In this document: positions 1-64,000 of the stretch, one piece after another
Position numbering within the stretch: the stretch's first letter is position 1
Layout of the letters: the number at the start of each line of letters is the position of its first letter
DNA from: Halogeometricum sp. S1BR25-6
Lineage (GTDB): Archaea > Halobacteriota > Halobacteria > Halobacteriales > Haloferacaceae
Length of the DNA: 64,000 nucleotides
Assembly (NCBI RefSeq): GCF_031624495.1
Contig: NZ_JAMQOP010000001.1
Coordinates: 744,001-808,000, forward strand
Direction of reading: 5' to 3'
Position numbers and translations under genes: made by a program
Notes under the pieces: model-generated
What the model was told of the DNA's origin: nothing
What the model saw: only the letters and a program-made list of their open reading frames with translations
Database searches by the model: none

Positions 1-699
1 GACCACGTCCTCGGCGTCGAGGAGGTGTCCGACAGCCATCGCGGCGTCGACGACGCCCCCCGCGTCACCTTCCAGCAGCGTTCGGTCCGTCCGGTTGCGC
101 TCGTCGGCGTCGTTAGCGTTCACCACGAGCACGGGGTCGCCCTCGGCGTCGCGGGCCTCCGCCCAGCCCTCGGCTATCGATTCGTCGGCGCGCGCGTCGC
201 CGCGGCCGCGGCCGAGCAGACCGAGTTCGCGCATCCCCTCGCGCACGTCCTCTGGGTCCTCGCGCACCGCGTCGACCAGCGAGTCGGCCGGCGGTTCGGT
301 CGGGTCGACCCAGCCGCACCGTCCGAGCGCGCGGCGGCGACCGACGCTCAGCGGCCCCTCCTCGGGCGTCGGAAGCACGCCGTCGTCGTCCGACGACCCC
401 TTGTCGCCCTCGACGACGGCCTCGGCGTCCTCGGCGAACTCGCCCGACTCCGCCGCGCGCACGACCTCACCGGTGCGGTCGTGCGACGGCGCGGCGTAGA
501 ACGCCGTCCCGTCCTCGGTCGTCACCACGAGCAGCGGTTCCAGCGCCTCCGCGCCCGTCGAACCCGTTCGTCGAACCGTCGACGTCTCCGCGGCCTCCCG
601 CGCGGCGTCGGCGACGGCGTTCGCGTCCGTCCGATGCGCCGACCCGGCGGCGACGCGGACCGCGGGCAGGCTCTCGTCTTCTTCCTTCGAGTCGCTCAT
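1..699 (-). CDS. NuoF-like NADH dehydrogenase subunit homologue (partial, C-terminus off the window)
   Basis: Reading leftwards from the ATG at 699 gives an open frame of 233 codons that runs off the left edge without a stop. The protein starts MSDSKEEDESLPAVRV. It contains an early segment (LLVVTTEDGTAFYAA), then PLSVGRRRALGRCGWVDP near residue 118, and AMAVGHLLDAEDV at the visible end. That pattern resembles the N-terminal part of haloarchaeal proteins annotated as NADH:quinone oxidoreductase 51 kDa (NuoF) relatives, which bind FMN/NADH; this is recalled similarity. The catalytic glycine-rich region and any Fe-S cysteines would lie outside the window. The small membrane protein at 921-1148 lies upstream on the same strand. 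The frame and start are firm; the family call is moderate. Confidence 0.6.
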   Translation of the reverse strand, partial: MSDSKEEDESLPAVRVAAGSAHRTDANAVADAAREAAETSTVRRTGSTGAEALEPLLVVTTEDGTAFYAAPSHDRTGEVVRAAESGEFAEDAEAVVEGDKGSSDDDGVLPTPEEGPLSVGRRRALGRCGWVDPTEPPADSLVDAVREDPEDVREGMRELGLLGRGRGDARADESIAEGWAEARDAEGDPVLVVNANDADERNRTDRTLLEGDAGGVVDAAMAVGHLLDAEDVV

Positions 700-920
700 C
701 GAACAAAAATACTGCTGGCCGGTAGGAAAGGTTTGTTGCCTGTCGTTGACGTGTCGCCCTCGGCGAGGCGTCGCGCCCGCCACCCGACCCCCGTTACCGA
801 CCGAGTCGGTCGGCTGTCATACACTCGCGCGTACCCTCGCCGTCGAACTCGTTACCCGCCTCTCCTCGGTGAACGGCTCTCGGTCGGTGAAAAAATCCGT
901 CTCGCTTCCGTGCGCGCCGG

Positions 921-1148
921 TCAGAACGGCGGTTCCATCTCCTCGTCGTCGTCCCCACCGCTGACGACGAAGTAGATGACCGCCGCGGCCACGACGGCGA
1001 GGACGAGCATGGTGAGCGCGACGCTCAGACCGCCCTCGTCGGCGTCGGCGTCGGCGGCGTCAACGTCGGCGTCCTCGTTCTCGACCGGTTCGTCTTCGAT
1101 GGGGATGCGAACGGGCTGGTCGTCTTCGCCCTCGGTTTCGGTTGCCAT
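921..1148 (-). CDS. Small acidic single-pass membrane protein (75 aa)
   Basis: The ATG at 1148 opens a 75-residue protein. Residues 1-40 are very acidic (MATETEGEDDQPVRIPIEDE...). Residues about 41-62 form one hydrophobic segment (LSVALTMLVLAVVAAAVIYF), followed by a short acidic tail SGGDDDEEMEPPF. A longer reading frame exists upstream, but its composition there is basic and shadow-like, so the internal ATG is preferred. It lies about 220 bases upstream of the NuoF-like gene on the same strand. The layout suggests a tail-anchored or single-span membrane protein. No family recognised and no function assigned. Confidence 0.75.
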   Translation of the reverse strand: MATETEGEDDQPVRIPIEDEPVENEDADVDAADADADEGGLSVALTMLVLAVVAAAVIYFVVSGGDDDEEMEPPF

Positions 1149-1296
1149 GTCCGGAGCTAGTACGCTCGGGGACAAAGGCGTTCGGGCGGCCGAGCGGTGC
1201 GCCGGGTTCGGCGGGTCGACACCCCTCCTCCGCGTACCGCCGGAGTGCGGACCGGTCCCACTCGTCTCTACAGAGAACATTCTCCGAATCCGAACG

Positions 1297-1302
1297 CTTA
1301 AT
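1297..1302 (+). promoter_or_regulatory. TATA-like box of the MinD-family gene
   Basis: The AT-rich hexamer cttaat is centred about 26 bases before the ATG at 1326 in otherwise GC-rich DNA. This is the spacing of a haloarchaeal TATA box when the transcript is nearly leaderless. Inferred from spacing only. Confidence 0.5.
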
Positions 1303-1325
1303 TCGGGTGGTCCCGTGGTGCGGAT

Positions 1326-2099
1326 ATGGTCGAAGCGTTCGCCGTCGCCAGCGGGAAGGGCGGGACGGGGAAGACGACGAGTACGCTCGCACTCGGAATG
1401 GCGCTGGCCGAGCGGTACGACGTGACCGTCGTCGACGCCGACACGGGGATGGCGAACCTGCTGTTTCACACCGGCCTCGACGACGCCGACGTGACCCTCC
1501 ACGACCTGTTGGTCGAGGGGCGCGAGGCGCGGGTCGAGGACGCCGTCTACGAGCGGTTCGGGATGTCCGTCGTCCCCTGCGGGACGAGTCTCGCCGCGTT
1601 CGAGGCGGCCGACCCCGGCCGCCTCCGCGAGGTGGTCGCCGAACTGGCGGCCGGGACGGACGTGCTCCTCCTCGATTCGCCGGCGGCGCTCGGGTCGAAG
1701 AGCGCCGTCCTCCCCGTCGTCCTCGCCGACCGCGTCGTGGTGGTCCTGCAACCGACCGTCCCCTCGCTGTCGGACGGGCTGAAGGTGCAGGAGTACGCGC
1801 GCACCTACGGCACCGAGACGGCGGGCGTCCTGTTCAACCGCGTCCGCCCCGACGAGGACGCCGAGCGAATCGCCGAGCAGGCGTCGCGCTACTTCGGCGG
1901 GTCGACGCTCGCCTCGGTGCCCGAGAGCGACGCCGTCCGCGCCGCCCGGCGGGCGGGCGAACCGCTGCTCGCGCACGCCCCGACGGACCCCGCGGCCGAC
2001 GCCTTCCGCGAGGCCGCGACGACTCTGGACGTCCGCGAGGGCGACGCCGCCGACGTGGCCGACCGCTTCCGGAGCGCCGTCCTCCCCGAGCGGGTGTGA
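1326..2099 (+). CDS. MinD/ParA-family P-loop ATPase (257 aa)
   Basis: The protein opens with a deviant Walker A motif, KGGTGKTT at residues 11-18. A switch I motif VDADTGMANL follows (about 36-45), and a Walker B strand VLLLDSPAALG (about 113-123). These define the MinD/ParA/SIMIBI ATPases, which dimerise on ATP and position protein complexes at membranes or on DNA. The length of 257 residues matches a bare ATPase domain, and I see no added membrane-targeting or linker domain. A TATA-like box 26 bases upstream of the ATG suggests a leaderless transcript. The stop codon overlaps the GTG start of the next gene, so the two are probably co-translated. The cargo is unknown. Haloarchaea carry several MinD paralogues and I cannot say which one this is. 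Confidence 0.9.
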   Translation: MVEAFAVASGKGGTGKTTSTLALGMALAERYDVTVVDADTGMANLLFHTGLDDADVTLHDLLVEGREARVEDAVYERFGMSVVPCGTSLAAFEAADPGRLREVVAELAAGTDVLLLDSPAALGSKSAVLPVVLADRVVVVLQPTVPSLSDGLKVQEYARTYGTETAGVLFNRVRPDEDAERIAEQASRYFGGSTLASVPESDAVRAARRAGEPLLAHAPTDPAADAFREAATTLDVREGDAADVADRFRSAVLPERV

Positions 2100-2665
2100 C
2101 CGCCCCCGTGACCGCGTTCACCGAGGCGTCGCTGGGAATTCCCGAGGGGGAGTTGCTCCGCTCGCGCGTCGTCAGCGACGCGGGGGCGACGCTCGCAGCC
2201 GTCTTGGACCGCGAACTCACCGGCTACGCCGTCTTCGAACCGCAGGACTCGCTGCTCGGCGGCGGCGGCGACCCCGCCGTGCTCACCTTCGAGGACGGGG
2301 TGCCCGTCCTCGCGTACGACGCCGGCGCCGACCGCGGCGGCCCGGACGCCCTCGCCGCCCTCGACGCGGCAGGTCCGTTCCGCGTCGAACTGTACGGACT
2401 CGCGGCCGCGGCCGTCGAACGCCTCCACCGCGACGAGACGTGTCGCGTCCCGCCGGCGCGGCCGGCGGACCGACTCGCCGCCGACCCCGAACTGGTCGAA
2501 CGGACGCGCGCGGCGGCGCCGGCGGACCGCCGGGCCGACGAACGCACCGCCGTGGAGGCGTTCCTCGCCGACGCCGACCGCATCGAGGAGATTCGCGCGG
2601 AGGCGCGGCGAGAGGCCGAGTCGCGGGCCGCCGAGTGGGGGCTCTCCGAGCAGTTAGAGGAGTGA
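2096..2665 (+). CDS. Conserved haloarchaeal protein translationally coupled to the MinD-family ATPase
   Basis: A GTG start at 2096 overlaps the TGA of the ATPase gene by four bases (GTGA), giving 189 residues: VTAPVTAFTEASLGIPEGEL... . The middle part (FEPQDSLLGGGGDPAVLTFE) looks like a compact alpha/beta fold. The C-terminal third is a charged Ala/Arg/Glu-rich helix (FLADADRIEEIRAEARREAE) that could form a coiled coil. The longer in-frame extension upstream is an Arg-rich shadow of the ATPase gene and is not used. Tight coupling implies a partner or regulator of the MinD-like ATPase, but this is inference; I do not recognise the family. Confidence 0.8.
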   Translation: MTAPVTAFTEASLGIPEGELLRSRVVSDAGATLAAVLDRELTGYAVFEPQDSLLGGGGDPAVLTFEDGVPVLAYDAGADRGGPDALAALDAAGPFRVELYGLAAAAVERLHRDETCRVPPARPADRLAADPELVERTRAAAPADRRADERTAVEAFLADADRIEEIRAEARREAESRAAEWGLSEQLEE

Positions 2666-2681
2666 GGTATCGGTCGGACCG

Positions 2682-2687
2682 TATATA
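2682..2687 (+). promoter_or_regulatory. TATA box for the gene at 2711
   Basis: tatata lies in GC-rich DNA, centred about 26 bases before the GTG at 2711. The spacing fits leaderless transcription and supports the GTG as the true start. Confidence 0.6.
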
Positions 2688-2710
2688 CCGTCTCGGCCGC
2701 AAGAAATCGT

Positions 2711-3454
2711 GTGACGGTGCTCCCACTCGTTCCGTTGCGGACCCCCGCCGACTTCGCCGACTGGTACCGACCCGGCGCAGACTACGTCGTCCGAGTCGCC
2801 GAGGGCATGGGCTTTCCGACCGGCGACTTCCCCGCCCTCGTCGACGAGGCGGAGACGGCGATGCGGGGGAACCGGACCGGCTACGACGTGGCCGCGGAGG
2901 TGGCACAGACCATCGTGGCCGACCTCTTGGCCGACGCCGCTTTCGGGGGGCCCTTCCTGGAGTGGACGCCGCTGTGGTACGAACTCGCGCTGACCGGACC
3001 GACCTACTTCGCGGGATGGCGGCTCAAGCACATCGCCCGCAAGTACGCCGACACGCTCGAACACGTCTCGGTGCCGCGGTTCAGCCGACCGCAGGACGTG
3101 CTCTACGAGGGCAAGCCCGCGGTCGACCGCGTCTCGGGGTTCGCCGACCGCTTCGCCTTCGCCGACGCCATCATCCACTTGGAGTGGTTCGACTACGTCG
3201 CCAGCGAGTGCGGTCTGCCGGTGCCGCCCGAACTCATCTCGCGAACGCGCGACGAGACGGTGGCCTACTACGTCGGCGCGCGGCCGATGGAGGACCTGAC
3301 GCCGACGGTCCGCCGGTTCCAGCACCTCCTGTTCAGCGACGACGTGTGGGTGCGCGAGGTGAACCGCCGCTACGACCTCGACAGCACCCTGTTCACGCTC
3401 TGGGAGCGCATTCTCTCGCGGGAGCGCCAGCGGTTCGACCCGCGGCAGACGTGA
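2711..3454 (+). CDS. Conserved hypothetical haloarchaeal protein (247 aa)
   Basis: The GTG start at 2711 is supported by a TATA box 26 bases upstream, and codon use is normal for the window. The 247-residue protein is soluble and rich in aromatic residues (FLEWTPLWYELALTGPTYF, about 79-97). It has a C-terminal WERILSRERQRFDP segment. There is no signal peptide, membrane span or nucleotide-binding motif. It could be all-helical. It begins 45 bases after the MinD-associated pair but has its own promoter. I do not recognise the family. Confidence 0.8.
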   Translation: MTVLPLVPLRTPADFADWYRPGADYVVRVAEGMGFPTGDFPALVDEAETAMRGNRTGYDVAAEVAQTIVADLLADAAFGGPFLEWTPLWYELALTGPTYFAGWRLKHIARKYADTLEHVSVPRFSRPQDVLYEGKPAVDRVSGFADRFAFADAIIHLEWFDYVASECGLPVPPELISRTRDETVAYYVGARPMEDLTPTVRRFQHLLFSDDVWVREVNRRYDLDSTLFTLWERILSRERQRFDPRQT

Positions 3455-3496
3455 GGTCTCCGGCGGACGCGCCGGGCGTCTCCGCCGCCGCCGCGG

Positions 3497-4462
3497 TCAC
3501 GCGTCGGAGGGTCTCGGTTCGTACGCCTCGCCGACGACAACGTCGAGCGCTTGCGAGCGGACGTGCATCGATAGGTCGCGGTGTTCGCGTATCTCGCCGT
3601 CGAGGCTGAACTCGATGTCCTCGCCCTCCCGGCCGGTGACGTGGAGTTCGTCGCCGGTGAGTTGGGTCACGTTCTCCGTGTCGCTTCCGATGAACTGCTG
3701 GACGGCCGCCTCGGTCAGCATCTTCGAGGTGGGCATGTCGTTGACGACAGTCACCTCGAACAGTCCGTCCTCGACGTTCGCCTGCCCGCCGCCGCGGGCG
3801 AACCCGCGCGCGTTGCCGACGAGGATACAGAGCGCCTCGCCCGTCCACGTCGTCGACTGGGCCGACACGTCGCGTTCGACTTCGAGTTCGACGTGCAGCG
3901 GTTCGAACTCCCGGACGGTCTTGAAGCCGGCGGCGACGTAGGCGAGCGTGCCGAACCGCTCTTTCATGTCGGAACTCGTTTCGGAGCTGGTCTGCGCGGT
4001 CAGCCCGGCGATACAGGAGTTCGTGAACAGTTCGCCGTCGGCGACGCCGAGGTCGATGCGCCGCCGGTCGCCGCTCTCTAAGAGTTCGAAGGCGTGCTCG
4101 ACGTCCCTGATTCCGACGTTCGTGGCGAAGTCGTTACCGGTGCCGCCGGGGACGACGCCGAACGTCACGTCGTCGAGGGCGTCCGCCCGTCCGAGCCCCT
4201 CGACCACGTTGTGTATCGTGCCGTCGCCGCCGCAGGCGGCCACCCGTTCCGCCCCCTTCCGGCCGGCCCGTTCGGCGAACTCGACGGCGTCGCCCGGTTC
4301 CTCGGTCCGTTCGACGGCGTAGCCGCGCTCGGCCGCCAGCGATTCGACCCGCTCGGCGTGGTCGCCGGACCCGCTGACCGGGTTGAGGATGATTCGCCAC
4401 TCGCCGTCGTCGGTGCTGGGGGGCGCTTCTCGGTCGCCGTCGGTCGTCTCGTGGGTCGTCAT
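3497..4462 (-). CDS. Diacylglycerol/sphingosine-kinase family lipid kinase (321 aa)
   Basis: The DAGK catalytic domain is clear: NPVSGSG at residues 27-33, the nucleotide-binding loop GGDGT at 78-82, and PGGTGNDFA at 105-113. A beta-rich C-terminal domain follows. Members of this YegS/LCB5/DgkB family transfer the ATP gamma-phosphate to a lipid hydroxyl at the membrane face. In archaea the natural substrate may be an archaeol-type ether lipid, which is inference. The length is typical for the family. It converges with the gene ending at 3454 and is a single transcription unit. Confidence 0.92.
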   Translation of the reverse strand: MTTHETTDGDREAPPSTDDGEWRIILNPVSGSGDHAERVESLAAERGYAVERTEEPGDAVEFAERAGRKGAERVAACGGDGTIHNVVEGLGRADALDDVTFGVVPGGTGNDFATNVGIRDVEHAFELLESGDRRRIDLGVADGELFTNSCIAGLTAQTSSETSSDMKERFGTLAYVAAGFKTVREFEPLHVELEVERDVSAQSTTWTGEALCILVGNARGFARGGGQANVEDGLFEVTVVNDMPTSKMLTEAAVQQFIGSDTENVTQLTGDELHVTGREGEDIEFSLDGEIREHRDLSMHVRSQALDVVVGEAYEPRPSDA

Positions 4463-4903
4463 AGTTCGGAGGGTGTCGGTCGACGTCGAACGCGTTCGGT
4501 CGGTGTACGAAGGCGGTCGACGGTCAAGGCTTTGGTGGCTGTGCGCTCTCGAATCGGGTTGCCCGCCGTCGAACCCCGTGCCGACCGCGTGCTCCGCGGC
4601 GAAGCGGTCGTCGACGAACAGAACGTCGTCGGTGTCGAACGTCGGCGGGTCGACTCGGTCCTCCGCACTGGGGTCCGCGCCGAAGCCATTCGTACCCTAT
4701 CCGTCGAATCGTATCCGCGAATAACGGGTGGTTTACACGCGATTCGGTCGTGCGACGCCGCGAGACGGCCCGGCGGCGCTCCGCCGACGCTCGGCGCAAG
4801 CGGCCGTTACCGGCTGCGCCGGTAACGTAAGATTGGGTTAAACTCCGCTATACAGGACAATACTCATACCCTTCTCTTTCCATTGTGCGCTCAGTTGATT
4901 GAC
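4463..4903. other. Intergenic region between the lipid kinase and DUF7344 genes
   Basis: About 440 bases between divergent genes. Short reading frames on both strands are Arg/Ser-rich shadows without coherent protein features. An AT-richer stretch at about 4830-4880, just before the DUF7344 start, probably holds its promoter. Nothing else is seen. Confidence 0.5.
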
Positions 4904-5227
4904 ATGCAGGACGAAAACGTCTGGCAGTCCGTCTGTAGAGCCCTCGGCGATAAGACTCGTCGGCGCGTGCTGGTTGCGCTCTTGGAACTCCCGGACGCCG
5001 ACGACACGCTACGTGTGCCCGAGGATGTTCACGAGGGCGACCGAGACGAACGGAAACTGGAGACGGCGCTGTACCACAACCACCTCCCGCTGTTAGAGCA
5101 GGCTGGCTACGTTCGGTGGGACCCGGACGCGGGTCGGGTCGGCGTCGGCGACGACTTCGGGGAGATTCGGCCGGTGCTCCGACTCCTCCACGACAACCGA
5201 GCGGACCTCCCGGACGACTGGGTCTGA
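4904..5227 (+). CDS. DUF7344-type winged-helix protein
   Basis: The 107-residue protein reads MQDENVWQSVCRALGDKTRR.... It includes RRRVLVALLELPD and LYHNHLPLLEQAGYVRWD, the core of a haloarchaeal winged-helix domain (DUF7344) thought to bind DNA. A TTG codon 21 bases upstream could add seven residues, but the ATG at 4904 gives the usual N-terminus. Oddly, the last 74 coding bases (5143-5216) recur exactly at 9481-9554, beside a glucosidase relic. No neighbour shows its target. The family is known for small single-domain regulators; the role here is unproven. Confidence 0.82.
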   Translation: MQDENVWQSVCRALGDKTRRRVLVALLELPDADDTLRVPEDVHEGDRDERKLETALYHNHLPLLEQAGYVRWDPDAGRVGVGDDFGEIRPVLRLLHDNRADLPDDWV

Positions 5228-5718
5228 CTCGAATCTACCTCGAATCCGGACGGGGGCCGGCCGCCACCGTATAAACACCGTTCGAACACGGCACGTGAAT
5301 TGGTATGCGTGCGTCCCGTCACTCATACGCCCATCGGGGGGAGCCGCTTCGGTCCGCGACGGATCGATCGGCGCAGGCTTCCCCGCTGGTGGACGGCGGT
5401 TCGACCTCGAAGAGCACGCGCCCGACACCGCCAATACGCGGCTTCCCGTCGCATCCCCCGCGATTTCACCCTTCCGACAGTGCACGACGAAATGCGACGA
5501 GGAGCAACCGGTTCGCTCCCGGGCGACGGACGAGCGCCGCCGACCGCGCTCGACACCGCCCGTAACGGAACTGATCGGTTCGCCTCGACGCAGTTCGCGG
5601 CGACCCACTTCGAGAACGTCGTCGAGACCAAGGGCTTCCCATCGCGACGGAGACGGCCGCGCCCGATTCCAATGATACAGCAACACAACTGCGACCGAAC
5701 GAGTACGAGAGGGCACGA
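5228..5718. other. Intergenic region upstream of the formate dehydrogenase gene
   Basis: About 490 GC-rich bases. Several short frames are open on both strands, but none has the acidic composition or motifs of the real neighbours. It may be decayed coding DNA. No feature is supported. Confidence 0.4.
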
Positions 5719-8097
5719 ATGAGCGACCAGCACCCGGACGAGACGAACTCCGAGGAGAAATCCGGCGTCGCGGGCTACATGGCCCAGGCGAAGGAGATGG
5801 CCGAGTCCGCACAGGAGCGAGGCGAGACGACCCCGGACCACGGGTCCGACGAGGGGCACAGCGGTCCGTTCGCGCCGGCCGAGCACCTCGCGGAGTCGTT
5901 CGCGGCCAACTCCATGTCGGAGGGGCGCCTCTTCGACGTGGCGGACGCCGTCAGCGACTACCGGATGAACGACGTGGACGTGACCGACACCACCTGCGGC
6001 TACTGCGCCGTCGGCTGTCGGTTCGACGTGCTCTCGAAGGACGACGAGGTGTTGGGAATCCGGCCGAACGCCGAGAAAGCCCCCGTCAACGGTATCTCGA
6101 CGTGCGTGAAGGGCAAGTTCAGCTACGGCTACGCCGACGACGAGGACCGCCTGACGACGCCGCTCATCAAAGAGGACGGCGAGTTCCGAGAGGCGTCGTG
6201 GGACGAGGCGCTGGACCGCGTCGCCGAGGAACTGCAGGAGACGAAAGACGAGTACGGCCCCGACGCCCTCGGACTCGTCTCCTCTTCGCGGACGTCGAAC
6301 GAGGCGAACTACCTGATGCAGAAGCTGTCACGCCAGATTCTCAAGACCAACAACATCGACAACTGCAACCGCCTCTGTCACTCGCCGACCGTCGCGGGCC
6401 TCTCGCAGACGGTCGGGTACGGCGCCGGGTCGGTCGGCACGGAAGCCTTCAACGACACGGACTGCTATCTCATCACGGGGTCGAACACGACCGAGTCCCA
6501 CCCCGTTCTCGCCACCGACATCAAGCAGAACCTCAAGGAGGGCGCCGAGGCGTACGTTTTCGACCCCCGGAAGGTGCAGATCGCCGAGCACGCGACGCAG
6601 TACGCCCGCGTCACGCCCGGTTACGACACGGTCTGGATCAACGGCATGATCCGTCACATCCTCGAGGAGGACCTGCAGGACGACGAGTTCGTCGAGAACC
6701 GGACCGTCGGCTTCGAGGAGGTGAAGGAGGGCGTCGAGAAGTTCACGCCCGAGTTCGTCGAAGAGCACGCGGGCGTCCCGCCGGAGCAGTTGAAGAACGC
6801 GGCCGAGGCCGTCGCCACGGCGGATAGCTGCATGTTCTGCTGGACGCTCGGGCTGACCGAGCACAGCCACGGGACGGAGAACGTCGTCTCGATGGCGAAC
6901 CTCGCCTTGGTGACGGGCCACGTCGGCACCGAGAAGTCGGGGCTGGCGCCGTTCCGCGGGCAGAACAACGTGCAGGGCGGCGGCGGCGACATGGGCCCCG
7001 TCCCGGGGAACTTCCCCGGCTACCAGAAGGTGACCGACGACGACGTCCGCGAGAAGTTCGAGGACTACTACGGCGTCGACGACCTGCCGGACGAGGTGGG
7101 TCTGACCATCACCGAGCAGTTCCTCGCCGCCGACCGCGGCAACATCAAATCGATGTTCGTCGAGGGGGAGAATCCCGTCTACTCCGAACCGAACGTCGAC
7201 CACGCCGAGGAGATTCTCGAGGACCTCGACTTCCTCGCCGTTCAGGACATCTTCCTGACGAAGACGGCCGAGTACGCCGACGTGGTGCTCCCGGCGACGG
7301 GTCACGTCGAGACGAACGGGACGTACACGGGGACGACCCGCCACGTCCAACTGGTCAAGCGCGCCGTCGACCCGCCGGGCGAGGCGAAGCCCGACTGGGT
7401 CATCACCCAGGAACTCGCCGAGCGCTTCGGGTTCGAGTGGGACTACGACTCGCCCAGCGACATCATGGACGAGATAAACGACCTCACGCCCATCTACGGC
7501 GGCGTCACGCACGAGCGACTCGAAGACGGCGAGGAGCTGCAGTGGCCCGTCTGGGACGAGGACCACCCGGGGACGCCGCACCTCTACGAAGAGCAGTTCA
7601 ACACGGCCGACGGGAAGGCCCACATGTTCCCCACCGATATCTCCGGTCCCGCCGAACGCGACATGGACGACGGCGACTACCCGATCAAACTGACGACGGG
7701 GCGCGTCCTCTACCAGTACCACACGGGGACGATGACGAACCGCGAGGAGGGTATCCGCTCGTACACGGACGAGTTGTTCGTCGAAATCAACCCCGAGACG
7801 GCCGAATCGCTGGGCATCGCCGACGAGGACCCGGTTCGCATCTCCTCGCGCAAGGGCGAGATAGAGGCGATGGCGCAGGTGACAGACCGCATCGGGCCGG
7901 ACGTGGTGTTCGTTCCGATGCACGTCCTCGGCGACGGCAGCGACGTCGTAAACGAACTGACGGACGAGAGCCACCTCGACGAGCAGGCGCACGTGCCGGA
8001 GTTCAAGGTGACCGACGTGAAGGTGGTGCCGCGGGACCGCCCCACGGCCGTCGACGACGACGCGAACACGTCGAGCCCCGAGAGCGCCGACGACTGA
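5719..8097 (+). CDS. Formate dehydrogenase alpha subunit (molybdopterin oxidoreductase, Cys type, 792 aa)
   Basis: This is a bis-MGD molybdo/tungsto-enzyme. A [4Fe-4S] motif is formed by Cys93, Cys96, Cys100 and Cys129, followed by VKGKF, whose Lys131 relays electrons in FdhF-type enzymes. NCNRLCHSPTVAGL places Cys220 and His221 where E. coli FdhF has selenocysteine and histidine, so this is a Cys-type formate dehydrogenase. The C-terminal molybdopterin dinucleotide-binding domain includes RVLYQYHTGTMTNR. The expected reaction is formate to CO2 plus two electrons. An acidic 85-residue N-terminal extension precedes the Fe-S domain. There is no Tat signal, so it should be cytoplasmic. No beta or NAD-binding subunit gene is adjacent. 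The gene stands alone, so the electron acceptor is unknown. Confidence 0.9.
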   Translation: MSDQHPDETNSEEKSGVAGYMAQAKEMAESAQERGETTPDHGSDEGHSGPFAPAEHLAESFAANSMSEGRLFDVADAVSDYRMNDVDVTDTTCGYCAVGCRFDVLSKDDEVLGIRPNAEKAPVNGISTCVKGKFSYGYADDEDRLTTPLIKEDGEFREASWDEALDRVAEELQETKDEYGPDALGLVSSSRTSNEANYLMQKLSRQILKTNNIDNCNRLCHSPTVAGLSQTVGYGAGSVGTEAFNDTDCYLITGSNTTESHPVLATDIKQNLKEGAEAYVFDPRKVQIAEHATQYARVTPGYDTVWINGMIRHILEEDLQDDEFVENRTVGFEEVKEGVEKFTPEFVEEHAGVPPEQLKNAAEAVATADSCMFCWTLGLTEHSHGTENVVSMANLALVTGHVGTEKSGLAPFRGQNNVQGGGGDMGPVPGNFPGYQKVTDDDVREKFEDYYGVDDLPDEVGLTITEQFLAADRGNIKSMFVEGENPVYSEPNVDHAEEILEDLDFLAVQDIFLTKTAEYADVVLPATGHVETNGTYTGTTRHVQLVKRAVDPPGEAKPDWVITQELAERFGFEWDYDSPSDIMDEINDLTPIYGGVTHERLEDGEELQWPVWDEDHPGTPHLYEEQFNTADGKAHMFPTDISGPAERDMDDGDYPIKLTTGRVLYQYHTGTMTNREEGIRSYTDELFVEINPETAESLGIADEDPVRISSRKGEIEAMAQVTDRIGPDVVFVPMHVLGDGSDVVNELTDESHLDEQAHVPEFKVTDVKVVPRDRPTAVDDDANTSSPESADD

Positions 8098-8190
8098 CGC
8101 GGCAGTCGTCGAACGCCGTCACGACCGCAATCTGACAGACTCCGCGGTCGTCGTCGCAAACATCCGCCGCGCTCGCGCCCCTGCCGCCAC

Positions 8191-8196
8191 TTTTAG
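8191..8196 (+). promoter_or_regulatory. TATA-like box of the NDUFA9-like gene
   Basis: ttttag is centred about 27 bases before the ATG at 8221 in GC-rich surroundings, consistent with a leaderless transcript. Confidence 0.45.
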
Positions 8197-8220
8197 CGAG
8201 CGCGCCGACGTCATTCCGGC

Positions 8221-9099
8221 ATGGACGTACTCGTCACCGGCGGCGACGGATTCGTCGGCCGACATCTGTGCGCGGAACTGGTCGACCGCGGTCACGACGT
8301 GGAGTCGCTCTCCCGGACGCCCGACCCGTCGGTGCTCCCGGCGGAGGTCACGACGACGAGCGGGGACGTGCGGGAGTTCTCGTCCATCGAGGGCGCCTTC
8401 GAGGGGAAGGACGCCGTCGTCCATCTCGTCGCGCTCTCGCCGCTCTATCAGCACGGGATCAGTCAGGAAGAGGTCCACGCGGAGGGGACGGAGAACGCCG
8501 TCGAGGCCGCCGACGCCCGCGGCGTCGAGCGGTTCGTGCAGATGAGTTCGATCGGGACCCACCCGGACGGACGGACCTCCTACACGCACGCGAAGGGAAT
8601 CGCGGAGTGGACCGTCTACCAGTCCGACCTCGATTGGGTCGTCTTCCGCCCGTCGATGATATTCGGCGACGGCGGCGAACTGGTCCCGTTCACCGAGCGG
8701 TTCACGACGCCCTACGTGACGGCGCTTCCGGAGGGCGGGCGGCCGCCCATGCAACCCATCTGGGTCGGAGACGTCGTCTCGATGCTCGCCGAGGGCGTCG
8801 AGGACGGCGCGCACGTCCGCTCGACGTACGAACTCGGCGGTCCCGAAGTGCTGACCGTCGCCGACGTCGCGAGAGAAATCTACCGAGCGAGGGGACAATC
8901 CCTGCGCGTGCTCCCGGTGCCGGTGGCGCTCGCGACGCTCGGATTGACCCTCGTCGACCCGCTCTCGGTCGTCCCCTTCGGCCGCGACCAAGCGCGACAG
9001 CTGAAGATGAATCTCGCGGTCGAGGGGAACGATATCGGCGCCTTCGGACGGGAGACCGGAGACCTCAGGACGCTCGGCTCGTACGTGCGGTCGGAGTGA
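8221..9099 (+). CDS. NAD(P)-binding atypical SDR, complex I NDUFA9-like (292 aa)
   Basis: The Rossmann motif VTGGDGFVGRHLC lies at residues 5-17. A strand and loop, DAVVHLVALSPLYQ, follow near residue 65, and FRPSMIFGDGG near 145. This is the atypical short-chain dehydrogenase pattern of NDUFA9-like NAD(P)H-binding proteins. The C-terminal half (LRVLPVPVALATLGLTLV) is hydrophobic and may touch a membrane. In haloarchaea such proteins are annotated as NADH-ubiquinone oxidoreductase-related or nucleoside-diphosphate-sugar epimerase-like. The true substrate is unknown. The usual YxxxK is seen only as YTHAK. A TATA-like box supports the ATG. Single-gene unit. Confidence 0.85.
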   Translation: MDVLVTGGDGFVGRHLCAELVDRGHDVESLSRTPDPSVLPAEVTTTSGDVREFSSIEGAFEGKDAVVHLVALSPLYQHGISQEEVHAEGTENAVEAADARGVERFVQMSSIGTHPDGRTSYTHAKGIAEWTVYQSDLDWVVFRPSMIFGDGGELVPFTERFTTPYVTALPEGGRPPMQPIWVGDVVSMLAEGVEDGAHVRSTYELGGPEVLTVADVAREIYRARGQSLRVLPVPVALATLGLTLVDPLSVVPFGRDQARQLKMNLAVEGNDIGAFGRETGDLRTLGSYVRSE

Positions 9100-9113
9100 C
9101 GGTCGGTCCCCCT

Positions 9114-9414
9114 GAGAGCCGATAGACGACGGCCTCGTACGGCTCGAACCTCGCCCTGCGGGTCGGGTCGGCGGGTCCTCGCCGTTGCCGAGGACGACCG
9201 CCGCGTCGGCGGTATCCACGGCCGCGCGGCCGAACACCGACGCCGCGTTGGACCGGTCGAGAACCACCGGCACGGCCTCCTCGTCGAGCGTCCGGGTGGA
9301 GGTGGAGAACGACTCGTCGTCCGGAAGCAGAAGGTCGTACGCGCCGTAGACGAACACCCCCGCTTCGTGTCTCAGGTCGACCAGTCGCCGAGAGTAGTGC
9401 CAGCTGGAATCCTC
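9114..9414 (-). pseudogene. C-terminal remnant of a GH13 alpha-glucosidase (copy A)
   Basis: Read leftwards from about 9414, this segment encodes SSWHYSRRLVDLRHE, YGAYDLLLPDDE and VVLGNGEDPPT. These are the last ~100 residues of haloarchaeal oligo-1,6-glucosidase/maltase-type GH13 enzymes, after the catalytic barrel. Around 9150-9170 the frame shifts, and the tail FEPYEAVVYRL continues in another frame with no stop where the related copy at 14153 has one. No barrel sequence precedes it. It is therefore a decayed fragment. Its upstream end abuts a copied piece of the DUF7344 gene. The family is from recognised motifs; the decay is seen directly. Confidence 0.75.
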
Positions 9415-9480
9415 CGTCGGCGCCTGCGAACGCCCGAGGGGAAACGGACTCGCCGAGACGGCCGCGACGACCGAGGAGAC

Positions 9481-9554
9481 CGTCGGCGACGACTTCGGGG
9501 AGATTCGGCCGGTGCTCCGACTCCTCCACGACAACCGAGCGGACCTCCCGGACG
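9481..9554 (+). repeat. 74-bp exact copy of the 3' end of the DUF7344 gene
   Basis: Bases 9481-9554 are identical to 5143-5216 in the same orientation. In the intact gene this codes for the C-terminal VGDDFGEIRPVLRLLHDNR part. The copy has neither the upstream gene nor its stop codon, so it is a gene fragment. Identity starts and ends abruptly, and flanking DNA is unrelated. It lies next to the GH13 remnant. Exact identity suggests a recent copy or a gene-conversion tract. Confidence 0.9.
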
Positions 9555-9948
9555 GGTGGACCCGACCGCACGGTCTGCGTGCGAATCGCTCCGCTCGAAC
9601 GCGCTCGCGGCTTCCAATCTCGTCATTCCGTCACGACCGCGAACGACCCGTCTCGACGGTGGAGAGACGCCGGCTCCTTCGAGACGCCGCGGGACGCCTC
9701 GCTGACCGAGTCGACCGAGACGCTCGACGCCTCGAAGACCGACGTCTCACGGAACCTCCGCTGCGGGGAGCGGTGAACTCTCGGCCGCCGGCCGGCGTTC
9801 CGTCCGCCCGGAGAGAAACTCCTTTCAGACTGTCGGATTCATCACCGACGAGCGGGAGACGAGAAACGCCCGCACGAAGTCGGTGACCGACCCGCCCCAA
9901 TCGGACGAACCGGCCGAGTGACCGCCCATCCGAACACCGTTCTCCACG
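9555..9948. other. Non-coding or decayed region before the DUF1405 gene
   Basis: About 390 bases with only short Arg-rich frames on both strands. It follows two gene fragments and is probably further decayed coding DNA, but I can match it to no family. Confidence 0.4.
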
Positions 9949-10617
9949 ATGAGACCCATCCCCTCCGCAGACGACCTCCCGGCGTATCTCGCTCCGCTAC
10001 CCGACCGAGTCGAGACGACGGCGCTCCGTCTCGCGTGGGTGCTCGTCGCCGTCAATCTCCTGGGTACCCTGTTCGGTTTCTGGTACTACCGATTTCAGCT
10101 CGCGAACAGTCGGCTCGTCATCTGGCCCGCGGTGCCCGACAGCCCGCTCGTGACGCTGTTCATGGTCGCGAGTCTGGTGTCGTGGACGGTCGGGCGGGAC
10201 CGCGATTGGATTCACGCCCTGGCCTTCGTCGGCAACCTGAAGTACGGCTTCTGGGTCGTCGTCGTCCAACTCGCCATCAACGACGTCCTCGCCACCGGCG
10301 ACCCGTACCACTGGTTCCTGCTCGTCAGCCACCTCGGGATGGGGCTGCAGGCGTTCGTCGTCTACCGGTACGCCGACTTTACCGTCCCGGCCGTCGCCGT
10401 CGCCGCGGGGTGGTTCACGTTCAACGACGTCGTCGACTACTTCGTCCCCCTCGTCGGGGACTACCACCACACCTACTTCGGGCCGAGACTGGTGAACGCC
10501 GGCGACCACGACGTCCTCGCGCACGATATCGCCGCGGCCGCGGCCGTCGGACTGACGCTACTCGGAACGTTCCTCGCACTCGCGATTCGCGTCCGACGGT
10601 TGGAGCACGAAACGTGA
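9949..10617 (+). CDS. DUF1405 family membrane protein (222 aa)
   Basis: A polytopic membrane protein with about six hydrophobic segments: RLAWVLVAVNLLGTLFGFWY near residue 27, LVTLFMVASLVSW near 66, FVGNLKYGFWVVVVQLA near 92, WFLLVSHLGMGLQAFVVYRY near 123, one around the WFTFNDVVDYF motif, and a C-terminal helix. YYRFQ, NLKYG and the aromatic NDVVDYFVP motif are typical of DUF1405. The family is widespread in Bacillus and haloarchaea and has no known function. The ATG is preceded by no clear TATA box. No operon partner. Confidence 0.9.
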   Translation: MRPIPSADDLPAYLAPLPDRVETTALRLAWVLVAVNLLGTLFGFWYYRFQLANSRLVIWPAVPDSPLVTLFMVASLVSWTVGRDRDWIHALAFVGNLKYGFWVVVVQLAINDVLATGDPYHWFLLVSHLGMGLQAFVVYRYADFTVPAVAVAAGWFTFNDVVDYFVPLVGDYHHTYFGPRLVNAGDHDVLAHDIAAAAAVGLTLLGTFLALAIRVRRLEHET

Positions 10618-10908
10618 CTCCTTCGATGCGGGAATCGGGCCCCGTACTCCCGGTTAGACCACGATACGAGTCTCCAGTCCGAGCCGAAAATCGCAAGACG
10701 CGTATGCTCCGCTTCGCACGTGTCCCGCGGGTGCAATCCGACTCAGACGGGGGAACGGTCGGTATGCGCGCTCTCCCGACCGGCCGATTCGCTTCCGCGC
10801 CTGTCTACTCCGAGAGCACCCGCCGGCGGCGACGTCCGCTGTCGTCCGCACGGCCCGTCCCCTCCGGATGAGCTACCTCAAAAAACCGAGAGACCGTCTC
10901 GCGGCGCG

Positions 10909-13860
10909 TTAGTCCAGTTTCGCGGTCGCCGACGTCGACCGGGTACCCTGCCCCGACGACCCCTCTACGAGTCCGGCGTCGCTCGCTGCGGACGGCGTTC
11001 CGCCGGAACCGGCGGTGGCGCCGACGTCGAACTCGTCGACGAGTTCCTGGAGCGACTGCGCGGACGCGGACACCGTCTGGACGTTCCGCGCGACTTCGTT
11101 GATCGACGCCGTCTGCTCCTCGGCGGCCGCGGACACGTTGCTCGTCTGCGACGTCATCTCCTCGCTCACGCTGGAGACTTCGTCGACCATCGACACCACT
11201 TCCTCCGTCGACGTCGCCTGACTCTCCGTCGAGTCGGAAATCTCGCGGACGCCGTACTCGGCTTTCTCGCTCGCCTCCGCGATGTCGTCGAACATCTCGA
11301 TGGCGCCCTCGATGGTCTCCGTCCCCGACCGTACACGCTCGCGCATCGCCTGCATGTCCCCGACCGTCGCGCCGGTGTCCGCTTGGACCTCCGAGATGAG
11401 GTCCTCGACGTCCTCGGTGGCGTTCTCGACTTCATCCGCGAGGTCACCGATTTCGTTCGCGACGACCGCGAACCCCTTTCCGACTTCGCCGGCGCGCGCC
11501 GCTTCGATGGAGGCGTTCAGCGCCAGCAGGTTCGTCTGCTCGGTGATGTCCGTGATGAGTTGGACGATGTTGTTGATCTCCTCCATCCGCTCTTCGAGGC
11601 CCTCGACCTGTTCGACGGCCGCGACCGCCTCCGTCTCGATGGCCGAAATCTCCTCGGTCGCCGCGGCGGCCTGTTCTCGACCCTGCCCCGCGAGTGAGGA
11701 CGCTTCGTCCGCCGTCCGGACGACGCCGTCGGCCGACGCCGCCACCTCTTCGATCGTCGCCGAGAGGTTGTTCATCTCGCTCGACGCCGACTGCAACTGC
11801 TCGGTCTGTTGTGCCGCGCCGTGCGCGATCTCCTCGACCGACTCCGCCGTCGCCTGACTCGCGGACTCGATCTCTTCGGCGCTCGACGCCGTCTCGTTGC
11901 TGATCTCCGCGAACTCGTCGGCGACGTCGTGGACCTCCACGAGGCTCTGACGTACGCGCTCGATGCCGTCTTCGAGGTCCGTCATGATGGCGCCGAACTC
12001 GCCGGGCAGGTCCGTCCGGACGTCTTGGTCGAGATTGCCCTCGCCGAGTTCCTGACTCACCGTACGGAGTTCGGTGACCTGCTGACGGAGGTTCTCCCGC
12101 ATCGACTCGAACGCGACGACGAGTTCGCCGAGTTCGTCGTCGGTCGCCTCGATGGCGGTGGCCCGGTCGAATCGCCCGGCGGCGAGTTCGGTCGCCTGGT
12201 CGCGGAGTTTCACGATGGGTTCGGAGAAGTACCGCGCCCCGCGGTACCCCACGCCCGTCACGGCGATGCCGGCGATGAGGATGAGGCCGATGAAGACGTT
12301 CCGCGCGGAGTCCGTCCGCTGACTCAGCGACTGTCCGAGCGCCGCGGCGGGTGCGGTGACGTCCGCTTCGGGGACCGTCGCGACCAGCGACAGTTGCTTG
12401 CTTCCGAACTGCAGCGGTGCGTATCCGACGTAGTAGGTGTCCTCCGTCCCGTCCGAGGCGGCCGTCGTGTACGTGTCGAGGCCGCTCCCGCCCGCCGTGA
12501 TGCTGTTCTGAGCGATGCTCGCCAGTCCGCCGGCGTCCGACTCGTCCGTGATACTGCTCCCGGCCTCGACGACCGAGGCGTTCGGATGGCTCAGCACGGT
12601 GCCCGCTTCGTTGACGATGCTGAGGTGGCCGGATTCGCCGACCGTCACGTCGTTCGTCAGCGCAGCGAGGATGCCGAAGTCGAACCGAAGCGCGACCGTC
12701 CCGGCGAACTGCCCGTTCTGGTAGACGGGCGACGCGAGATACACGACCTGGGTTCCGTCGCGGGTTGTGACGTCCCCGACGTACACCTCGCCCTCTTCGA
12801 GGTCTTTGCTCGCCGCGAACCACGCTTCGTCGGCGTACGAGCGGTCCGAGACGGAACGCGTCTCGACCGTCTCTCCGGTTCGGGTCGTTTCGACGACGCC
12901 CTGTCCGGTTTCGGTCGTCAGGATAATTTCGTCGTACGCGCGCCGTTCCTCGCCGTTCACCGACACCGACCGCGTCAGGAGGTAGCTCTCGAAGGAGTCC
13001 TCGATGCGGTCCTTCGCGCTCTCCTGAGCGGTCGTCTGGAGTTCGTAGTAGTACACGCTCGGTGCGAGCACCCAGTCGAAGTCCTCGTAGTAGGTGTACG
13101 CGACGAACTTCTCCTCGACCGGATTGCCCGCCTGGGTTGTGTCCTCCCAGTCGTACTCGACGATGCCCCACGTCTCGCCGTTCCGAATCGCCCCCTCCTC
13201 TTCGACGAAGGCCTTCACGTCTTCGAAGACCGTCAAGTCGGCGTCGTCGACGAGGTTGAACCCGTCGGCGAGGCTGTGGTGCATGATTACGGTGGAGTCC
13301 TCGTCGACGACGTACGCGTAGCCCGTGTTCCCGATGTATCCGGGCTGGAACATGTCGGTCGCGGACCCCGAGGCGGTCGTGCCGTCCCCGTCCGTGCCCA
13401 CGAGGATTCGTTCGACGCTGTTCTCGACTCGCCGTTGCTCGGTCGCCGACAAGTCTTCCCACGCCCGCCCGTCGTACTCGTTTTCGAGAATCGTCCGCTT
13501 CGCCGTCTCGACCGTGCTCCGCATCTGCAACGCCGTGTGGCCGAGTTGCTCTTGGCTCTGCCGCTGGACGAGTTTCCACTGGCCGCTTCTGGCCGCCTGG
13601 TAGTTCTGAACCGGGGAGGACGCCGCGAGCGACCGCCCGTCGACCCGGCGTGCGTCGAGGACGTTTTGGATGCCCTCCTGCCGGGCGGAGACGGTGTTGT
13701 TCAGTTCGCCCGTGACCTGCCGTTCCATGTGCACCGCGCTCTGCGTCTCGGCGGCCGACCCGATCCGCTGCATCTCGACGACCCCGACGGCCCCCACGGT
13801 CGAAACGGGAATGAGCGAGATTGCGAGACACAGTGCGATGAGTTTGCGATTGATGTTCAT
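10909..13860 (-). CDS. Methyl-accepting chemotaxis transducer (Htr type, 983 aa)
   Basis: [20 protein letters not shown] starts with a membrane helix (about 7-25). A large extracellular sensor of some 490 residues follows, containing Cache-like segments ([19 protein letters not shown] and [19 protein letters not shown]). A second helix (about 518-540, [20 protein letters not shown]) leads to HAMP domains and a long MCP signalling hairpin. The hairpin tip reads [20 protein letters not shown] and [20 protein letters not shown], which contacts CheA/CheW. The double-Cache layout suggests sensing of a small extracellular ligand such as an amino acid or organic acid. A start 28 codons upstream is possible, but ATG at 13860 begins directly at the membrane helix. 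No che genes are nearby. Confidence 0.93.
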
Positions 13861-14152
13861 AGGTAGTGTGCGGAGACCCTCCCCCCATGCGGTCCCGTCC
13901 GGACTCGGTCGTACTCGCGCACCCCACTGCGGGAGATACCTCACCTCGGTTCGGAGAGTCGGGTCATCACTACCTCTTTCGACAGAAATTCCGAATATAA
14001 AGACTCGTCCCCGAGTATCTCTTCTGATACCGACAGTCTGTCGCTACTAGCCGATTCTGCGTCGTCACGGAGACCGGACGAACCCGACTGTCTCGGCGGT
14101 TCGTGGGAGAGAACTGAACAGACGGCTTCTCACCGACGTCGGGGGAGCGGTC
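13861..14152. promoter_or_regulatory. Upstream region of the transducer gene
   Basis: About 290 bases. An AT-rich stretch at 13990-14002 contains a minus-strand TATA-like sequence (ttatattc), a plausible promoter with a leader of roughly 110 bases. Nothing else is recognised before the glucosidase relic. Confidence 0.35.
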
Positions 14153-14310
14153 TCAGATTCGATAGACAACGGCCTCGTACGGCCCGAACCGCGCGCCCTG
14201 CGGGTCCGTCGGTGGGTCCGCGCCGTTACCGACGACGACAGTCGCGTCGGTCACCCGAGCGGCGGAGTCGCCGGTCCGCGGGCCGGCGGCCACGTCACCG
14301 ACGTACGCGC
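14153..14310 (-). pseudogene. C-terminal remnant of a GH13 alpha-glucosidase (copy B)
   Basis: Reading leftwards from about 14310 gives RVTDATVVVGNGADPP, then ARFGPYEAVVYRI and a TGA at 14155-14153. It is clearly related to the relic at 9114-9414 (VVLGNGEDPP ... FEPYEAVVYRL) but differs at many third positions, so the two are old paralogues. Only about 50 residues remain and no start codon precedes them. The relic lies directly before the GH97 gene, on the opposite strand. A lost alpha-glucan utilisation locus is the simplest reading. Confidence 0.75.
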
Positions 14311-14361
14311 TTCGAGAATTGTATACTAATCAATCGTTGAAATTACGCCCAACCGCTGAAA

Positions 14362-14390
14362 TTTTTTATCCGACAGGCAGGTGAGGTGAT
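14362..14390 (+). promoter_or_regulatory. TATA-like box and strong Shine-Dalgarno site of the GH97 gene
   Basis: ttttttatc at 14362-14370 is a TATA-like box. It is followed by gaggtgat at 14383-14390, an eight-base match to the complement of the archaeal 16S rRNA 3' end, three bases before the ATG. Most genes here lack a leader, so an explicit ribosome-binding site is unusual. Confidence 0.6.
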
Positions 14391-14393
14391 GCC

Positions 14394-17195
14394 ATGCCGC
14401 GAGATACCTCAGACCAGTCACCTCCGTCCGATTCGCCCGCTTCGTCCGACTCCTCCGATTCGCCCGATTCGTCGGACCCGCTCCTCGAACGGCGCGAGTT
14501 CGTCGCCGGTGCGGCGGCCGTCGGCGGACTGACGTCGATGGTGTCGGGCGTGGCGGCCGACCCGATAGAGAGCACAGAAGAGGGAGACCGGGCGGGCGTT
14601 CAGTCGCTCTCGTCGCCCGGCGGCGACGTCGAGGTGACGTTCGAGGTGGTCGAGGGGACGCCGACGTACGCCGTCGCCTACGGCGGCGAGGCGGTGGTCG
14701 AACGGTCGACGCTCGGACTCGCCTTCCGGGACGACGCCGCCCTCGACGGGTCCTTCGAGGTGACGGGCGCGGAGCGTCGGAGCGCCGACGAGACGTGGAC
14801 CCCCGTCTGGGGGGCGAGTGAGTCGATTCAGAACGCCTACGAGGAACTGGCCGTCGGCCTCCGAGAGACCGAGGGGCTAAAGCGCTCGCTCAATCTGCTC
14901 TTCCGCGCCTACGACGACGGCGCCGCGTTCCGCTACGTCCTGCCCGAACAGGAGAACCTCGGGTCGTTCGTCCTCACCGACGAGCGGACGGAGTTCGCGT
15001 TCGCCGACGACTACACCTCGTGGTGGATTCCGGACGACTGGGAGAACTACGAGTACCTCTACGAGGAGACGCCGCTGAGCGAAATCGAGCCGACGCCCGA
15101 GGAGGGGTCGGAAGCGGACGGCGCGAGCACGCCGCTGACGATGCGCGCCGGCGACGACGCCTACCTGAGCGTCCACGAGGCGGCGCTGACCGACTACGCG
15201 GGCATGACGCTCACCCGCGCCGACGACGAGCCGGCGACGTTCGAGAGCACGCTCGTCCCGTGGCCCGACGGCGAGTCGAAGGTGAAGGCCGAGGCGCCGC
15301 ACGTCTCGCCGTGGCGGACGTTCACGCTCGGGTCGGACCCGGGGGCGCTCGTCGAGTCGGACCTACTCGTCAACCTGAACGAACCCAACGAGTTGGAGGA
15401 GACCGACTGGATAGAGCCGCAGAAGTACATGGGTATCTGGTGGGAGATTCACGTCGGCAAGTCGCGGTGGGCGCCCGGCCCGGACGTGGGGGCGACCACG
15501 GAAAACGCCAAGCGCTACATCGACTTCGCCAGCGAGCACGGAATCGCCTCGCTGCTCGTGGAGGGATGGAACGTCGGCTGGGAGGGCGGGTTCGACTCCT
15601 GGAGCAACGCGCCCTACGAGTTCTCCTTCACCGAGTCGACCGAACACTACGACCTGGCGGAGGTCGCCGAGTACGGGCAGTCGAAGGACCCGAGCGTGAA
15701 CGTCGTCGCGCACAACGAGACGGGCGGCGGCGTGAGCAACTACGAGGACCAACTGGAGGAGGCGTTCTCGCTGTACGAGGACCTCGGCATCCACGCCATC
15801 AAGACGGGCTACGTCAGCGAGGAGGGACTGGACATCGACGGCGAGACGTACCACCACCACGGCCAGCGGATGGTGAACCACTACCGCCACGTGACGAAAA
15901 AGGCGGCCGAGCATGAGATCATGCTCAACGTCCACGAACCCATCAAGCCGACCGGCGTGCGGCGGACCTACCCCAACCTCATGACCCGCGAGGGCGTCAG
16001 CGGGCTGGAGTACGAGAACTTCCGTCCGGAGGGGAACCCGCCGTCGCACACGCTCACGCTCCCGTTCACGCGGATGGTGGCCGGACCGCTGGACTACACG
16101 CCCGGCGCGTTCGACATCCTGTACGAGGAGTACGGCACCACCCGCGTCCACTCCACCGTCGCGCGCCAACTCGCGCTCTACCCGATGCTGTTCAGCGGTC
16201 TCCAGATGGTCGCGGACCTGCCGGAGAACTACGACGACCTGGACGTCTTCGAGTTCGTCGAACAGGTGCCGGCGGCGTGGGACGAGACGGCCGTCGGCGA
16301 CGCCGAAATCGGCGACTACGCCACCGTCGCCCGCCGGAAGGGCGAGGAGTGGTTCGTCGGCACCGGGACGGACGACACCGCGCGAACGCTGCCCGTCTCG
16401 CTGGACTTCCTCGAAGACGGCCGCGAGTACGTCGCGGAGGTGTACGCCGACGGCCCGGAGGCCGACTACGAGTCGAACCCCGAGGAAGTGGCGCGGTACG
16501 AGTTCCTCGTCTCCGCCGACGATACACTCCACGCGTCGATGGTCGCCGGCGGCGGGCAGGCCGTCCGCCTCCGCCCGCCCGAGGGCGGCGAGCAGTCCGA
16601 ACTCCCGGCGTACGAACCGCCCGCCTACGAGTACGACACGCCCGTCGTCCCCGCGGAGACGATGGCCGGCGAACCGTTCACCGTCTTCGTCGAGGCGAGC
16701 AACGCGGGCGGCATCGTCGGCGGCGAGCGGATGACCCTGCACGTCGACGGCGAGACGGTCGGGGAGACGTTCGTCCGCGTCGGTCCCGGCGAGGAGACGC
16801 AGGTCGAGTTCCCCCTCCGCCTCTCGGAGGCGGGCGACCACGAGGTGACGATGGAGGCGTCCGACGGCGACGCCTCGTTCTCGAAGACGGTGACGGTCAC
16901 GGAGCAGTCCGCGGAGTTCCGGATGTTCTCCTACGAGGGCTTCGAAGTGCCCGAGGAGACGACGGTCGGAAAGCAGGTTGAGATTCCGGTGACGGTGACC
17001 AACACCGGCGACGAGGAGAGCCTGCAGGTGGTCAAACTCACCGTCGACGACGACGTCGTCCAGACCAAGGGCGTCGACCTCCAACCCGGCGGCTCGACGG
17101 ACCTGACGTTCCTGCACACGTTCGACTCGCCCGGCGAGTACGAGGTGGCCGTCGAGGACCTCGACCCGCGGACGGTGACGGTGAACGTGTTCTGA
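14394..17195 (+). CDS. Secreted GH97-family glycoside hydrolase (alpha-glucosidase-like) with CARDB repeats (933 aa)
   Basis: A Ser/Asp-rich N-terminus ends in a Tat-like signal (Arg33-Arg34, ERREFVAGAAAVGGL). The N-terminal beta-sandwich (from about residue 65), the barrel (WWEIHVGKSRWAPG; LNVHEPIKPTGVRRTYPNLM; GVSGLEYENFRPEGN) and the C-terminal domain follow GH97 order. GH97 enzymes release glucose or galactose from alpha-linked oligosaccharides; the exact specificity is not predicted. After about residue 730, two CARDB-type Ig-like domains (TVFVEASNAGGIVGGERMTL; IPVTVTNTGDEESLQVVKL) probably hold substrate or the cell surface. The 933-residue length exceeds the family norm because of these repeats. 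A strong Shine-Dalgarno site supports the start. A GH13 relic lies just upstream. Confidence 0.9.
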   Translation: MPRDTSDQSPPSDSPASSDSSDSPDSSDPLLERREFVAGAAAVGGLTSMVSGVAADPIESTEEGDRAGVQSLSSPGGDVEVTFEVVEGTPTYAVAYGGEAVVERSTLGLAFRDDAALDGSFEVTGAERRSADETWTPVWGASESIQNAYEELAVGLRETEGLKRSLNLLFRAYDDGAAFRYVLPEQENLGSFVLTDERTEFAFADDYTSWWIPDDWENYEYLYEETPLSEIEPTPEEGSEADGASTPLTMRAGDDAYLSVHEAALTDYAGMTLTRADDEPATFESTLVPWPDGESKVKAEAPHVSPWRTFTLGSDPGALVESDLLVNLNEPNELEETDWIEPQKYMGIWWEIHVGKSRWAPGPDVGATTENAKRYIDFASEHGIASLLVEGWNVGWEGGFDSWSNAPYEFSFTESTEHYDLAEVAEYGQSKDPSVNVVAHNETGGGVSNYEDQLEEAFSLYEDLGIHAIKTGYVSEEGLDIDGETYHHHGQRMVNHYRHVTKKAAEHEIMLNVHEPIKPTGVRRTYPNLMTREGVSGLEYENFRPEGNPPSHTLTLPFTRMVAGPLDYTPGAFDILYEEYGTTRVHSTVARQLALYPMLFSGLQMVADLPENYDDLDVFEFVEQVPAAWDETAVGDAEIGDYATVARRKGEEWFVGTGTDDTARTLPVSLDFLEDGREYVAEVYADGPEADYESNPEEVARYEFLVSADDTLHASMVAGGGQAVRLRPPEGGEQSELPAYEPPAYEYDTPVVPAETMAGEPFTVFVEASNAGGIVGGERMTLHVDGETVGETFVRVGPGEETQVEFPLRLSEAGDHEVTMEASDGDASFSKTVTVTEQSAEFRMFSYEGFEVPEETTVGKQVEIPVTVTNTGDEESLQVVKLTVDDDVVQTKGVDLQPGGSTDLTFLHTFDSPGEYEVAVEDLDPRTVTVNVF

Positions 17196-17254
17196 GGGTC
17201 GTCGCCGCTTCCCTTCTCTCCGTTTCTCTCCTCTCCCTCTGTCCCTCCCGTCGG

Positions 17255-18607
17255 CTACAGCCGATGCCCGCAGGCGCAGTTGCCGATGCAGTAGGTCGTC
17301 TCGACCGACGTCCAGATACCCAACTGCGCCATCGCGGCCCCCAGCGCCGCCGTCGAATCCGGCCGGGGGCGCGCCAGCGCCGCAGTCGCGCCGTAGGGCT
17401 TCGCACCCACCGCGATGCGCTCGACGATTTCGCCCCGAGCGTGGTCGATAACGGCCACCTCGTCGTTCGTCTGCACCGGGACGTACAGTTTCGCGTGCGC
17501 GGGGTCCCACGTTCCGACGAACGCCGACCCGCCGAGGTCGAGTCGACCGGTCACCTCGCCGGCGACGAGGTCCACGACGGTCGCGTCGTCGGACCCCGGG
17601 GTGAACACGTAGCCCGTCTCCGAGTCCGGGCCGATTTCGCTCGTCAGCGGTCGCCGTCCGAGGCCCTTCTCGCCCGTCAGCCTGACCCGCTCTTCGGGAT
17701 TCGCGGGGTCCGAGAGGTCCCAGAGACTCTCCGTCCCCGTCTCACCCTCGTTGTGCTCGACGAGCAACGTCTCTCCGTCCGGCGAGACGGTGCCCATCCA
17801 AGGGCGCGCCGGACCGGCGCCGACCGGTTCCACGTCGACCTGCGTCTCGATTTCGAAGGGGTCGATTCGGAGGACGGTCAGCGTGTCGCCGAAGAGGTCC
17901 GGCACGTACGCGAACTCGCCGTCGGGGTGAATCGTCACGTCGCACGGCCCCGGCCCCGCCTGGCCGCCCGTCGTCTCCTCGCCCGTCCGGTCGATGTCGC
18001 CGGTCACCTCGCCGAACCCCTCGGAGGCGGGGTCGGCGTCGATGCGGAACTGTCGGTGTGCGGGTTCGCGCGCGCTGACGACGACGTGTTTCCCGTTCGG
18101 CGTCCGTTCGAGCCAGTTCGCCCCCGACTCCGTTTCCACCGCGGCGGTTTCGGCGAGCGACCCCACCGAGAGCGCGCGGACGCCGCGGCCGACGTTCAGC
18201 CACAGCGAATCCTCGGGTGCGGTCGTCAGCCGCGGGTTGTACTGGTTCGATGGAAACGACGAGGAGAGACCGAGCGCCCGCGTCCCGACGACTTCGTCCG
18301 ACTCCGCGTCGACGACGCTCACGGTCCCGTCGCCCGTGTTGAACACGAACACCGTCGGTCGCTCCGAGGCGGGAGTCGGCGCGTCGCCGGGGTCCGTCTC
18401 CGTTGCGGTGCCCCCGCCGTCTGCGCCTTCACTTCCGCCTTCGCTTTCGTTCCCGCTCCCGCCCTCACCGCCGCCGGCGCACCCGGCCGTCGCCGCCGCG
18501 CCCGCGGCCGCGCTACCGACCAGCATTCGCCGCCGGGAGACGCCCCTCGCCGTCTCCGAGCGGTCCCGGTTCGGGTAGAGGAAGGGGTCGTCCTTCGAGT
18601 TCGTCAC
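17255..18607 (-). CDS. Secreted Tat lipoprotein with YVTN-like beta-propeller (450 aa)
   Basis: From a GTG at 18607 the protein has a twin-arginine signal (SRRRMLVGSAAAG, Arg25-27) and a lipobox with Cys43, then a Gly/Glu/Ser linker. It is thus a surface lipoprotein. Repeats such as VFNTGDGTVSVVDAESDEVV, YVPDLFGDTLTVL, DATVVDLVAGEVTGRLDL and NDEVAVIDHARGEIVERI mark a seven-bladed YncE/quinoprotein-amine-dehydrogenase-like propeller. The tail ends in TYCIGNCACGHRL, with three closely spaced cysteines (C-x3-C-x-C), unusual for an extracytoplasmic haloarchaeal protein and possibly metal-binding. Function unknown; such propellers bind proteins or cofactors. Confidence 0.85.
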   Translation of the reverse strand: MTNSKDDPFLYPNRDRSETARGVSRRRMLVGSAAAGAAATAGCAGGGEGGSGNESEGGSEGADGGGTATETDPGDAPTPASERPTVFVFNTGDGTVSVVDAESDEVVGTRALGLSSSFPSNQYNPRLTTAPEDSLWLNVGRGVRALSVGSLAETAAVETESGANWLERTPNGKHVVVSAREPAHRQFRIDADPASEGFGEVTGDIDRTGEETTGGQAGPGPCDVTIHPDGEFAYVPDLFGDTLTVLRIDPFEIETQVDVEPVGAGPARPWMGTVSPDGETLLVEHNEGETGTESLWDLSDPANPEERVRLTGEKGLGRRPLTSEIGPDSETGYVFTPGSDDATVVDLVAGEVTGRLDLGGSAFVGTWDPAHAKLYVPVQTNDEVAVIDHARGEIVERIAVGAKPYGATAALARPRPDSTAALGAAMAQLGIWTSVETTYCIGNCACGHRL

Positions 18608-18705
18608 GTTCGAACGTTCGCGGCGACGGCAATAAGCGGTGCAGCCTCTCGCATCCGATACGGTTCGGAGACGACCCGAGTACTCGACACTGGACCGACA
18701 GGCCG

Positions 18706-19360
18706 ATGAGCGGGCGGTCGCCTCACTCCGCCGTGGACGACCGTCCGATGCGCGCGCGCCTCGCATCCGCCGCGGTGCTGGGAGTCGGTCTCCTCGCGGT
18801 GGCGTGTGCGAACCTCTTTTCCGCTCGTCGGGGTCGCCGTCTGGGAGTGGGACCTCTCGTCGCTCTTGGTGCTGTACTGGGTCGAGGCGTTCGTGACCGT
18901 CCTCGTCGCCGCGGCGAAGGCGCTCCTCGCCGAACGCGGGTCGCCCTCCCTCGCGAGCGGACCCGAACCCCTCCACGAACTGCGCGAGAAACGGGGCGGC
19001 TGGCGGATTCGGCCGGGGTGGCCGCCGGTCTACCCGCGAAACGTTCCCGTCGCCGCGTCGATTCTCGGTTTCTGGGTCGTGTTTGTCCTCCCGATGAGCC
19101 TACTTCTCTGGCCCTCCTCGGTCGAGTCGGTCCCGTCCGCCGGACTGGCCGCGGGTGGCGGCGAGAACGTCGAGTGGAGCACTTCTCTAACCGCCCGACG
19201 CGGACCTCGCTCTTTTTATACGATGGTGACCGAACAGAGGACGAGAGAGAAACCCTCCCCGAACCCCCCCCATCCCCCCATCCGTGGTTTACTCTCTCAC
19301 TCCCCCACTCACCGTTTTTGTCGGACTCCTACCGGGCAGTCCTCGATATCGCCGCTCTGA
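18706..19360 (+). pseudogene. Frameshifted and truncated DUF6498 membrane protein
   Basis: The first frame (from the ATG at 18706, with a further ATG downstream) gives a membrane helix LASAAVLGVGLLAVACANLF. It then loses sense at about 18815. Removing one T from the run in ctcttttccg joins it to LVGVAVWEWDLSSLLVLYWV in the next frame, which is typical of DUF6498 proteins. A second frame-consistent block, VPVAASILGFWVVFVLPMSL, follows. After about 19200 the tail (Arg/Pro/Ser-rich) no longer resembles the family and runs into a C-rich stretch. So the gene has one frameshift and a missing C-terminal half. A sequencing error could explain the frameshift but not the truncation. Confidence 0.7.
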
Positions 19361-19452
19361 TTCGGGCGTCTCAGGCGCTGAAGGACTGATTTGGCACGTC
19401 GGATGCTCTCTGCTCCGGGCCGCCCCCGCGGCGGCCGATTCGCCGGCGACCG

Positions 19453-20436
19453 TCAGTCGCTCGCCTCGGACGCGCTCCGCTCGTTTTCGATCCGCCGCGC
19501 CGCCGCGAGGATGGCGTCGTCGTCGACGTGTTCGAGGAGTCGCTTGTGTCCCCGCCGGGTCCGTTGGCCGACCTCATCGTCGGTGAGGTAGGTCTCGAAC
19601 CGGCGGTCTATCTCCCGTTCGCGCATCTCGACCAGTCGCTCCTCGTCCAACCCGTGGTCGTCGGGCAAGCGGTCGTGGATGTACTCCCGCCACCGGTCCC
19701 GGTCGGCCCACTCCTCGGTGAGGTCCCGCTCTCGTCGCATCCAGTCGTAGTGGTCCGCCAACGCCTCGGGGACCCCCCGTTCGCGTCGCGCGTCTTCGAC
19801 GACCGTGATGCCGACCCGCGCGCCGCGACCGGCGGCCATGCTCGCCTGATAGCCCGTCTCGTACGGCGTGGCGACGTACAACCCGCCGACCGGCGTCGTT
19901 CCGTCTTCGTCGGCGTAGGTCTTATCGAAGTGTTCGCGCACCTCGCCGTCGTGCTCGTGCGTTTCGAACATCGCGTCCTCGTCGTCCAACCCGCGCATGT
20001 ACTCCCCGTCGTAGCGCGTGGCGGCCACGACTCGGCGCGCGGTCACCGTTCGGCCCTCCTGGGTCTCGACGACAAAGCCGCGGTGGTCGCCGCCCGCTTC
20101 ACCGCCGATTTCGGCTTCGTCGGCCTCGTCCCCGATTCCGGCGTCGAGCGGTTCGACCGACTCCACGAGGTCCACGACCACCTCGCAGCCCGCTTTCTCG
20201 GCGTGGTCGTGCATCAGGTCGTACAGCGTCTCCACATCGATGCCGGCGGGGAACCCGAGGTAGTTCTCCAAGAACGCGCACCGCTGGATGGAGGAGCGTC
20301 CCCGGTCGAACACGACCGTATCGAGGCCGTAGCGGGCGGTGAACACGCCGGTCGAACAGCCGGCCGGACCGCCGCCGACGATGACCACGTCGCGGTCGAA
20401 CTCGGTTCGCTCCGGCGGCGCCTCCGTCGCGCTCAT
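19453..20436 (-). CDS. FAD-dependent thioredoxin-reductase-like oxidoreductase (327 aa)
   Basis: From the ATG at 20436, VVIVGGGPAGCSTGVFTARYG (about 16-36) is the FAD-binding dinucleotide fold of the TrxB family. FLENYLGFPAGIDVETLYDL resembles the TrxB substrate-side motif. GGLYVATPYETGYQASMAAG is the second FAD contact, in place of the usual GDV...A segment. I see no CxxC redox pair, so it is probably not a true thioredoxin reductase. The C-terminal 100 residues (WMRRERDLTEEWADRDRWRE) are a charged helical extension. An inverted repeat resembling an iron-regulator operator lies about 210 bases upstream, so the gene may be iron-regulated. Substrate unknown. Confidence 0.85.
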   Translation of the reverse strand: MSATEAPPERTEFDRDVVIVGGGPAGCSTGVFTARYGLDTVVFDRGRSSIQRCAFLENYLGFPAGIDVETLYDLMHDHAEKAGCEVVVDLVESVEPLDAGIGDEADEAEIGGEAGGDHRGFVVETQEGRTVTARRVVAATRYDGEYMRGLDDEDAMFETHEHDGEVREHFDKTYADEDGTTPVGGLYVATPYETGYQASMAAGRGARVGITVVEDARRERGVPEALADHYDWMRRERDLTEEWADRDRWREYIHDRLPDDHGLDEERLVEMREREIDRRFETYLTDDEVGQRTRRGHKRLLEHVDDDAILAAARRIENERSASEASD

Positions 20437-20644
20437 CTCAGCACGCCTCCTGCGACGACGTCCGCGACGCGCCCGCAATCGAACCGTCACTCCTTCCATC
20501 TCTCGAGGTACGGCTCCCGGCCGACTCGCCGGTATCGCTGCTATCCCAACACCCAGCAAGCGATCCGTCGCCGCCGATCGCATCGGACTTCACGTACTCG
20601 CGCTGCGCTGCTATTCTGACTCGCGGTGAACCGTGCGCCATAAT

Positions 20645-20660
20645 TTTAGGCCAACCTAAA
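20645..20660. promoter_or_regulatory. Palindromic DtxR/IdeR-like operator
   Basis: The sequence tttaggccaacctaaa is a perfect inverted repeat (TTTAGG, four-base spacer, CCTAAA). It resembles DtxR-family iron-repressor boxes, which haloarchaeal Idr proteins also use. It sits between the TrxB-like gene (minus, starts 20436) and the HEAT/zinc-ribbon remnant (plus). Either could be the target. The motif is seen; the regulator is inferred. Confidence 0.6.
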
Positions 20661-20680
20661 CGTACAAAGGCGTTTCTGTT

Positions 20681-21109
20681 ATTCGGTCGGCGGAGGCGCC
20701 GGGATGTGAGCATCCGGCGGCGCTCGCCGGCGTCCGCGCCGAACTACGTGCCCGACTCGACGACGACACGCCGTTCGTTCGCGGCCGCGCCGCCGAGGCG
20801 TTCGGGGTGTCGATTCGAGGCGCTATCGGGGAGACGTCGTTTCCCGACGCGAGGGTCGGGGAACTCGCCGACGACGAGGCGTCGTTCGTCGCGGAGCGGG
20901 TCCGATTCGCGCTGCAGGCGCTGGACACCCGAGAAGATTCGGTTACAACTCCCGCCGCGGTCGGTACCGTCGAGGGGATTCGGCGGACGACCGACGCCGC
21001 CGCCGCGGAGATTCGGTCTCCCGATAGCGACGGCGAGTGCCCGCACTGCGGGCTCGCACTCCCCGAGAACGGGCCACCGATGTGTCCGCGTTGCGGCGCG
21101 CCGTACTGA
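20681..21109 (+). pseudogene. N-terminally truncated HEAT-repeat protein with C-terminal zinc ribbon
   Basis: One open frame includes LRARLDDDTPFVRGRAAEAF and VGELADDEASFVAERVRFAL, both shaped like HEAT-repeat helices. It ends with CPHCGLALPENGPPMCPRCG, a four-cysteine zinc ribbon. The coherent sequence continues upstream past any good ATG or GTG to about 20681, next to the palindromic operator, which suggests that the original 5' part is gone. A GTG at 20807 could still give a 100-residue protein, so a short functional gene is the alternative. Haloarchaeal HEAT proteins with zinc ribbons are known, usually longer. Confidence 0.5.
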
Positions 21110-21142
21110 TGCAGTGAGCTTCGGAGTTCGAGCGCTCGGCGT

Positions 21143-21574
21143 TCAGGACTCATCCAGTAGTTCCAGCGTCTTCGGGTCCGGTTCGCCGCCGTAGTAGCGC
21201 TCCAGCGCCGTCCTGAACGGCGCCGGGTCGTCCGCGACGGCGTCGAACAGCGTCATCGACGACCGGAACTTCAGGTCGTCGGGCGACCCGAATATCTCGT
21301 TCGCCGAGCGCCCCTCGACGGCGTTCACGATGGCCGTGCACTCGCGCAGTCGCGGCCCCAGCGTCGGATGTGCGAGGTAGGCGTCCGCTTCGTCGTACGA
21401 GGCGATGGCGTACCGCCGTGTCATCTGACTCCGACCGAGCCCCTCCATCTGCGGGAAGACGTACCACATCCAGTGGGTGCGCTTGCGGCCCGCCCGCAGT
21501 TCTTCTTTGACGTCGTCTATCACGGATTCTTGCGCCTCGACGAATCGCCGGAGGTTCCACGGGTCGTCCGTCAT
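21143..21574 (-). CDS. DUF1810 family protein (143 aa)
   Basis: The ATG at 21574 gives MTDDPWNLRRFVEAQESVID, and HWMWYVFPQMEGLGRSQMTR follows. These are the hallmark of DUF1810, a small calpastatin-like helical family found in bacteria and halophiles. The C-terminal part SSMTLFDAVADDPAPFRTAL also fits. The length is that of the family. The function of DUF1810 is unknown. It converges with the HEAT/zinc-ribbon remnant and has no obvious operon partner. Confidence 0.92.
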   Translation of the reverse strand: MTDDPWNLRRFVEAQESVIDDVKEELRAGRKRTHWMWYVFPQMEGLGRSQMTRRYAIASYDEADAYLAHPTLGPRLRECTAIVNAVEGRSANEIFGSPDDLKFRSSMTLFDAVADDPAPFRTALERYYGGEPDPKTLELLDES

Positions 21575-22111
21575 CGCGTCTCGTCGGTCACGTTCTCGGG
21601 GGTGACGTTTCAACCTTGTTCGAGGCTGAAACCGGTTCGGTCGGCGGCGCTTCGGGGTTCATAGTCGTGGACGTCGGTGCGAGGAGATAGCACGTACGAC
21701 GGATATCCGAAGTCACAGTTAGTGCTGATTTGTGATGGCGGTGCTGAATAGCGGGTGCGAATCGGTCGTGGGGTCGGCATCCAGTACGAGAGAACCGAAT
21801 CGCTCAGAACAGATCCTCTATCACGGTAGAAGATGGGGGGCCGCCCCACCGAGGCACGGGTGGGTTGCATCTCCCACTCGAACGTCACCTCGACGAAGCA
21901 TTAAGCCACAGATTCACCCGGTTACTCACTCGTGAGGATATGAGTGACAACCAAGGACCGACAACCTTCGATTCGCAGGCGTCGCTCAGCAGTTCGTCCA
22001 GTAGGTGCGAACGACTCGAGGATTTCAAGAGCCGATTTGGTTAGTAGTGTCTCCTGTCCGCTGTCGCGTCGACTCCTCAATCGTTTTCCGTAGCGGGCGT
22101 CTCGGAGATGT
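21575..22111. other. Intergenic region with a possible 34-codon ORF
   Basis: Some 540 bases without a clear gene. An ATG at 21940 opens 34 codons (MSDNQGPTTFDSQASLSSSS..., ending at a TAG near 22044). It is acidic at the start like a real haloarchaeal N-terminus and may be the relic of a truncated gene. The rest shows no coherent frame. Confidence 0.35.
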
Positions 22112-23353
22112 ATGCTACGCCGTCGCAAGTTCCTCCAATCCGGTTCGCTAGCCCTCGCTGCGACCGCAGGCTGTACGGTTCCCGACTTCGGGGGTGGCTC
22201 GGGGAGAGGCGCCGATACGCAAGCCGGTGTCATCTGGGACCGACGGTACAGCGGGAACCGCGCCGTTAGGTTTCTCGATATCGTCTCCGTCTCGACGGGT
22301 GGATTCCTCCTCGTCGGATTCACCACTTCGAATCTCCAGACGCCGGACTGCGGATTCGCTCTCCGAACGGATGACGAGGGCACAGAACAGTGGCGACACA
22401 CCGTCTCAGAAACGACGGCACTCCTCGCCGCGATAGAAGGAACAGACGAAGAGTTCGTCGCTGCCACCTATCGCGCGACTGGGAGCGGCGGCACTGGTGA
22501 CAGCGGCGCAGTCGCGCTAAACGACGACGGCACCGAACGCTGGCGGACCTCGCTCAGCGAGTCGGGACAGAGTCAGTTGGGGACCGTCGCGCAGGTTCCG
22601 GATGGGAGGTATGCGCTCGGCGGTGTCGACCGCAGTCGTGGATGGCTGGTGCGACTCGAGTCCGACGGATCGATCAGGACGACCCGACGACCGGTGCTCG
22701 AGTCGGTTCCGCTCAGCAACGTCATCGATCTTCAGGGCAGCGCTTCGGGGCTGACCGTACTCGCTTCCGGTGGTGACGCGGGAACCGGCGACGAATGGGG
22801 TGTTCTGTTCCGGTTAGCTTCGGCTGGCTCGATGGCGTGGGGACGTCGATACGACCAGCAGTTCAGCCAGGCCGCGGTAACCGACGACGGGTACGCACTC
22901 TTGGGGCGGGAGAATCGACCCAGCTTCGACCCGGACGTGTTCTTGCCTCCCCGGCCGCAGATCGTCGTTGTCGACAGAGGTGGGTCGGTCACTGACAGCC
23001 GGGCGTACGGGTCGTCGGGTGAGGCCCACTGGTTCATCGAAGAGGCGTTGCTTCCGACGCCCGATGGCGGGTTCGTTATCGGTGGCCGATACGAACCCTG
23101 GGAAGAGCTGGGGACGCGTCGTGGTTCACTGATACTGCGGACGCATCCCAGTGCCGACTCGGTCGCGTGGGCACGGCTCCACGACGAGGGCGAACGAGTG
23201 TGGGCACTCGCTCGTGCGGGCACCCACGACGTGTTCACCGATACGGTCGACGACCAGAGACGAGCGAGACTGGTCCGATTCGACCAGCCGCAGCGGTCGA
23301 ACGTCGACCTCCAAGCGACGACCGTTTCAGGGCCGACGAGCGAGCCGCTGTGA
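22112..23353 (+). CDS. Secreted Tat lipoprotein with beta-propeller repeats (413 aa)
   Basis: MLRRRKFLQSGSLALAATAG followed by Cys21 is a compact Tat signal with lipobox, so the protein is anchored outside the membrane. The body repeats a blade pattern, for example FALRTDDEGTEQWRHTVSE, VALNDDGTERWRTSLSES, LFRLASAGSMAWGRRYDQQ and GGFVIGGRYEPWEE. This is a PQQ/delta-60-like propeller of uncharacterised type found in haloarchaea. Base composition here is slightly less GC-rich than in the neighbours. Function unknown; ligand or protein binding at the surface is likely. No operon partner. Confidence 0.82.
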   Translation: MLRRRKFLQSGSLALAATAGCTVPDFGGGSGRGADTQAGVIWDRRYSGNRAVRFLDIVSVSTGGFLLVGFTTSNLQTPDCGFALRTDDEGTEQWRHTVSETTALLAAIEGTDEEFVAATYRATGSGGTGDSGAVALNDDGTERWRTSLSESGQSQLGTVAQVPDGRYALGGVDRSRGWLVRLESDGSIRTTRRPVLESVPLSNVIDLQGSASGLTVLASGGDAGTGDEWGVLFRLASAGSMAWGRRYDQQFSQAAVTDDGYALLGRENRPSFDPDVFLPPRPQIVVVDRGGSVTDSRAYGSSGEAHWFIEEALLPTPDGGFVIGGRYEPWEELGTRRGSLILRTHPSADSVAWARLHDEGERVWALARAGTHDVFTDTVDDQRRARLVRFDQPQRSNVDLQATTVSGPTSEPL

Positions 23354-23425
23354 CCTCGGAAGACGGTCACGATTGGAGAGCTGTGAACGGACCGACGACT
23401 CGAAGTACGTTAGCGTTCGCTCGTC

Positions 23426-23740
23426 TCACTCACCGCGGACGGACGCCTGCGCTTTACCCTCCACCCGTGTCCACTCGTAGCGCCGCATCAACCCCCGTAC
23501 AGCCGTCTCCGAGAGTGACCACGCCTCGCCGACCGGCTTGCCGTTCTCGAGGTTCCGGCCGTCGTACGTTCGATCACTGCCCGCCCGTGTGACGAGCATC
23601 GGTTCGCGATAGTCGATCCGGATGGTCTCGCCGGGTTCGATCGGGGCATCCTCGGGGGTGTCGGCGTCGTCGGCTCGGAGGTCCTGTAGCTGCGGGTATG
23701 CGGGCTTGATTTGATCGACGATATCGGGGTCACCGCTCAT
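23426..23740 (-). CDS. Small acidic hypothetical protein (104 aa)
   Basis: MSGDPDIVDQIKPAYPQLQD begins a 104-residue soluble protein with acidic composition typical of a real haloarchaeal gene. It includes PIEPGETIRIDYREPMLVTR and a basic C-terminal half (AVRGLMRRYEWTRVEGKAQA). No signal, membrane span or known motif. It lies tail-to-tail with the propeller lipoprotein gene, 72 bases apart. Family not recognised. Confidence 0.6.
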   Translation of the reverse strand: MSGDPDIVDQIKPAYPQLQDLRADDADTPEDAPIEPGETIRIDYREPMLVTRAGSDRTYDGRNLENGKPVGEAWSLSETAVRGLMRRYEWTRVEGKAQASVRGE

Positions 23741-23900
23741 CTGCGTTCGCTCGCGTCCGTCGCGTTGCCCGTACGGATTCGCGAGTCCTCTGAGAATCCA
23801 TCCATATTACTCATCTCCATGACTCACACACATCTGACCTGCTCTTGGCTATGGTATCACTTACCGCCCGTCGGTGACGCTTAATCTCTCGTTGAACCCC

Positions 23901-23996
23901 ACATCGTCCACGCGTGTCGTGGTACCCCCGCGTGTTGCGATTCGATACCTCGAAGCCGGCGACGTGACGGGAACGGTCGTCATCGACTCGACCTAA
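23901..23996 (+). pseudogene. Possible C-terminal relic of a zinc-type alcohol dehydrogenase/quinone reductase
   Basis: One frame reads AIRYLEAGDVTGTVVIDST and then stops (TAA at 23994). That resembles the last residues of MDR-superfamily dehydrogenases, which often end ...LESGEVTGRVVVD. Nothing before about 23900 continues the match. Very short, so chance similarity is possible. Confidence 0.25.
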
Positions 23997-24022
23997 CGAC
24001 TCGTCGATTCCTTCGCCTCCGT

Positions 24023-24271
24023 CTATCGCTCTCGCACGACCGTTCGGGTCCGCTCGGCGTCGAGTCCGAACAGGAGGCCGGCGAGAAACAGGAGTTCGTT
24101 GCCCAGATAGTACTGCTGAATCACGTAGTCGACGAGGCCGATGTCTGGCACGGCCACGCCGAAGACGACCAACAGGAGCGCGATAACCGCCGCGAGGCCG
24201 GCAATCGCTCGGACGACGACGCCCGAGATAAGCCCGACGACGAACACCACGACCGCCGCGAGGAGACTCAT
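24023..24271 (-). CDS. Small membrane protein with two to three helices (82 aa)
   Basis: MSLLAAVVVFVVGLISGVVV starts the first helix. A second is AVIALLLVVFGVAVPDIGLV, and a third hydrophobic stretch is ELLFLAGLLFGLD. The tail is basic (AERTRTVVRER). Composition and length suit a real small membrane protein of a type common in haloarchaea. It lies downstream of the pilus operon on the same strand, separated by 177 bases, so it may be co-regulated. No function known. Confidence 0.65.
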   Translation of the reverse strand: MSLLAAVVVFVVGLISGVVVRAIAGLAAVIALLLVVFGVAVPDIGLVDYVIQQYYLGNELLFLAGLLFGLDAERTRTVVRER

Positions 24272-24448
24272 CGCCCACCGACCGGTGACGTCTGACTGTC
24301 GCGCGCCTCCACCGAAGCCGGTTCGTCAGCACTCACACCGGCGGTCGCGTCGAACGCGGGTCCGAACTCGGAACGTAGCATTTTGGGTCTCTCTGTGAAC
24401 TAAACGGCGTCGCCCCGGTTAACGCTGCGGAACCGTCCGTCGGACGGT

Positions 24449-24961
24449 TCAGACCGCGCGCACGATTACGGTCGCGTTCGTCCGCTCCTCGGCGGAGACG
24501 ACCGAGAGGTCGAACGCCGCGGCGACGACGACGGTGTCGTTGCCTCGTTGCTGGACGACGACGCCGTCGTCGGCGCGACACGGCCCGAACGCGCGTCCCC
24601 GCCCGCCGGGACAGTTCTCGGCGGCCCAGACCTCGGCCGCGCCGGCGTCGTACGAGACGAGAAGCGACTGCCCCCTGTCGGTGGCGGTGCGTTCCACTCG
24701 CGCGATGTCTTCCACGAGTTCAGTCCGCACTTCGTCGACCGCGGCGGTCCGGTTCCGCCACCGGTGCTCGCCGTCGACGCCGGTCGCCGCGCCGGTGAAC
24801 GCCGTCGAGAGCGTGCGTCCGACCCCGTCAACGTCGGCGGCCGGTCGCGTTCCATCGCCGGGCGCGTACCCCAGTTGCGCGTACGCGAACGCCATCGGCA
24901 CGAGCGCGACGGCGACGACGACGGCCGCGAGGAGGACGACCTGCCCCCGGTCGCGGCTCAC
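24449..24961 (-). CDS. Pilin-like membrane-anchored protein, last gene of the pil operon (170 aa)
   Basis: The GTG at 24961 overlaps the TGA of the preceding gene (GTGA). The protein starts VSRDRGQVVLLAAVVVAVAL, a short charged head and one hydrophobic helix in the style of class III/type IV pilin N-termini. The rest is extracytoplasmic, with two cysteines around CPGGRGRAFGPC that could form a disulfide. It belongs to one of the DUF726x families that accompany haloarchaeal pilB/pilC (number recalled, not checked). Probably a minor pilin or pilus-assembly component. Confidence 0.78.
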   Translation of the reverse strand: MSRDRGQVVLLAAVVVAVALVPMAFAYAQLGYAPGDGTRPAADVDGVGRTLSTAFTGAATGVDGEHRWRNRTAAVDEVRTELVEDIARVERTATDRGQSLLVSYDAGAAEVWAAENCPGGRGRAFGPCRADDGVVVQQRGNDTVVVAAAFDLSVVSAEERTNATVIVRAV

Positions 24962-25428
24962 ACGTACCACACCCACAGCGTCGCCGTACAGCCGTCGGTC
25001 GTCACCCAAGCCCGACCGGTCGGGACGCCGGTCGGACGCGGGGGTCCGACGGGCCCGTACGGGGTTTCCAGTCGGTACGAGAGCGGGGCCGGAAGTATCG
25101 CGTCGAGCCGCGAGTTGAGGGCGTCAGCCTCGGCGACGAACGACGACGGCGACTCGCAGGCGGCAGCGAGGCGGTCGGCGCCGTCGCCCTCGGGCGCCTC
25201 GGCGACGAGAATCGCCAGCGCGTCCGACGCGGTCCGGTCGAGTGCTCGCCGGTCGCCCGTCTCGACGGGTGCGAGCGCGAATCCGGCGACGACGGCGAGG
25301 ACGAACAGGAGACCGACCGTCACCTCGACCATCGGCGTGGCGAGTTGCGCTCGGTCCGTAGAGAGCCCGCCGTTCCCGGACCGACCCCGGTTCCGATTTC
25401 GGTTCCGGGACCGTCGGCGTTCAGTCAC
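24958..25428 (-). CDS. Pilin-like protein of the pil operon (156 aa)
   Basis: The GTG at 25428 overlaps the previous gene by eight bases. A basic head (TERRRSRNRNRNRGRSGNGG) precedes RAQLATPMVEVTVGLLFVLA, a pilin-like helix after a possible processing site. The remaining 100 residues are extracytoplasmic, with LDAILPAPLSYRLETPYGPV near the end. The small size and operon position indicate a minor pilin-like subunit. Family probably one of the DUF726x set of haloarchaeal pilus clusters. Confidence 0.78.
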   Translation of the reverse strand: MTERRRSRNRNRNRGRSGNGGLSTDRAQLATPMVEVTVGLLFVLAVVAGFALAPVETGDRRALDRTASDALAILVAEAPEGDGADRLAAACESPSSFVAEADALNSRLDAILPAPLSYRLETPYGPVGPPRPTGVPTGRAWVTTDGCTATLWVWYV

Positions 25429-26110
25429 CGACGGTCACCGCCAGCGGTTCCACCGTCGCGTCCACTTCGGTCCAGCGCACCGTCACCTCACCCTCGATAT
25501 CCCCCGCGTCGTCTTCGAGCTCGAACGACACCGTCGGCGGGGCGACCCGCGTCGCGCGGAACTCGTAGTCGCCCGAGAGCCCGTTCGGGTCCCGTAGGAC
25601 GAGGCGGTCGTTCGCGCTGACGGCCGTGACTGCCGTCCCGTTTCGGGTTACGATGGAGAGTCCGACCGAAGGCGTGCGGTCCGGGAGCGCCACGCGCCGC
25701 CGGACGGAGAGGTTCACCGTTGTCGTTCGCGCCGCGGTGCGTTCGACGCGGACGAGGCGGCGGACCCGAACCCCGTCGGGGTCGCCGCGTTCGACGAGCA
25801 CCTCGTCGCCCAAACGGACGCGAACCGCGCGGCCGCGAACCGACGGCGCGAAGCGGTCCGCGTCGGCGGCGGTCAGCGAGCGAATCGCCGTTTCCGAGAC
25901 GACGTTCGGCCGCCCGGCGTGCGGCGCGTCGGCCGCGACCAGTCGGCCCGCCAGCGCCTCCGCGGCGTGCCTCGCACCGGGATCGGTGTCGGCGCCCGCG
26001 AGTGCGACGTTCGCGAGGAGAACGCTCCCGACCGTCGCCGTCGTCAGGAGGACGAGCGCGGCGGCGAGACTCAGGAGGTTCGCCTGCCCCCGACCGGATT
26101 CGCTCGTCAC
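25421..26110 (-). CDS. Pilin-like membrane-anchored protein of the pil operon (229 aa)
   Basis: The GTG at 26110 overlaps the TGA of the gene before it. TSESGRGQANLLSLAAALVL gives a short head and one N-terminal membrane helix. The extracytoplasmic part is beta-rich (VRVRLGDEVLVERGDPDG; TVNLSVRRRVALPDRTPSVG), as expected for a pilin-like ectodomain. The longer frame upstream is Arg-rich and overlaps the preceding gene, so it is rejected. Likely a structural or minor pilin-like component of the pilus encoded by pilB/pilC upstream. Confidence 0.8.
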   Translation of the reverse strand: MTSESGRGQANLLSLAAALVLLTTATVGSVLLANVALAGADTDPGARHAAEALAGRLVAADAPHAGRPNVVSETAIRSLTAADADRFAPSVRGRAVRVRLGDEVLVERGDPDGVRVRRLVRVERTAARTTTVNLSVRRRVALPDRTPSVGLSIVTRNGTAVTAVSANDRLVLRDPNGLSGDYEFRATRVAPPTVSFELEDDAGDIEGEVTVRWTEVDATVEPLAVTVGD

Positions 26111-26646
26111 GACCGCCCCCCGTCGCGGCCGTCCGAATCTCCGCGCCCGTTCTCCAGCGACACCGAGACGCGCTCGGAACCGCCGCGGACGACGACCCAC
26201 GAGTCGCTCGCGCTCTCCCACGTTCCGGTCACGTTCGCCCCCCGCGTCGGGAACGAGAGGCGAACCCGACCGCCGACGCCGACGTCGGGGTGGTCGAGGA
26301 CCAGTGCGGTGGCGTTCGCCTCCGGGTCCGAAGCGGCGCGTATCCGGTAGGGGTCCCCCCGGAGCGTCGCCGGAAGCGAGACGGCGACGCGGCGTTCGAT
26401 GCGCCCCGGACGTTCGGGGACGGCGCGTTCGACGCGTTCGGCGCCTCCGACGAGGGCGCGGTCGCCGGCTTCGGCCGCCGCGGTGGTCCGGTACTCAGGG
26501 ACGATACCGCCGTAGAACGACGCGCTCAGGACGGCGACGAACAGCACGACGACGCCGAGTTCGAGCGACTTCCCGACGACCGGCGAGAGGGCCCGTTCGG
26601 TCCGGAGTCGGCCGGGTCGGCGGAGGGCCCTACCGCGGCGTCTCAC
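26107..26646 (-). CDS. Type IV pilin-like protein of the pil operon (179 aa)
   Basis: The GTG at 26646 overlaps the preceding stop. The N-terminus, RTERALSPVVGKSLELGVVV, shows the archaeal pilin layout: a basic head, then SPVVG and a long helix as in haloarchaeal PilA/archaellin N-domains. A beta-rich ectodomain follows (VRLSFPTRGANVTGTW). Of the five small proteins here it most resembles a prepilin that PibD would process, although a perfect cleavage site is not certain. It may be a pilus subunit. Confidence 0.8.
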   Translation of the reverse strand: MRRRGRALRRPGRLRTERALSPVVGKSLELGVVVLFVAVLSASFYGGIVPEYRTTAAAEAGDRALVGGAERVERAVPERPGRIERRVAVSLPATLRGDPYRIRAASDPEANATALVLDHPDVGVGGRVRLSFPTRGANVTGTWESASDSWVVVRGGSERVSVSLENGRGDSDGRDGGRS

Positions 26647-27389
26647 GCTCCCACCTCCATCTCGAGGCGGAGGTCGTGCACGACGAGGTGGACGGTCCGT
26701 TCGCCGGGGAAGGCGGCGACGACGCTGGGGACGCCGTCGCCGTCGAAATCGCGACGTACGGTCGTCGTCCCCCGCCGTCGGAACTCGCGTTCCCACGCGG
26801 CGGGTGCGGTCGTCTCGACGGCCACGCGGTACCGGTCCGCCGGCAGGATCCGTCGCTCGTGCGTCGGTGCGGTCCGAAGCGTCACCGGGAGCGCCGCCCC
26901 GCGCGCCGACACGGCGTCGGTCCCGGAGGCGTTCAACGCGGGGACGCCGACGTACAGCGTCCCGTCCGCGGCCGCGACGCTCGGCGGCGCCGACATCGAA
27001 CTCCCGCCGCTCCGACCGCCCGGACCGGAGGTTACCGCACCCGCGACGGCGCTGACGCGCCTGCCCCTCGACTCGTACACCACCGCCCCGGCGTTCACCG
27101 ACCAGACGACGCCGGAGTCGCCCAAGACGCGAACGGTCCTGTCGGCCGTTCGGAGCGTGCCGTCGGCGAGTCTCACCGTCGTCTCCGTTTCTGTGACGGT
27201 GCCCGTATCGAGGGCGTCGTCGATACCGTCGGCGACCCGAGCGGTCGCGGCCGCCGTCGCCCCCTCCTCGACGACCGCGCCCGCCGCGGCGGTGAGGACG
27301 CCGATACCGACGACGGTGATACCGAGGAGGACGGCGACGCCGACGACGGCCGACTGTGCCCGGTCCCCGTTTCCTCGACTACGCGTCAT
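26643..27389 (-). CDS. Membrane-anchored protein next to pilC (248 aa)
   Basis: The ATG at 27389 overlaps the pilC TGA (ATGA). MTRSRGNGDRAQSAVVGVAV begins a pilin-like helix (AVLLGITVVGIGVLTAAAGA). The ectodomain has TVRLADGTLRTADRTVRVLG and DFDGDGVPSVVAAFPGERTV, with a possible calcium-like loop DFDGDGV. The family (likely DUF7289) accompanies haloarchaeal pilus operons; this is recalled. A possible major or adaptor pilin-like component. The long frame upstream is a shadow of pilC. Confidence 0.8.
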   Translation of the reverse strand: MTRSRGNGDRAQSAVVGVAVLLGITVVGIGVLTAAAGAVVEEGATAAATARVADGIDDALDTGTVTETETTVRLADGTLRTADRTVRVLGDSGVVWSVNAGAVVYESRGRRVSAVAGAVTSGPGGRSGGSSMSAPPSVAAADGTLYVGVPALNASGTDAVSARGAALPVTLRTAPTHERRILPADRYRVAVETTAPAAWEREFRRRGTTTVRRDFDGDGVPSVVAAFPGERTVHLVVHDLRLEMEVGA

Positions 27390-29296
27390 ATCGACCCCGC
27401 CCCCGCGAAGACGAGATAGCAGACGGCGACCAGCAGTCCGGAGTGCAACAGCGCCTCGTACCGGCCCCTGCTGGCCGTGCCGGCGAACCACCCCGAGGCG
27501 AGCATCGTCGCCTGCGTCGTCACGTACAGTCGGTGGCGGTCCCGCGCGAGGTCGATGGCGTTCGGGTCGATGGCGACGCTGTCGAGGTTTGCCATCGACG
27601 ACAACTGCGCGAACCCGTCGAACACGTGCGACCCCGTCGCCACCGTGATGCCGACGACCAGCAGGGCCGTCGTCCACCCGACGGCGACGTAGACGATCAT
27701 CCCCGAGCGCAGGGCTTTTCGGGCGTGATAGAGTCTCCCTATCTCGGACTGCAGCATCTCGAACACCGTCCCCGTGTCGCTGCCGGCGTCGAGGGCGCCG
27801 ATGACGAGGCCGATGGTCTGCTCGGCCATCGGCGTCCCGACGCGTTCGACGAACCGGTCCAAGGCCGCGGTCCGTAGGTCCTCGTCGGTCCCCGTGTTCG
27901 GCGACGTGAGGCGGAGGGTGAGCGCCAGGTCGGCCACGTCGGCGGAGAGCGGTCCCAAATCGACGTTCCGGGCGACGAGTTCGACGGCCGCCGGGAACGG
28001 TCGACCGAGGCTGACGTGCCCGGAGATGGCGTGGACGAAGTCCTTCAACTCCCTGTCCTTCGCGTCGTCGACCCGCGCTCGGCGGACGGCGACGGCGCCG
28101 ACGGGGACGGCGTAGACGACGTACCCCGCGAGGACGATGCCGACGGCGTCCGCGCCAGCGACGACCGCCAGGAGGCCGGCGGCGACCCCGAAGGGGACGA
28201 AGGCGAGCGTCGCGCTGGCCGGGTTGGTCGTCGCCGTCGAGAGCATCCCGAGCGTCGTGTCCGGGCGGGCGTAGCCGACCCGCTGGTCCGGCGGCCGAAT
28301 CGAGGCGACGAGCGCCGACGCTCCCGCCCCGACGACGAGGATGAACGCGCCGTTGCCGTAGACGACGAGACCGCGGAGCGTCGTCGTCCCCGCCGGCGTC
28401 GTCACCGTCGCCGACAGTCCGGGCGTGATGACGCTCATCACGGTCAGCGTGATGACGAACAGGGCGGGCAGGACGAGGAGGACGATGAATATCTCGGCGA
28501 GGAGTTCGAGAAAGCCCTCCGCCTGCTGACGGGCGCGGTCCTCCCGGTGGCCGAGCATTCGGCTCTCCATGCGGAGGTAGTTCCGGAGGGCGTCCGAACC
28601 CTGGTCGGCGTGCTCGCCGAACTTGAGCAGAAAGGGGGCGAGCGTGTTCTGCGCCGGGGTGTCGCGGGCGACGCGCCGGAGGCCGGCGTTGACGTTGCCG
28701 GTCATCGCGGCGGTGTTCAGCGCCTTTCGGCACGAGACGGCCGTCTCGCCGTACGCCCGCGTGTCGGCGACGCGGCGGAGCATCGCCCGCCGGCCGTCGC
28801 TCCCGGAGGCGAGGACGTGCAGGTAGCGGACGGCGCCGGGGAGCGTCCGGTCGATGTTCGACCGCCGAGCGGCGGCGGCCCACCGAAGGTACCGTCCGCC
28901 GAGAAGGACGACGGCGCGCTTGGCGACGAGACCGACCGCACACGCCGCGAAGACGCCGAGGACGACCGGCGGGACGCGTGGAACCGGAAGCGCGGCGACC
29001 GGCGGAACGAGCGCTTCAGCGAACGCGACCCACCCGTCCAGCGTCCGCCGCGGGAGGGCGAGGACGACGACGAGAAACGGAACCGCGGCGGCGAGCGTCG
29101 CCAGCCACGAGAGGCCGTACACCCGCGCGAGGAACAGGTCGAACCCCACGCGCAGGTCGGTGCCGCGATAGTCGCGGCGGTGACGTTCGTGTCGGGGGGC
29201 GTCGGCGTGGCGGGCGAACAGAGCGTACAGCGTGCGGTCGAAGACCGACAGCGAGTCGTCGCGCGCGGCGGTCGACGGAGCGGCCGTCTCGGTCAT
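27386..29296 (-). CDS. pilC: Type IV pilus biogenesis membrane platform protein PilC/TadC-type (636 aa)
   Basis: The protein has two T2SF (GspF-like) cytoplasmic helical domains, each followed by membrane helices. The first includes GAVRYLHVLASGSDGRRAML and LEFGEHADQ-like LLKFGEHADQGSDALRNYLR. The second includes DFVHAISGHVSLGRPFPAAV and ALDAGSDTGTVFEMLQSEIG. Hydrophobic blocks (FIVLLVLPALFVITLTVMSV; VYVAVGWTTALLVVGITV) make up the platform. PilC pairs with the PilB ATPase to assemble pilins. The length of 636 matches archaeal tandem-T2SF proteins. The ATG overlaps the pilB stop by four bases. Confidence 0.92.
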   Translation of the reverse strand: MTETAAPSTAARDDSLSVFDRTLYALFARHADAPRHERHRRDYRGTDLRVGFDLFLARVYGLSWLATLAAAVPFLVVVLALPRRTLDGWVAFAEALVPPVAALPVPRVPPVVLGVFAACAVGLVAKRAVVLLGGRYLRWAAAARRSNIDRTLPGAVRYLHVLASGSDGRRAMLRRVADTRAYGETAVSCRKALNTAAMTGNVNAGLRRVARDTPAQNTLAPFLLKFGEHADQGSDALRNYLRMESRMLGHREDRARQQAEGFLELLAEIFIVLLVLPALFVITLTVMSVITPGLSATVTTPAGTTTLRGLVVYGNGAFILVVGAGASALVASIRPPDQRVGYARPDTTLGMLSTATTNPASATLAFVPFGVAAGLLAVVAGADAVGIVLAGYVVYAVPVGAVAVRRARVDDAKDRELKDFVHAISGHVSLGRPFPAAVELVARNVDLGPLSADVADLALTLRLTSPNTGTDEDLRTAALDRFVERVGTPMAEQTIGLVIGALDAGSDTGTVFEMLQSEIGRLYHARKALRSGMIVYVAVGWTTALLVVGITVATGSHVFDGFAQLSSMANLDSVAIDPNAIDLARDRHRLYVTTQATMLASGWFAGTASRGRYEALLHSGLLVAVCYLVFAGAGSI

Positions 29297-31611
29297 CGAT
29301 CCGCTCCCCTCGTTCCGGCTTCGGCCGGTTCGTTCGTTCCGCTCGATTCGGGTTTCTCGTCCGCTCTCTCCGCTCCGCTCTCGGCCATTTTCCGGCGGAC
29401 GCGTTCGACCGTCGCCGCCTCGTCGGTTCGGAGATCGGACAGAAAGCCGAACACGCGGTCGCAGTCGGAGACGTTCTCGCGGACGAGATACTCCACGTAC
29501 CCCCGTTTCCGCAGGAACTCGGCTTCGACCGCTTCCACCTCTCTGTCGGTCGCGGCGGCGACGCGGTGGAACACGCGGTGCGAGAGGCGGCGGTGCTCGT
29601 CGCCGAGTCGCGGGTGGTCGTGCGCGACGGCGAACGACCCGTCGGTCTCTCGCCACAGCACGGTGTTCCAGTAGAGCGTCTGGCCGGCTTTCTCGATGGA
29701 CCCCTTCCGCGCGGTCGGCGGAAGCGCGTCGTATCCCGCCTCGTCGACGAGTTCGACGACTTCGCCGACGTAGCGCTTCCCGTCCACGCGGTGCGGGAAG
29801 ACAACGAGGTCCAACTCCCGCAGGAGGTACGCCGGGAGACCCTGTTCGACGACGCGGTTGACGAGCGTCTCCACGTTCTCGGCGTGCGTCGTCCCGACGA
29901 CGCCGTGACCGGTGTTCAGTACCTCGGCGAAGGTCTCGAACGACGCGGGCGTGTTCACCTCGGCGATGACCTCCACGTCGGGGTTCAGGTAGTTGGCCTC
30001 GGTCATCAGGTCGGCCATCGAGACCCGCTTGAACTCCGATTCGTGCTCTCGGGTCGTCAGCGAGATACCCGTCTCGTGGGGGAGACGGACCTCTCGCGCC
30101 CCCTCGTCGATGCTCACCGGGCGGTGGTCGTAGGGGATGAACGGCATATGTGCGTTCATGAGCGTCGTCTTCCCGACCCCCGTCGGTCCGGAGAACAGCA
30201 CGACGCGGCGGTGCTCGTACAGCATCCACAGCAGGGCGACCAACTCGACGGGCAGGGCGTCGAGGTGGACGAGGTCGACCGGCGTCATCGGGTCGGCGGC
30301 CTGTTTGCGGATAGAGACGTGCGGGCCGTCCGCGGAGATGACCGGCAGGGCGACGGCGCAGCGAATCGTCTCTTCGACCCCCTCAGGTCGGAGATTCACC
30401 TTTGCCGAGGGGCGAGAGGCGTTCAACTCCACGCCGTCGGCGGCCGCCAGTTGGGTGACGACGTTGACGAAACTCGTCTCGTCCTCGAAGGCGAGGTTCG
30501 TCGGGACGCGGCCGCCGCCGATGGCCGCGTCGTCGACGGCGTCGGCGCGCGGGATGACCTTCACGCGTTCGCCGACGCGGTTCGCCTCGACGTCCTCGAG
30601 GTCGGGGTCGCGGATGGGAATGGAGAGGACGCCCTCGCCGACGTAGTCGCGGAGGACGTAGTAGACGAGGTCCTCCAACCGGTCCTCGGCGAACCGGCGG
30701 TCCACCGGCGGGAGGACGAGGCCGTACTCCGAGAGCGCCGAGCGAACCCGGTACTCGGTCGCCTCGACCCACGCGCGCGTGTTTCGCGCCGTCAGCCGCC
30801 GCGAGAGGAACTGTCGGGCGCGTTCACGGACGAACCCGCGCCGGTCCTCGACCACCTCGCCGGCGTTGGCCTCCCAGATGCGCTCTTTGCATTCGGCGAT
30901 GAGTTCCTCGTCGCCGGGGAGCAGGTCGGGTTCGAGGACGGCGTACTTCGTCGTGAAGCGGTCGTCGCCGAGGAGGTGGTCGCGATGGAGGACCACGTCG
31001 ACGTCGAACCCGCAGAACGGGACGGTGTAGTGGCGGAGTCGTTCGCCCGCGACCCGGTCTGCGAACTCGGCGTCCGTTCGATAGGTCGTCGTCGCGGGGG
31101 CGTAGTTCTCGGTGTGAACGACGAGCGTTCCGTCCGCGCCGTCTTGGCTCACGTCGACCACCTCGACGCGGCCGTCCAGCGCCAACGGCGTCATCTCGCC
31201 CAGGAGACGCAACTCGCAGAGCGCGTAGTACTCGATGCGCCGCCGGGCGGCGGGCGACACGTCGAGCAGACGGTCGAACACGCGCCGGTACTTCGGGGGG
31301 ACGCCCGCCTCGGCGCGTTCGGCGGTACCCTCGCGTGTCAGCGGCCGGCGGCGGCTGACGACCGAAAAGTGGTCTTCGACGGTCCGCAGGGCGGACTCCT
31401 CGCGCGGACCCAACCCGGGTTCGGACACCTCGTAGCGAAACCCGACGTCGCCGTCGTCGCGGACGGTCACGACGACTCCCGGCACCACCTCGTACTGCGT
31501 TCGGACGTCCGCGGCGTACCACGCCTCGCCGTGGTCGGGGGGAAGCGGCGGCGGCACGTCTCCGACCGTCACCCGGTTCGGTTTCGCGTCGTTCTCCGCC
31601 GGACCGTTCAT
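29293..31611 (-). CDS. pilB: Type IV pilus assembly / type II secretion ATPase PilB (772 aa)
   Basis: The first gene of the operon. It has a Walker A motif in VVLFSGPTGVGKTTLMNAH near residue 480, an Asp box IDEGAREVRLPHET, a Walker B-like VDVEVIAEVNTPA-type strand and a GHGVVGTTHAENVETLVNRV His box. These are typical of VirB11/PilB secretion ATPases. An N-terminal domain of some 400 residues carries YYALCELRLLGEM. The enzyme would power pilin polymerisation with PilC. The five genes downstream encode pilin-like proteins, so all seven probably form one pilus or adhesion machine. No prepilin peptidase gene is present here. Confidence 0.93.
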   Translation of the reverse strand: MNGPAENDAKPNRVTVGDVPPPLPPDHGEAWYAADVRTQYEVVPGVVVTVRDDGDVGFRYEVSEPGLGPREESALRTVEDHFSVVSRRRPLTREGTAERAEAGVPPKYRRVFDRLLDVSPAARRRIEYYALCELRLLGEMTPLALDGRVEVVDVSQDGADGTLVVHTENYAPATTTYRTDAEFADRVAGERLRHYTVPFCGFDVDVVLHRDHLLGDDRFTTKYAVLEPDLLPGDEELIAECKERIWEANAGEVVEDRRGFVRERARQFLSRRLTARNTRAWVEATEYRVRSALSEYGLVLPPVDRRFAEDRLEDLVYYVLRDYVGEGVLSIPIRDPDLEDVEANRVGERVKVIPRADAVDDAAIGGGRVPTNLAFEDETSFVNVVTQLAAADGVELNASRPSAKVNLRPEGVEETIRCAVALPVISADGPHVSIRKQAADPMTPVDLVHLDALPVELVALLWMLYEHRRVVLFSGPTGVGKTTLMNAHMPFIPYDHRPVSIDEGAREVRLPHETGISLTTREHESEFKRVSMADLMTEANYLNPDVEVIAEVNTPASFETFAEVLNTGHGVVGTTHAENVETLVNRVVEQGLPAYLLRELDLVVFPHRVDGKRYVGEVVELVDEAGYDALPPTARKGSIEKAGQTLYWNTVLWRETDGSFAVAHDHPRLGDEHRRLSHRVFHRVAAATDREVEAVEAEFLRKRGYVEYLVRENVSDCDRVFGFLSDLRTDEAATVERVRRKMAESGAERADEKPESSGTNEPAEAGTRGADR

Positions 31612-32045
31612 CGACCCTCTCCGACTCGGGCAGTAGACGTCATCGAAGTATCGTTGCTAGATTTCAGTATATATAATTTGATAATCGACATTGGGATCGG
31701 AAATCATTTCGAAGTGAAGCTCTTAGAGTACTCGTAAGCGCCACTAGCAGTGCTGTGAGAACATGAACTATCTCATGATAGGCGGGGCTTCAACTCCGAA
31801 AGTCCGTTTTAAATATCAAGATTGATTCTCACAACCTCCGATACGTGCCGGTTGAGAAGCCCCGTGTGCGAAGTAATTTCGGGTCGCGAAGCTCCGCGCG
31901 GACACCCCGTCTGCGCGATGATTTCCAAACCATCGAACGGAACGCTCCGTCGAACGTCTCGACCGGTCGTCGGTCGCCGAACCCCGGGGAAGACACAGAC
32001 ATCTCTCGCAGCATCGTTATGCCGACTCACGCGGTATCTGTGGTA
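31612..32045. other. AT-richer intergenic region between the pil operon and the methyltransferase
   Basis: Some 430 bases. The 31660-31830 part is clearly AT-rich and probably holds promoters for both divergent units. A 5' extension of the methyltransferase frame to 31845 is possible but has no family-like sequence. Nothing else seen. Confidence 0.45.
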
Positions 32046-33098
32046 ATGCCCCTCAATCCGAATTTTCTCGAGCGATTGGTGCTGTTTCGGCTCAACAAGG
32101 GTCCGGCGCCGATGCTCGACCTGTTCGGTGCGGCGAGCTTCGAGTCGGTGTCGCTCGCCCTCGAGTTGGGTCTCTTCGAGTCGCTCGCGGGCGCGGAGGC
32201 CCCGCTCACGGCCGCGGCTCTCGCCGACCGTCTCGACGCCCACCCCGACGGTCTCGCTACGCTCTGCAACTTCCTCGTCGCCGAGGGCTACTTGACCACC
32301 GAGGAAGACGGCTACCGGCTCACCGGGATGACGGAGACGTGGCTGCTGGCCGCCTCCGAGACGGACATGGGGCCGTGGCTCGCGTTCTGGAACGACCTCG
32401 TCTTCCCGTTCTGGGAGCGCGAACTCGAAACCGCGGTCAGGGAGGGCGAACCGAGCCGGTCGATCTACGAGTGGTTCGACGAGCAACCCGGCCGCTGGGA
32501 GGTCGCGCAGGCCGGCTTTCGGGCGGCCGCCTCCCTCTTGGTGGACGACGTGGTCGACGCGGTGACCGTTCCGGGCGGGAGCACCCGACTCATCGACGTC
32601 GGCGGGGGACACGGACTGTACGCCGTCGAGTTGTGCCGCCGGCACCCGAATCTCTCGGCGACCGTTTTCGATCTCCCGGGTGCCGTTGCGGCCGTTGACG
32701 ACGAAATCCCCGACGCGGTGGCGGACCAGGTCAGCACGCGAGCGGGGGACTACCGGACGGACGACCTCGGGGACGGCTACGACGTGGCGCTTCTGTTCAA
32801 CATCATCCACGCGCACGACCCGACGGAGAACACCGCGTTGTTTGAGCGCGTGGCCGACTCGCTCGCGCCGGGCGGTCGGATTATCGTATTAGACCAATGG
32901 GAGGGGAGCGGGCGAACGTCGGTGAGTCGAGCCGGTCTTCGGTTCGTCGCGCTGACGTATCTGACGACGCTCGGAGCGACCGTCTACGCGCACGAGGAGG
33001 TCACCTCGTGGCTCCGGGACGCCGGCTTCGGGGACGTCACCCGACGGAGCGTCGGCCCGCTGTCGGGGCTGGCCCTCGTCGAAGCGACGAAGCGGTAA
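32046..33098 (+). CDS. SAM-dependent O-methyltransferase family protein (350 aa)
   Basis: The ATG at 32046 gives MPLNPNFLERLVLFRLNKGP. The N-terminal half is a winged-helix dimerisation domain (LALELGLFESLAG; LADRLDAHPDGLATLCNFLV), as in the acetylserotonin/hydroxyindole O-methyltransferase family. The SAM site LIDVGGGHGLYAVEL lies near residue 180, with DYDVALLFNIIHAHDP-like YDVALLFNIIHAHDP and GRIIVLDQWEG following. These enzymes methylate small hydroxylated or carboxylated molecules. The catalytic His is plausibly within NIIHAHD. The substrate is unknown. Single gene with an AT-rich upstream region. Confidence 0.88.
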   Translation: MPLNPNFLERLVLFRLNKGPAPMLDLFGAASFESVSLALELGLFESLAGAEAPLTAAALADRLDAHPDGLATLCNFLVAEGYLTTEEDGYRLTGMTETWLLAASETDMGPWLAFWNDLVFPFWERELETAVREGEPSRSIYEWFDEQPGRWEVAQAGFRAAASLLVDDVVDAVTVPGGSTRLIDVGGGHGLYAVELCRRHPNLSATVFDLPGAVAAVDDEIPDAVADQVSTRAGDYRTDDLGDGYDVALLFNIIHAHDPTENTALFERVADSLAPGGRIIVLDQWEGSGRTSVSRAGLRFVALTYLTTLGATVYAHEEVTSWLRDAGFGDVTRRSVGPLSGLALVEATKR

Positions 33099-33442
33099 TC
33101 GCACGGCTACTCGCCGATAGATGCGCCGCCTACGCGGCGAGCCCCTTCGAACGGCCGACGACGTCGAATAGCCGTCTCTCAACGGTTCGCCAGACAATTC
33201 CCTGGCAGTCCGACGGAACGACACGAGAGCCATCGCGCGTGTTCGGCACCGCAAGTTCCTCGGCCGGAGGGGATGTTCCCCGTCGGAGTTCCGATCGACC
33301 GCCTCCGAGTCTCGGCGTCCGACCGACATCTGATTGCCAACCTACTTGAGCGAGCGGAGTCTAGAATATATATGAGTTCTCTTCGATCTATTGAGTCGAG
33401 TTCGATTTTACCCATACAGATGGCTGTCGGGCCGGGTGAGTT
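33099..33442. other. Intergenic region before the tetrapeptide-repeat gene
   Basis: About 340 bases with no convincing frame. An AT-rich segment at 33361-33375 (agaatatatatgag) is a plausible promoter for the operon that begins at 33443. Confidence 0.45.
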
Positions 33443-34243
33443 GTGAACCCGAGTCGCGTCGACTCTCTCGTCGACCTGACCTACGGACTGTTGATCGCGG
33501 TCTCGGTCGGACTGATCGTCGTCGCCGGGAACGCCATCGGGTTGGCGTTCGGATTCGGGGTGCTGGTCTCCTACGTTCTCCACGTCGTCTGGAAGATGGC
33601 TCGTTTCGACCCGAACTGGATGACGACGGCGGTCAAGGAAACCGTCGAAGAGACGGTCAACGAAACCGTTGAGGAAACAGTCGAGGAGACGGTCGGAAAA
33701 ACCGTTGAGGAAACGGTCAACGAAACCGTTGAAGAGACAGTCGAAGAGACGGTCGGAAAAACCGTCGACGAGACAGTGGAGAAAACGGTCGAGGAGACGG
33801 TAGACGAGAAGGTCGGGGAGACAGTAGAGAAAACAGTCGGCGAAACCGTCGAGAAGACGGTCGGGGAGACGGTGGAGAAGACGGTCGAGGAGAAAGTGGG
33901 CGAGACGGTGGAAAAAACGATGGACGAGAAGGTCGGAGAGACGGTGGAGAAAACGGTCGGCGAAACCGTCGAGAAAACCGTTGGCGAGACAGTCGAAAAG
34001 ACAGTCGAGGAGAAAGTGGACGAGACAGTGGAGAAGACCCTCGAAGAACAGCGTGCGGCCGAGAGGGCGGACGGCGAGGTAGAGACGGCCACCGAGGACG
34101 ACGAAATGGACACGGCCCCCGAGGATGATGAGGTGAAGAAAGTTGCTGAGGACGACGAGGAGGACGGGGCCTCCGAGGACGCCGAAGAGAAGGCCACCGA
34201 GGACGACGAGGCCGACAAGGACGACGATACAGAGAATCGATGA
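33443..34243 (+). CDS. Membrane protein with a 34-unit tetrapeptide (xxTV) repeat, coupled to a phosphate permease (266 aa)
   Basis: The GTG start is followed by two membrane helices (about residues 12-29 and 31-51), then WKMARFDPNW. Residues 65-200 are 34 consecutive four-residue units, almost all of the form [E/D/G/N/K][E/K][T/K]V, such as EETV, GETV and EKTV. The acidic tail (205-266) is Glu/Asp-rich. The regular Val every fourth residue predicts one long, highly charged helix, possibly an oligomeric stalk on the cytoplasmic side. The stop overlaps the start of the PiT permease gene (ATGA), so the two are co-translated. A regulatory or scaffolding role for the permease is inference. I know of no described family. 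Confidence 0.85.
   Translation: MNPSRVDSLVDLTYGLLIAVSVGLIVVAGNAIGLAFGFGVLVSYVLHVVWKMARFDPNWMTTAVKETVEETVNETVEETVEETVGKTVEETVNETVEETVEETVGKTVDETVEKTVEETVDEKVGETVEKTVGETVEKTVGETVEKTVEEKVGETVEKTMDEKVGETVEKTVGETVEKTVGETVEKTVEEKVDETVEKTLEEQRAAERADGEVETATEDDEMDTAPEDDEVKKVAEDDEEDGASEDAEEKATEDDEADKDDDTENR
33635..34042 (+). repeat. Coding 12-bp tandem repeat, 34 degenerate units
   Basis: Each 12-base unit encodes one xxTV tetrapeptide. Units differ at third positions and at the first two residues, so the array is not a recent pure expansion. Higher-order blocks recur, for example GETVEKTV several times and DEKV/EEKV at intervals. It lies fully inside the 266-residue gene. Confidence 0.9.
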
Positions 34244-35418
34244 CCAGCCTCCTACTCGTCGCTGGCGTTCTCGTCGCGATGTTCGTCGCATACAATATCG
34301 GAGGGTCGACCACGGGGCCGGCGTTCGGGCCGGCCGTCGGGGCCGGCGCAATCTCCAAACCCGTCGCCGCAGGGCTGATGGGCGTGTTCTTTTTCATCGG
34401 TGCTTGGACGCTGGGTCGGAACGTCGTAACGAAGCTCGGCACCGAGTTGGTCGTCGACCCCGGTATCTTCACGCTCGAATCGTCTATCGTGGTGCTGTTC
34501 TTCATCGGAATCGCACTGCTGGTCGGGAACCTCTTCGGCGTCCCGGCCTCGACCTCGATGACCGCCGTGGGGGCGATCGCCGGCCTCGCGCTGGCCGGCG
34601 GGGTGTTGGATTTCGCCGTGATGGGACAGATCGTCGTGTGGTGGGTCGTCTCGCCCATCATCGGCTTCTGGGTCTCGTTGATCATCGGCCGGTACTTCTA
34701 CGCACGGCTGAACGGACTGATCGCGATAGAGCGCAGCACGGGACCCCTCCTCGACCTCGACCGATCCGGCGTCGTCCCCGTTCCGCGGGTTCACCGAACG
34801 ACCAACCGTCGGGAGCTGGTCGGGACGTTTACCGTCGTCGCGATCGGCTGTCTGATGGCCTTCTCTTCCGGCACCTCGAACATCGCCAACGCCGTCGCAC
34901 CGCTGGTCGGCAGCGGCGAACTGGCCATGAACCCGGCCATCGTCCTCGGCGGTATCGCCGTCGCCATCGGCTCGTTCACCATCGCTCGACGAACCCTGGA
35001 GACGATGGGCAGCGACCTCACGGAACTACCCCTCACCGCGGCCATCGTCGTCGCGTCGGTCTCCTCGACGCTGGTCGTGTTCCTCTCGGCGCTCGGCATC
35101 CCCGCGAGTTTCGTCATCATCGCGACCATGTCCATCGTCGGGCTGGGGTGGGGCCGAGCGACCCGACCGATGACCGGTTCCGAGATAGTCGCTGGCGAGG
35201 GCGGGGCACCGATTAGGGTCGACGCGCTGGCAGCCGAAAGAGAGGGTGAGACGCTCCCCCCGATCGGCGCGGAGGACGCCGATGACATCCCCGATCCGGG
35301 GGCGTTGTTCAAGCCCGTGATGACCGCCCGGGTCGTCCTGATGCAGAACGTCGTGCCGGCCATCGCGACGGCCGGTGCCTATCTCACGTTCCGGTTCGTC
35401 CCGATATTCGGGTTCTGA
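34240..35418 (+). CDS. PiT-family inorganic phosphate (or related anion) permease (392 aa)
   Basis: A polytopic protein of about ten helices. The two PiT signature repeats are present: FVAYNIGGSTTGPAFGPAVG-type N-terminal motif with GNLFGVPASTSMTAVGAIAG, and FSSGTSNIANAVAPLVGS in the second half, with LGIPASFVIIATMSIVGLGW. PiT carriers use proton or sodium gradients to import phosphate. The central loop is short, and the loop near residues 310-360 is acidic. The start overlaps the stop of the repeat protein gene by ATGA. No PhoU-like gene is adjacent. The unusual repeat protein occupies the place where a PhoU-like (DUF47) regulator often sits. Confidence 0.92.
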   Translation: MTSLLLVAGVLVAMFVAYNIGGSTTGPAFGPAVGAGAISKPVAAGLMGVFFFIGAWTLGRNVVTKLGTELVVDPGIFTLESSIVVLFFIGIALLVGNLFGVPASTSMTAVGAIAGLALAGGVLDFAVMGQIVVWWVVSPIIGFWVSLIIGRYFYARLNGLIAIERSTGPLLDLDRSGVVPVPRVHRTTNRRELVGTFTVVAIGCLMAFSSGTSNIANAVAPLVGSGELAMNPAIVLGGIAVAIGSFTIARRTLETMGSDLTELPLTAAIVVASVSSTLVVFLSALGIPASFVIIATMSIVGLGWGRATRPMTGSEIVAGEGGAPIRVDALAAEREGETLPPIGAEDADDIPDPGALFKPVMTARVVLMQNVVPAIATAGAYLTFRFVPIFGF

Positions 35419-35496
35419 GTCGGAGCCGACTCGAACTCCTCAGCGTCGCGCCTCGAACGTATCCTCAGTGACGGCGCTCGGGATGCGATACCCAGG

Positions 35497-35503
35497 TTTA
35501 TCC
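35497..35503 (+). promoter_or_regulatory. TATA-like box of the acetoacetate-decarboxylase-fold gene
   Basis: tttatcc is centred about 28 bases before the ATG at 35528, matching leaderless spacing. Confidence 0.5.
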
Positions 35504-35527
35504 TCCCGTGACACCTTTTAGCGCGAC

Positions 35528-36289
35528 ATGGGAACGGACCAGGCACCACCGACCGAATCCGGTGGGACGGGCCCGATACCGCTCTCCACGGGCGAGACGG
35601 TTACCCTCCCGCTGTCGACCGAAGCGACGATGCTGGGGGCCGCGTTCGCGGTTCCGAGACGGCAAGTCGCGGCGCTGTTGCCCGACGAACTACGGCCGAT
35701 GCGGGTGACGGCGCGCGGGAAGTCTGCGGTGACGTTTCTGAGCGTCGAGTATCACCGCATCGGTGACGGTCAGATCGACCCGTACGACGAGTTCGCCGTC
35801 GTTCTACCGGCCGTTCACGAGTCGACGACGACGGTTCCGTATCTGTCTGCACTGACCCGCCCGAGCGGCTACATCTGGTATCTCCCGGTGACGACGGAAC
35901 CCGCCAAAGCACTCGGAGTCGACGTCTGGGGATTCCCGAAGGTCGTGGCCGACATCACCCACGCGGACGACGGCGCTCGCCGACGAACGACCGTCACCGT
36001 CGACGGGGACCGGTTCATCACCTTCGAGACCCGCCGTCCGCCGTCCATGGCGACGCGAAAGAACGGTCACGTCTACGCCGTCAAGGACGACGAGTTGCGG
36101 CGCGTCCCGACCGAGGTCGTCGGCGAAATCGGTGCGTGGCCGTTCTCCGACGAGGTTTCGGTGACGTTCGGGGAAGCGCACCGCGCGGAACCGCTCCGGG
36201 AACTCGACATCGGTGACCGGGCGCTCGCCCGCGTCTCTGTCGAGGGTGAGGCATGGTTCTATCCTGGCGAACCGCCGTTCGCCGAGTGA
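35528..36289 (+). CDS. Acetoacetate decarboxylase-fold protein (253 aa)
   Basis: VDVWGFPKVVADI around Lys138 matches the ADC catalytic loop, where a Schiff-base lysine attacks a beta-keto acid. In true acetoacetate decarboxylase two lysines are adjacent (PKK), while here only one is present, which suggests a family member with another substrate. Other family features are AAFAVPRRQVAALLPDEL near residue 38 and RPSGYIWYLPVTTEPAKALG. Length is standard. It stands alone with its own TATA-like box. The reaction (decarboxylase, or hydratase/aldolase-like dehydratase as in other ADC-fold enzymes) is not predicted. Confidence 0.85.
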   Translation: MGTDQAPPTESGGTGPIPLSTGETVTLPLSTEATMLGAAFAVPRRQVAALLPDELRPMRVTARGKSAVTFLSVEYHRIGDGQIDPYDEFAVVLPAVHESTTTVPYLSALTRPSGYIWYLPVTTEPAKALGVDVWGFPKVVADITHADDGARRRTTVTVDGDRFITFETRRPPSMATRKNGHVYAVKDDELRRVPTEVVGEIGAWPFSDEVSVTFGEAHRAEPLRELDIGDRALARVSVEGEAWFYPGEPPFAE

Positions 36290-36534
36290 GAGCGGAACAG
36301 TGCCGCGACCGCACCGTCGTCCGACGACGGGAACTCGATACGGATGTTGAACGCACGCACTGTCTCTCGCAGACTCTCCCGACGGCTCCCCGGTCGCTTG
36401 TCGTGGCTTCGAGAGAGACGGTACAGAACGCGTACGGACTGATTCTCCGTCTGCTCGGCCGGTCGAGCGTGTTTGAGATTCAGAGTCTGACCTCGTCTGG
36501 CGAGAGCGATACGACCATCCGAATCATCTCTACC

Positions 36535-36542
36535 TCTATATC
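36535..36542 (+). promoter_or_regulatory. TATA box of the SRPBCC gene
   Basis: tctatatc is centred about 30 bases before the ATG at 36569. Confidence 0.55.
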
Positions 36543-36568
36543 CGAAGGCACTGTATCGAGGATGAGAG

Positions 36569-37015
36569 ATGATACTGGAGGAAACAACGGAGGTGAAGGC
36601 GTCACCAGGGGACGTATATCGGTTTTTCGAGTCGATGGAAGAGAACTACCCGCGGTGGCATCCCGACCACGTTACCTTCCTGTGGATCGACGGAGAGAGT
36701 TTGAAAGCGGGAGAGAAAGCGTACTTCGAGGAGACAATCGCGGGAAAGCGACAGCGGAAAACGGTTCGATTCACGCGGGTGGAGTCAGACCGATACATCG
36801 AGTTCGAACCGACATCGCTGCTAATCGGACTTCTTGTGCCTCACATCAGTTTCACCATCGTCCCGCGTCCGGACGGTTGTGAGATCACGCAACGTATCAA
36901 GGTGCGAACCGGCCCGATCGGTGCGTGGCTCAACCGAGGAGAGTTCGACGCCGTTCGGAAGCACATGCGAGAGGAAGGCGAGAATCTGAAACGGATCTTC
37001 GAAGAGAGGGAATAG
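36569..37015 (+). CDS. SRPBCC (START/polyketide-cyclase fold) protein (148 aa)
   Basis: MILEETTEVKASPGDVYRFF is a classic SRPBCC opening strand and helix. YPRWHPDHVTFLWIDGESLK, VRFTRVESDRYIEFEPTSLL and ITQRIKVRTGPIGAWL continue the helix-grip fold. The C-terminal helix (EFDAVRKHMREEGENLKRIF) closes the cavity. Such proteins bind a hydrophobic ligand or act as cyclases/hydratases. No catalytic residue can be assigned. A TATA box supports the ATG. Codon use is less GC-rich than average in this window. Confidence 0.85.
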   Translation: MILEETTEVKASPGDVYRFFESMEENYPRWHPDHVTFLWIDGESLKAGEKAYFEETIAGKRQRKTVRFTRVESDRYIEFEPTSLLIGLLVPHISFTIVPRPDGCEITQRIKVRTGPIGAWLNRGEFDAVRKHMREEGENLKRIFEERE

Positions 37016-37166
37016 CTCGACGGAGAGATTCGAGATCAGAGGCGTGGAGCTCGTGGACTGACGGACTCGCTCGCCGAATCGGTCCGTTCGTTCCGATCGT
37101 CCCCGCCACCGCTCCCGGGGGGTCACCACCGAGCGCCTTATTCGAGTCCGTCCCTTGACACTGGTG

Positions 37167-38021
37167 ATGGCTACAGTCTCCCGTAACGAGCCGACGCCGT
37201 CGCCCGGCGCCCCGCCGGAGTCCGGAGAGGCGTGCGTCCTCTGGCACCGGCGCAACCTCCGCCTCGCCGACGACCGAGCGGTCGAGTACGCGACGGCGAA
37301 CTACGACACCGTCTGTCCCCTGTTCGTCTTCGACCCGCGGTTCTACGGGGCGAACGGTCTCGCCTGCGACGCCCGACTCCGCTTTCTTCACGAGTGTCTG
37401 GTTGACCTCGAAGACCGGTACGCGGAGGCGGGGACGACGCTGCTCTACACCCACGGGTCGCCAATCGACGTCCTCGACTCGTTCCTCGACGCGGGGTGGG
37501 ATATCGTGGTCAACAGGGAGGCGACGGGGCGGTACGGGAAGGAGCGAGACGACGCCCTCGTCGCCCGCGAGGGGGTGCGGTTCGTCGACGACGACGGCAT
37601 CCGGTACGGGCAGTCCGACCGGGAAGGATGGCAGGACCACGCGGAGGCGTACTTCGAGGACGAACCAAACCGCCCGCACGAGTCGGGATTCGGAACGCAC
37701 GGGCTCTCGACGACGGTCGATACCGACGCCATCGAGCGCGAGTACGACGTTTCACCGTCGAAGACGGGCATCTCGACGGGCGGCGCTGGACACGTTCAGC
37801 GACCTTCGTGAGGAGTCCGAGGCGGCGATGCGAGAGTCCGCGGTGTTCCGGCGGGCGTCGCTGTCGCCGAAGAATCGAAATATCGTCGAGCAGACGGCGG
37901 ACCGGACGGCCGAAGACGGGAAACTGACGAGTCGGCGGCGGGTTCCGACTCCGGGTCGACGGACGGGCAGACGGGATTCGATCAGTTCGTCTCGGAGCGG
38001 TAGCCGGTCTGCGCGTAGGTG
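37167..38021 (+). pseudogene. phr: Truncated, frameshifted deoxyribodipyrimidine photolyase
   Basis: The intact frame from ATG 37167 to TGA 37811 gives 214 residues: VLWHRRNLRLADDRAVEYAT, PLFVFDPRFYGANGLACDAR and NREATGRYGKERDDALVARE. These are the N-terminal antenna-chromophore domain of class I photolyases. VSPSKTGISTGG is where the FAD-binding domain should follow, but the frame shifts and soon ends. The next frame continues briefly (ALDTFSDLREESEAAMRESA) without any of the FAD/DNA-binding motifs. At least 240 residues of catalytic domain are missing. DNA repair by this copy is therefore impossible; a full-length photolyase probably exists elsewhere. Confidence 0.8.
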
Positions 38022-38204
38022 AAATCGCTCGACTCTGTACCCACCTATTAGAAATATACTCTCAGAAATAATAATATATTTCTCGGATATGGTCTCAAAG
38101 CCAGTCCATATCGGCTCTATGATACAGCTCTAGGATACTGCAATACCTGCATGTTATTATCTGACACGACCCTTATCTCCTCAGACGACATACTAGTCTC
38201 CACA
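38022..38204 (+). promoter_or_regulatory. AT-rich upstream region of the gene at 38205
   Basis: An AT-rich segment (about 38040-38160) contrasts with its surroundings. cttatctc at about 38171-38178 lies some 30 bases before the ATG at 38205 and is the likely TATA element. Confidence 0.4.
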
Positions 38205-38606
38205 ATGAGGGGGAGAGTTCGGCTGGAAAAGCTGACGGAAGCAGGTCTGCAACAGTACGATCAGGAACCGATTCTCGAGGAGGTCAACACCGCGGTTGGG
38301 TCTGTAATCGCGAGTTTCGAGGAACACTCCGGCAAACGTCTCGGTGATACGGGCGTTCGCATCACGAGATTCGAACTCGACGTGTACGAAGACGGATCGA
38401 ACGAGAAATCGCACTTCGCCTACAGTCGTCCCCGTCGGTTCGGCCTGACATCTCCGTTCGGAAACGATTTCCAGTTGCCGTGGCCGTTCCCGCCGCACAA
38501 GCACTGCACGTGGCTCCACTGCCTGGACCTGGAAATTCCGATTCCCGGTACAGATTCGGTAATCGTCGTTCCCATCTGCATAGAGATCGAGTACCCCTGC
38601 TGGTAA
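38205..38606 (+). CDS. Hypothetical protein with Trp/Pro/Cys-rich C-terminus (133 aa)
   Basis: From the ATG at 38205: MRGRVRLEKLTEAGLQQYDQ, then an alpha/beta-like segment (RITRFELDVYEDGSNEKSHF). An unusual C-terminal part follows: DFQLPWPFPPHKHCTWLHCL and VIVVPICIEIEYPCW, with three His/Cys positions in HKHCTWLHC that could bind a metal. An ATG at 38151 would add 18 residues. GC content is lower than average, and the gene sits after an AT-rich stretch beside a photolyase relic, suggesting acquired DNA. Not recognised. Confidence 0.6.
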   Translation: MRGRVRLEKLTEAGLQQYDQEPILEEVNTAVGSVIASFEEHSGKRLGDTGVRITRFELDVYEDGSNEKSHFAYSRPRRFGLTSPFGNDFQLPWPFPPHKHCTWLHCLDLEIPIPGTDSVIVVPICIEIEYPCW

Positions 38607-38777
38607 ACGAACTCGGGTCGGCCTCCGAGACACCGCCTTCGGCACGTCGTTCGCACCACCTCCAACGGGTTTCGACTGAGACGCGTACCCTGATACATCC
38701 GGCTCCACGTGTGTGCGAACCGTCGTACTACAGCATCGCATTCCGCAAAAACGAATCCATATCCGACTATCTTGGCC

Positions 38778-39551
38778 TCAATACTCCTGTAGATCCAGCT
38801 CGATGATGTTCGCCGCGTCCGACACCGCCCGCCGAAGTTCCTCGGTGAAGTACTCGTCCTGTGCGCGACTGGCCGGGACGGCGACGCTGATGGCGCCTCT
38901 GACGGACACGCCCTCGGAGTGGGTGTCCCTGATGGGAGCAGCGACGCAGCAGAGGCCGTTCAGTTGCTCCTCGTAGTCGAAAGCGACGCCCTCGGAGCGC
39001 GCTTGCTCCAGTTCCGCGTCCAATCGGTCGCGGTCGGTAATCGTCTGTCGCGTCGTCGCCGGCAACCCGTGCCGGTCGACGATTTCGTCGACGCGTTCGG
39101 GTGGCGCCTGCGAGAGGAACGCCTTCCCGAGGGCGTTGTCGTGGAGCCGCTTTCTGTTCCCCGCGGTGTCGAAGTTGACCGCGCCCTCGCCCCGGTTGTC
39201 GTAGATGTAGAAGCCGTAGCCGTGCTCTTCGACCATCAGGATGCAGAGTTCGCCCGTCTCGCGGGCGAGTTCGTCCACCTTCGCCTTCCCCGCCTGATAG
39301 GTGGCCATCTGCGAGACGACGTCGTGACCCATCGTGAGCAGGTTCAGACTCACTCGGTATCCCTCGCGGTCGCGGACGACGAACTCCGCGTCCTCCAGCG
39401 TCTTCAGGTGGTAGTGCGTCGTACTCTTCGCGACGCCGAGGTGCTCGGCCACCTCCGTCGCCGTCGTTCGTTCGCGGCCGGCGAGGAAGCCGAGAATCTC
39501 CAGGGTTCGCTCGGACGCTTCGATTCGCTTGGTCCCCGTTTCGCTCGTCAT
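38778..39551 (-). CDS. IclR-family transcriptional regulator (257 aa)
   Basis: The N-terminal winged helix (ASERTLEILGFLAGRERTTA; TEVAEHLGVAKSTTHYHLKT) is followed by the IclR effector domain (LARETGELCILMVEEHGYGF; HDNALGKAFLSQAPPERVDE; GVSVRGAISVAVPASRA). The protein ends AANIIELDLQEY. IclR proteins bind small acids or aromatic compounds and control adjacent catabolic genes. It diverges from the amidohydrolase gene, with promoters about 265 bases apart, so it most likely controls the amidohydrolase - MIP18 - dehydrogenase set. A minus-strand TATA box 25 bases before the ATG supports the start. Confidence 0.93.
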   Translation of the reverse strand: MTSETGTKRIEASERTLEILGFLAGRERTTATEVAEHLGVAKSTTHYHLKTLEDAEFVVRDREGYRVSLNLLTMGHDVVSQMATYQAGKAKVDELARETGELCILMVEEHGYGFYIYDNRGEGAVNFDTAGNRKRLHDNALGKAFLSQAPPERVDEIVDRHGLPATTRQTITDRDRLDAELEQARSEGVAFDYEEQLNGLCCVAAPIRDTHSEGVSVRGAISVAVPASRAQDEYFTEELRRAVSDAANIIELDLQEY

Positions 39552-39875
39552 ACCCTGTAGTTTGCACCGAACAATAATCAAGGTTCACCACAGTAGAACT
39601 CCTGCCCGCACGGCGCGATTCCTAATGCACTGGACCCGACCCTGCGTTACAGAACTACGCGCGTAATATTGTGATAGACCGATTCGACAGGGGAGAACCC
39701 CTACTCGTCCGTTCGTCCCTCACCACCACCCGTGCGTTCGTCTCCAAGTCGATACGTCGAGTCGGTTCGTTCGCAGAAGTTCGACACGATTGAACGAGGT
39801 TAGAGACACGATTTCGTACCGGAGCCAGATACTACCCAAACAATTATTATAGTCGGTTCGTGAGTTCCACGTGCG
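39552..39875. promoter_or_regulatory. Divergent promoter region between IclR and the amidohydrolase gene
   Basis: tgattattg on the minus strand (39572-39580) is a TATA box about 25 bases before the IclR start. ttattata (39844-39851) is the TATA box about 28 bases before the ATG at 39876 on the plus strand. Both imply nearly leaderless transcripts. The region between them would hold the IclR operator; I did not see a clear palindrome. Confidence 0.6.
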
Positions 39876-40934
39876 ATGTACTACCAAGACGGAGAGGAGA
39901 TATTCGTCATCGACGGGCACGTCCACCTCTGGGACGCCCGAGAGGAGAACATCATACACGAGGGCGGCGAGGAGTTCATCCAGTGTTTCTACGACTACCA
40001 CACCGGATTCACTCCGGAGGAGCGAGAGTGGGACCTCGATGAGTATCGCTACTACGGACCCGACCGAATGACCGAGGACCTGTTCGGGAACGCGGCGGCC
40101 GACATGGCGGTCTTCCAACCGACCTACCTGACCGACTTCTACGACGAGGGGTTCAACACCATCGACCAGAACGCCGAGTTGGCCGAGGAGTACCCCGAGC
40201 GGTTCGTACTCAACGGCGCGTTCGACCCGCGCGACGGCGAAGCCGGGATGCGCGACCTCGAACGGCAAAAAGAGGAGTACGATATCCAGGGCGTCAAAGT
40301 CTACACCGCCGAGTGGAAGGGCGACTCGAAGGGCTGGCGCCTCGACAGCGACGAGGCGTTCGAGTTCTTGGAGAAGTGCGCGGACCTCGGCATCGACAAG
40401 ATTCACGCGCACAAGGGCCCGACGATTCGGCCGCTGAACCGCGACGCGTTCGACGTCGCGGACATCGACGACGCGGCGAGTTCGTTCCCCGACCTGGATT
40501 TCGTCGTCGAACACGTCGGACTCCCCCGACTGGACGACTTCTGTTGGATCGCCGCCCAAGAGCCGAACGTTTACGGCGGCCTCGCCGTCGCGGCGCCGAT
40601 GGCGCAGAATCGACCGCGGAAGTTCGGCGAGATAATGGGCGAACTGCTGTTCTGGTTGGGCGAGGACCGCATCATCTTCGGCTCGGACTACGCCCTGTGG
40701 AATCCGGATTGGCTGGTCGAGACGGTGATGAACGCCGAACTCACCGACGAACAAAAGGACGAGTACGGCATCGAACTCTCGCCCGACGTGATGAAGAAGA
40801 TCATGGGCGAGAACGTCGCCGACCTGTACGACATCGACATCGAGGCGAAGAAAGAACAGTTCCGCTCGGACGACGTGACCGAGGAGTTCGGGCTCGGAGA
40901 CCACTACGGCGCCCCCGACGCCACCGCGGACTGA
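39876..40934 (+). CDS. Amidohydrolase of the diiron-monooxygenase accessory type (352 aa)
   Basis: IDGHVHLWDA (His15, His17) opens a metal-dependent TIM barrel of the amidohydrolase-2/ACMSD group. IHAHKGPTIRPLNRDAFDVA, VEHVGLPRLDDFCWIAAQE and IIFGSDYALWNPDWL supply further ligands. The text FNTIDQNAELAEEYPERFVL and VKVYTAEWKGDSKGWRL closely resembles the amidohydrolase that sits beside propane/butane/acetone soluble diiron monooxygenases in actinobacteria. There it is thought to assist monooxygenase maturation or activity, not classical amide hydrolysis. This is recalled similarity, without an alignment. The stop overlaps the next start (TGATG). Confidence 0.88.
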   Translation: MYYQDGEEIFVIDGHVHLWDAREENIIHEGGEEFIQCFYDYHTGFTPEEREWDLDEYRYYGPDRMTEDLFGNAAADMAVFQPTYLTDFYDEGFNTIDQNAELAEEYPERFVLNGAFDPRDGEAGMRDLERQKEEYDIQGVKVYTAEWKGDSKGWRLDSDEAFEFLEKCADLGIDKIHAHKGPTIRPLNRDAFDVADIDDAASSFPDLDFVVEHVGLPRLDDFCWIAAQEPNVYGGLAVAAPMAQNRPRKFGEIMGELLFWLGEDRIIFGSDYALWNPDWLVETVMNAELTDEQKDEYGIELSPDVMKKIMGENVADLYDIDIEAKKEQFRSDDVTEEFGLGDHYGAPDATAD

Positions 40935-41716
40935 TGTCGAGCAGCACCCACAACGACGGCGGTCCGTCCGTTCCCGACGTGCGCGAGCGACTGGACCGCG
41001 TCACCGACCCGGAACTCGACGAGTCCATCGTCGAACTCGGCTACGTCGACGACATCACTCCCCGGGGTTCGACCGTCGACGTGACGTTTTCGCTTCCGAC
41101 GGCGTGGTGCTCGCCCGCGTTCGCCTGGATGATGGCCGTCGACGCCCGCGACGAGGTGGAGTCGCTCCCGTCGGTCGAGACGGCGACGGTGACGCTCCGG
41201 GACCACATGCACGACTCGGAGATAACCGAGGGCGTCAACGCGCGCGCGTCGTTCGCGTCGACGTTCCCGGACGCCGACGGCGACGTGGCTAGCATTCGAG
41301 CCTCGCTGGACGACAAGGCGCGCGTCGGCCGACAGTTCGAGGCGCTGAACGCACTCGTGGACGCCGGTCTCACCGACCGACAGATCGTCGAGTTGCGACG
41401 CGAGGACCTCTCGCTTGACGACGGCGCCGTGTTCGTCCGGGACGGGTCGGTCGGCATCTCCGTCGACCGGGAACCGCTCGCCGAGTACGTCGAGAAGGTC
41501 GAAGCAACGGGCTTGGTCGAGACGGGTTCGGACGTGCTGTTCCGAACGCCGGAGGGTGACCCCATCTCCCCCGACGAGTTCGACCTCGTCCACAAGCGGA
41601 GTCGCCTCGCGAACGTCAACATGACCGGGCAGGGAAACATCTGCGACGCGCTCAACGAGGCGCGGTTCGACCCCGACCGACCGGAGACGTACGGTCCGGA
41701 CGGCGAGGAGTCGTGA
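40934..41716 (+). CDS. MIP18/DUF59 (PaaD-like) metal-sulfur assembly protein (260 aa)
   Basis: DPELDESIVELGYVDDI (25-41) and TFSLPTAWCSPAFAWMM with Cys59 define the MIP18/PaaD domain, involved in Fe-S or diiron centre assembly. A C-terminal extension of about 170 residues (RVGRQFEALNALVDAGLTDR; FDLVHKRSRLANVNMTGQGN) is shared with the DUF59-type protein beside propane monooxygenases, as recalled. Its ATG overlaps the amidohydrolase stop. It is followed by a zinc alcohol dehydrogenase with its own TATA box. In bacteria this trio supports a diiron monooxygenase, and no such hydroxylase gene is in the window. Confidence 0.88.
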   Translation: MSSSTHNDGGPSVPDVRERLDRVTDPELDESIVELGYVDDITPRGSTVDVTFSLPTAWCSPAFAWMMAVDARDEVESLPSVETATVTLRDHMHDSEITEGVNARASFASTFPDADGDVASIRASLDDKARVGRQFEALNALVDAGLTDRQIVELRREDLSLDDGAVFVRDGSVGISVDREPLAEYVEKVEATGLVETGSDVLFRTPEGDPISPDEFDLVHKRSRLANVNMTGQGNICDALNEARFDPDRPETYGPDGEES

Positions 41717-41789
41717 CCGGCGAACGCCCTCCGTTCCGCCCGCCGTTCTTTTCGCCGGCGTCGACCTCGGGCATCGACCGACCCGCGGA

Positions 41790-41797
41790 TTTATACC
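41790..41797 (+). promoter_or_regulatory. TATA box of the alcohol dehydrogenase gene
   Basis: tttatacc is centred about 31 bases before the ATG at 41825, so the gene can be expressed apart from the preceding pair. Confidence 0.6.
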
Positions 41798-41824
41798 GAA
41801 CGATGCGGAACTATATCGTGCACC

Positions 41825-42865
41825 ATGCTAGCAGCACGTTTGCACGAGTACACCGAGGACATGAGCGAACCGCTCTCCATCGACGAGGTCGACCGACCCT
41901 CCGTCGACGTCTCCGACGGCATCGTCGTGGAGGTCGAGGGAGCGGGGTGGTGTCAGACTGACAACCACATCATCGAGGGGATGTGGACCGACTACGTCGA
42001 GCAGACGCTCCCGATGACGCTCGGCCACGAGAACGCCGGCACCGTCGTCGACGTCGGCGAGGAGGTGAACACGGTCGAGGAGGGCGACCGGGTCATCTGC
42101 CACCCCGTCGCGACGTGCGGGACCTGTCGAGCGTGCCGCCTCGGCAACGACATGTACTGCGAGGACCTGTCGTTCCCGGGACTCACGACTGACGGCGGCT
42201 TCGCGGAGTACCTCCGCACGAACGAACGCGCCGTCATCCCGCTTCCGGGCGACGTCGACCCGGCGGATATCGCGCCGCACGCCGACGCCGGCATCACGGC
42301 CTACCACGCGGTCAAGAAGGCGGTGGACGAACTGAACCCCGGCGACGCGGCCGTCGTCGTCGGCGTCGGCGGCCTCGGACACATCGGGCTGCAGTGTCTG
42401 AACGCGATGAGCGCCGCCGATATCGTCGCCTTGGACGTGAAGGAGGCCGCTCGCGACCTCGCGTCGGACCTCGGCGCGAGACACACTATCGACCCGACGT
42501 CGGAGGATGTACCGAGTGCCATCGACGACTTCACCGACGGGAGCGGCGCCCAACAGATCATCGACTTCGTCGGCGCCGACGAGACCACCGCGCTCGGGCC
42601 CGACATCGCCGCGCCGGGAGCGGACCACCACATCGTCGGCTACGGCGGCCACGTCCACGAACCCTCCCAGACGCTCGTCGACGGCGAACTCGCCTACCGG
42701 GGGACGCTCGTCGGGCGCTACACCGAACTGCAGGAACTCGTCGCCCTCGTCGACCGGGGAGACGTCGAACTCCGGACGAGCCGATACGACCTCTCGGAGA
42801 TAAACACCGTCGCGGAGCGCCTCGAACACGGGGAAATTGAGGGTCGGGCGGTCATCGTTCCCTAG
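41825..42865 (+). CDS. Zinc-dependent alcohol dehydrogenase (346 aa)
   Basis: This MDR enzyme has catalytic-zinc ligands Cys43 and His68-Glu69 and a structural-zinc set Cys98, Cys101, Cys104, Cys112. A cofactor loop VGVGGLGHIGLQCLN indicates NAD(P) binding. Length is typical. In propane-monooxygenase clusters, a similar dehydrogenase oxidises the secondary alcohol product. Its position directly after the amidohydrolase and MIP18 genes supports that link, though the substrate is unproven. It has its own TATA box. Confidence 0.9.
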   Translation: MLAARLHEYTEDMSEPLSIDEVDRPSVDVSDGIVVEVEGAGWCQTDNHIIEGMWTDYVEQTLPMTLGHENAGTVVDVGEEVNTVEEGDRVICHPVATCGTCRACRLGNDMYCEDLSFPGLTTDGGFAEYLRTNERAVIPLPGDVDPADIAPHADAGITAYHAVKKAVDELNPGDAAVVVGVGGLGHIGLQCLNAMSAADIVALDVKEAARDLASDLGARHTIDPTSEDVPSAIDDFTDGSGAQQIIDFVGADETTALGPDIAAPGADHHIVGYGGHVHEPSQTLVDGELAYRGTLVGRYTELQELVALVDRGDVELRTSRYDLSEINTVAERLEHGEIEGRAVIVP

Positions 42866-43120
42866 CTCAGCCTACCGCGCACTCTGCTTTCTCTTGGTCT
42901 CTTTCCCGACTCGTACGGCGTCTCGTATAGTACTATCTTAGGAGATACGAGACTAAATAGCGCTTCTCCAGATACAGATTGAATGTAAAAGATTACAAAG
43001 AGCACAGAAAGGTCCGTACCCCCGCTCGGCGATGAGCCCCCTTCTCGGAGAACGACACATCTATTATGGCCCACGCGCGAAATCCGGCGATGAACAACGT
43101 TAGCACGCGGTGGTGTACAG

Positions 43121-43654
43121 ATGAGTGAGGCGGAGAGCTCCGTTCAGTCGTACACGCTTCGTCTCGAACTCGTCGACGAACCCGGCGAACTGCTCCGCTC
43201 GCTCAAACCCATCGCGGAGAAGGGCGGAAACCTCCTCTCTATCTTCCACGAACGAGGAAACGTCACTCCACGAGGCTACATCCCCGTCGTCGTCGACGTT
43301 GAGGCCACTCCGGACCGCTTCGAGAAGATTGTCGAAGCGCTGAGTCAGACCAATATCAACGTCATCCAGGCCGGCACCGAGCGGTACAGTAAGGAGCTGA
43401 CTGTCCTTCTCTCCGGTCACCTCATCAATACCGACTTCTCGAACACGCTCTCTCGCATCCAGGAGACCCGGAGCGCGACCGTGACTGACATCTCCATCTC
43501 CGCACCCCAGGGGTCCACCGAGACGTCCAGCGCACGCGTCCGGATGGCCACGCAGGCAGGGTCGAAAGACGAAGTCCTCGCGTCGATCAGAGAGATCGCC
43601 GAGGAGAAGGACCTCCGCATCGTGGAACCGCTCGTCGCGGGTGGCCATACGTGA
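43121..43654 (+). CDS. ACT-domain regulatory protein paired with homoserine dehydrogenase (177 aa)
   Basis: An N-terminal ACT domain (YTLRLELVDEPGELLRSLKP) with GGNLLSIFHERGNVTPRGYI and a Val/Asp-rich strand is followed by a second ACT-like half (LTVLLSGHLINTDFSNTLSR; IREIAEEKDLRIVEPLVAGG). ACT pairs bind amino acids for feedback control. The stop overlaps the start of the homoserine dehydrogenase gene by four bases. Several archaea encode the regulatory ACT part as a separate protein before hom, and this matches. The ligand is expected to be threonine or a related amino acid, by inference. Confidence 0.85.
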   Translation: MSEAESSVQSYTLRLELVDEPGELLRSLKPIAEKGGNLLSIFHERGNVTPRGYIPVVVDVEATPDRFEKIVEALSQTNINVIQAGTERYSKELTVLLSGHLINTDFSNTLSRIQETRSATVTDISISAPQGSTETSSARVRMATQAGSKDEVLASIREIAEEKDLRIVEPLVAGGHT

Positions 43655-44604
43655 ACGTCGGCGTCCTCGGCGCTGGTGCCGTCGGTGGGTCGGTGGTCGA
43701 ACTCGCAGAGGAGTACGGACACACCGTCACCGTGTTCGCCGACTCCCAGAGCGCCGTCGTGGACCCCGACGGTATCGACGCCGCGGCGGCTCTCTCGGCG
43801 AAGCGCACCGACGGCAGAGTCGGGTCGGCCGACCCGGAGGCGGCGCTGGACGCCGAGTACGACGTACTCGTGGAGGCGACGCCGACGACGCTCGGTGACG
43901 CCGAACCGGGCTTCTCGCACGTTCGGACCGCGCTCGAACGCGACCGTCATGTCGTGTTAGCGAACAAGGGTCCGATCGCCGAGCGGTACGGTGATATCCG
44001 GCGACTCGAAGCCGAGAGCGCGGGCACGGTCCGATTCGAGGCCACCGTCGGTGGCGCTCTCCCGGTCATCTCCACTATCGAGGGGTTCGGTCCGTCTCGA
44101 GTTGGCTCGCTCCATGGTGTGTTGAACGGGACGGCGAACTTCATCCTCTCGCGGATGAGCGCCGAGGGACTGGACTACGAACACGTTCTCGTGGAGGCCC
44201 AAGACCTCGGTGTGGCCGAGACCGACCCGACGTTCGACGTTGACGGGACGGACACCGCGCTCAAGGGAGTCATCGTCGCCAACCTCCTCTTCGAAGGAGA
44301 GTACAGTCTCGAAGATGCCTCCATCGAAGGTATCCAGGCGCTCTCCGGGAACATGCTCGAACTGGCGCGTGAGGACGGACAGACGGTTCGGCTCATCGCG
44401 GAGGTGCGCAACGGAAACATCCGGGTGAGTCCGCGTCTCGTTCCGAGAGAGAGTCCGGTCGCCCCCTCCGGAACGCACAATGCGGTCCAGTTGACGGTCG
44501 AAGACGCCGGACAGGTGACCCTTTCCGGTCGCGGCGCAGGCGGTGCCGAAACGGCGACCGCGGTCCTGGCCGATGTCGGGCGCTTGGGCGAAAACAGACG
44601 CTAG
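43651..44604 (+). CDS. hom: Homoserine dehydrogenase (317 aa)
   Basis: MNVGVLGAGAVGGSVVELAE is the N-terminal Rossmann motif. HVVLANKGPIAERYGDI, LHGVLNGTANFILSRM and LGVAETDPTFDVDGTDTALK are homoserine dehydrogenase signatures, the last holding the catalytic Lys and Asp region. The enzyme reduces aspartate semialdehyde to homoserine with NAD(P)H for threonine/methionine synthesis. It is short and lacks a C-terminal ACT domain; the separate ACT protein upstream supplies it. Because haloarchaea also feed aspartate semialdehyde into aromatic synthesis, the adjoining dehydroquinate dehydratase gene is noteworthy. This may be a second, specialised copy. Confidence 0.88.
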   Translation: MNVGVLGAGAVGGSVVELAEEYGHTVTVFADSQSAVVDPDGIDAAAALSAKRTDGRVGSADPEAALDAEYDVLVEATPTTLGDAEPGFSHVRTALERDRHVVLANKGPIAERYGDIRRLEAESAGTVRFEATVGGALPVISTIEGFGPSRVGSLHGVLNGTANFILSRMSAEGLDYEHVLVEAQDLGVAETDPTFDVDGTDTALKGVIVANLLFEGEYSLEDASIEGIQALSGNMLELAREDGQTVRLIAEVRNGNIRVSPRLVPRESPVAPSGTHNAVQLTVEDAGQVTLSGRGAGGAETATAVLADVGRLGENRR

Positions 44605-44635
44605 TACTTCCGGAGTCGGCTTCTCCCGGAACTGG

Positions 44636-45379
44636 CTAGTCCGACAGCGGAATTTCCTTGGGGACCGATACCTCGTTCCGGAGGGTGTCCATCACGTCGT
44701 CGTCGACGCTGTTGTTCTTCGTGAGTTCGATGAGCGAGGCGAGCTTTTCGAGCGGAATCTGCCCCGGCGCGTAATCGACGTCGTCCGCCAATAGCGGCGC
44801 GTATCCGAGCTTCGAACCGTAGAGGTGACCGATGATGCGGGTGTGGCTTCCCAGTTCGCCCATCGAGATGCCGGCGACGTCGATTCCTTTCTGCGTGGCG
44901 GCGTGGACGGCTTCGAGGAGGGTGAGCGTGTCCGCTTGGTCCTGCGGAAATGTCGCTACCTTGGCGATGTCGCCGTACGCCGCACACTGTTCGATAATCG
45001 CGTCCAAAACCGGTCTCTCGGGTGTCTCCTCGAAGTCGTGGTGGGAGATGATGAGTTGCACGTCGTTTTCGCGGAACTCGTGCGCCAGCCACTTCTTCGA
45101 GCGAATCGTCTCGAACTCGATGTCGACGAATTCGACGGCGTCGAACCGCGACGCGGAGAAGAGGTCGTCGAGTCGCCCCGTGTCGTTCGCTTTTCCGCCG
45201 AACCACCGGGCCCGGTTCGTCGCGATGATCGGCAGTTCGCCGTCGTACGCCTCCAGTTGTCCGACCGGATCCTCCGCTTTGTCCATCCGAAATTCGATGA
45301 GATCAGCAATCCCGCGTGCGTCTTTCTCTCGTGTTAGATCGTTCGTTGTTGCAGCGAGAGCCGATTCCTCGATTTTCAT
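44636..45379 (-). CDS. aroD: Type I 3-dehydroquinate dehydratase-like protein (247 aa)
   Basis: The class I fold is recognisable: IEFRM with Glu29/Arg31, ISHHDFEETP with His114, the Schiff-base Lys140 in DIAKVATFP, Arg181 in SHTRIIGHLYGS, and a lid ending APGQ at 204-207. The residue before APGQ is Tyr203, where characterised enzymes have Ser (S232 in Salmonella AroD). It should convert dehydroquinate to dehydroshikimate, or act on a related substrate. Start chosen at the ATG 45379, with a TATA box 27 bases upstream. It converges with hom and lies beside a more divergent paralogue. Confidence 0.82.
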   Translation of the reverse strand: MKIEESALAATTNDLTREKDARGIADLIEFRMDKAEDPVGQLEAYDGELPIIATNRARWFGGKANDTGRLDDLFSASRFDAVEFVDIEFETIRSKKWLAHEFRENDVQLIISHHDFEETPERPVLDAIIEQCAAYGDIAKVATFPQDQADTLTLLEAVHAATQKGIDVAGISMGELGSHTRIIGHLYGSKLGYAPLLADDVDYAPGQIPLEKLASLIELTKNNSVDDDVMDTLRNEVSVPKEIPLSD

Positions 45380-45402
45380 GTGAGGTCTTATCACTCTGCG
45401 GC

Positions 45403-45410
45403 GTATAAAC
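45403..45410 (-). promoter_or_regulatory. TATA box of the aroD-like gene
   Basis: gtttatac on the minus strand is centred about 27 bases before the ATG at 45379. Confidence 0.55.
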
Positions 45411-45592
45411 GTTGGCTCTTTCCGCAATATCGCACTGCGGTCACGTCGACAGCGTCGGCTGATGCGCACACGGGCGCCGACGACTCCACACCCGTCCGCT
45501 TCAAGTTTTCTGAAACGGAGAAGTACAACAAATTATATCCAGTAGCAAACCAGCCGCTCGAAACCAAAATGGAAGAATAAAATACTGAACGG

Positions 45593-46294
45593 CTATCTGT
45601 TTCCCGACAGTCCGTCTCTATGCTCAATTCCTTCCGTATTTGTTATCGTCTCTAGCACATCGGCGAGCTGTTTCAACCCGATGTCATCCGATCGATCGTC
45701 GGGGCGAATCGGAGCGTACGCTAACGTCGACCCGTAGAACGCGCTGATTACTCGAGTGTGCTTTCCGGCCGCTCCGGTCCCGTAGCCCGCAATCTTTGTA
45801 CCCTCGCGCGATGCATCGTTCAGACACTCCAACAACACTAGCGCGTCACCCTCATCTTTGACGGAGACGACGATTTTGACGAGGTCACCGCGCTCTCGGC
45901 ATCGGGAAATGATCTCTCGGAGATCGCGTTTCGATGGGGTTTTTTCGTTGGTATAGCTCGATATTAGTACTTGGACTCCTCGTTCACGAATTCCGGGAAG
46001 TACCTCCCCTTCGTCGTCCGCGTCCTCCAACGGCACCTCCACCATCGCCACGATATCCGGCGGCGCAACGGAGACCATACTCGCCACCTCGTCGAATGCG
46101 AGCGTCTCGCCACCTTCAGTGGCCGCTCTGGGGGAGAGGACGAGCGGAATGTCGTCAGCATAACTCGACAGTTGGGCCCGTGGATTCGCCGCGCTCCCCA
46201 ACCGAAACTCAACGTAGTCGGCCAGCGTCCGGACTTCCCCAACCGTCGCCAAGTCGTCGGTCACACCCACCAGTCGACACTCGTCAACGTCCAT
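45593..46294 (-). CDS. Divergent dehydroquinate-dehydratase paralogue lacking key residues (233 aa)
   Basis: It aligns residue for residue with its neighbour: VEFRL (Glu29, Arg31), DLVKIVV with Lys140, and KHTRVISAFYGSTLAYAP with Arg181. But His114 is replaced by Tyr (ISSYTNEKTP), and the lid APGQ is replaced by an unrelated stretch (RPDDRSDDIGLKQL). So the Schiff-base lysine remains while the general acid/base His and substrate lid are lost. It may act on a different substrate, modulate the neighbour, or be decaying. A GTG nine bases upstream is an alternative start. It is transcribed separately, about 200 bases from the first copy. Confidence 0.78.
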   Translation of the reverse strand: MDVDECRLVGVTDDLATVGEVRTLADYVEFRLGSAANPRAQLSSYADDIPLVLSPRAATEGGETLAFDEVASMVSVAPPDIVAMVEVPLEDADDEGEVLPGIRERGVQVLISSYTNEKTPSKRDLREIISRCRERGDLVKIVVSVKDEGDALVLLECLNDASREGTKIAGYGTGAAGKHTRVISAFYGSTLAYAPIRPDDRSDDIGLKQLADVLETITNTEGIEHRDGLSGNR

Positions 46295-46692
46295 GTCAGA
46301 CACAGCGTCTCGGAGCGCAAAAGTATTTCCGGGGTGGTCGCGCACTGGTTGCTACGCTTCCTCGGACCACCGCCGAAAACGATCCCTTGGGACGCCGCCA
46401 GCCGACATTCAAAGATATCGGAGCATCCCAGTTCGGTTCCATCTCGGCCTCTTTCGATCGGATACCACTCACTGTTACATACATAGAGTCGTAACGAATC
46501 TTGCAACTCACTCGACTCAGCACTTCAACATTGTCAAATCCGGCTGGACCTGTCGGCGATGACCCCGACTCGAATCCCAGGCCGAACCGACAACGAGGCG
46601 GTCAAAACGAGTCGCGTTAGACACCACGCCGATCTCCTCGTCTATTGCTCGGTATCGGGCCGTAGTTGCCGCTGGCTCGTCGTTTCGAGGAC
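46295..46692. other. Intergenic region between the aroD-like paralogue and the RraA-type gene
   Basis: About 400 bases. An AT-rich stretch near 46470-46500 may carry the promoter for the aroD-like paralogue. Short frames are not convincing. Confidence 0.4.
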
Positions 46693-47382
46693 TTACTGAA
46701 TGGAATCTTCCGGCCCGACAATAGTCAAGTTGTCGAATAGTTCGTCGTAGCCGTTGAGTTCGTAGAGGTATTCCCCACCCAAGACCTCCTCACGGACGGA
46801 ATCCTCCGAATCGAGCTTCTCGCGGGAGCGTTCTAGCACGTCTTCGGCACCTTCCTGCGGAATCACGGCGACGCCGTCGTCGTCGCCGATGACGATGTCG
46901 CCGGGGTCCACGCTTACCCCGCCGCAGGAGACGGTGACGTTTATCGACCCCGGGTCCTGCTTGAGCGGTCCCTGCGGGTTTATTCCCCGGCCGTACACCG
47001 GGAACTCCATCTCCGCTATCTCTCGACTGTCCCGGTAGGCGCCGTCGATGATGATTCCGGAGAGATCGTTTGCCTGACACGAGGTGCACATCAGTTCGCC
47101 GAGGTGGCCCGTTTCGGTGTAGCCGTTGCAGTCGATGACGAGAACGTCTCCCGGTTCGGTCATCGTAATCGCCTTGTGGATGATCAGGTTATCGCCGGGC
47201 GACGCGTTGACAGTGACCGCCGTCCCGGCCATCTCCACGCCGTCGTACGCCGGTCGGATACCCGAGTCCATCGTCAGTCCGACGTTTCCGGTGACGTCCG
47301 AGACGATGGTGCTTGGCACGTCTTCGAACGCCGCGACGACGTCGCTATCCGGCCGGTCTACGTCATGCTCTACCGTGTGCAT
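46693..47382 (-). CDS. RraA-type (HMG/CHA aldolase-like) protein (229 aa)
   Basis: The core IIDGAYRDSREI with Arg117-Asp118 is the substrate and metal-binding signature of the RraA/4-hydroxy-4-methyl-2-oxoglutarate aldolase family. VLVIDCNGYTETGHLGELM supplies the conserved glycine/glutamate patch (Glu96). VSVDPGDIVIGDDDGVAVIP is also typical. True aldolases in this family cleave oxaloacetate- or HMG-like acids to pyruvate plus a second product; RraA itself is a regulator. In this context an aldolase step in acid degradation is plausible. It diverges from the zinc dehydrogenase gene at 47551. Confidence 0.87.
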   Translation of the reverse strand: MHTVEHDVDRPDSDVVAAFEDVPSTIVSDVTGNVGLTMDSGIRPAYDGVEMAGTAVTVNASPGDNLIIHKAITMTEPGDVLVIDCNGYTETGHLGELMCTSCQANDLSGIIIDGAYRDSREIAEMEFPVYGRGINPQGPLKQDPGSINVTVSCGGVSVDPGDIVIGDDDGVAVIPQEGAEDVLERSREKLDSEDSVREEVLGGEYLYELNGYDELFDNLTIVGPEDSIQ

Positions 47383-47407
47383 ACGGCGACCGATGCGGAC
47401 GACTCAT

Positions 47408-47416
47408 GTTAAACTA
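47408..47416 (-). promoter_or_regulatory. TATA box of the RraA-type gene
   Basis: tagtttaac on the minus strand is centred about 30 bases before the ATG at 47382. Confidence 0.5.
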
Positions 47417-47520
47417 TCGGTGTCTCTGACTCACCCGGTGTCGTTCGTCTGTGCTGTCGTCCGTCCGTGGTTCGGTCCGCGTGTTCCCGCCCGCGGACAG
47501 CGGCTCTCTTAATCCATAGA

Positions 47521-47528
47521 ATTATACC
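47521..47528 (+). promoter_or_regulatory. TATA box of the second zinc dehydrogenase gene
   Basis: attatacc is centred about 26 bases before the ATG at 47551, arguing for that ATG over the longer upstream frame. Confidence 0.6.
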
Positions 47529-47550
47529 TGCAGGGCTGTCACGATGCTGT

Positions 47551-48588
47551 ATGCGTGGATTAGCGAAGACAGAGCGTACTGAAGGGTACGTCGAACTCAT
47601 CGAGCGAGAGCGCCCGATACCGGCGGCCGACGAGGTACTCATCGAGGTGGAGTACGCCGGCATGTGCGGCAGCGACGCGGGCATCTACAAGTTCAAGGCG
47701 CCGTTCGAGCGCATGGACCTCCCGACGGTCATCGGTCACGAGTACACCGGCCGTGTCGTCGAAATCGGCGAGGACGTGACGAAGTTCGCACTCGACGACC
47801 GGGTGGTCGAACGACCGATCCGGCCGTGCGGCGACTGCTACCAGTGCGAAATCGGCGAGGAGAACGTCTGTCAGCACACGGAGCTCACTGGTATCGACCA
47901 CGACGGCGCCTACGGGGAACTCATCGCCGTCCCGGCGGACGTCCTCCACCCCGTCCCCGACGGCGTCCCGGCGAAGCACGCCGCGATCGTCGAACCGACG
48001 GCCATCGCGACGCGCGCCGTCATCGAGAACTCCCGGGTTAGCCCCGGCGACCGCGTCCTCGTCGAGGGGCCGGGACCCATCGGACTGCTGTGCGCGCAGG
48101 TCGCTGCGGCGCAGGGCGGCGACGTGGTCGTCTCCGGGGTCGGACGGGACTCGAAGTATCGCCTGCCACTCGCCCGCGACCTCGGATTCGAGGCGCTCGA
48201 TGTGGCTGAGACGGACATCGCGTCGCATCGCGAGCGACTGACGGACGGTATCGGGTACGACGTCGTCTTCGACACGACGGGACACCCGTCCGGGTTGCCC
48301 ACCGCCGCGGACGAGGTGCGGAAGGGAGGCCAGATCGTGCTCGTCGGGCAGACCGGTGAGACGACGATGCCGTACTCCCCGCTCGTCCGGGCCGAAATCG
48401 ACCTCCAGTGCAGTTACGGGGCGACCTATGAGGACTTCGAGCGCGGACTGCGGCTCATTCAGGCTGGCGACGTCGATTGCGAGACGTTCGTCGACGACCG
48501 GTTCTCGCTGCTCAACGCCGAGGAAGCGTTCGAGGCCTTCCTCGCGGGGGAGACTTGCAAACCCGTCTTCGACGTCTCGGTGCTCTGA
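47551..48588 (+). CDS. Zinc-dependent sorbitol/threonine-dehydrogenase-like enzyme (345 aa)
   Basis: GMCGSDAGIYKF with Cys39, GHEYTG with His63-Glu64, and structural cysteines 93, 96, 99 and 107 identify the MDR zinc dehydrogenase family. VEGPGPIGLLCAQVAAAQG binds NAD. The pattern resembles polyol/sugar-acid dehydrogenases (sorbitol, threonine, galactitol or gluconate 5-dehydrogenase types). The context of an RraA-type aldolase, a uronate-dehydrogenase-like SDR and a TctCBA transporter favours oxidation of a hydroxy acid. Substrate not predictable. Confidence 0.88.
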   Translation: MRGLAKTERTEGYVELIERERPIPAADEVLIEVEYAGMCGSDAGIYKFKAPFERMDLPTVIGHEYTGRVVEIGEDVTKFALDDRVVERPIRPCGDCYQCEIGEENVCQHTELTGIDHDGAYGELIAVPADVLHPVPDGVPAKHAAIVEPTAIATRAVIENSRVSPGDRVLVEGPGPIGLLCAQVAAAQGGDVVVSGVGRDSKYRLPLARDLGFEALDVAETDIASHRERLTDGIGYDVVFDTTGHPSGLPTAADEVRKGGQIVLVGQTGETTMPYSPLVRAEIDLQCSYGATYEDFERGLRLIQAGDVDCETFVDDRFSLLNAEEAFEAFLAGETCKPVFDVSVL

Positions 48589-48771
48589 GTTCCCGCTCCA
48601 GTACGTGTCGACGGTCGCGTGAACGACGTGCTCTCGCATCGCGCAGATTTTCGTCCGCCGCCGCCTCGTCGAGTCTCGACTGTCCGTCGTAGTCGACGTT
48701 GGACCTGAACTCCTCGGGCACTCGGAAAACGGACGTTTACGACCGCCTCGTTTCTTTGGTGGTCGCCCCGT

Positions 48772-49680
48772 TTACGACTCCGAGGAGGCGCTCTTAACTT
48801 CGGGCGGGCCGTCCCATCGACAGCCGTCGTCCTTCGGTTCGTATCCGAGAACCTCCTTTGCGTGCTCGGTGTCGAACCACCGGGACGCGTTGTCGCTGAC
48901 GGCGTAGAACGTATCGTACGTCACCGTCTCGTTCCCGAGACAGCACTCGACGAGGTGGGCGAAGTCGCGCTGGGACGTCCACGTCGCCTTCAGTCGCTTC
49001 ACCATTCGTTCGTACTCCTCGCTTCCGCGCTCCCAGGACCCCGTTTGGGATTGGTCCCACACCTCGTCCTCGTCGCCGAGTTCGTGCTCGTTGCCTCTGT
49101 CGACGCCGCGTTCCGCGTCGCCGTACGGGTGGTCGTATCGCTCCGTCCGGACGCTCGAGATGCGGAGCGAGAATATCTGCGTCGGGTAGGCGTCGCGTCG
49201 CGCATGCGACCGGAGGATGTTCTCGCCGAAGAGCTTCGAGGCGCCGTAGTAGCCGTCGGGTTTCGGAAGCGATTCGTGGTCGAGTAGCAACGGGTACCCC
49301 TCCCCGTAGAGGTCCGGCGCGTGGTCCTCCTCGTACAGCCCCATGACTCGCTGCGAGGACGCGAACACGAGTTTCTCCACCTCGGCGTCCTGTGCCGCCT
49401 TGAGGACGTTGTACGTTCCGACGATGTTCGGTTCGACAATATCGCCGAAGTCCGCCCCGGCGTCGGACTGGGCGGCGAGGTGAATCACTGCGTCCTGCCC
49501 GTCGAAGGCGGGTCGGATCGCTTCGTAGTCGCTGACGTCGGCCACGTGCGTCTCGTAGTCTGGGTGGTCGTTTCGGTCGAGGAAAGTGAACTCGTATCGA
49601 TCCTCGCCCACCAAGTGGTTGCGCAGGGCTTCTCCCGCTTCGCCGAACGGACCCGTAATGAGGACTCTTTGCGTGCTCAT
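48772..49680 (-). CDS. Extended SDR, uronate dehydrogenase-like (302 aa)
   Basis: RVLITGPFGEAGEALRNHL is the nucleotide-binding motif, VIHLAAQSDAG the second, and YYGASKLFGEN the active-site YxxxK. SDNASRWFDTEHAKEVLGYE is a C-terminal hallmark of uronate dehydrogenases, which oxidise galacturonate or glucuronate to the lactone with NAD. Other epimerase/dehydratase roles are possible. It points away from the second zinc dehydrogenase and is preceded by a TATA box 30 bases upstream of the ATG. Likely part of the acid catabolic island. Confidence 0.85.
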   Translation of the reverse strand: MSTQRVLITGPFGEAGEALRNHLVGEDRYEFTFLDRNDHPDYETHVADVSDYEAIRPAFDGQDAVIHLAAQSDAGADFGDIVEPNIVGTYNVLKAAQDAEVEKLVFASSQRVMGLYEEDHAPDLYGEGYPLLLDHESLPKPDGYYGASKLFGENILRSHARRDAYPTQIFSLRISSVRTERYDHPYGDAERGVDRGNEHELGDEDEVWDQSQTGSWERGSEEYERMVKRLKATWTSQRDFAHLVECCLGNETVTYDTFYAVSDNASRWFDTEHAKEVLGYEPKDDGCRWDGPPEVKSASSES

Positions 49681-49705
49681 CGATAATTGAGGTTTAGACT
49701 GGAGG

Positions 49706-49714
49706 CATTTATAG
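49706..49714 (-). promoter_or_regulatory. TATA box of the uronate-dehydrogenase-like gene
   Basis: ctataaatg on the minus strand is centred about 30 bases before the ATG at 49680. Confidence 0.6.
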
Positions 49715-49903
49715 CTTCTGCGAACTTAAACCGACGCTTCAGCCCGCTTCGAGGGCTCTGACGGTCATTTCCCACCGTCAGCAGGATGGCGTGGTTTCAA
49801 TAATATCGAATTCTCGACGAGCGATTGTATTACAGTACTATGAATGTAACCAATAAATAGCTGAGCGATCGACCGTCTCCGAAACGAAGTCGGAACCGAC
49901 GGG

Positions 49904-50677
49904 CTACTGCTGGGAAAGTTTTAGTTCGATGATGTTCTTTTTGTTCAGGAGCGCCGGAGCGAGCGTCTCCTCGATGCGTTCGTCTCCCATCCTGCTGAGC
50001 GGGCCGCTGATGCTGATTGCGCCGACGACCTCGTCGGGATTCGATAATATTGGAGCCGCGACGGCACTCACACCGACGAAGTGCTCCCCGCGGTTTATCG
50101 CGTACCCCCGTTCCCGCGTCTTGGTTAGCTCTTCGAACAGCGCCTCCCTGTCGACGATGCTCTCGTCGGTGAGCGCCGGAAGCCCTCGTAGATCAAGGAT
50201 GGCCTCCACTCGCTCTTCCGAGAACTGCGACAGCATCGCCTTCCCGAGCGCCGTGTTGTGCAAGTAGAGATGCGCGCCCAAGGCCGCGTTGTCGTCTATG
50301 GACTCGGGTCCCTCCGATTTGTACAGTTGGACCATGTAGCCGTTCTGTTCGGTCCCCACGTTCGCGATCTCCCCCGACTGTGCCCGGAGGTCGTCTATCT
50401 CCGGTTTCGCGGCCTGATAAAGCGGCAACTGATCGCGCAGTTGGCCCCCGGTGCGGAGAAAGAGGAAGCTGCACTCGTACCGATCGTCGTGCTTCGTCAC
50501 GTAATTGTTCTCGACGAGGGTGGCGAGGTGGATGTGGGCGGTACTCATCGGCATGTCGAATTCCGCGGCGACCTCCGAGAGCGTCGTCGGTCCCTCGGTT
50601 CGCAGGTACTCTACGATGTCGAACGCTCGTGAGACGCTCTTCAACTGCCGCGTACTCGATTGGTCGTCCTCGCTCAT
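49904..50677 (-). CDS. IclR-family transcriptional regulator, second copy (257 aa)
   Basis: A winged helix (SRAFDIVEYLRTEGPTTLSE; DMPMSTAHIHLATLVENNYV) precedes an IclR effector domain (LYLHNTALGKAMLSQFSEER; FVGVSAVAAPILSNPDEVVG). The C-terminus KKNIIELKLSQQ closely parallels the other IclR protein in this window, although the effector pockets differ. It diverges from the MBL hydrolase gene, so it probably governs that gene, the transporter or the island enzymes. The ATG at 50677 is supported by a TATA-like box 25 bases upstream. Confidence 0.93.
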   Translation of the reverse strand: MSEDDQSSTRQLKSVSRAFDIVEYLRTEGPTTLSEVAAEFDMPMSTAHIHLATLVENNYVTKHDDRYECSFLFLRTGGQLRDQLPLYQAAKPEIDDLRAQSGEIANVGTEQNGYMVQLYKSEGPESIDDNAALGAHLYLHNTALGKAMLSQFSEERVEAILDLRGLPALTDESIVDREALFEELTKTRERGYAINRGEHFVGVSAVAAPILSNPDEVVGAISISGPLSRMGDERIEETLAPALLNKKNIIELKLSQQ

Positions 50678-50697
50678 ACGAGCCCATCCCATCGTCG

Positions 50698-50706
50698 CAT
50701 ATTAAG
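50698..50706 (-). promoter_or_regulatory. TATA box of the second IclR gene
   Basis: cttaatatg on the minus strand is centred about 25 bases before the ATG at 50677. Confidence 0.55.
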
Positions 50707-50806
50707 TGCTAGGAAGCGCTTCAAACATGTTGAACCCGAAGTGCAGAAGAGAGACCCCGACGCCGCACGGGGCGGGTGAGAGCGCCTGTACTCCCGGGTA
50801 TCGGTA

Positions 50807-50817
50807 GTTTTATTTTT
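50807..50817 (+). promoter_or_regulatory. TATA box of the MBL-fold gene
   Basis: gttttattttt is centred about 31 bases before the ATG at 50843. With the IclR promoter it forms a compact divergent promoter region. Confidence 0.55.
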
Positions 50818-50842
50818 CCCGGTCGGCGATTCACGAACGACC

Positions 50843-51487
50843 ATGAGCGCGGAGAGCGTCGTCGACGACATCTCGCTGATACAGTTCGAGCACGTGCGGG
50901 TGTACGTGCTGGAGGACGTACCGAGCGGAGAGACCACCCTCGTCGACACGGCGTTCGAGGAGAACGGCGAGGAACTGGTGGAAGTACTTCGAAGCGAGTT
51001 CGGCGGCGTCGACCGTGTCATCCTGACGCACGGCGACCACGGCCACCACGGAGGGCTCCCCCACGTGATGGAGGCGTTCTCCCCGACGCTGGCCGCGCCG
51101 GACAACGAGTCGAAACTGTACGAGGCCATCGAGTACGAACCGGACGTGCGGTACGAGGACGGCGACGTTTTGGAAGGCAACATCGAGGTGATCCAAGTCC
51201 CCGGCCACACGGAGGGGACGTCCGCGCTGTTACTCCGGGACCGAGATATCCTCATCTCGGGAGACGCGCTGGACGGGGCGGACCGCGCTGGACTCCCGGC
51301 CGGCTACCTCCTCCCGCCGCCGGCGCTGTTCAACGACGACCACGAGGCGGCGGAGATAAACCTCTACAACCTGCTCCAGTACGACTTCGAGACGCTGTTG
51401 GTGTTCCACGGCTCGAACGTCTTCGAGGACCCGAAGGGGAAACTCGACGACTTCCTCGTCGAACGCGAGTGGGACCCGCGTCCCTGA
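50843..51487 (+). CDS. MBL-fold metallo-hydrolase with altered metal motif (214 aa)
   Basis: VDTAFEENGEELVEVLRSEF, VILTHGDHGHHGGLPHVMEA, VIQVPGHTEGTSALLL and ILISGDALDG match the MBL fold (glyoxalase II-like). However, the canonical HxHxDH motif reads HGDHGH: the second His and the Asp have been replaced, while the first His, last His, GHT and GDA ligands remain. The zinc site must therefore be remodelled. FHGSNVFEDPKGKLDDFL supplies the final His. The substrate is probably a thioester, lactone or ester, unproven. It lies under control of the divergent IclR gene. Confidence 0.85.
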   Translation: MSAESVVDDISLIQFEHVRVYVLEDVPSGETTLVDTAFEENGEELVEVLRSEFGGVDRVILTHGDHGHHGGLPHVMEAFSPTLAAPDNESKLYEAIEYEPDVRYEDGDVLEGNIEVIQVPGHTEGTSALLLRDRDILISGDALDGADRAGLPAGYLLPPPALFNDDHEAAEINLYNLLQYDFETLLVFHGSNVFEDPKGKLDDFLVEREWDPRP

Positions 51488-51529
51488 GTGCCCGAGCGAC
51501 GTCGAGACGACCAAAACAGTTCCCTCGGG

Positions 51530-51961
51530 TCAGTCCTCGTCGACGAACGAGGTGACGACAGGACAGGTGGCGTCGAGCAGGATAGACTGGGCGACGCTTC
51601 CGAACAGCACCTTTCCGGTCGGAGAGCGGCGTCGGGGACGGACGACGATGTACCGCGCGTTCCGCTCTTCGGCGTAGTCGATGATTTCGTCGGCCGGATC
51701 GCCCACTAACCCGACGGTTTCGTACTCGACCGAGATATCGGTCACCGCCTCCTCGGCCATTTCGGCCGCCGCGGCGCGAACCTGCTCCATATCGAGCGGA
51801 TCGTCGGCCTGCGCGCTGGTCCGTCCCAGATTCACGAACTCAGAGCGGGTCAACGCGTGGACGAAATGGACCGTATCGCCGAACGCCTCGGCCAGTCGCT
51901 CGGCCTCTTTGACTACCGTCTTCGTTCTGTCCGATCTATCTACCGCTCCGACGATTACCAT
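51530..51961 (-). CDS. Universal stress protein (UspA family, 143 aa)
   Basis: MVIVGAVDRSDRTKTVVKEA opens a UspA fold, and VGDPADEIIDYAEERNARYI is its core. The ATP-binding-type tail reads GKVLFGSVAQSILLDATCPV, close to the G-x9-G-S/T motif. Such UspA proteins often accompany solute transporters. It lies beside, and divergent from, the TctCBA genes. The family role is stress adaptation or transporter regulation; specific function unknown. Confidence 0.9.
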   Translation of the reverse strand: MVIVGAVDRSDRTKTVVKEAERLAEAFGDTVHFVHALTRSEFVNLGRTSAQADDPLDMEQVRAAAAEMAEEAVTDISVEYETVGLVGDPADEIIDYAEERNARYIVVRPRRRSPTGKVLFGSVAQSILLDATCPVVTSFVDED

Positions 51962-52083
51962 GCGTCCTACTGTTTCGTACCCCTACATCATTGTTTCGCC
52001 GCCGAACGTCGGACTCTGGCCGTAGATGTTGTCACTGGATGATAGAAAAACCTAAATGATAGTCCCCATACGATAGAGTAGAG

Positions 52084-53115
52084 ATGACAGACGACAGTAT
52101 CTCTGCCAGCGCTGGGGACAGTCAGGCGAGTACGTACGGTGGTGTGAACCGGCGGAGCGTGCTGAAGGCTCTCGGCGGAACCGGTCTCGTGGCGACCGCG
52201 GGGTGCACCAGCCAGTTGTCCGGCGGGTCGAATCAGGAGTGGCCTTCCCGGCAGGTAGAAGTGGTGTCGCCGTGGTCGGCCGGCGGGGGCGCCGATCGGA
52301 CGAGTCGGGCGGTCGCCGATGCGGCGGAGAGCAACACCGACGTCTCGTGGAACGTCAGCAACCAGACCGGCGGGTCGGGGTCCGTCGGGATGAGTGCGGT
52401 GGCCAACGCGGAGCCGACCGGGCACATGCTCGGTTGTACCGCTCCCGAAATCTGCCTGTATCAGCACCTCGGCATCGCGGACTTGGGTCCGGAAGACATC
52501 ACGCCCATCATGCAGTACACCCAGATGCCCGCGGCCATCGTGGTGCGACAGAACGCCGACTACACGACGGTCGACGAGTTCCTCTCGTACGCGGAGAACA
52601 ACCAGGTGCAGATGGCCAACTCCGGAATCGGGTCCTCGTGGCACATGGCAGGCGCCGCCTGGGCGTCCGAGGCGGGAATCGACGTGCAACACGTCGCGTA
52701 CGAAGGTGCCGCGCCCGCCATCACCGCGACGGTGAACGGCGAGGCGGACTGCGCGACGGTCGGCGCGGTGGAGGTCGCCTCGCAGGTCCGAGACGGTCCC
52801 CTGACCGCGCTCGGCGTCATGTACGACGAACAGCTCGAATCGCTGCCGAACACGCCGACGATGCAGTCGCAGGGGGTCGATATCGTCATCGGATCGTGGC
52901 TCGCGCACTTCGCCCCGCCGGACCTTCCGGACGAGGTGCAGCAGTCCATCGTCGAGACGTACAACACCGTCTACGAGTCCGAGTCGTTCAGCACGTTCAT
53001 GGAGAACAATAACTTCATGCGCGTCAAGCGCGGTCCCGACGAGCTCCAGCAGTTCCTCGACGAGCGCTACGAGTTCTACGGAAACTTGGTCGAAGAGCTG
53101 AACATACAGGCCTGA
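52084..53115 (+). CDS. tctC: Tripartite tricarboxylate transporter substrate-binding lipoprotein TctC (343 aa)
   Basis: A Tat signal (Arg23-Arg24, NRRSVLKALGGTGLVATAGC) with lipobox Cys41 anchors the protein outside the membrane. WPSRQVEVVSPWSAGGGADR, QMANSGIGSSWHMAGAAWAS and GEADCATVGAVEVASQVRDG match the TctC/BugT solute-binding family. These bind carboxylates such as citrate, aromatic acids or dicarboxylates and deliver them to TctAB. tctB and tctA follow after a 280-base gap that holds another promoter. Confidence 0.92.
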   Translation: MTDDSISASAGDSQASTYGGVNRRSVLKALGGTGLVATAGCTSQLSGGSNQEWPSRQVEVVSPWSAGGGADRTSRAVADAAESNTDVSWNVSNQTGGSGSVGMSAVANAEPTGHMLGCTAPEICLYQHLGIADLGPEDITPIMQYTQMPAAIVVRQNADYTTVDEFLSYAENNQVQMANSGIGSSWHMAGAAWASEAGIDVQHVAYEGAAPAITATVNGEADCATVGAVEVASQVRDGPLTALGVMYDEQLESLPNTPTMQSQGVDIVIGSWLAHFAPPDLPDEVQQSIVETYNTVYESESFSTFMENNNFMRVKRGPDELQQFLDERYEFYGNLVEELNIQA

Positions 53116-53172
53116 GCGTCCGCAGTATCGACGACTCGAGGGGCCCGAGACCCTTCGGTCGACACCAGTAGG

Positions 53173-53182
53173 TTTTTATAAA
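53173..53182 (+). promoter_or_regulatory. TATA box downstream of tctC
   Basis: tttttataaa is a strong TATA-like box about 40 bases before the small ORF at 53217 and 225 bases before tctB. tctBA may therefore be transcribed separately from tctC. Confidence 0.5.
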
Positions 53183-53216
53183 TCGTGAGTGAACGTTTCA
53201 CACAGTCACCCAACAC

Positions 53217-53405
53217 ATGAGCACCAGTAATGCACGTTCGGGGCATCGGCAGACCACGCTCCGGCAGAAACGCGACCGAGGTGAACGGCGGCGAGACCCG
53301 ATACCGACCGTTGCGCCGTCGCCGACGAACAGAAGGTCGCGAACCGTAGGAGCGCGGGTCACGTCGATTCGCGAATACGATTTGGAACCGAGGTGGTCCA
53401 CATGA
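53217..53405 (+). CDS. Possible 62-aa leader ORF overlapping tctB
   Basis: An ATG at 53217 opens 62 codons, MSTSNARSGHRQTTLRQKRD..., Arg-rich and without recognisable features. Its TGA overlaps the ATG of tctB at 53402 by four bases, the arrangement used for coupled genes, and it lies behind a TATA box. Its basic composition is unlike real haloarchaeal proteins, so it may be a fortuitous frame or a translated regulatory leader. Confidence 0.3.
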   Translation: MSTSNARSGHRQTTLRQKRDRGERRRDPIPTVAPSPTNRRSRTVGARVTSIREYDLEPRWST

Positions 53406-53887
53406 CGGTGGGAACCGACAGGCTTCGGTCAAGTCCGCTCGCGGTCGCCTTCATCGTCGGCGCGGCGGTTGTGATACTCTTCGCGGCCCAGTTCCCGAGC
53501 GGCGGCGAGGTCGGACCGGGTTTCTTCCCCATCGGCATCTCAGCCGGCATCATCCTCTTCGCACTCGTCGAGTTGGTCACCGAGAGCGACGGTGGCCTCG
53601 ACGTGAGCGACCACGACCTTCGGGCCGCCGGCGTGGTGTTTGCCCTCGTGCTGGGCTATCTCCTGATGATGCCGCTTGCGGGATTCCTCGTGGGGACGAT
53701 ACTGTTCCTGCCGGTCATCCTCTACTACTCGGGTGTCCGCTCGCCGGCGACGATACTCCTGATGTCGATACTGCTTCCCGTCGCGCTGTTCTACATCTTT
53801 AGTCAGTTCTTCTTGGTCCCGCTCCCGGAGGGCGTGATACCGTTTTCCAGACTGCTCCCGCGGCTTCCCGTCTGGGTGATGCTATGA
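53402..53887 (+). CDS. tctB: Tripartite tricarboxylate transporter small membrane subunit TctB (161 aa)
   Basis: Four hydrophobic helices (LAVAFIVGAAVVILFAAQFP; GFFPIGISAGIILFALVELV; AAGVVFALVLGYLLMMPLAG; ILLPVALFYIFSQFFLVPLP) and the GPGFFP motif mark TctB. A GTG three codons upstream is possible. The stop overlaps the tctA start by ATGA. Confidence 0.9.
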   Translation: MTVGTDRLRSSPLAVAFIVGAAVVILFAAQFPSGGEVGPGFFPIGISAGIILFALVELVTESDGGLDVSDHDLRAAGVVFALVLGYLLMMPLAGFLVGTILFLPVILYYSGVRSPATILLMSILLPVALFYIFSQFFLVPLPEGVIPFSRLLPRLPVWVML

Positions 53888-55374
53888 TCGAGGCCATCCT
53901 CGGCGGGTTGGCGAACGTCCTCAACCCGTTCACGCTGTTCCTGATGGTCGCCGGCGTACTCATCGGCATCCTGATGGGGTCGATTCCGGGGATGACGGCG
54001 ACGATGACCGTCGCCGTCCTGCTCTCGTTCACGTTCACGATGGACCCGGGCAACGGGATGATGCTCCTGCTCGGTATCTACGGCGGCGCGGTGTACTCGG
54101 GGTCGATCCCAGCGATTCTCATCCGTACGCCGGGAACGCCGTCGGCGGCGGCGACCATCTTCGACGGCTACCCGCTCTCGCAGAAGGGAGAGGCGGGCAG
54201 AGCCATCCGCATCAGCACCGTTGCCTCGTTCATCGGCGGCGTCATCAGCGTCATCGGTCTGATGTTCTTCTCCCCGCTCATCGCCGACGCGGCGCTGCAG
54301 TTCCGTTCGCCGGAGTTCTTCGCGCTCGCGCTGTTCGGGTTGACGATCATCGCCAGCGTCAGCGGCGACTCCCTCCCGAAAGGGATGATATCCGGCCTCT
54401 TCGGGATGCTCGTCGCAACCGTCGGTATCGACCCACTCACCGGCTTCCAGCGGTTCACCTTCGGCGTTCCGGAACTGCTCACCGGCGTCCAGTTCATCGC
54501 GGTCATGATCGGATTGTTCGGTATCGCGGAGGGGATGAAGGCGTACTCCTCGGGTATCGACGGTGAGGGCAAGAAGGTCGAACAAGATATCGAGGGCATC
54601 GTCCCCTCCCTCTCGGACCTGAAGGCCATCGGTCCCGTCTCGACGCTGTCCGGCATCGCCGGCGTCCTCATCGGCTCGATTCCCGGCGCGGGCGGCGACA
54701 TCGCGGCGTTCATCACCTACAACGAGGCGACGCGGTGGATCAAGGATGCCGTCCCCTCGTTCGGTGAGGGTAACATCCGCGGTATCGCGGCCGCGGAGTC
54801 CGGGAACAACGCCAGCACTGGCGGCGCGCTGATTCCGACGCTCACACTCGGCATCCCGGGCGACTCGGTATCGGCCATCCTCATCGGCGCGCTGATGGTC
54901 CACGACGTCCAACCCGGTCCGGCGCTCTATCAGGAGGAGACGACGCTGCTGTACACCATCTTCGTCGGCTTCCTCCTCATTTACGTTCTCATCCTCCTCT
55001 TCGGGCTGCTCGGAGCGCACTACTGGGTTCGACTCATCAACATCCGGGAATCGCTGTTGTGGCCCGCCATCCTCGTCCTCTGCGTCATCGGTGCGGTGGC
55101 GCTCCGGGGCAACCTGTTCGACGCGTGGGTGATGCTCGGCGCGGGTGCCCTCGGGTACGTGCTCCGACTCCGGGGCTACCCGTTGGCGCCGATGGTGCTC
55201 GGACTCATCCTCGCGCCCATCGCCGAGACGAATCTCCGACGTTCTCTCTCGCTGTCCGGAGGCTCGCTCGATATCTTCTACACGAGTCCCATCGCACTCG
55301 TGATCATCCTCCTCAGCGTCGCGACTATCGCCGTTCCCGCCGTTCGCTCTCTCTCTTCGGGTTCCTCCGCCTGA
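53884..55374 (+). CDS. tctA: Tripartite tricarboxylate transporter large membrane subunit TctA (496 aa)
   Basis: The TctA signatures GVLIGILMGSIPGMTATMTV, YGGAVYSGSIPAILIRTPGT and GGALIPTLTLGIPGDSVSAI are plain, with about ten to twelve membrane helices. This channel subunit works with TctB and the lipoprotein TctC to import carboxylates using the ion gradient. It ends the transporter operon, and an AT-rich, gene-free stretch follows. The substrate is unknown, but the neighbouring dehydrogenases and aldolase suggest a hydroxy or sugar acid. Confidence 0.94.
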   Translation: MIEAILGGLANVLNPFTLFLMVAGVLIGILMGSIPGMTATMTVAVLLSFTFTMDPGNGMMLLLGIYGGAVYSGSIPAILIRTPGTPSAAATIFDGYPLSQKGEAGRAIRISTVASFIGGVISVIGLMFFSPLIADAALQFRSPEFFALALFGLTIIASVSGDSLPKGMISGLFGMLVATVGIDPLTGFQRFTFGVPELLTGVQFIAVMIGLFGIAEGMKAYSSGIDGEGKKVEQDIEGIVPSLSDLKAIGPVSTLSGIAGVLIGSIPGAGGDIAAFITYNEATRWIKDAVPSFGEGNIRGIAAAESGNNASTGGALIPTLTLGIPGDSVSAILIGALMVHDVQPGPALYQEETTLLYTIFVGFLLIYVLILLFGLLGAHYWVRLINIRESLLWPAILVLCVIGAVALRGNLFDAWVMLGAGALGYVLRLRGYPLAPMVLGLILAPIAETNLRRSLSLSGGSLDIFYTSPIALVIILLSVATIAVPAVRSLSSGSSA

Positions 55375-55800
55375 ACAGCGGTTCTTACTTCTACGGGTTT
55401 TCCTCGTCTCAACAAGCGTACGGACTCGGAGTCGAAGCGTAGCGTTCGTACGAACGGTACGGAAGCGGAGCCCTTCTGTATTCGTTCTAAATAGGGAAAG
55501 CGTATCTACTTCATCCGAATACAGAACTTTACTGGACGCTTATAAGAGATGAATAGAACACAATAGTAGCTTTATTCTGTATACGATTTCACTAGGATAG
55601 ATAACGATTTCGAATTTCGATACATAGAAATAGAAATCCCGTATATAGATATAACGACTCTGTTTGAGACTTGGGCTAACCCACACGACTCCTCAGCGGT
55701 AGCCGTCTCTTGGTGGCATTAAAACACAATCCTACGAAATATAAGATCAATTCTATTTTCCTCAACACTTTACTAGTTACCCTCCTGAGAGTAGCTCGTC
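55375..55800. other. AT-rich gene-free region before the protease
   Basis: About 430 bases, strongly AT-rich from about 55490 to 55780, without a supported frame on either strand. It separates the transporter operon from the protease gene and probably holds a terminator for tctA and the protease promoter. Such low-GC patches in haloarchaea often mark recently inserted or weakly constrained DNA. Confidence 0.5.
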
Positions 55801-57306
55801 ATGTCTCCGCTTACCAGACGCGCACTCCTCAAAGGAGTCGCCGGCAGCACGGTCGCCCTCGGGGCGATGGGAACCGCGACGGCCGCGGACGACCGGGAAC
55901 AGTACGTCGTCACCGCGTCCGGGACGGGCGCACTGAAGCGACTCGAACGAAGCGACGCGGAGGTCGTCGCCTCCATCGCAGGCGATACCGTCCACCTCGT
56001 CCTCGCGACCGAGGCGGCGGACATCGAGGGAATCAGCGGTGTCGCGTCCGTCGACCCGAACGAGGGGTATCGCCTGCTCGGCCCGGCGAAGCGGGCGACC
56101 AGCACGGCGGAGTCGCTGGACGACCAGTACGCCTCGCTCCAGTGGGACAAGATGGCCGAGACGACCGGCGCGTTCGAGGCGCACGACACCGCGACGGGCG
56201 CCGGCAGCACCGTCGCCATCATCGACACCGGCATCGACGAACAGCACCCGGACATCCCCGCCGTGATGGAGAAGGGCAGACTGTTCCGCGCGGACGGACT
56301 GACCAGCCCCGACGACGACCCTACCGTGGCGGGCGACGAGACCATCGAGGCGAACCTCCACCCCGACACCGAGGAGGTGGAACCGTACGTCTGGCGCGGC
56401 CCGCCGGAGACGCGTTCGCAGTCGGCGGCCGACGACGTGCAATCACACGGAAGTCACTGCGCCGGCATCGCCGCGGCGAAGGACGACATCGACGCCGACG
56501 GCGTTCCCGAGGACCTCGGCGTCGTCGGGATGGCGCCGGACGCCGAGGCCGTGCCTCTTCGCGTGTTCTACTGGAAGCGATTCGAGGACTACGAACTCGA
56601 CGGCGACGCCGACGGCGAGGTCGAGGAGACGATTCCGGTCGTCACGACGCTGTACACCACGGACTTCGACATCATGAGCGCCATCGACTACGCCCCCGAC
56701 GTCGGCGCTGACGCCGCGAACATGAGCCTCGGTGGCGGCGTGGTGAAGGGTTCCGCGCACAGTTCCGGCGAGCACGTCGCCTACCAGCGCGTGACGCAGG
56801 ACGCGGTCGAGCGGGGCACCGTCGTGACCGCCAGCGCGGGCAACGCGAGCGCGAACCTCCAACAGGGCGGCTTCTACACCCTCCCGAACAGCGTCCCCGG
56901 GACACTGAGCGTCAGCGCCACCGGGCCGAACAACGAACTCGCATTCTACTCGAACTACGGCACCAGCGACATCGACGTCGGAGCGCCCGGCGGCGGCTAC
57001 GAGACGCTGGAGAAGACGCTCGCGGCCGATACCGAGTGGCCCTATCCCACGAACCTCGTTCTCTCGACGGTGCCGCCGGACCTCAACGACGGCCTCGCGT
57101 ACGACTGGTACGCCGGCACGTCGATGGCCGCACCGCAGGTGGCCGGTCTCGTCGCCCTGATTCGGGAGGTGGCGCCGGAGATGAGCGCCAAGAAAATTCA
57201 AAACGTTATCGAGCGCACCGCCCGCTACAGCACGGGCCGGAGCAGCCCCAAACTCGGCGCGGGCGTCGTCTACGCCCCCGACGCTCTCGAAGAGGCGCAG
57301 CGCTGA
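55801..57306 (+). CDS. Secreted subtilisin-like serine protease (halolysin type, 501 aa)
   Basis: A Tat signal (TRRALLKGVAGSTVALGAMG) leads to an N-terminal inhibitor-like propeptide (about 33-90: VVASIAGDTVHLVLATEAAD). The catalytic domain has Asp142 in IIDTGID, His216 in SHGSHCAGIAA, oxyanion Asn348 in SAGN and Ser441 in GTSMAAPQVAG. So all S8 residues are intact. An Asp/Glu-rich insertion (DYELDGDADGEVEETIPVVT) precedes the Asn region. Unlike classic halolysins, no C-terminal extension domain is present. Likely an extracellular protein-degrading enzyme. Confidence 0.94.
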   Translation: MSPLTRRALLKGVAGSTVALGAMGTATAADDREQYVVTASGTGALKRLERSDAEVVASIAGDTVHLVLATEAADIEGISGVASVDPNEGYRLLGPAKRATSTAESLDDQYASLQWDKMAETTGAFEAHDTATGAGSTVAIIDTGIDEQHPDIPAVMEKGRLFRADGLTSPDDDPTVAGDETIEANLHPDTEEVEPYVWRGPPETRSQSAADDVQSHGSHCAGIAAAKDDIDADGVPEDLGVVGMAPDAEAVPLRVFYWKRFEDYELDGDADGEVEETIPVVTTLYTTDFDIMSAIDYAPDVGADAANMSLGGGVVKGSAHSSGEHVAYQRVTQDAVERGTVVTASAGNASANLQQGGFYTLPNSVPGTLSVSATGPNNELAFYSNYGTSDIDVGAPGGGYETLEKTLAADTEWPYPTNLVLSTVPPDLNDGLAYDWYAGTSMAAPQVAGLVALIREVAPEMSAKKIQNVIERTARYSTGRSSPKLGAGVVYAPDALEEAQR

Positions 57307-57463
57307 GCCGCGAGTCCCGCTCGAAGTACCGGCCGCGACCGTTCAATTTCGCGCGCTATCCGTAGAAACCTGACGTGTCGTGCAATTGTGACGAGTATCA
57401 TCGATAAACACGGTAGTATATATCCGAATCCGGTTACCTAATTTGATATTCTTCGACATAAGG

Positions 57464-57473
57464 TTATACACTG
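57464..57473 (+). promoter_or_regulatory. TATA-like box of the transducer relic
   Basis: ggttatacac lies 26 bases before the ATG at 57494, so the relic keeps a plausible promoter. Confidence 0.4.
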
Positions 57474-57493
57474 CCGTCAGAAATCACGGCGGC

Positions 57494-57695
57494 ATGGACA
57501 CGAACCCGGGGGGACTGTCCGAACTCCTCTCCGACAGAATCCGGACGAGCTATCTGGCGAAGATGGTCGCCGTCTTCGTCGTGATCGGCCTCGTCGTCGC
57601 GTCGGTCGGCGCGTACAGCTACGTCAACACGAGCCAACACGTGAAAGCGGAGACATAGGAAGAACTGGTCGCCAACGCGGAGACTCAACGACTCG
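57494..57695 (+). pseudogene. N-terminal relic of a chemotaxis (Htr) transducer
   Basis: MDTNPGGLSELLSDRIRTSY followed by a membrane helix (LAKMVAVFVVIGLVVASVGA) and YVNTSQHVKAET resembles the N-terminus of haloarchaeal transducers. A TAG codon at 57656-57658 interrupts it, after which EELVANAETQRL continues the expected sequence for about ten codons and then collides with the response-regulator gene on the other strand. Sensor, HAMP and signalling domains are gone. Confidence 0.65.
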
Positions 57696-58080
57696 CTTCG
57701 AGGCGTTCGAGGAACTCCTCGCGACGGATCGGCTTGGTGATGTACGCGGCGATGCGGTCGCCGTCGTCGTTCAGGTGTTCGTCCGCTTCGTAGGCGCTGA
57801 GGACGAACACGTCGCCGTCGAACGCCGTTTCGTCGAGGCGGTCTATCACCTCCGGTCCCGAGAGGTTCGGCATCCGACGGTCGAGGACGAGGACGTCCAC
57901 CGACGCGTCGAGTTCCGACAGCGCGGCCTCTCCGTCGGCCGCCTCCCGCACCGACCACCCTTTCTCTCCCGCCAGCCAGATGACGAGCGTCTCCCGAAAC
58001 GCCTCGTCGTCGTCGACCAACAGGACGGTTTGTTCCGTCGCCTCTTCCTCCCGTTCGGACGTAGGTTGACTGTGCTGCAT
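57685..58080 (-). CDS. Single-domain response regulator (131 aa)
   Basis: The receiver domain has Asp23-25 acid pocket (LVDDDEAFRE), phospho-acceptor Asp67 (VDVLVLDRRMPNLSG), Ser95 and Lys116 (ITKPI). It resembles the receiver of HalX-type regulators, but the C-terminal HalX domain is absent: the protein ends EFLERLEASR. It may be truncated or a stand-alone receiver. The adjoining transducer relic is on the opposite strand and no histidine kinase gene is nearby. Confidence 0.85.
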   Translation of the reverse strand: MQHSQPTSEREEEATEQTVLLVDDDEAFRETLVIWLAGEKGWSVREAADGEAALSELDASVDVLVLDRRMPNLSGPEVIDRLDETAFDGDVFVLSAYEADEHLNDDGDRIAAYITKPIRREEFLERLEASR

Positions 58081-58314
58081 GCGTCTTACTTTTTGGAGGT
58101 CCCAACCCGCGACACCCGGTCGTCTTTACAGATAGTTCTGATTGACGACTCATCTGATATAAGCACTCGCCTTGTATGTACAAGTCCGTTCTTACTATCG
58201 GTCCGCTCTCGTCACCAGCGAGACGCGCCGACCGGCCCGCCGTTCAGCACCGCGTCGAGAGTTCTCACAGAACCACAACCGTTCTCCCGTTCGGTTCGGT
58301 TCGGTAGCCGAGGT

Positions 58315-58799
58315 ATGGACGACGTACCCGAAGCGCAGGAGTTCTCGCGTGCGACCCTCGCACGGATGCTTCGGCAGGTCGACCCGGATGCGACGCTTCG
58401 GGATAGCACCCGCGTCGACCGCGGCTTCTGCTCCATCTACCGACTCGACGTGCGCGGCGACGAGGGGACCGAGTGCGATACCTGAAGGCGTCCCCCGACG
58501 GCGAGCCTCGGTCGATTCCGGCCGAACCCCGGATTCAGTCCATTCTCCGCGCTCGCACGTCGATGCCCGTCCCCGCGGTTCGCGGCGTCGTCGACGACCA
58601 CGGGGCGCTCCCGACGTCCTACTTCCTCATGGACGCCCTCCCCGGCGAGCGCGTCGCCTACGAACGCGTGACTCGGTTCGGCGACGACGCGCTTCGACGA
58701 CTCGCCCGGGAGACGGGCGAGCAGTTGGGCGAACTCCACTCGGTTCCGGCCGTCGATGCGTTCGGGTTCGTCGGCCACGACACCGCTGAGGGCCGTCAC
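58315..58799 (+). pseudogene. Broken phosphotransferase-family (APH/choline-kinase-like) gene
   Basis: One frame starts MDDVPEAQEFSRATLARMLR and reaches IYRLDVRGDEGTE. It then ends at about 58485, where the downstream frame continues with RYLKASPDGEPRS, SILRARTSMPVPAVRGVVDD, TSYFLMDALPGERVAYE and LARETGEQLGELHSV. Together they form the first 160 residues of an aminoglycoside-phosphotransferase-fold protein. A frameshift separates them, and the catalytic HGDLxxxN region is missing where it meets the Bat-type gene. So the gene is both shifted and 3'-truncated. Confidence 0.7.
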
Positions 58800-58827
58800 A
58801 CGGAGCCGGGCGCGGAGCGACCGGGTC

Positions 58828-59490
58828 TCAGCGCTCCTCGCGGTCGCGCTCCGTCGAGAGCGTCTCGCCCAGAACGGCGTTGATTCCGCGTCGGATTCGG
58901 GAGCCGACCGCCTGCTGGGTGATTCCGAGTTCCGAGCCCAGTTCGGCCATCGTCACCTCGCGCGGCGTGTCGAAGTAGCCGCGTTCGTACGCCAAGACCA
59001 GCGCCTCGCGTTGGGCTTCGGTCAGGGTCGCCTCCCCCGAACGCCGTCGCGGGGTGAGCGAGCGGACTTCGGTCATCGTGACCGGCACGTCCCACTCCTG
59101 ACAGCGGTCGTAGAACGCGGCGACGTCGTCGCGCCCGTCGCCGCGTATCCGGAACAGCCACTCCTCGCTCGTGCCGACCGCTTCGAGGAGCGACACCGCC
59201 GTCTCGGCCAGCGCACTCAGAACGCCCTGATGGGCGGTGTTCCACTCGACGCGCAGGAGGTACTGGTCGTCGACGGCGTCCACGAGTCGAACGCTCCGCA
59301 CGGCCGGGTGCGGGGAGAACGCCGCCTCGACGTCGTCGACGCGAACGCCGTGCACCCACACGTACGGGACCACCGTGCCGCGGTTCGGGACGACCCGTTC
59401 GAGTTCCACGGTCGCCGCCGGGAGCGCCTCGAAGACGCTTCCCAACGGGAACTCCCGGGCGCGGACCGTGAACGTCGCCTCAGTCGCCAT
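58828..59490 (-). CDS. Bacterio-opsin-activator (Bat/HTH_10) family transcriptional regulator (220 aa)
   Basis: The C-terminal HTH_10 domain (LTEAQREALVLAYERGYFDT; AELGSELGITQQAVGSRIRR) is the haloarchaeal Bat DNA-binding module. The N-terminal 150 residues hold a sensing domain without recognised ligand motif (YVWVHGVRVDDVEAAF; LLRVEWNTAHQGVLSALAET). Family members regulate diverse metabolic genes. It lies 332 bases upstream of the end of nirA on the same strand. It might control nitrate assimilation, but this is only proximity. Confidence 0.9.
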   Translation of the reverse strand: MATEATFTVRAREFPLGSVFEALPAATVELERVVPNRGTVVPYVWVHGVRVDDVEAAFSPHPAVRSVRLVDAVDDQYLLRVEWNTAHQGVLSALAETAVSLLEAVGTSEEWLFRIRGDGRDDVAAFYDRCQEWDVPVTMTEVRSLTPRRRSGEATLTEAQREALVLAYERGYFDTPREVTMAELGSELGITQQAVGSRIRRGINAVLGETLSTERDREER

Positions 59491-59822
59491 TCTTCGTCGG
59501 GCACCGATAGCCGACTGGTGGACGGTCGCGGGAAGGAGTGACTGCTCGCGTCTCCCCGCCGCGCGGGGGGCCGAATCGGGGTCGGTCGGCGTCCGGAAAG
59601 GGAATCGAGAGGGAAGAGACAGGTCTGACCATCGAGCGTACTGACGTACAGCGATGATTCACCTAACGGGCCGCTTTCCGTGTGAAAGGCGTTTAAGTGC
59701 TCGCGGGCGGCCGTCGTCGCGCAGTCCGTCAGTTTCCGCGGTCGGAACGTCGAACGGCGCCGCCGACCGCTCTCGCTCGCATCAGGTGGGACGCAGCGCA
59801 CCGTCCGACGGGGCTGCGGCGC
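59491..59822. other. Intergenic region downstream of nirA
   Basis: About 330 GC-rich bases with no supported gene. It includes the upstream region of the Bat-type regulator. A tttccgtgtgaaaggcgtttaag segment near 59676-59699 is moderately AT-rich. No palindrome noted. Confidence 0.35.
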
Positions 59823-61601
59823 TCAGTCGTCCGCCGAGATTGGGTCGCCGCTCGCGTCGGTCGGCGCGGGGCTCTCCCCGTCGTCGAACGGGTACCACGA
59901 CTGCTTGCCGTCGGTGAGACAGGGGTCGACGTAGTCGGTCTCTTCTGGTTCGGCGAACTCGACGAGCGCCTCCTGTCCGGTGGCCTCGACCCACTGTCTG
60001 AACGTCTGGCCGTCCTCGCGGTGGGCGGCGAACGCCTCCAAGAGATTCCGCAGCAGGCCGGGCACCTCGTCGGCGGGAACGCGCTGGCGCACCCACTCGA
60101 CGAACGAGGGTTCGGGACCGACGCCGCCGCCGACGCCCACGTCGAGCGCCTCGACCATCTCGCCGTTCTTCCGGGCGCGCATGCCCTGGAAGCCGATGTC
60201 GGCGGTCAACGCCTGCCCGCAGTCGGCCGTACAGCCCGAGTAGTGCATCTTGATCTGCGAGACGTCGTCGGGGAGTTCGACGTTCGCGCGAAGCCAGCGC
60301 AGCATGACCGCCATCCGGGCCTTCGTCTCCGTCAGCGCGAGCGAGCAGAACTCCGTGCCCGTGCAGGCCATCGCGCCGCGGGTGAAGACGCTCGGTTCGG
60401 GGCTGTGCGTCTCCAGCAGGTCCGACGCCAACAGCGCGTCTAGTTCGGACTCGGGGACGTCCAGGATGAGCGGGTTCTGCCGACGGGTGAGCCGCATGGC
60501 TCCGGAGCCGTGGCGGTCCGCGAGGTCCGCCAGTTCGATGGTCTCGGCGGCGGTCAGCCGACCGAGCGGCACCGAGAGGCCGACGTAGTAGTCGCCGTCT
60601 TTCTGTTCGTGGACGCCGACGTGGTCGTGTTTGCCCGCCTCGTCCGGCCGTCCGGCGTTGTAGGTGTACTCCTCGCGCAGGTTCGTCCCCGCCCCTTCGA
60701 GTTCGAAGTCGACGTACTCCGCCTGCAGCAGGTCGCGAATCTTCTCCGTCCCCCACTCGTCGACGAAGAATCGGCTCCGGTTCTTCTGGCGGTTTTCGCG
60801 GTTTCCGTGGTCGAAGTAGAGTTCGACGAACCCACGCACGACGTCGTAGGCGTCGTCCGGTTCGACGAAGACGTCGAGGTCGCGCGCCCGCCGCGGTTGG
60901 CGCCCGCCCAGACCGCCGCCGACGCGGACGTTGAACCCGCGGACGGCCTCGCCGTCGACGGTCTTCTCGGCGGGTTCGAGACCGATGCCGTTGATGGAGT
61001 CCTGCGCGCAGCCCTCGCGACAGCCCGTGACGCTGATGTTGAACTTCCGGGGCATGTTGGCCAGGTCGTCGTCGTCGCGCAGTTTCTCCGATATCTCGTT
61101 GAGCACGGGTTGGGCGTCGACGAACTCCCGGTGGTCGCGGCCGGCGACCGGACAGCCCGAGATGTTGCGCATCGTGTCGCCGCCGGCCGACCGCGAGGTG
61201 ACGCCGACAGACTCCAGGCGCTCCCATATCTCGGGGATGTCCTCCAGTTTGAGCCAGTGAAGCTGAACGGATTGACGGGTGGTGAGGTCGATCCAGGCGT
61301 CGCCGAACTCGGGATTCTCGACCGGACCGGCGGCGTAGTCGCGCGCCACCTCGCCGATGGCGCGCAGTTGGTCGGGTTCGAGCACGCCGTTCGTGTTCGC
61401 CAACCGCATCATGAAGTAGCTCTCCTGCCCGGAGCGGTGGTGGAACACCCCCCAGAACTTAAACCGGGAGAACCACATCTCCCGTTCGTCCTCGGGTATC
61501 GACTCCCATCCCTCCTCGGCGAACTCGAGTATCTTCTCGCGGACCTCGTCGCCGTACATCCCCGCCTTCCACTCTTCTTTCTTATTCGCCACCGGAAACA
61601 C
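59823..61601 (-). CDS. nirA: Ferredoxin-dependent assimilatory nitrite reductase (592 aa)
   Basis: Two ferredoxin-like half-domains and two siroheme domains are visible. The N-half has WFSRFKFWGVFHHRSGQESY and TRQSVQLHWLKLEDIPE. The [4Fe-4S]-siroheme ligands are CTGTEFC (C-x5-C) and CTADC (C-x3-C) in the C-half. This architecture is shared by nitrite and sulfite reductases. Position opposite an assimilatory nitrate reductase makes nitrite to ammonium with reduced ferredoxin the likely reaction. A GTG at 61592 is an alternative start. Length matches haloarchaeal NirA plus a short C-terminal tail. Confidence 0.92.
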   Translation of the reverse strand: MFPVANKKEEWKAGMYGDEVREKILEFAEEGWESIPEDEREMWFSRFKFWGVFHHRSGQESYFMMRLANTNGVLEPDQLRAIGEVARDYAAGPVENPEFGDAWIDLTTRQSVQLHWLKLEDIPEIWERLESVGVTSRSAGGDTMRNISGCPVAGRDHREFVDAQPVLNEISEKLRDDDDLANMPRKFNISVTGCREGCAQDSINGIGLEPAEKTVDGEAVRGFNVRVGGGLGGRQPRRARDLDVFVEPDDAYDVVRGFVELYFDHGNRENRQKNRSRFFVDEWGTEKIRDLLQAEYVDFELEGAGTNLREEYTYNAGRPDEAGKHDHVGVHEQKDGDYYVGLSVPLGRLTAAETIELADLADRHGSGAMRLTRRQNPLILDVPESELDALLASDLLETHSPEPSVFTRGAMACTGTEFCSLALTETKARMAVMLRWLRANVELPDDVSQIKMHYSGCTADCGQALTADIGFQGMRARKNGEMVEALDVGVGGGVGPEPSFVEWVRQRVPADEVPGLLRNLLEAFAAHREDGQTFRQWVEATGQEALVEFAEPEETDYVDPCLTDGKQSWYPFDDGESPAPTDASGDPISADD

Positions 61602-62073
61602 CCCGACTGGTCAATTGAAGTGCTATCGCACAGAAGTTGTGTGATTGGTCCATTAACGTGGCTAAAGCTTCACAGCAATGCATAAAATACTGCCTCTTTA
61701 ACAAATACACAAGATTGTCTGGTGAACTCGACGGACAGAAAGAAGGCGTCCGGAGCCGACTATATTTCAGGCCACGAGTGATGAATCATTGTTTCGTCGC
61801 TCGGTCCGTTCGAGAACTGTCGATATGAAAACCGGCGGCCGAAGAGGGTCGACTCGCGACCCGGTCCCGTCCGGCGCGGCGACGTCGGGGTCGCACGCGC
61901 GAGTGAACCTAAAACACACAATACAATATAATCTCTTTGAGGCCCTTCAATTGTCTCCATAGCAACGACTATTGGGCGAGAGCCGGGACGAACGCACAGC
62001 TAGCGCGCGTAGCGGTGGACAGTTGTTTTACTCAAACCATGATATTCGTTGACGAAATCCTCGCCACCCGACT
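61602..62073. promoter_or_regulatory. Divergent nirA/nasA control region
   Basis: Some 470 bases, AT-richer than the flanking genes. On the plus strand, ttttactc at about 62026-62033 is a candidate TATA element about 45 bases before the nasA ATG. An AT-rich run at 61910-61935 (acacacaatacaatataat) may be a further promoter. Short inverted repeats (for example gtgctatcgcac) are present but weak. Expected to respond to ammonium and nitrate, from knowledge of such systems. Confidence 0.5.
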
Positions 62074-64000
62074 ATGACCGATCCGAAACCAACCACCTGT
62101 ATGCGGTGTGCGGTCGGATGCGGCTACCTCCAAGAAGGCGCGGCCCCGGGTCGGGGCGTCGCCGACGTGTCCGGTCACTCCGAGCACCCGACGAGCGGCG
62201 GTCGCAAGTGCCGCCGCGGCGTCCGCGAGACGGTCGACCCGAAGGGAGAGCGACTGACGACGCCGCTGATACGACGGGGGGATAGCCTGCATCCGACGGA
62301 CTGGGACACTGCCCTCGGTGTCGTCGCCACCCGTCTCATCGAGGCGATTCGCAAGAGTCCGACCAACGTCGCCGTGCTGGGAAGCGGCCAGCAGACGAAC
62401 GAGGCGGCGTACGCCCTCGGGAAGGTCGCCCGCGGCGTCTTCGGGACGCCCCACTACGACGCGAACACGACGCTGTGCATGGCGTCGGCCGTCACGGCGT
62501 ACTACCAGGCGTTCGGGAGCGACGCGCCCCCGCCGACGTACGACGACATCCCGGAGGCGGACACGCACGTCGTCTGGGGGGCGAACCCGGCCGTCGCCCA
62601 CCCCGTCATGTACCGCTGGATTGCGGACAGCGCACGGGACGGCGACCTCATCGTCGTCGACCCGGTGTCGACGAAGACCGCCGCGGAGGCGGACGTGCAC
62701 GTCCAACCCGACCCCGGCACCGACCTCGCGTTGGCGCGCGCCGTCCTCGCGCACCTCGTCGAGTCCGACGACGTGGACCAGGCGTTCGTGGACGCGCACA
62801 CCGACGGTTTCGAGCGGATGGTGGAGTCGCTTCCGGACGCCGAGACGGCGGCCGCCACCGCCGGCGTCCCCCTCGACCGGGTCGCCGAGGTCGCTTCGGC
62901 GCTGGACGCCGCCACGCTACTCTACTGGGGGATGGGCGTCAACCAGAGCGTGCAGGGCACCGCGACGGCGCGGGCGCTCATCGACCTCTGCTTGGCGACG
63001 GGGAACCTCGGTCCGGGGTCCGGGCCGTTCTCCCTGACCGGGCAGGCGAACTCGATGGGTAACCGCGTCTGCGCGTCGAAGGGGACCTGGCCCGGACACC
63101 GGGCGTTCACCGAGGCGGCCAACCGAGAGCGGATGGCCGAGGTCTGGGACGTGCCGCTGACCCGTCTGCCGGACTCCTCCGGTCCCGGGTTCGTGAGCAT
63201 CGTCGACGGACTCGCGCGCGGCGACATCGACGTCTGCTGGACCGTGGCGACGAACCCCGTCGCCGGCATGCCGGACGCCGGTTACGTGAAGAGGGCGCTC
63301 GACGACGCCTTCCTCGTCGTACAGGACGCGTTCCGCTCGGACACGCTGGCGTGCGCCGACGTGGTCCTGCCGGCGGCGACGTGGGGGGAGTCGACGGGGA
63401 CCGTGATGAACATGGAACGCCGCGTCTCGCCGGTGACCGCGGTGAACGCCCCGCCGGGGTCGGCCCGGCAGGACCTCGACATCATCGCGGCCGTCGGCAA
63501 CCGCATCGACCCCGACGCGTTCGACGGTCCCCCGGTGGACCCGGAGTCGGTGTTCGACGAACTCCGGGGGCTGACCGCCGGCACGACGGCGGATATCTCC
63601 GGAATCACCTACGACCGCTTGGAACGGGACCTCGCCGTTCGGTGGCCCGCGCCTGACGAGGACACCGAAGGCGGATACCGGTACTACGACGGCGGGGAGT
63701 GGTCGTTCCACACCGACTCCGGCCGCGCCCAGTTCTCCACCGCGGTGCACAGCGCCGTTCCCGAACCCATCGACGAGGAGTACCCGCTCACCCTCACGAC
63801 CGGTCGGGAATCGGACACCTACAACACCGGCGTCCGAACGCGCGGCGCGGGGGAGACGGACAAACCCACCGCGCGGATGCACCCCCAGACCATCGCGGAC
63901 TGCCTGCTGTCAATCGACCGCGGCGAGACGGTCATCGAGTCGCGCCGCGCCAGCGTCGTCGTCGAGGTCGCACCCAACGACGGCGTTCCGCCGGGCGTCG
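62074..64000 (+). CDS. nasA: Assimilatory nitrate reductase, partial (C-terminus off the window)
   Basis: The frame from ATG 62074 is open to the right edge (642 codons seen). A [4Fe-4S] motif uses Cys9, Cys12, Cys16 and Cys46 (TTCMRCAVGCGYL; GGRKCRRG). Cys135 in DANTTLCMASAV is the likely molybdenum ligand of the cytoplasmic nitrate reductase/Nas group. GMGVNQSVQGTATARALIDL and VQDAFRSDTLACADVVLPAA are bis-MGD enzyme motifs, and LTLTTGRESDTYNTG belongs to the dinucleotide-binding domain. No Tat signal, so cytoplasmic. It reduces nitrate to nitrite, which NirA, encoded divergently, reduces to ammonium. Confidence 0.92.
   Translation, partial: MTDPKPTTCMRCAVGCGYLQEGAAPGRGVADVSGHSEHPTSGGRKCRRGVRETVDPKGERLTTPLIRRGDSLHPTDWDTALGVVATRLIEAIRKSPTNVAVLGSGQQTNEAAYALGKVARGVFGTPHYDANTTLCMASAVTAYYQAFGSDAPPPTYDDIPEADTHVVWGANPAVAHPVMYRWIADSARDGDLIVVDPVSTKTAAEADVHVQPDPGTDLALARAVLAHLVESDDVDQAFVDAHTDGFERMVESLPDAETAAATAGVPLDRVAEVASALDAATLLYWGMGVNQSVQGTATARALIDLCLATGNLGPGSGPFSLTGQANSMGNRVCASKGTWPGHRAFTEAANRERMAEVWDVPLTRLPDSSGPGFVSIVDGLARGDIDVCWTVATNPVAGMPDAGYVKRALDDAFLVVQDAFRSDTLACADVVLPAATWGESTGTVMNMERRVSPVTAVNAPPGSARQDLDIIAAVGNRIDPDAFDGPPVDPESVFDELRGLTAGTTADISGITYDRLERDLAVRWPAPDEDTEGGYRYYDGGEWSFHTDSGRAQFSTAVHSAVPEPIDEEYPLTLTTGRESDTYNTGVRTRGAGETDKPTARMHPQTIADCLLSIDRGETVIESRRASVVVEVAPNDGVPPGV

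Follow-up and report, generated by a model that had tools for sequence, protein, structure and literature searches.

In other prokaryotes, PiT permeases often have a DUF47 protein as their partner; DUF47 proteins are soluble and have neither a transmembrane hairpin nor four-residue repeat units (tetrads). In the permeases themselves, the aspartates of the signature motifs are reported to be essential for phosphate transport, with Gly and Asn standing in their place in the CysP sulfate permease of Bacillus subtilis (PMC5840216). Two kinds of long helix also serve here as points of comparison: single alpha-helix (SAH) domains, i.e. long, highly charged lone helices with Glu-Lys pairs at i,i+4 (PMC5347031, PMC5812594), and coiled coils, helices whose short repeats (heptad 3.5, hendecad 3.67, pentadecad 3.75) each have one hydrophobic position. 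The periodicities accessible to coiled coils extend up to ~3.9, with 3.8 as the most extreme known and 4.0 outside the range (eLife survey, PMC4786415).

Hairpin and permease genes of the window

The window is a stretch of 64,000 nucleotides from Halogeometricum sp. S1BR25-6 (contig NZ_JAMQOP010000001.1, positions 744,001 to 808,000), and coordinates given without a locus handle refer to it. A first-pass annotation, made from the letters alone, had described two N-terminal helices, 34 tetrads at residues 65-200, a Glu/Asp tail and an ATGA overlap with a PiT gene. This architecture was confirmed in the ORFs 33443-34243 and 34240-35418, whose features are as follows.

33443..34243, + strand: tetrad-repeat hairpin protein (GTG start, 266 aa)
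33449..33604, + strand: two-helix transmembrane hairpin, residues 3-54 (AlphaFold2 helices, pLDDT ~80)
33590..33625, + strand: conserved exit motif WKMARFDPNWMT, residues 50-61 (invariant columns in a 29-row alignment)
33635..34042, + strand: 34 tandem tetrads (GETV, EKTV, EETV, DEKV and others), residues 65-200 (predicted helices 57-123 and 128-210)
34055..34240, + strand: Glu/Asp-rich tail, residues 205-266 (mostly disordered by prediction)
34240..34243, + strand: ATGA overlap of the tetrad-gene stop and the permease-gene start
34240..35418, + strand: PiT-family (PF01384) permease with a CysP-like substitution pattern (ATG start, 392 aa)
34297..34320, + strand: first PiT signature, IGGSTTGP (TmPiT, IGANDVAN; Asp lost; 6L85 alignment)
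34864..34890, + strand: second PiT signature, SSGTSNIAN (TmPiT, SHGANDVAN; Asp replaced by Asn; 6L85 alignment)

A gene overlap of -4 or -1 recurs among relatives of this pair. The second ORF belongs to the PiT family (PF01384 PHO4, E 6.9e-41; 140.8 bits against a gathering threshold of 33.7), and the repeat protein matches no Pfam or NCBIfam model. Its weak Pfam hits (DUF445, with 19.6 bits where 33.8 is the cut-off; Ty5 gag; EcsC) were rejected as compositional, since they fall below cut-off and are confined to the repeat. Elsewhere in the window, a short ORF of 218 aa (37155-37811) resembles by eye the N-terminal part only of a DNA photolyase and is possibly truncated.

Within the array, the fourth tetrad residue is V in 32 of the 34 units (M and L in one each). 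T occupies the third position of 30 units, the remaining four being DEKV or EEKV units. TRF found periods of 12, 24, 60 and 120 bp in the DNA, and the longest exact repeat spans 32 aa as peptide vs only 20 bp as DNA. Identical tetrads agree in their codons at a rate of 0.51, where independent codon choice would give 0.46. Such near-independent codons and short DNA repeats point to an array that is old and has been maintained as protein sequence, not to a fresh expansion, and recent slippage was ruled out by this codon scrambling together with the wide conservation reported below. The first-pass annotation had considered a specific permease role unlikely if the repeat number stemmed from one recent DNA expansion in a single strain; the scrambled codons and the widespread family speak against such an expansion. 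We also observed that the rare Thr codon ACA makes up 8 of the 30 Thr codons in the array, compared with 4% in five neighbouring genes; this enrichment at 33635-34042 looks like codons scrambled against recombination.

A haloarchaeal family tied to one PiT clade

The N-terminal 72 residues were found, at one copy per genome, in 105 of the 148 genomes of the window's family (Haloferacaceae). A 29-row hairpin profile matched 238 of the 341 genomes sampled across the class Halobacteria, representing 62 of 81 genera, and none of the other-class genomes in the phylum-wide sample. The hairpin has 15 invariant positions, among them those of WKMxRFDPxWM; the exit-motif residues W50, K51, M52, R54, P57, W59, M60 and T61 are all invariant in the 29-row alignment (A1), and the N-terminal VNPSRVD start is kept in homologues. 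The pattern of a V every four residues is conserved too (N-terminus in >200 genomes; tails read in ~90), the tails read being charged with units such as xxTV, xxEV, xxSV and xxKV. The comparison of repeat number among relatives that had been proposed earlier shows that the array is no one-strain curiosity: its length varies from ~5 to 67 units and the period persists, the shortest array (L069) being one interrupted by a frame change. No published description of this family was found in the open-licence literature; the tetrad hairpin proteins are an undescribed family of small haloarchaeal membrane proteins. Halobacterium salinarum DSM 3754 carries both the hairpin protein and its paired PiT.

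About 70% of homologues adjoin a PiT-family gene, either downstream or divergent. Among 80 named loci, PiT lies directly downstream in 41 and divergently in 16, is absent from the fetched flank in 21, and is cut off in two; the same two arrangements were found in a further genome sample. A tree built from 131 PiT proteins places every linked PiT in one 104-row clade (SH-aLRT 99), with the exception of that of L092, which lies 601 bp from its tetrad gene and outside the main clade. Same-strand and divergent arrangements each occur in more than one sub-clade. One tight-overlap sub-clade spans several taxonomic families with the partner kept in each, a distribution consistent with joint transfer of the two genes. 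In linked pairs, hairpin and PiT distances correlate (Mantel r 0.83, kinship ignored). At one locus (L208 in G166, ~4537-5765), the divergent PiT adjoining the tetrad gene carries an internal TAG, is split between frames and looks broken; a 2Fe-2S ferredoxin gene was also repeatedly seen near PiT genes (L172 and L174, Fer2 by Pfam; L152 and L154, by eye).

Across the 148 Haloferacaceae genomes, with PiT-clade membership set by a score threshold, protein and PiT clade are both present in 102, both absent in 39 and discordant in seven (Fisher p 1.5e-27, kinship ignored); three of the discordant genomes (G051, G072 and G082) are incomplete. Presence and absence of the pair are both seen within nine genera, and in Haloferax (genus g28) one genome out of 15 has both genes and the other 14 have neither. 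Where the tetrad protein is unlinked, as in Halorubrum and others, the matching PiT was in most cases found elsewhere in the genome. Neighbours of unlinked loci include Trm1 with an amino-acid permease, aspartoacylase, and Usp with a 2-oxoacid dehydrogenase E2, and no alternative neighbour shared by these loci was found. Genomes with several type-A PiTs have extra hairpin proteins nearby, one of them short-tailed. Type-A-like PiTs without a hairpin protein also occur, both in Haloferacaceae (G006, G020 and G093) and in other families of the order (G163, G215, G221, G232, G188, G196 and G234). This partner is thus no strict requirement for the permease, which can exist alone.

A sister family, defined by a GRQTQF...GYFLRVWENM hairpin and remotely related (E ~1e-4 to 1e-5), bears V-tetrads as well. 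A PiT gene adjoins it in all 12 of its best loci, representing at least two PiT subtypes, including a third subtype. Beside two outgroup PiTs, we further found hairpin proteins with another type of tail.

L140 and L191-L203: sister-family loci
L172, 2096-3013, + strand: hairpin protein with a heptad-type tail, (VEQTADE)n, beside an outgroup PiT
L173, 4366-5067, - strand: hairpin protein with a related coiled-coil tail, beside an outgroup PiT

The heptad-tailed proteins of L172 and L173 are possible analogues of the tetrad protein, and their position suggests that any helical stalk is what is wanted. Overall, the permease link drawn by the first-pass annotation is upheld by adjacency in two orientations, co-occurrence where the genes are unlinked, matching duplicates and the sister family's own PiT neighbours. 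Its caveat, that common homologues without a neighbouring PiT gene would weaken a specific role, holds in part: about a quarter to a third of homologues are unlinked, but most such genomes hold a matching PiT elsewhere.

Substrate of the linked permease

The label of phosphate permease given to the second ORF is probably wrong, as both signature Asp residues are lost in a CysP-like manner. Compared with the Thermotoga PiT (6L85), neither GANDVAN signature has its Asp, and this holds through the whole clade; the window permease thus lacks the Asp in both halves that marks PiT phosphate transporters. Its best NCBIfam model is CysP (NF053884), at 153 bits and below the equivalog cut-off of 400. 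Like the B. subtilis CysP sulfate permease, it is a member of the PiT superfamily with Asn in place of the second signature Asp, whereas the first is Thr here and Gly in CysP. Sulfur-amino-acid genes (Meth_synt_2; Cys_Met_Meta_PP) adjoin some loci, and most loci are without such neighbours. From the Asp losses, the published role of these residues, the best-scoring model and the sulfur-gene neighbours of some loci, sulfate or another oxyanion is favoured over phosphate as the substrate; that sulfate itself is carried stands at about even odds. As a separate observation, two type-A-like PiTs without an adjacent hairpin gene (L139 and L144) lie beside genes for Cys/Met-metabolism PLP enzymes, a hint of sulfate transport.

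Shape and possible role of the tetrad tail

AlphaFold2 modelled the window protein as hairpin helices at residues 3-28 and 30-54 and stalk helices at 57-123 and 128-210, with 211-266 left without structure (pTM 0.26; mid-stalk pLDDT <50), and gave a comparable picture for a short-tailed relative (pTM of the models 0.23-0.26). A beta structure of the repeat was discarded, as AlphaFold predicts helix instead. Calculated for the array, the hydrophobic moment has its maximum (1.92) at exactly 90 degrees per residue and falls almost to zero (0.05-0.14) at 98-103 degrees, so that a straight alpha helix would have no continuous hydrophobic face. A supercoil tracking the Val row at the 4.0 period would make one turn per ~39 residues, with a computed pitch of ~59 A. 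The helical models and the period of 4.0 agree with the first-pass proposal of a helical tail distinct from the heptad coiled coil, and a four-residue period does produce the twisting Val stripe that it had envisaged.

The tail resembles coiled coils in being helical by prediction, with one hydrophobic position per short repeat, but differs from them in its moment and in its period, which lies beyond the canonical 3.5-3.8. Opposite charges at i,i+4 number 1272 vs 918 +/- 20 in unit-order shuffles, an enrichment of the kind expected of a single alpha helix, part of which may come from tandem higher-order repeats and common ancestry. As in SAH domains, the tail is long, highly charged, predicted to be a lone helix and provided with i,i+4 Glu-Lys pairs; unlike them, it is half Thr-Val in most units, keeps a strict four-residue period and is strongly acidic rather than balanced in Glu and Lys/Arg. 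A charge-stabilised single-helix rod would fit the tail better than a coiled coil. A sequence search of the PDB gave no match to the hairpin profile and only chance-level matches to the array.

We lean, without much to spare, towards the tetrad protein being a dedicated membrane-anchored accessory subunit of the haloarchaeal CysP-like PiT permease. Within the membrane, its hairpin would contact the permease, and both termini would be cytoplasmic, as suggested by the positive residues of the exit motif. The tetrad tail would form one long alpha helix of ~150 residues and ~20 nm, stabilised chiefly by Glu-Lys pairs at a spacing of four residues and by rows of Val and Thr along its axis. Such a stiff acidic stalk could space, cluster or regulate the permease, and overlapping translation would keep both subunits in step. 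Given how much the array varies in length, a spacer or brush-like role is more plausible than that of a precise ruler.

Clustering might also be achieved by the tail acting as an oligomerisation device, with tetrad helices in a tightly twisted right-handed bundle and the Val stripe inside. This would agree with Val occupying the fourth position in 92% of 2653 units and with the peak of the moment at 90 degrees per residue, and the heptad-tailed proteins beside outgroup PiTs (L172, L173) indicate that a coiled coil seems acceptable there. However, a 4.0 period, which would demand a pitch of ~59 A, is beyond the accessible periodicities (PMC4786415) and the PDB search returned nothing meaningful, which leaves this arrangement unlikely. 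It would be a long shot for the array to be an oligomeric helical assembly at 4.0 residues per turn that serves, across haloarchaea, as a variable-length cytoplasmic scaffold clustering or gating anion permeases. The protein might alternatively function on its own, as a membrane stalk or as an acidic brush in the cytoplasm, and in some lineages do no more than share promoters with permease genes, as the roughly one quarter of named loci that are unlinked and lie beside unrelated genes could suggest. Yet unlinked genomes mostly retain the matching PiT clade, and the pairing is seen repeatedly, in either orientation as well as in the sister family, making such independence quite improbable.

The first-pass annotation had proposed that the protein may replace PhoU. 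DUF47/PhoU-like accessory proteins (PF01865) are likewise helical and encoded beside a PiT-family gene, and the pairing of PiT with DUF47 in other prokaryotes lends some appeal to a comparable regulator, whose helical tail would sense ions or energy state and gate a phosphate permease. No PF01865 gene is present anywhere in the window's genome, and DUF47 is missing from 25 of 31 haloarchaea tested. It is, however, equally missing from genomes without the tetrad protein, so its absence is general among these haloarchaea and the replacement is unproven. The tetrad protein, moreover, has a transmembrane hairpin and tetrads and shares no sequence relation with PhoU or DUF47 (neither PF01865 nor PF01895 matched in its Pfam scan), and the permease lacks the signature Asp residues on which phosphate transport is reported to depend. 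A PhoU-like regulator is accordingly a very doubtful reading.

A family present in most sampled haloarchaeal genomes and tied to one anion-permease clade predicts a new accessory subunit, and makes the label of phosphate permease doubtful for the linked PiT clade as a whole. Its natural tetrad helices, of ~5 to 67 units, offer material with which to ask whether helices assemble at 4.0 residues per turn.

Follow-up and report, generated by a model that had tools for sequence, protein, structure and literature searches.

Two dehydroquinate dehydratase paralogues

What role can be assigned to the second of two adjacent dehydroquinate dehydratase (DHQase) paralogues when it keeps the Schiff-base lysine of the family and carries a tyrosine at the site of the catalytic histidine? 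The pair lies in a 64,000-nucleotide stretch of DNA from Halogeometricum sp. S1BR25-6, the whole of which is referred to here as the window. An earlier note on this DNA had described the two genes as neighbouring DHQases, and both reading frames were found in place and within the family (Pfam PF01487, cut-off 22.2 bits), with matches of 138 bits for copy 1 and 85 bits for copy 2:

44636..45379, minus strand: copy 1, type I DHQase (copy-1 lineage), 247 residues, catalytic His114 and Lys140 kept
45593..46294, minus strand: copy 2, DHQase-fold protein, 233 residues, H143Y and Q236D, Schiff-base Lys140 kept
45404..45409, minus strand: TTTATA, 24 nt before the copy-1 ATG, possibly an archaeal TATA box of its own

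Copy 2 is located upstream of copy 1 on the minus strand, with a gap of 213 bases between them. The TTTATA element is a putative TATA box, judged by the spacing typical of archaeal promoters; a sigma-70 promoter scan, which does not model archaeal promoters, gave no match. GC3 is 0.64 in the copy-2 ORF (45593-46345) and 0.75 in copy 1, and the neighbouring genes also exceed copy 2, which suggests a lower expression or a different history for the latter.

The two proteins are 33% identical over 223 residues, with only three gap positions in the alignment, so that the shared residue numbering used in the earlier note holds. The residue reference was AroD of E. coli K-12, as encoded in the genome record of that strain, and His143, Lys170, Gln236 and equivalent positions are given in E. 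coli numbering. Comparison with this protein confirmed all of the residues previously read in copy 1 (E29, R31, H114, K140, R181, Y203 and the APGQ motif from 204, in its own numbering), in addition to R56. Copy 2 likewise contains E29, R31, R56, K140 and R181, together with Y114. Its lid loop had been considered lost; the loop is present, with the motif replaced and an acidic residue (D204 in the window) at the site of Gln236.

The fold, Lys170, Glu46, Arg48 and Arg213 are common to copy 2 and type I AroD proteins such as OE1477R from Halobacterium salinarum, for which excerpts of PMC4162585 report a measured activity and an auxotrophic deletion mutant. By contrast with these enzymes, copy 2 is devoid of His143 and Gln236, and copy 1 has Phe for Glu86 and Tyr at 232. 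The substitutions E86F, M203I and S232Y separate copy 1 from the textbook enzymes in all 38 aligned copy-1-type proteins, in which the Glu of the Glu-His pair is thus invariably Phe; His143 and Lys170 are kept in 38 of 38.

Copy 1 as the probable DHQase of the cell

A housekeeping aroD had been expected elsewhere in the genome (G000, 4.5 Mb), and this expectation was not borne out. Only copy 1 and copy 2 score above the PF01487 cut-off; a third, weak match (17.2 bits) is a DeoC/LacD-family aldolase near aroB', and no type II DHQase was found in the genome. At aroB', the zinc-ribbon and TFB genes are both present with no aroD between them. Since the genome holds no other complete DHQase, copy 1, the sole candidate, is on gene content taken to be the working housekeeping DHQase of the cell, having replaced the aroD beside aroB'.

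The aroD gene is found near aroB', between the zinc-ribbon and TFB genes, in two genomes of the same genus (G041 and G038) and in G025 of the Haloferax genus, and is absent from between these flanks in G000, G039 and G040. It is also absent from the examined aroB' flanks, some of which stop short of TFB, in seven Haloferax genomes, G036, G087 and G091, all of which have copy 1. G102 keeps both an aroD at the aroB' flank and copy 1. Copy-1-type proteins, counted operationally as those scoring at least 209 bits with the copy-2 profile, occur in 46 of the 391 genomes of the class that were searched, and in 41 of these 46 the search at E 1e-25 gave no AroD other than copy 1 and copy 2. The genomes with further AroD proteins are G102, G320, G380, G387 and G419.

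Copy 1 scores 118.8 bits with the NCBIfam aroD equivalog, under its cut-off of 139.3 bits. This was rejected as an argument against copy 1, given that two canonical AroD proteins encoded at haloarchaeal aroB' loci, used as controls, score 123.4 and 131.9 bits and fail as well. In Haloferax volcanii, excerpts of PMC8305020 describe aroD1 (HVO_0602) as 44% identical to OE_1477R, with a locus tag far from that of aroB (HVO_0792). By this description, its distance from aroB is as expected for a copy-1-type AroD. A literature search for Haloferax aroD1, aroD2 and HVO_0601 to HVO_0604 gave one relevant paper, which names aroD1 only.

Two further relatives were seen at other loci. In G102, an AroD paralogue adjoining the copy-1 gene (L072:8802-9543) has R48N, R82G and F145S and keeps H143, K170 and APGQ; its branch is long and its placement in the tree is unsure. 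In G063, a truncated AroD-like ORF of 118 residues (L074:9373-9727) is possibly the relic of a cluster paralogue.

Copy 2 as a conserved lineage

Copy 2 forms a long-standing lineage of its own and was found in 13 genomes from four genera: three Halogeometricum, seven Haloferax, two of the Haloarcula genus (one of them Haloarcula salina), and G419 of another family. Several relatives have no copy-2 gene altogether. An unrooted tree of 88 proteins, including some long rows and leaving out E. coli, a fragment and duplicate rows, separates copy 1 (38 proteins; support 98/99), copy 2 (13; 100/99) and canonical AroD (36; 100/99) into three clades. In a smaller tree, copy 2 lies nearest to copy 1. 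A recent tandem duplication was rejected on account of the three clades in these unrooted trees.

Tyr at 143, Lys170, E46, R48 and R213 are strictly conserved in the 13 copy-2 proteins, and R82 in 12, with Val in G419. Position 236 is invariably acidic (Asp in 10, Glu in 3) and never Gln. Position 203 varies (Tyr in 11, His in one, Val in one), as do positions 86, 145 and 232-235. Invariant columns amount to 40 of 233 in copy 2, with an enrichment of substrate-site residues among them (4 of 5, P = 0.003); only three combine invariance with a residue never seen in the other two lineages, Y143 being one. Of 36 columns that show no variation across copy 1 and canonical AroD, 15 carry the same residue throughout copy 2; many other conserved positions have therefore drifted.

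The dN/dS ratio (NG86) of copy 2 is 0.25 in Haloferax (summed pairs) and 0.35 in Halogeometricum, compared with 0.07 and 0.11, respectively, for copy 1. In each of four genome pairs, the copy-2 value (0.26-0.40) is the highest among 12 cluster genes (11 in one pair), and in one pair TctB (0.26) comes close to copy 2 (0.28). No bootstrap 95% interval reaches 1; the widest spans 0.21-0.76. No broken gene was found among the 13 copies, whose reading frames are all open; an apparent interruption in Haloferax was rejected, the flagged stop being the natural end of the ORF after 222 residues. Copy 2 is under weaker constraint than its neighbours, and is not neutral. The earlier note had held that copy 2 is not a product of random decay, naming a dN/dS near 1 or breakage in sister strains as grounds for abandoning the idea. 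Neither was observed; the ratio is clearly below 1 and no copy is broken, despite a faster evolution than that of the neighbouring genes, and copy 2 is thus not decaying at random.

The surrounding gene cluster

The pair is embedded in a group of genes with the following organization:

43121..43654, plus strand: ACT-domain protein (Pfam ACT 21.7 bits, under the cut-off of 27), an extra copy of a near-universal haloarchaeal gene
43651..44604, plus strand: homoserine-dehydrogenase paralogue, the second hom of the genome
46693..47382, minus strand: RraA-like aldolase, above the NCBIfam cut-off of NF006731 (4-carboxy-4-hydroxy-2-oxoadipate aldolase/oxaloacetate decarboxylase)
47551..48588, plus strand: zinc alcohol dehydrogenase, threonine-3-dehydrogenase-like
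48772..49680, minus strand: NAD epimerase/dehydratase-type SDR, the cluster marker, with uronate dehydrogenases as nearest solved relatives
49904..50692, minus strand: IclR-family regulator
50843..51487, plus strand: metallo-beta-lactamase-fold (MBL) protein
51530..51961, minus strand: universal stress protein
52084..53115, plus strand: TctC, tripartite tricarboxylate transporter receptor
53393..53887, plus strand: TctB
53884..55374, plus strand: TctA

The SDR, IclR, RraA-like aldolase, zinc alcohol dehydrogenase, MBL and TctABC genes around the pair are conserved in Halogeometricum, Haloferax, Haloarcula and beyond. In some lineages the same stretch contains TRAP transporters, glycerate kinase and glyoxylate-reductase-like genes, which point to organic-acid catabolism as the probable function. 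An amidohydrolase and a second zinc alcohol dehydrogenase at 39876-42865 of the window are kept in G039 and G040 (93-98% identity) and were not found in the Haloferax clusters.

The SDR marker, called at a score of at least 497 bits (next best, 318), is present in 34 of the 391 genomes, 33 of which contain a copy-1-type AroD; a further 13 genomes have copy 1 but no marker (Fisher P = 3e-36 for the association, a value overstated by the kinship of the genomes). Copy 2 occurs in 12 of the 34 marker genomes and in none of the other 357 (P = 2e-14, overstated for the same reason), leaving 22 marker genomes without it; this sample omits G039, the thirteenth genome with copy 2. The one marker genome that has no copy-1-type AroD, G365, has a canonical-type AroD with intact catalytic residues beside the SDR (L181:9569-10240) and another linked to aroB'. 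The former suggests that a DHQase was recruited separately into this cluster.

Among 36 tabulated copy-1 regions, ACT lies within 3 kb of copy 1 in 33 and hom within the same distance in 20, and copy 2 belongs to the region in 11. No other neighbour of copy 1 is as constant as the extra ACT gene, which is present even where hom is missing (e.g., G039, G036, G419), and whose product might regulate copy 1. ACT was rejected as a peculiarity of copy 1 because 389 of 391 genomes have a homologue and the cluster gene is an extra copy. Similarly, the cluster hom was rejected as the housekeeping hom: all 20 genomes surveyed for this gene have a hom, and those with the cluster gene have a second elsewhere.

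In 12 of 13 genomes, no more than about 550 bases separate copy 2 from copy 1. The exception is G291, where copy 1 is found together with hom and ACT about 12 kb away, the distance between copy 2 and the SDR gene being 1.2 kb; copy 2 is thus associated with the catabolic genes no less closely than with copy 1. The earlier note had entertained a regulatory partnership between the two proteins. A copy 2 that is needed by copy 1 is unlikely, as 34 of the 46 copy-1 genomes have no copy 2, and the two genes are separated in G291.

A copy-1 AroD at or near the housekeeping aroD locus, close to aroB' or the zinc-ribbon gene, was observed at five loci (L186 in G412, L192 in G286, L194 in G295, L197 in G359 and L198 in G414), where cluster genes mostly adjoin it. 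In G412 the entire cluster is situated between TFB and zinc-ribbon/aroB'. Such placement may be the route by which copy 1 displaced canonical AroD.

The presence of a DHQase in the cluster makes quinate or shikimate catabolism a conceivable pathway. Among the scanned ORFs, neither a dehydroshikimate dehydratase nor a gene for ring cleavage could be recognised, and the literature search yielded nothing usable on quinate in haloarchaea.

Structure and possible function of copy 2

The AlphaFold model of copy 2, computed from 16 sequences, shows a predicted DHQase fold (pLDDT 84, pTM 0.84). Its best Foldseek match is 3js3 (E 4.5e-14), and it superimposes on 2yr1 with a Z-score of 23.4 over 216 residues at 2.4 Å. 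The model places Tyr114 close to where strand 5 ends, and Lys140 within strand 6. This arrangement recalls that of class I aldolases of the N-acetylneuraminate lyase (NAL)/dihydrodipicolinate synthase (DHDPS) type, in which the Tyr and the Schiff-base Lys presumably occupy strands 5 and 6. The Tyr precedes the Lys by 28 residues in E. coli NanA and DapA, and by 26 in copy 2. NAL/DHDPS form a different family with no sequence match to copy 2 and a different substrate site, and the possible analogy is confined to spacing and strand order.

According to excerpts of PMC9074039, the H143Q variant of E. coli AroD has no activity, and the Aro1 protein of Candida albicans contains an inactive type I DHQase domain, its catalytic His changed to Gln, the task being performed by another enzyme. 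Judging from these two His-to-Gln cases, copy 2 is most likely not a DHQase. The Aro1 domain resembles copy 2 as a retained type I DHQase with a substituted catalytic His. It differs in being part of a fusion protein and compensated by a type II enzyme, whereas copy 2 is a separate protein encoded in a catabolic cluster, and the same substitution is fixed in every member found.

The most plausible reading of copy 2 is that of a re-tooled Schiff-base protein belonging to the cluster pathway, either an enzyme or a ligand trap. It would represent a third haloarchaeal lineage of the DHQase fold, tied to a cluster for the presumed uptake and catabolism of an organic acid. With His143 replaced by Tyr, it would have lost DHQase activity while keeping the Schiff-base lysine and the residues predicted to bind a carboxylated keto substrate; its most likely function would be to bind a pathway keto acid as a Schiff base, with Tyr114 catalysing in place of His. 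The new Schiff-base chemistry suggested by the earlier note is possible. We consider the chances about even that copy 1 is the working DHQase and, at the same time, copy 2 a Schiff-base protein of the organic-acid pathway without DHQase activity. A more specific proposal is offered tentatively: that copy 2 is a new Schiff-base lyase or dehydratase, with Tyr114, Lys140 and Asp204 on the dehydroquinase fold, in an undescribed haloarchaeal organic-acid pathway whose cluster includes DHQase, hom and ACT paralogues of its own, and whose DHQase displaced the housekeeping one in many lineages. The highest dN/dS of the cluster, the small set of invariant columns (40/233), the 22 of 34 marker genomes without copy 2 and the variability at positions 203 and 86 count against the reading of copy 2 as a Schiff-base protein of the pathway.

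The main rival to a Schiff-base protein with Tyr for His is a ligand-trapping pseudoenzyme, which would bind dehydroquinate, dehydroshikimate or a keto acid from the pathway through a complete or half-formed Schiff base and serve not as a catalyst but as a sensor, buffer or allosteric partner. We regard it as possible, if somewhat doubtful. It would account for the retention of the binding residues and the lysine upon loss of the general base, and is in line with the stalled catalysis reported in the title of one paper for an E. coli His-to-Ala mutant, as well as with the proximity of copy 2 to copy 1 in 12 of 13 genomes and its lower GC3. However, most copy-1 genomes (34/46) do without copy 2, the two genes are far apart in G291, copy 1 has a putative TATA-like element of its own, and a fixed Tyr together with a fixed acid exceeds the needs of simple trapping.

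It is unlikely that copy 2 is a dispensable paralogue slowly losing its function, the conserved residues being remnants of fold and ancestry. The elevated dN/dS, the drift of the lid sequence and of positions 86 and 145, and the patchy presence of the gene would fit such a course, but the changes of His to Tyr and of Gln236 to Asp or Glu are fixed in four genera where neighbouring sites vary, the dN/dS intervals exclude 1, and 13 of 13 frames are open. It is very improbable that copy 2 has remained a DHQase in which Tyr acts as the general base, specialised for the catabolic pathway: Lys170, E46, R48 and R213 are all kept and the intact AroD beside the SDR of G365 implies that the pathway may use a DHQase step, but H143Q is dead in E. 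coli (PMC9074039, in excerpt) and an acid replaces Gln236 in every copy-2 protein.

Implications

The fold and family of copy 2 are already known; no description of its active-site variant was found in the searched literature. The profile matches of copy 2 in Pfam and NCBIfam are to 3-dehydroquinate dehydratase families only, so that automatic naming would probably designate it as one, which constitutes an annotation hazard. Copy 1 would provide a clear case of a cluster-borne paralogue that took over an essential biosynthetic step. Canonical AroD, copy 1 and copy 2 form a natural series in which the lysine and the carboxylate site are kept, Tyr takes the place of the general base and an acid that of the lid Gln, and this series makes the re-tooling of a textbook covalent enzyme testable.
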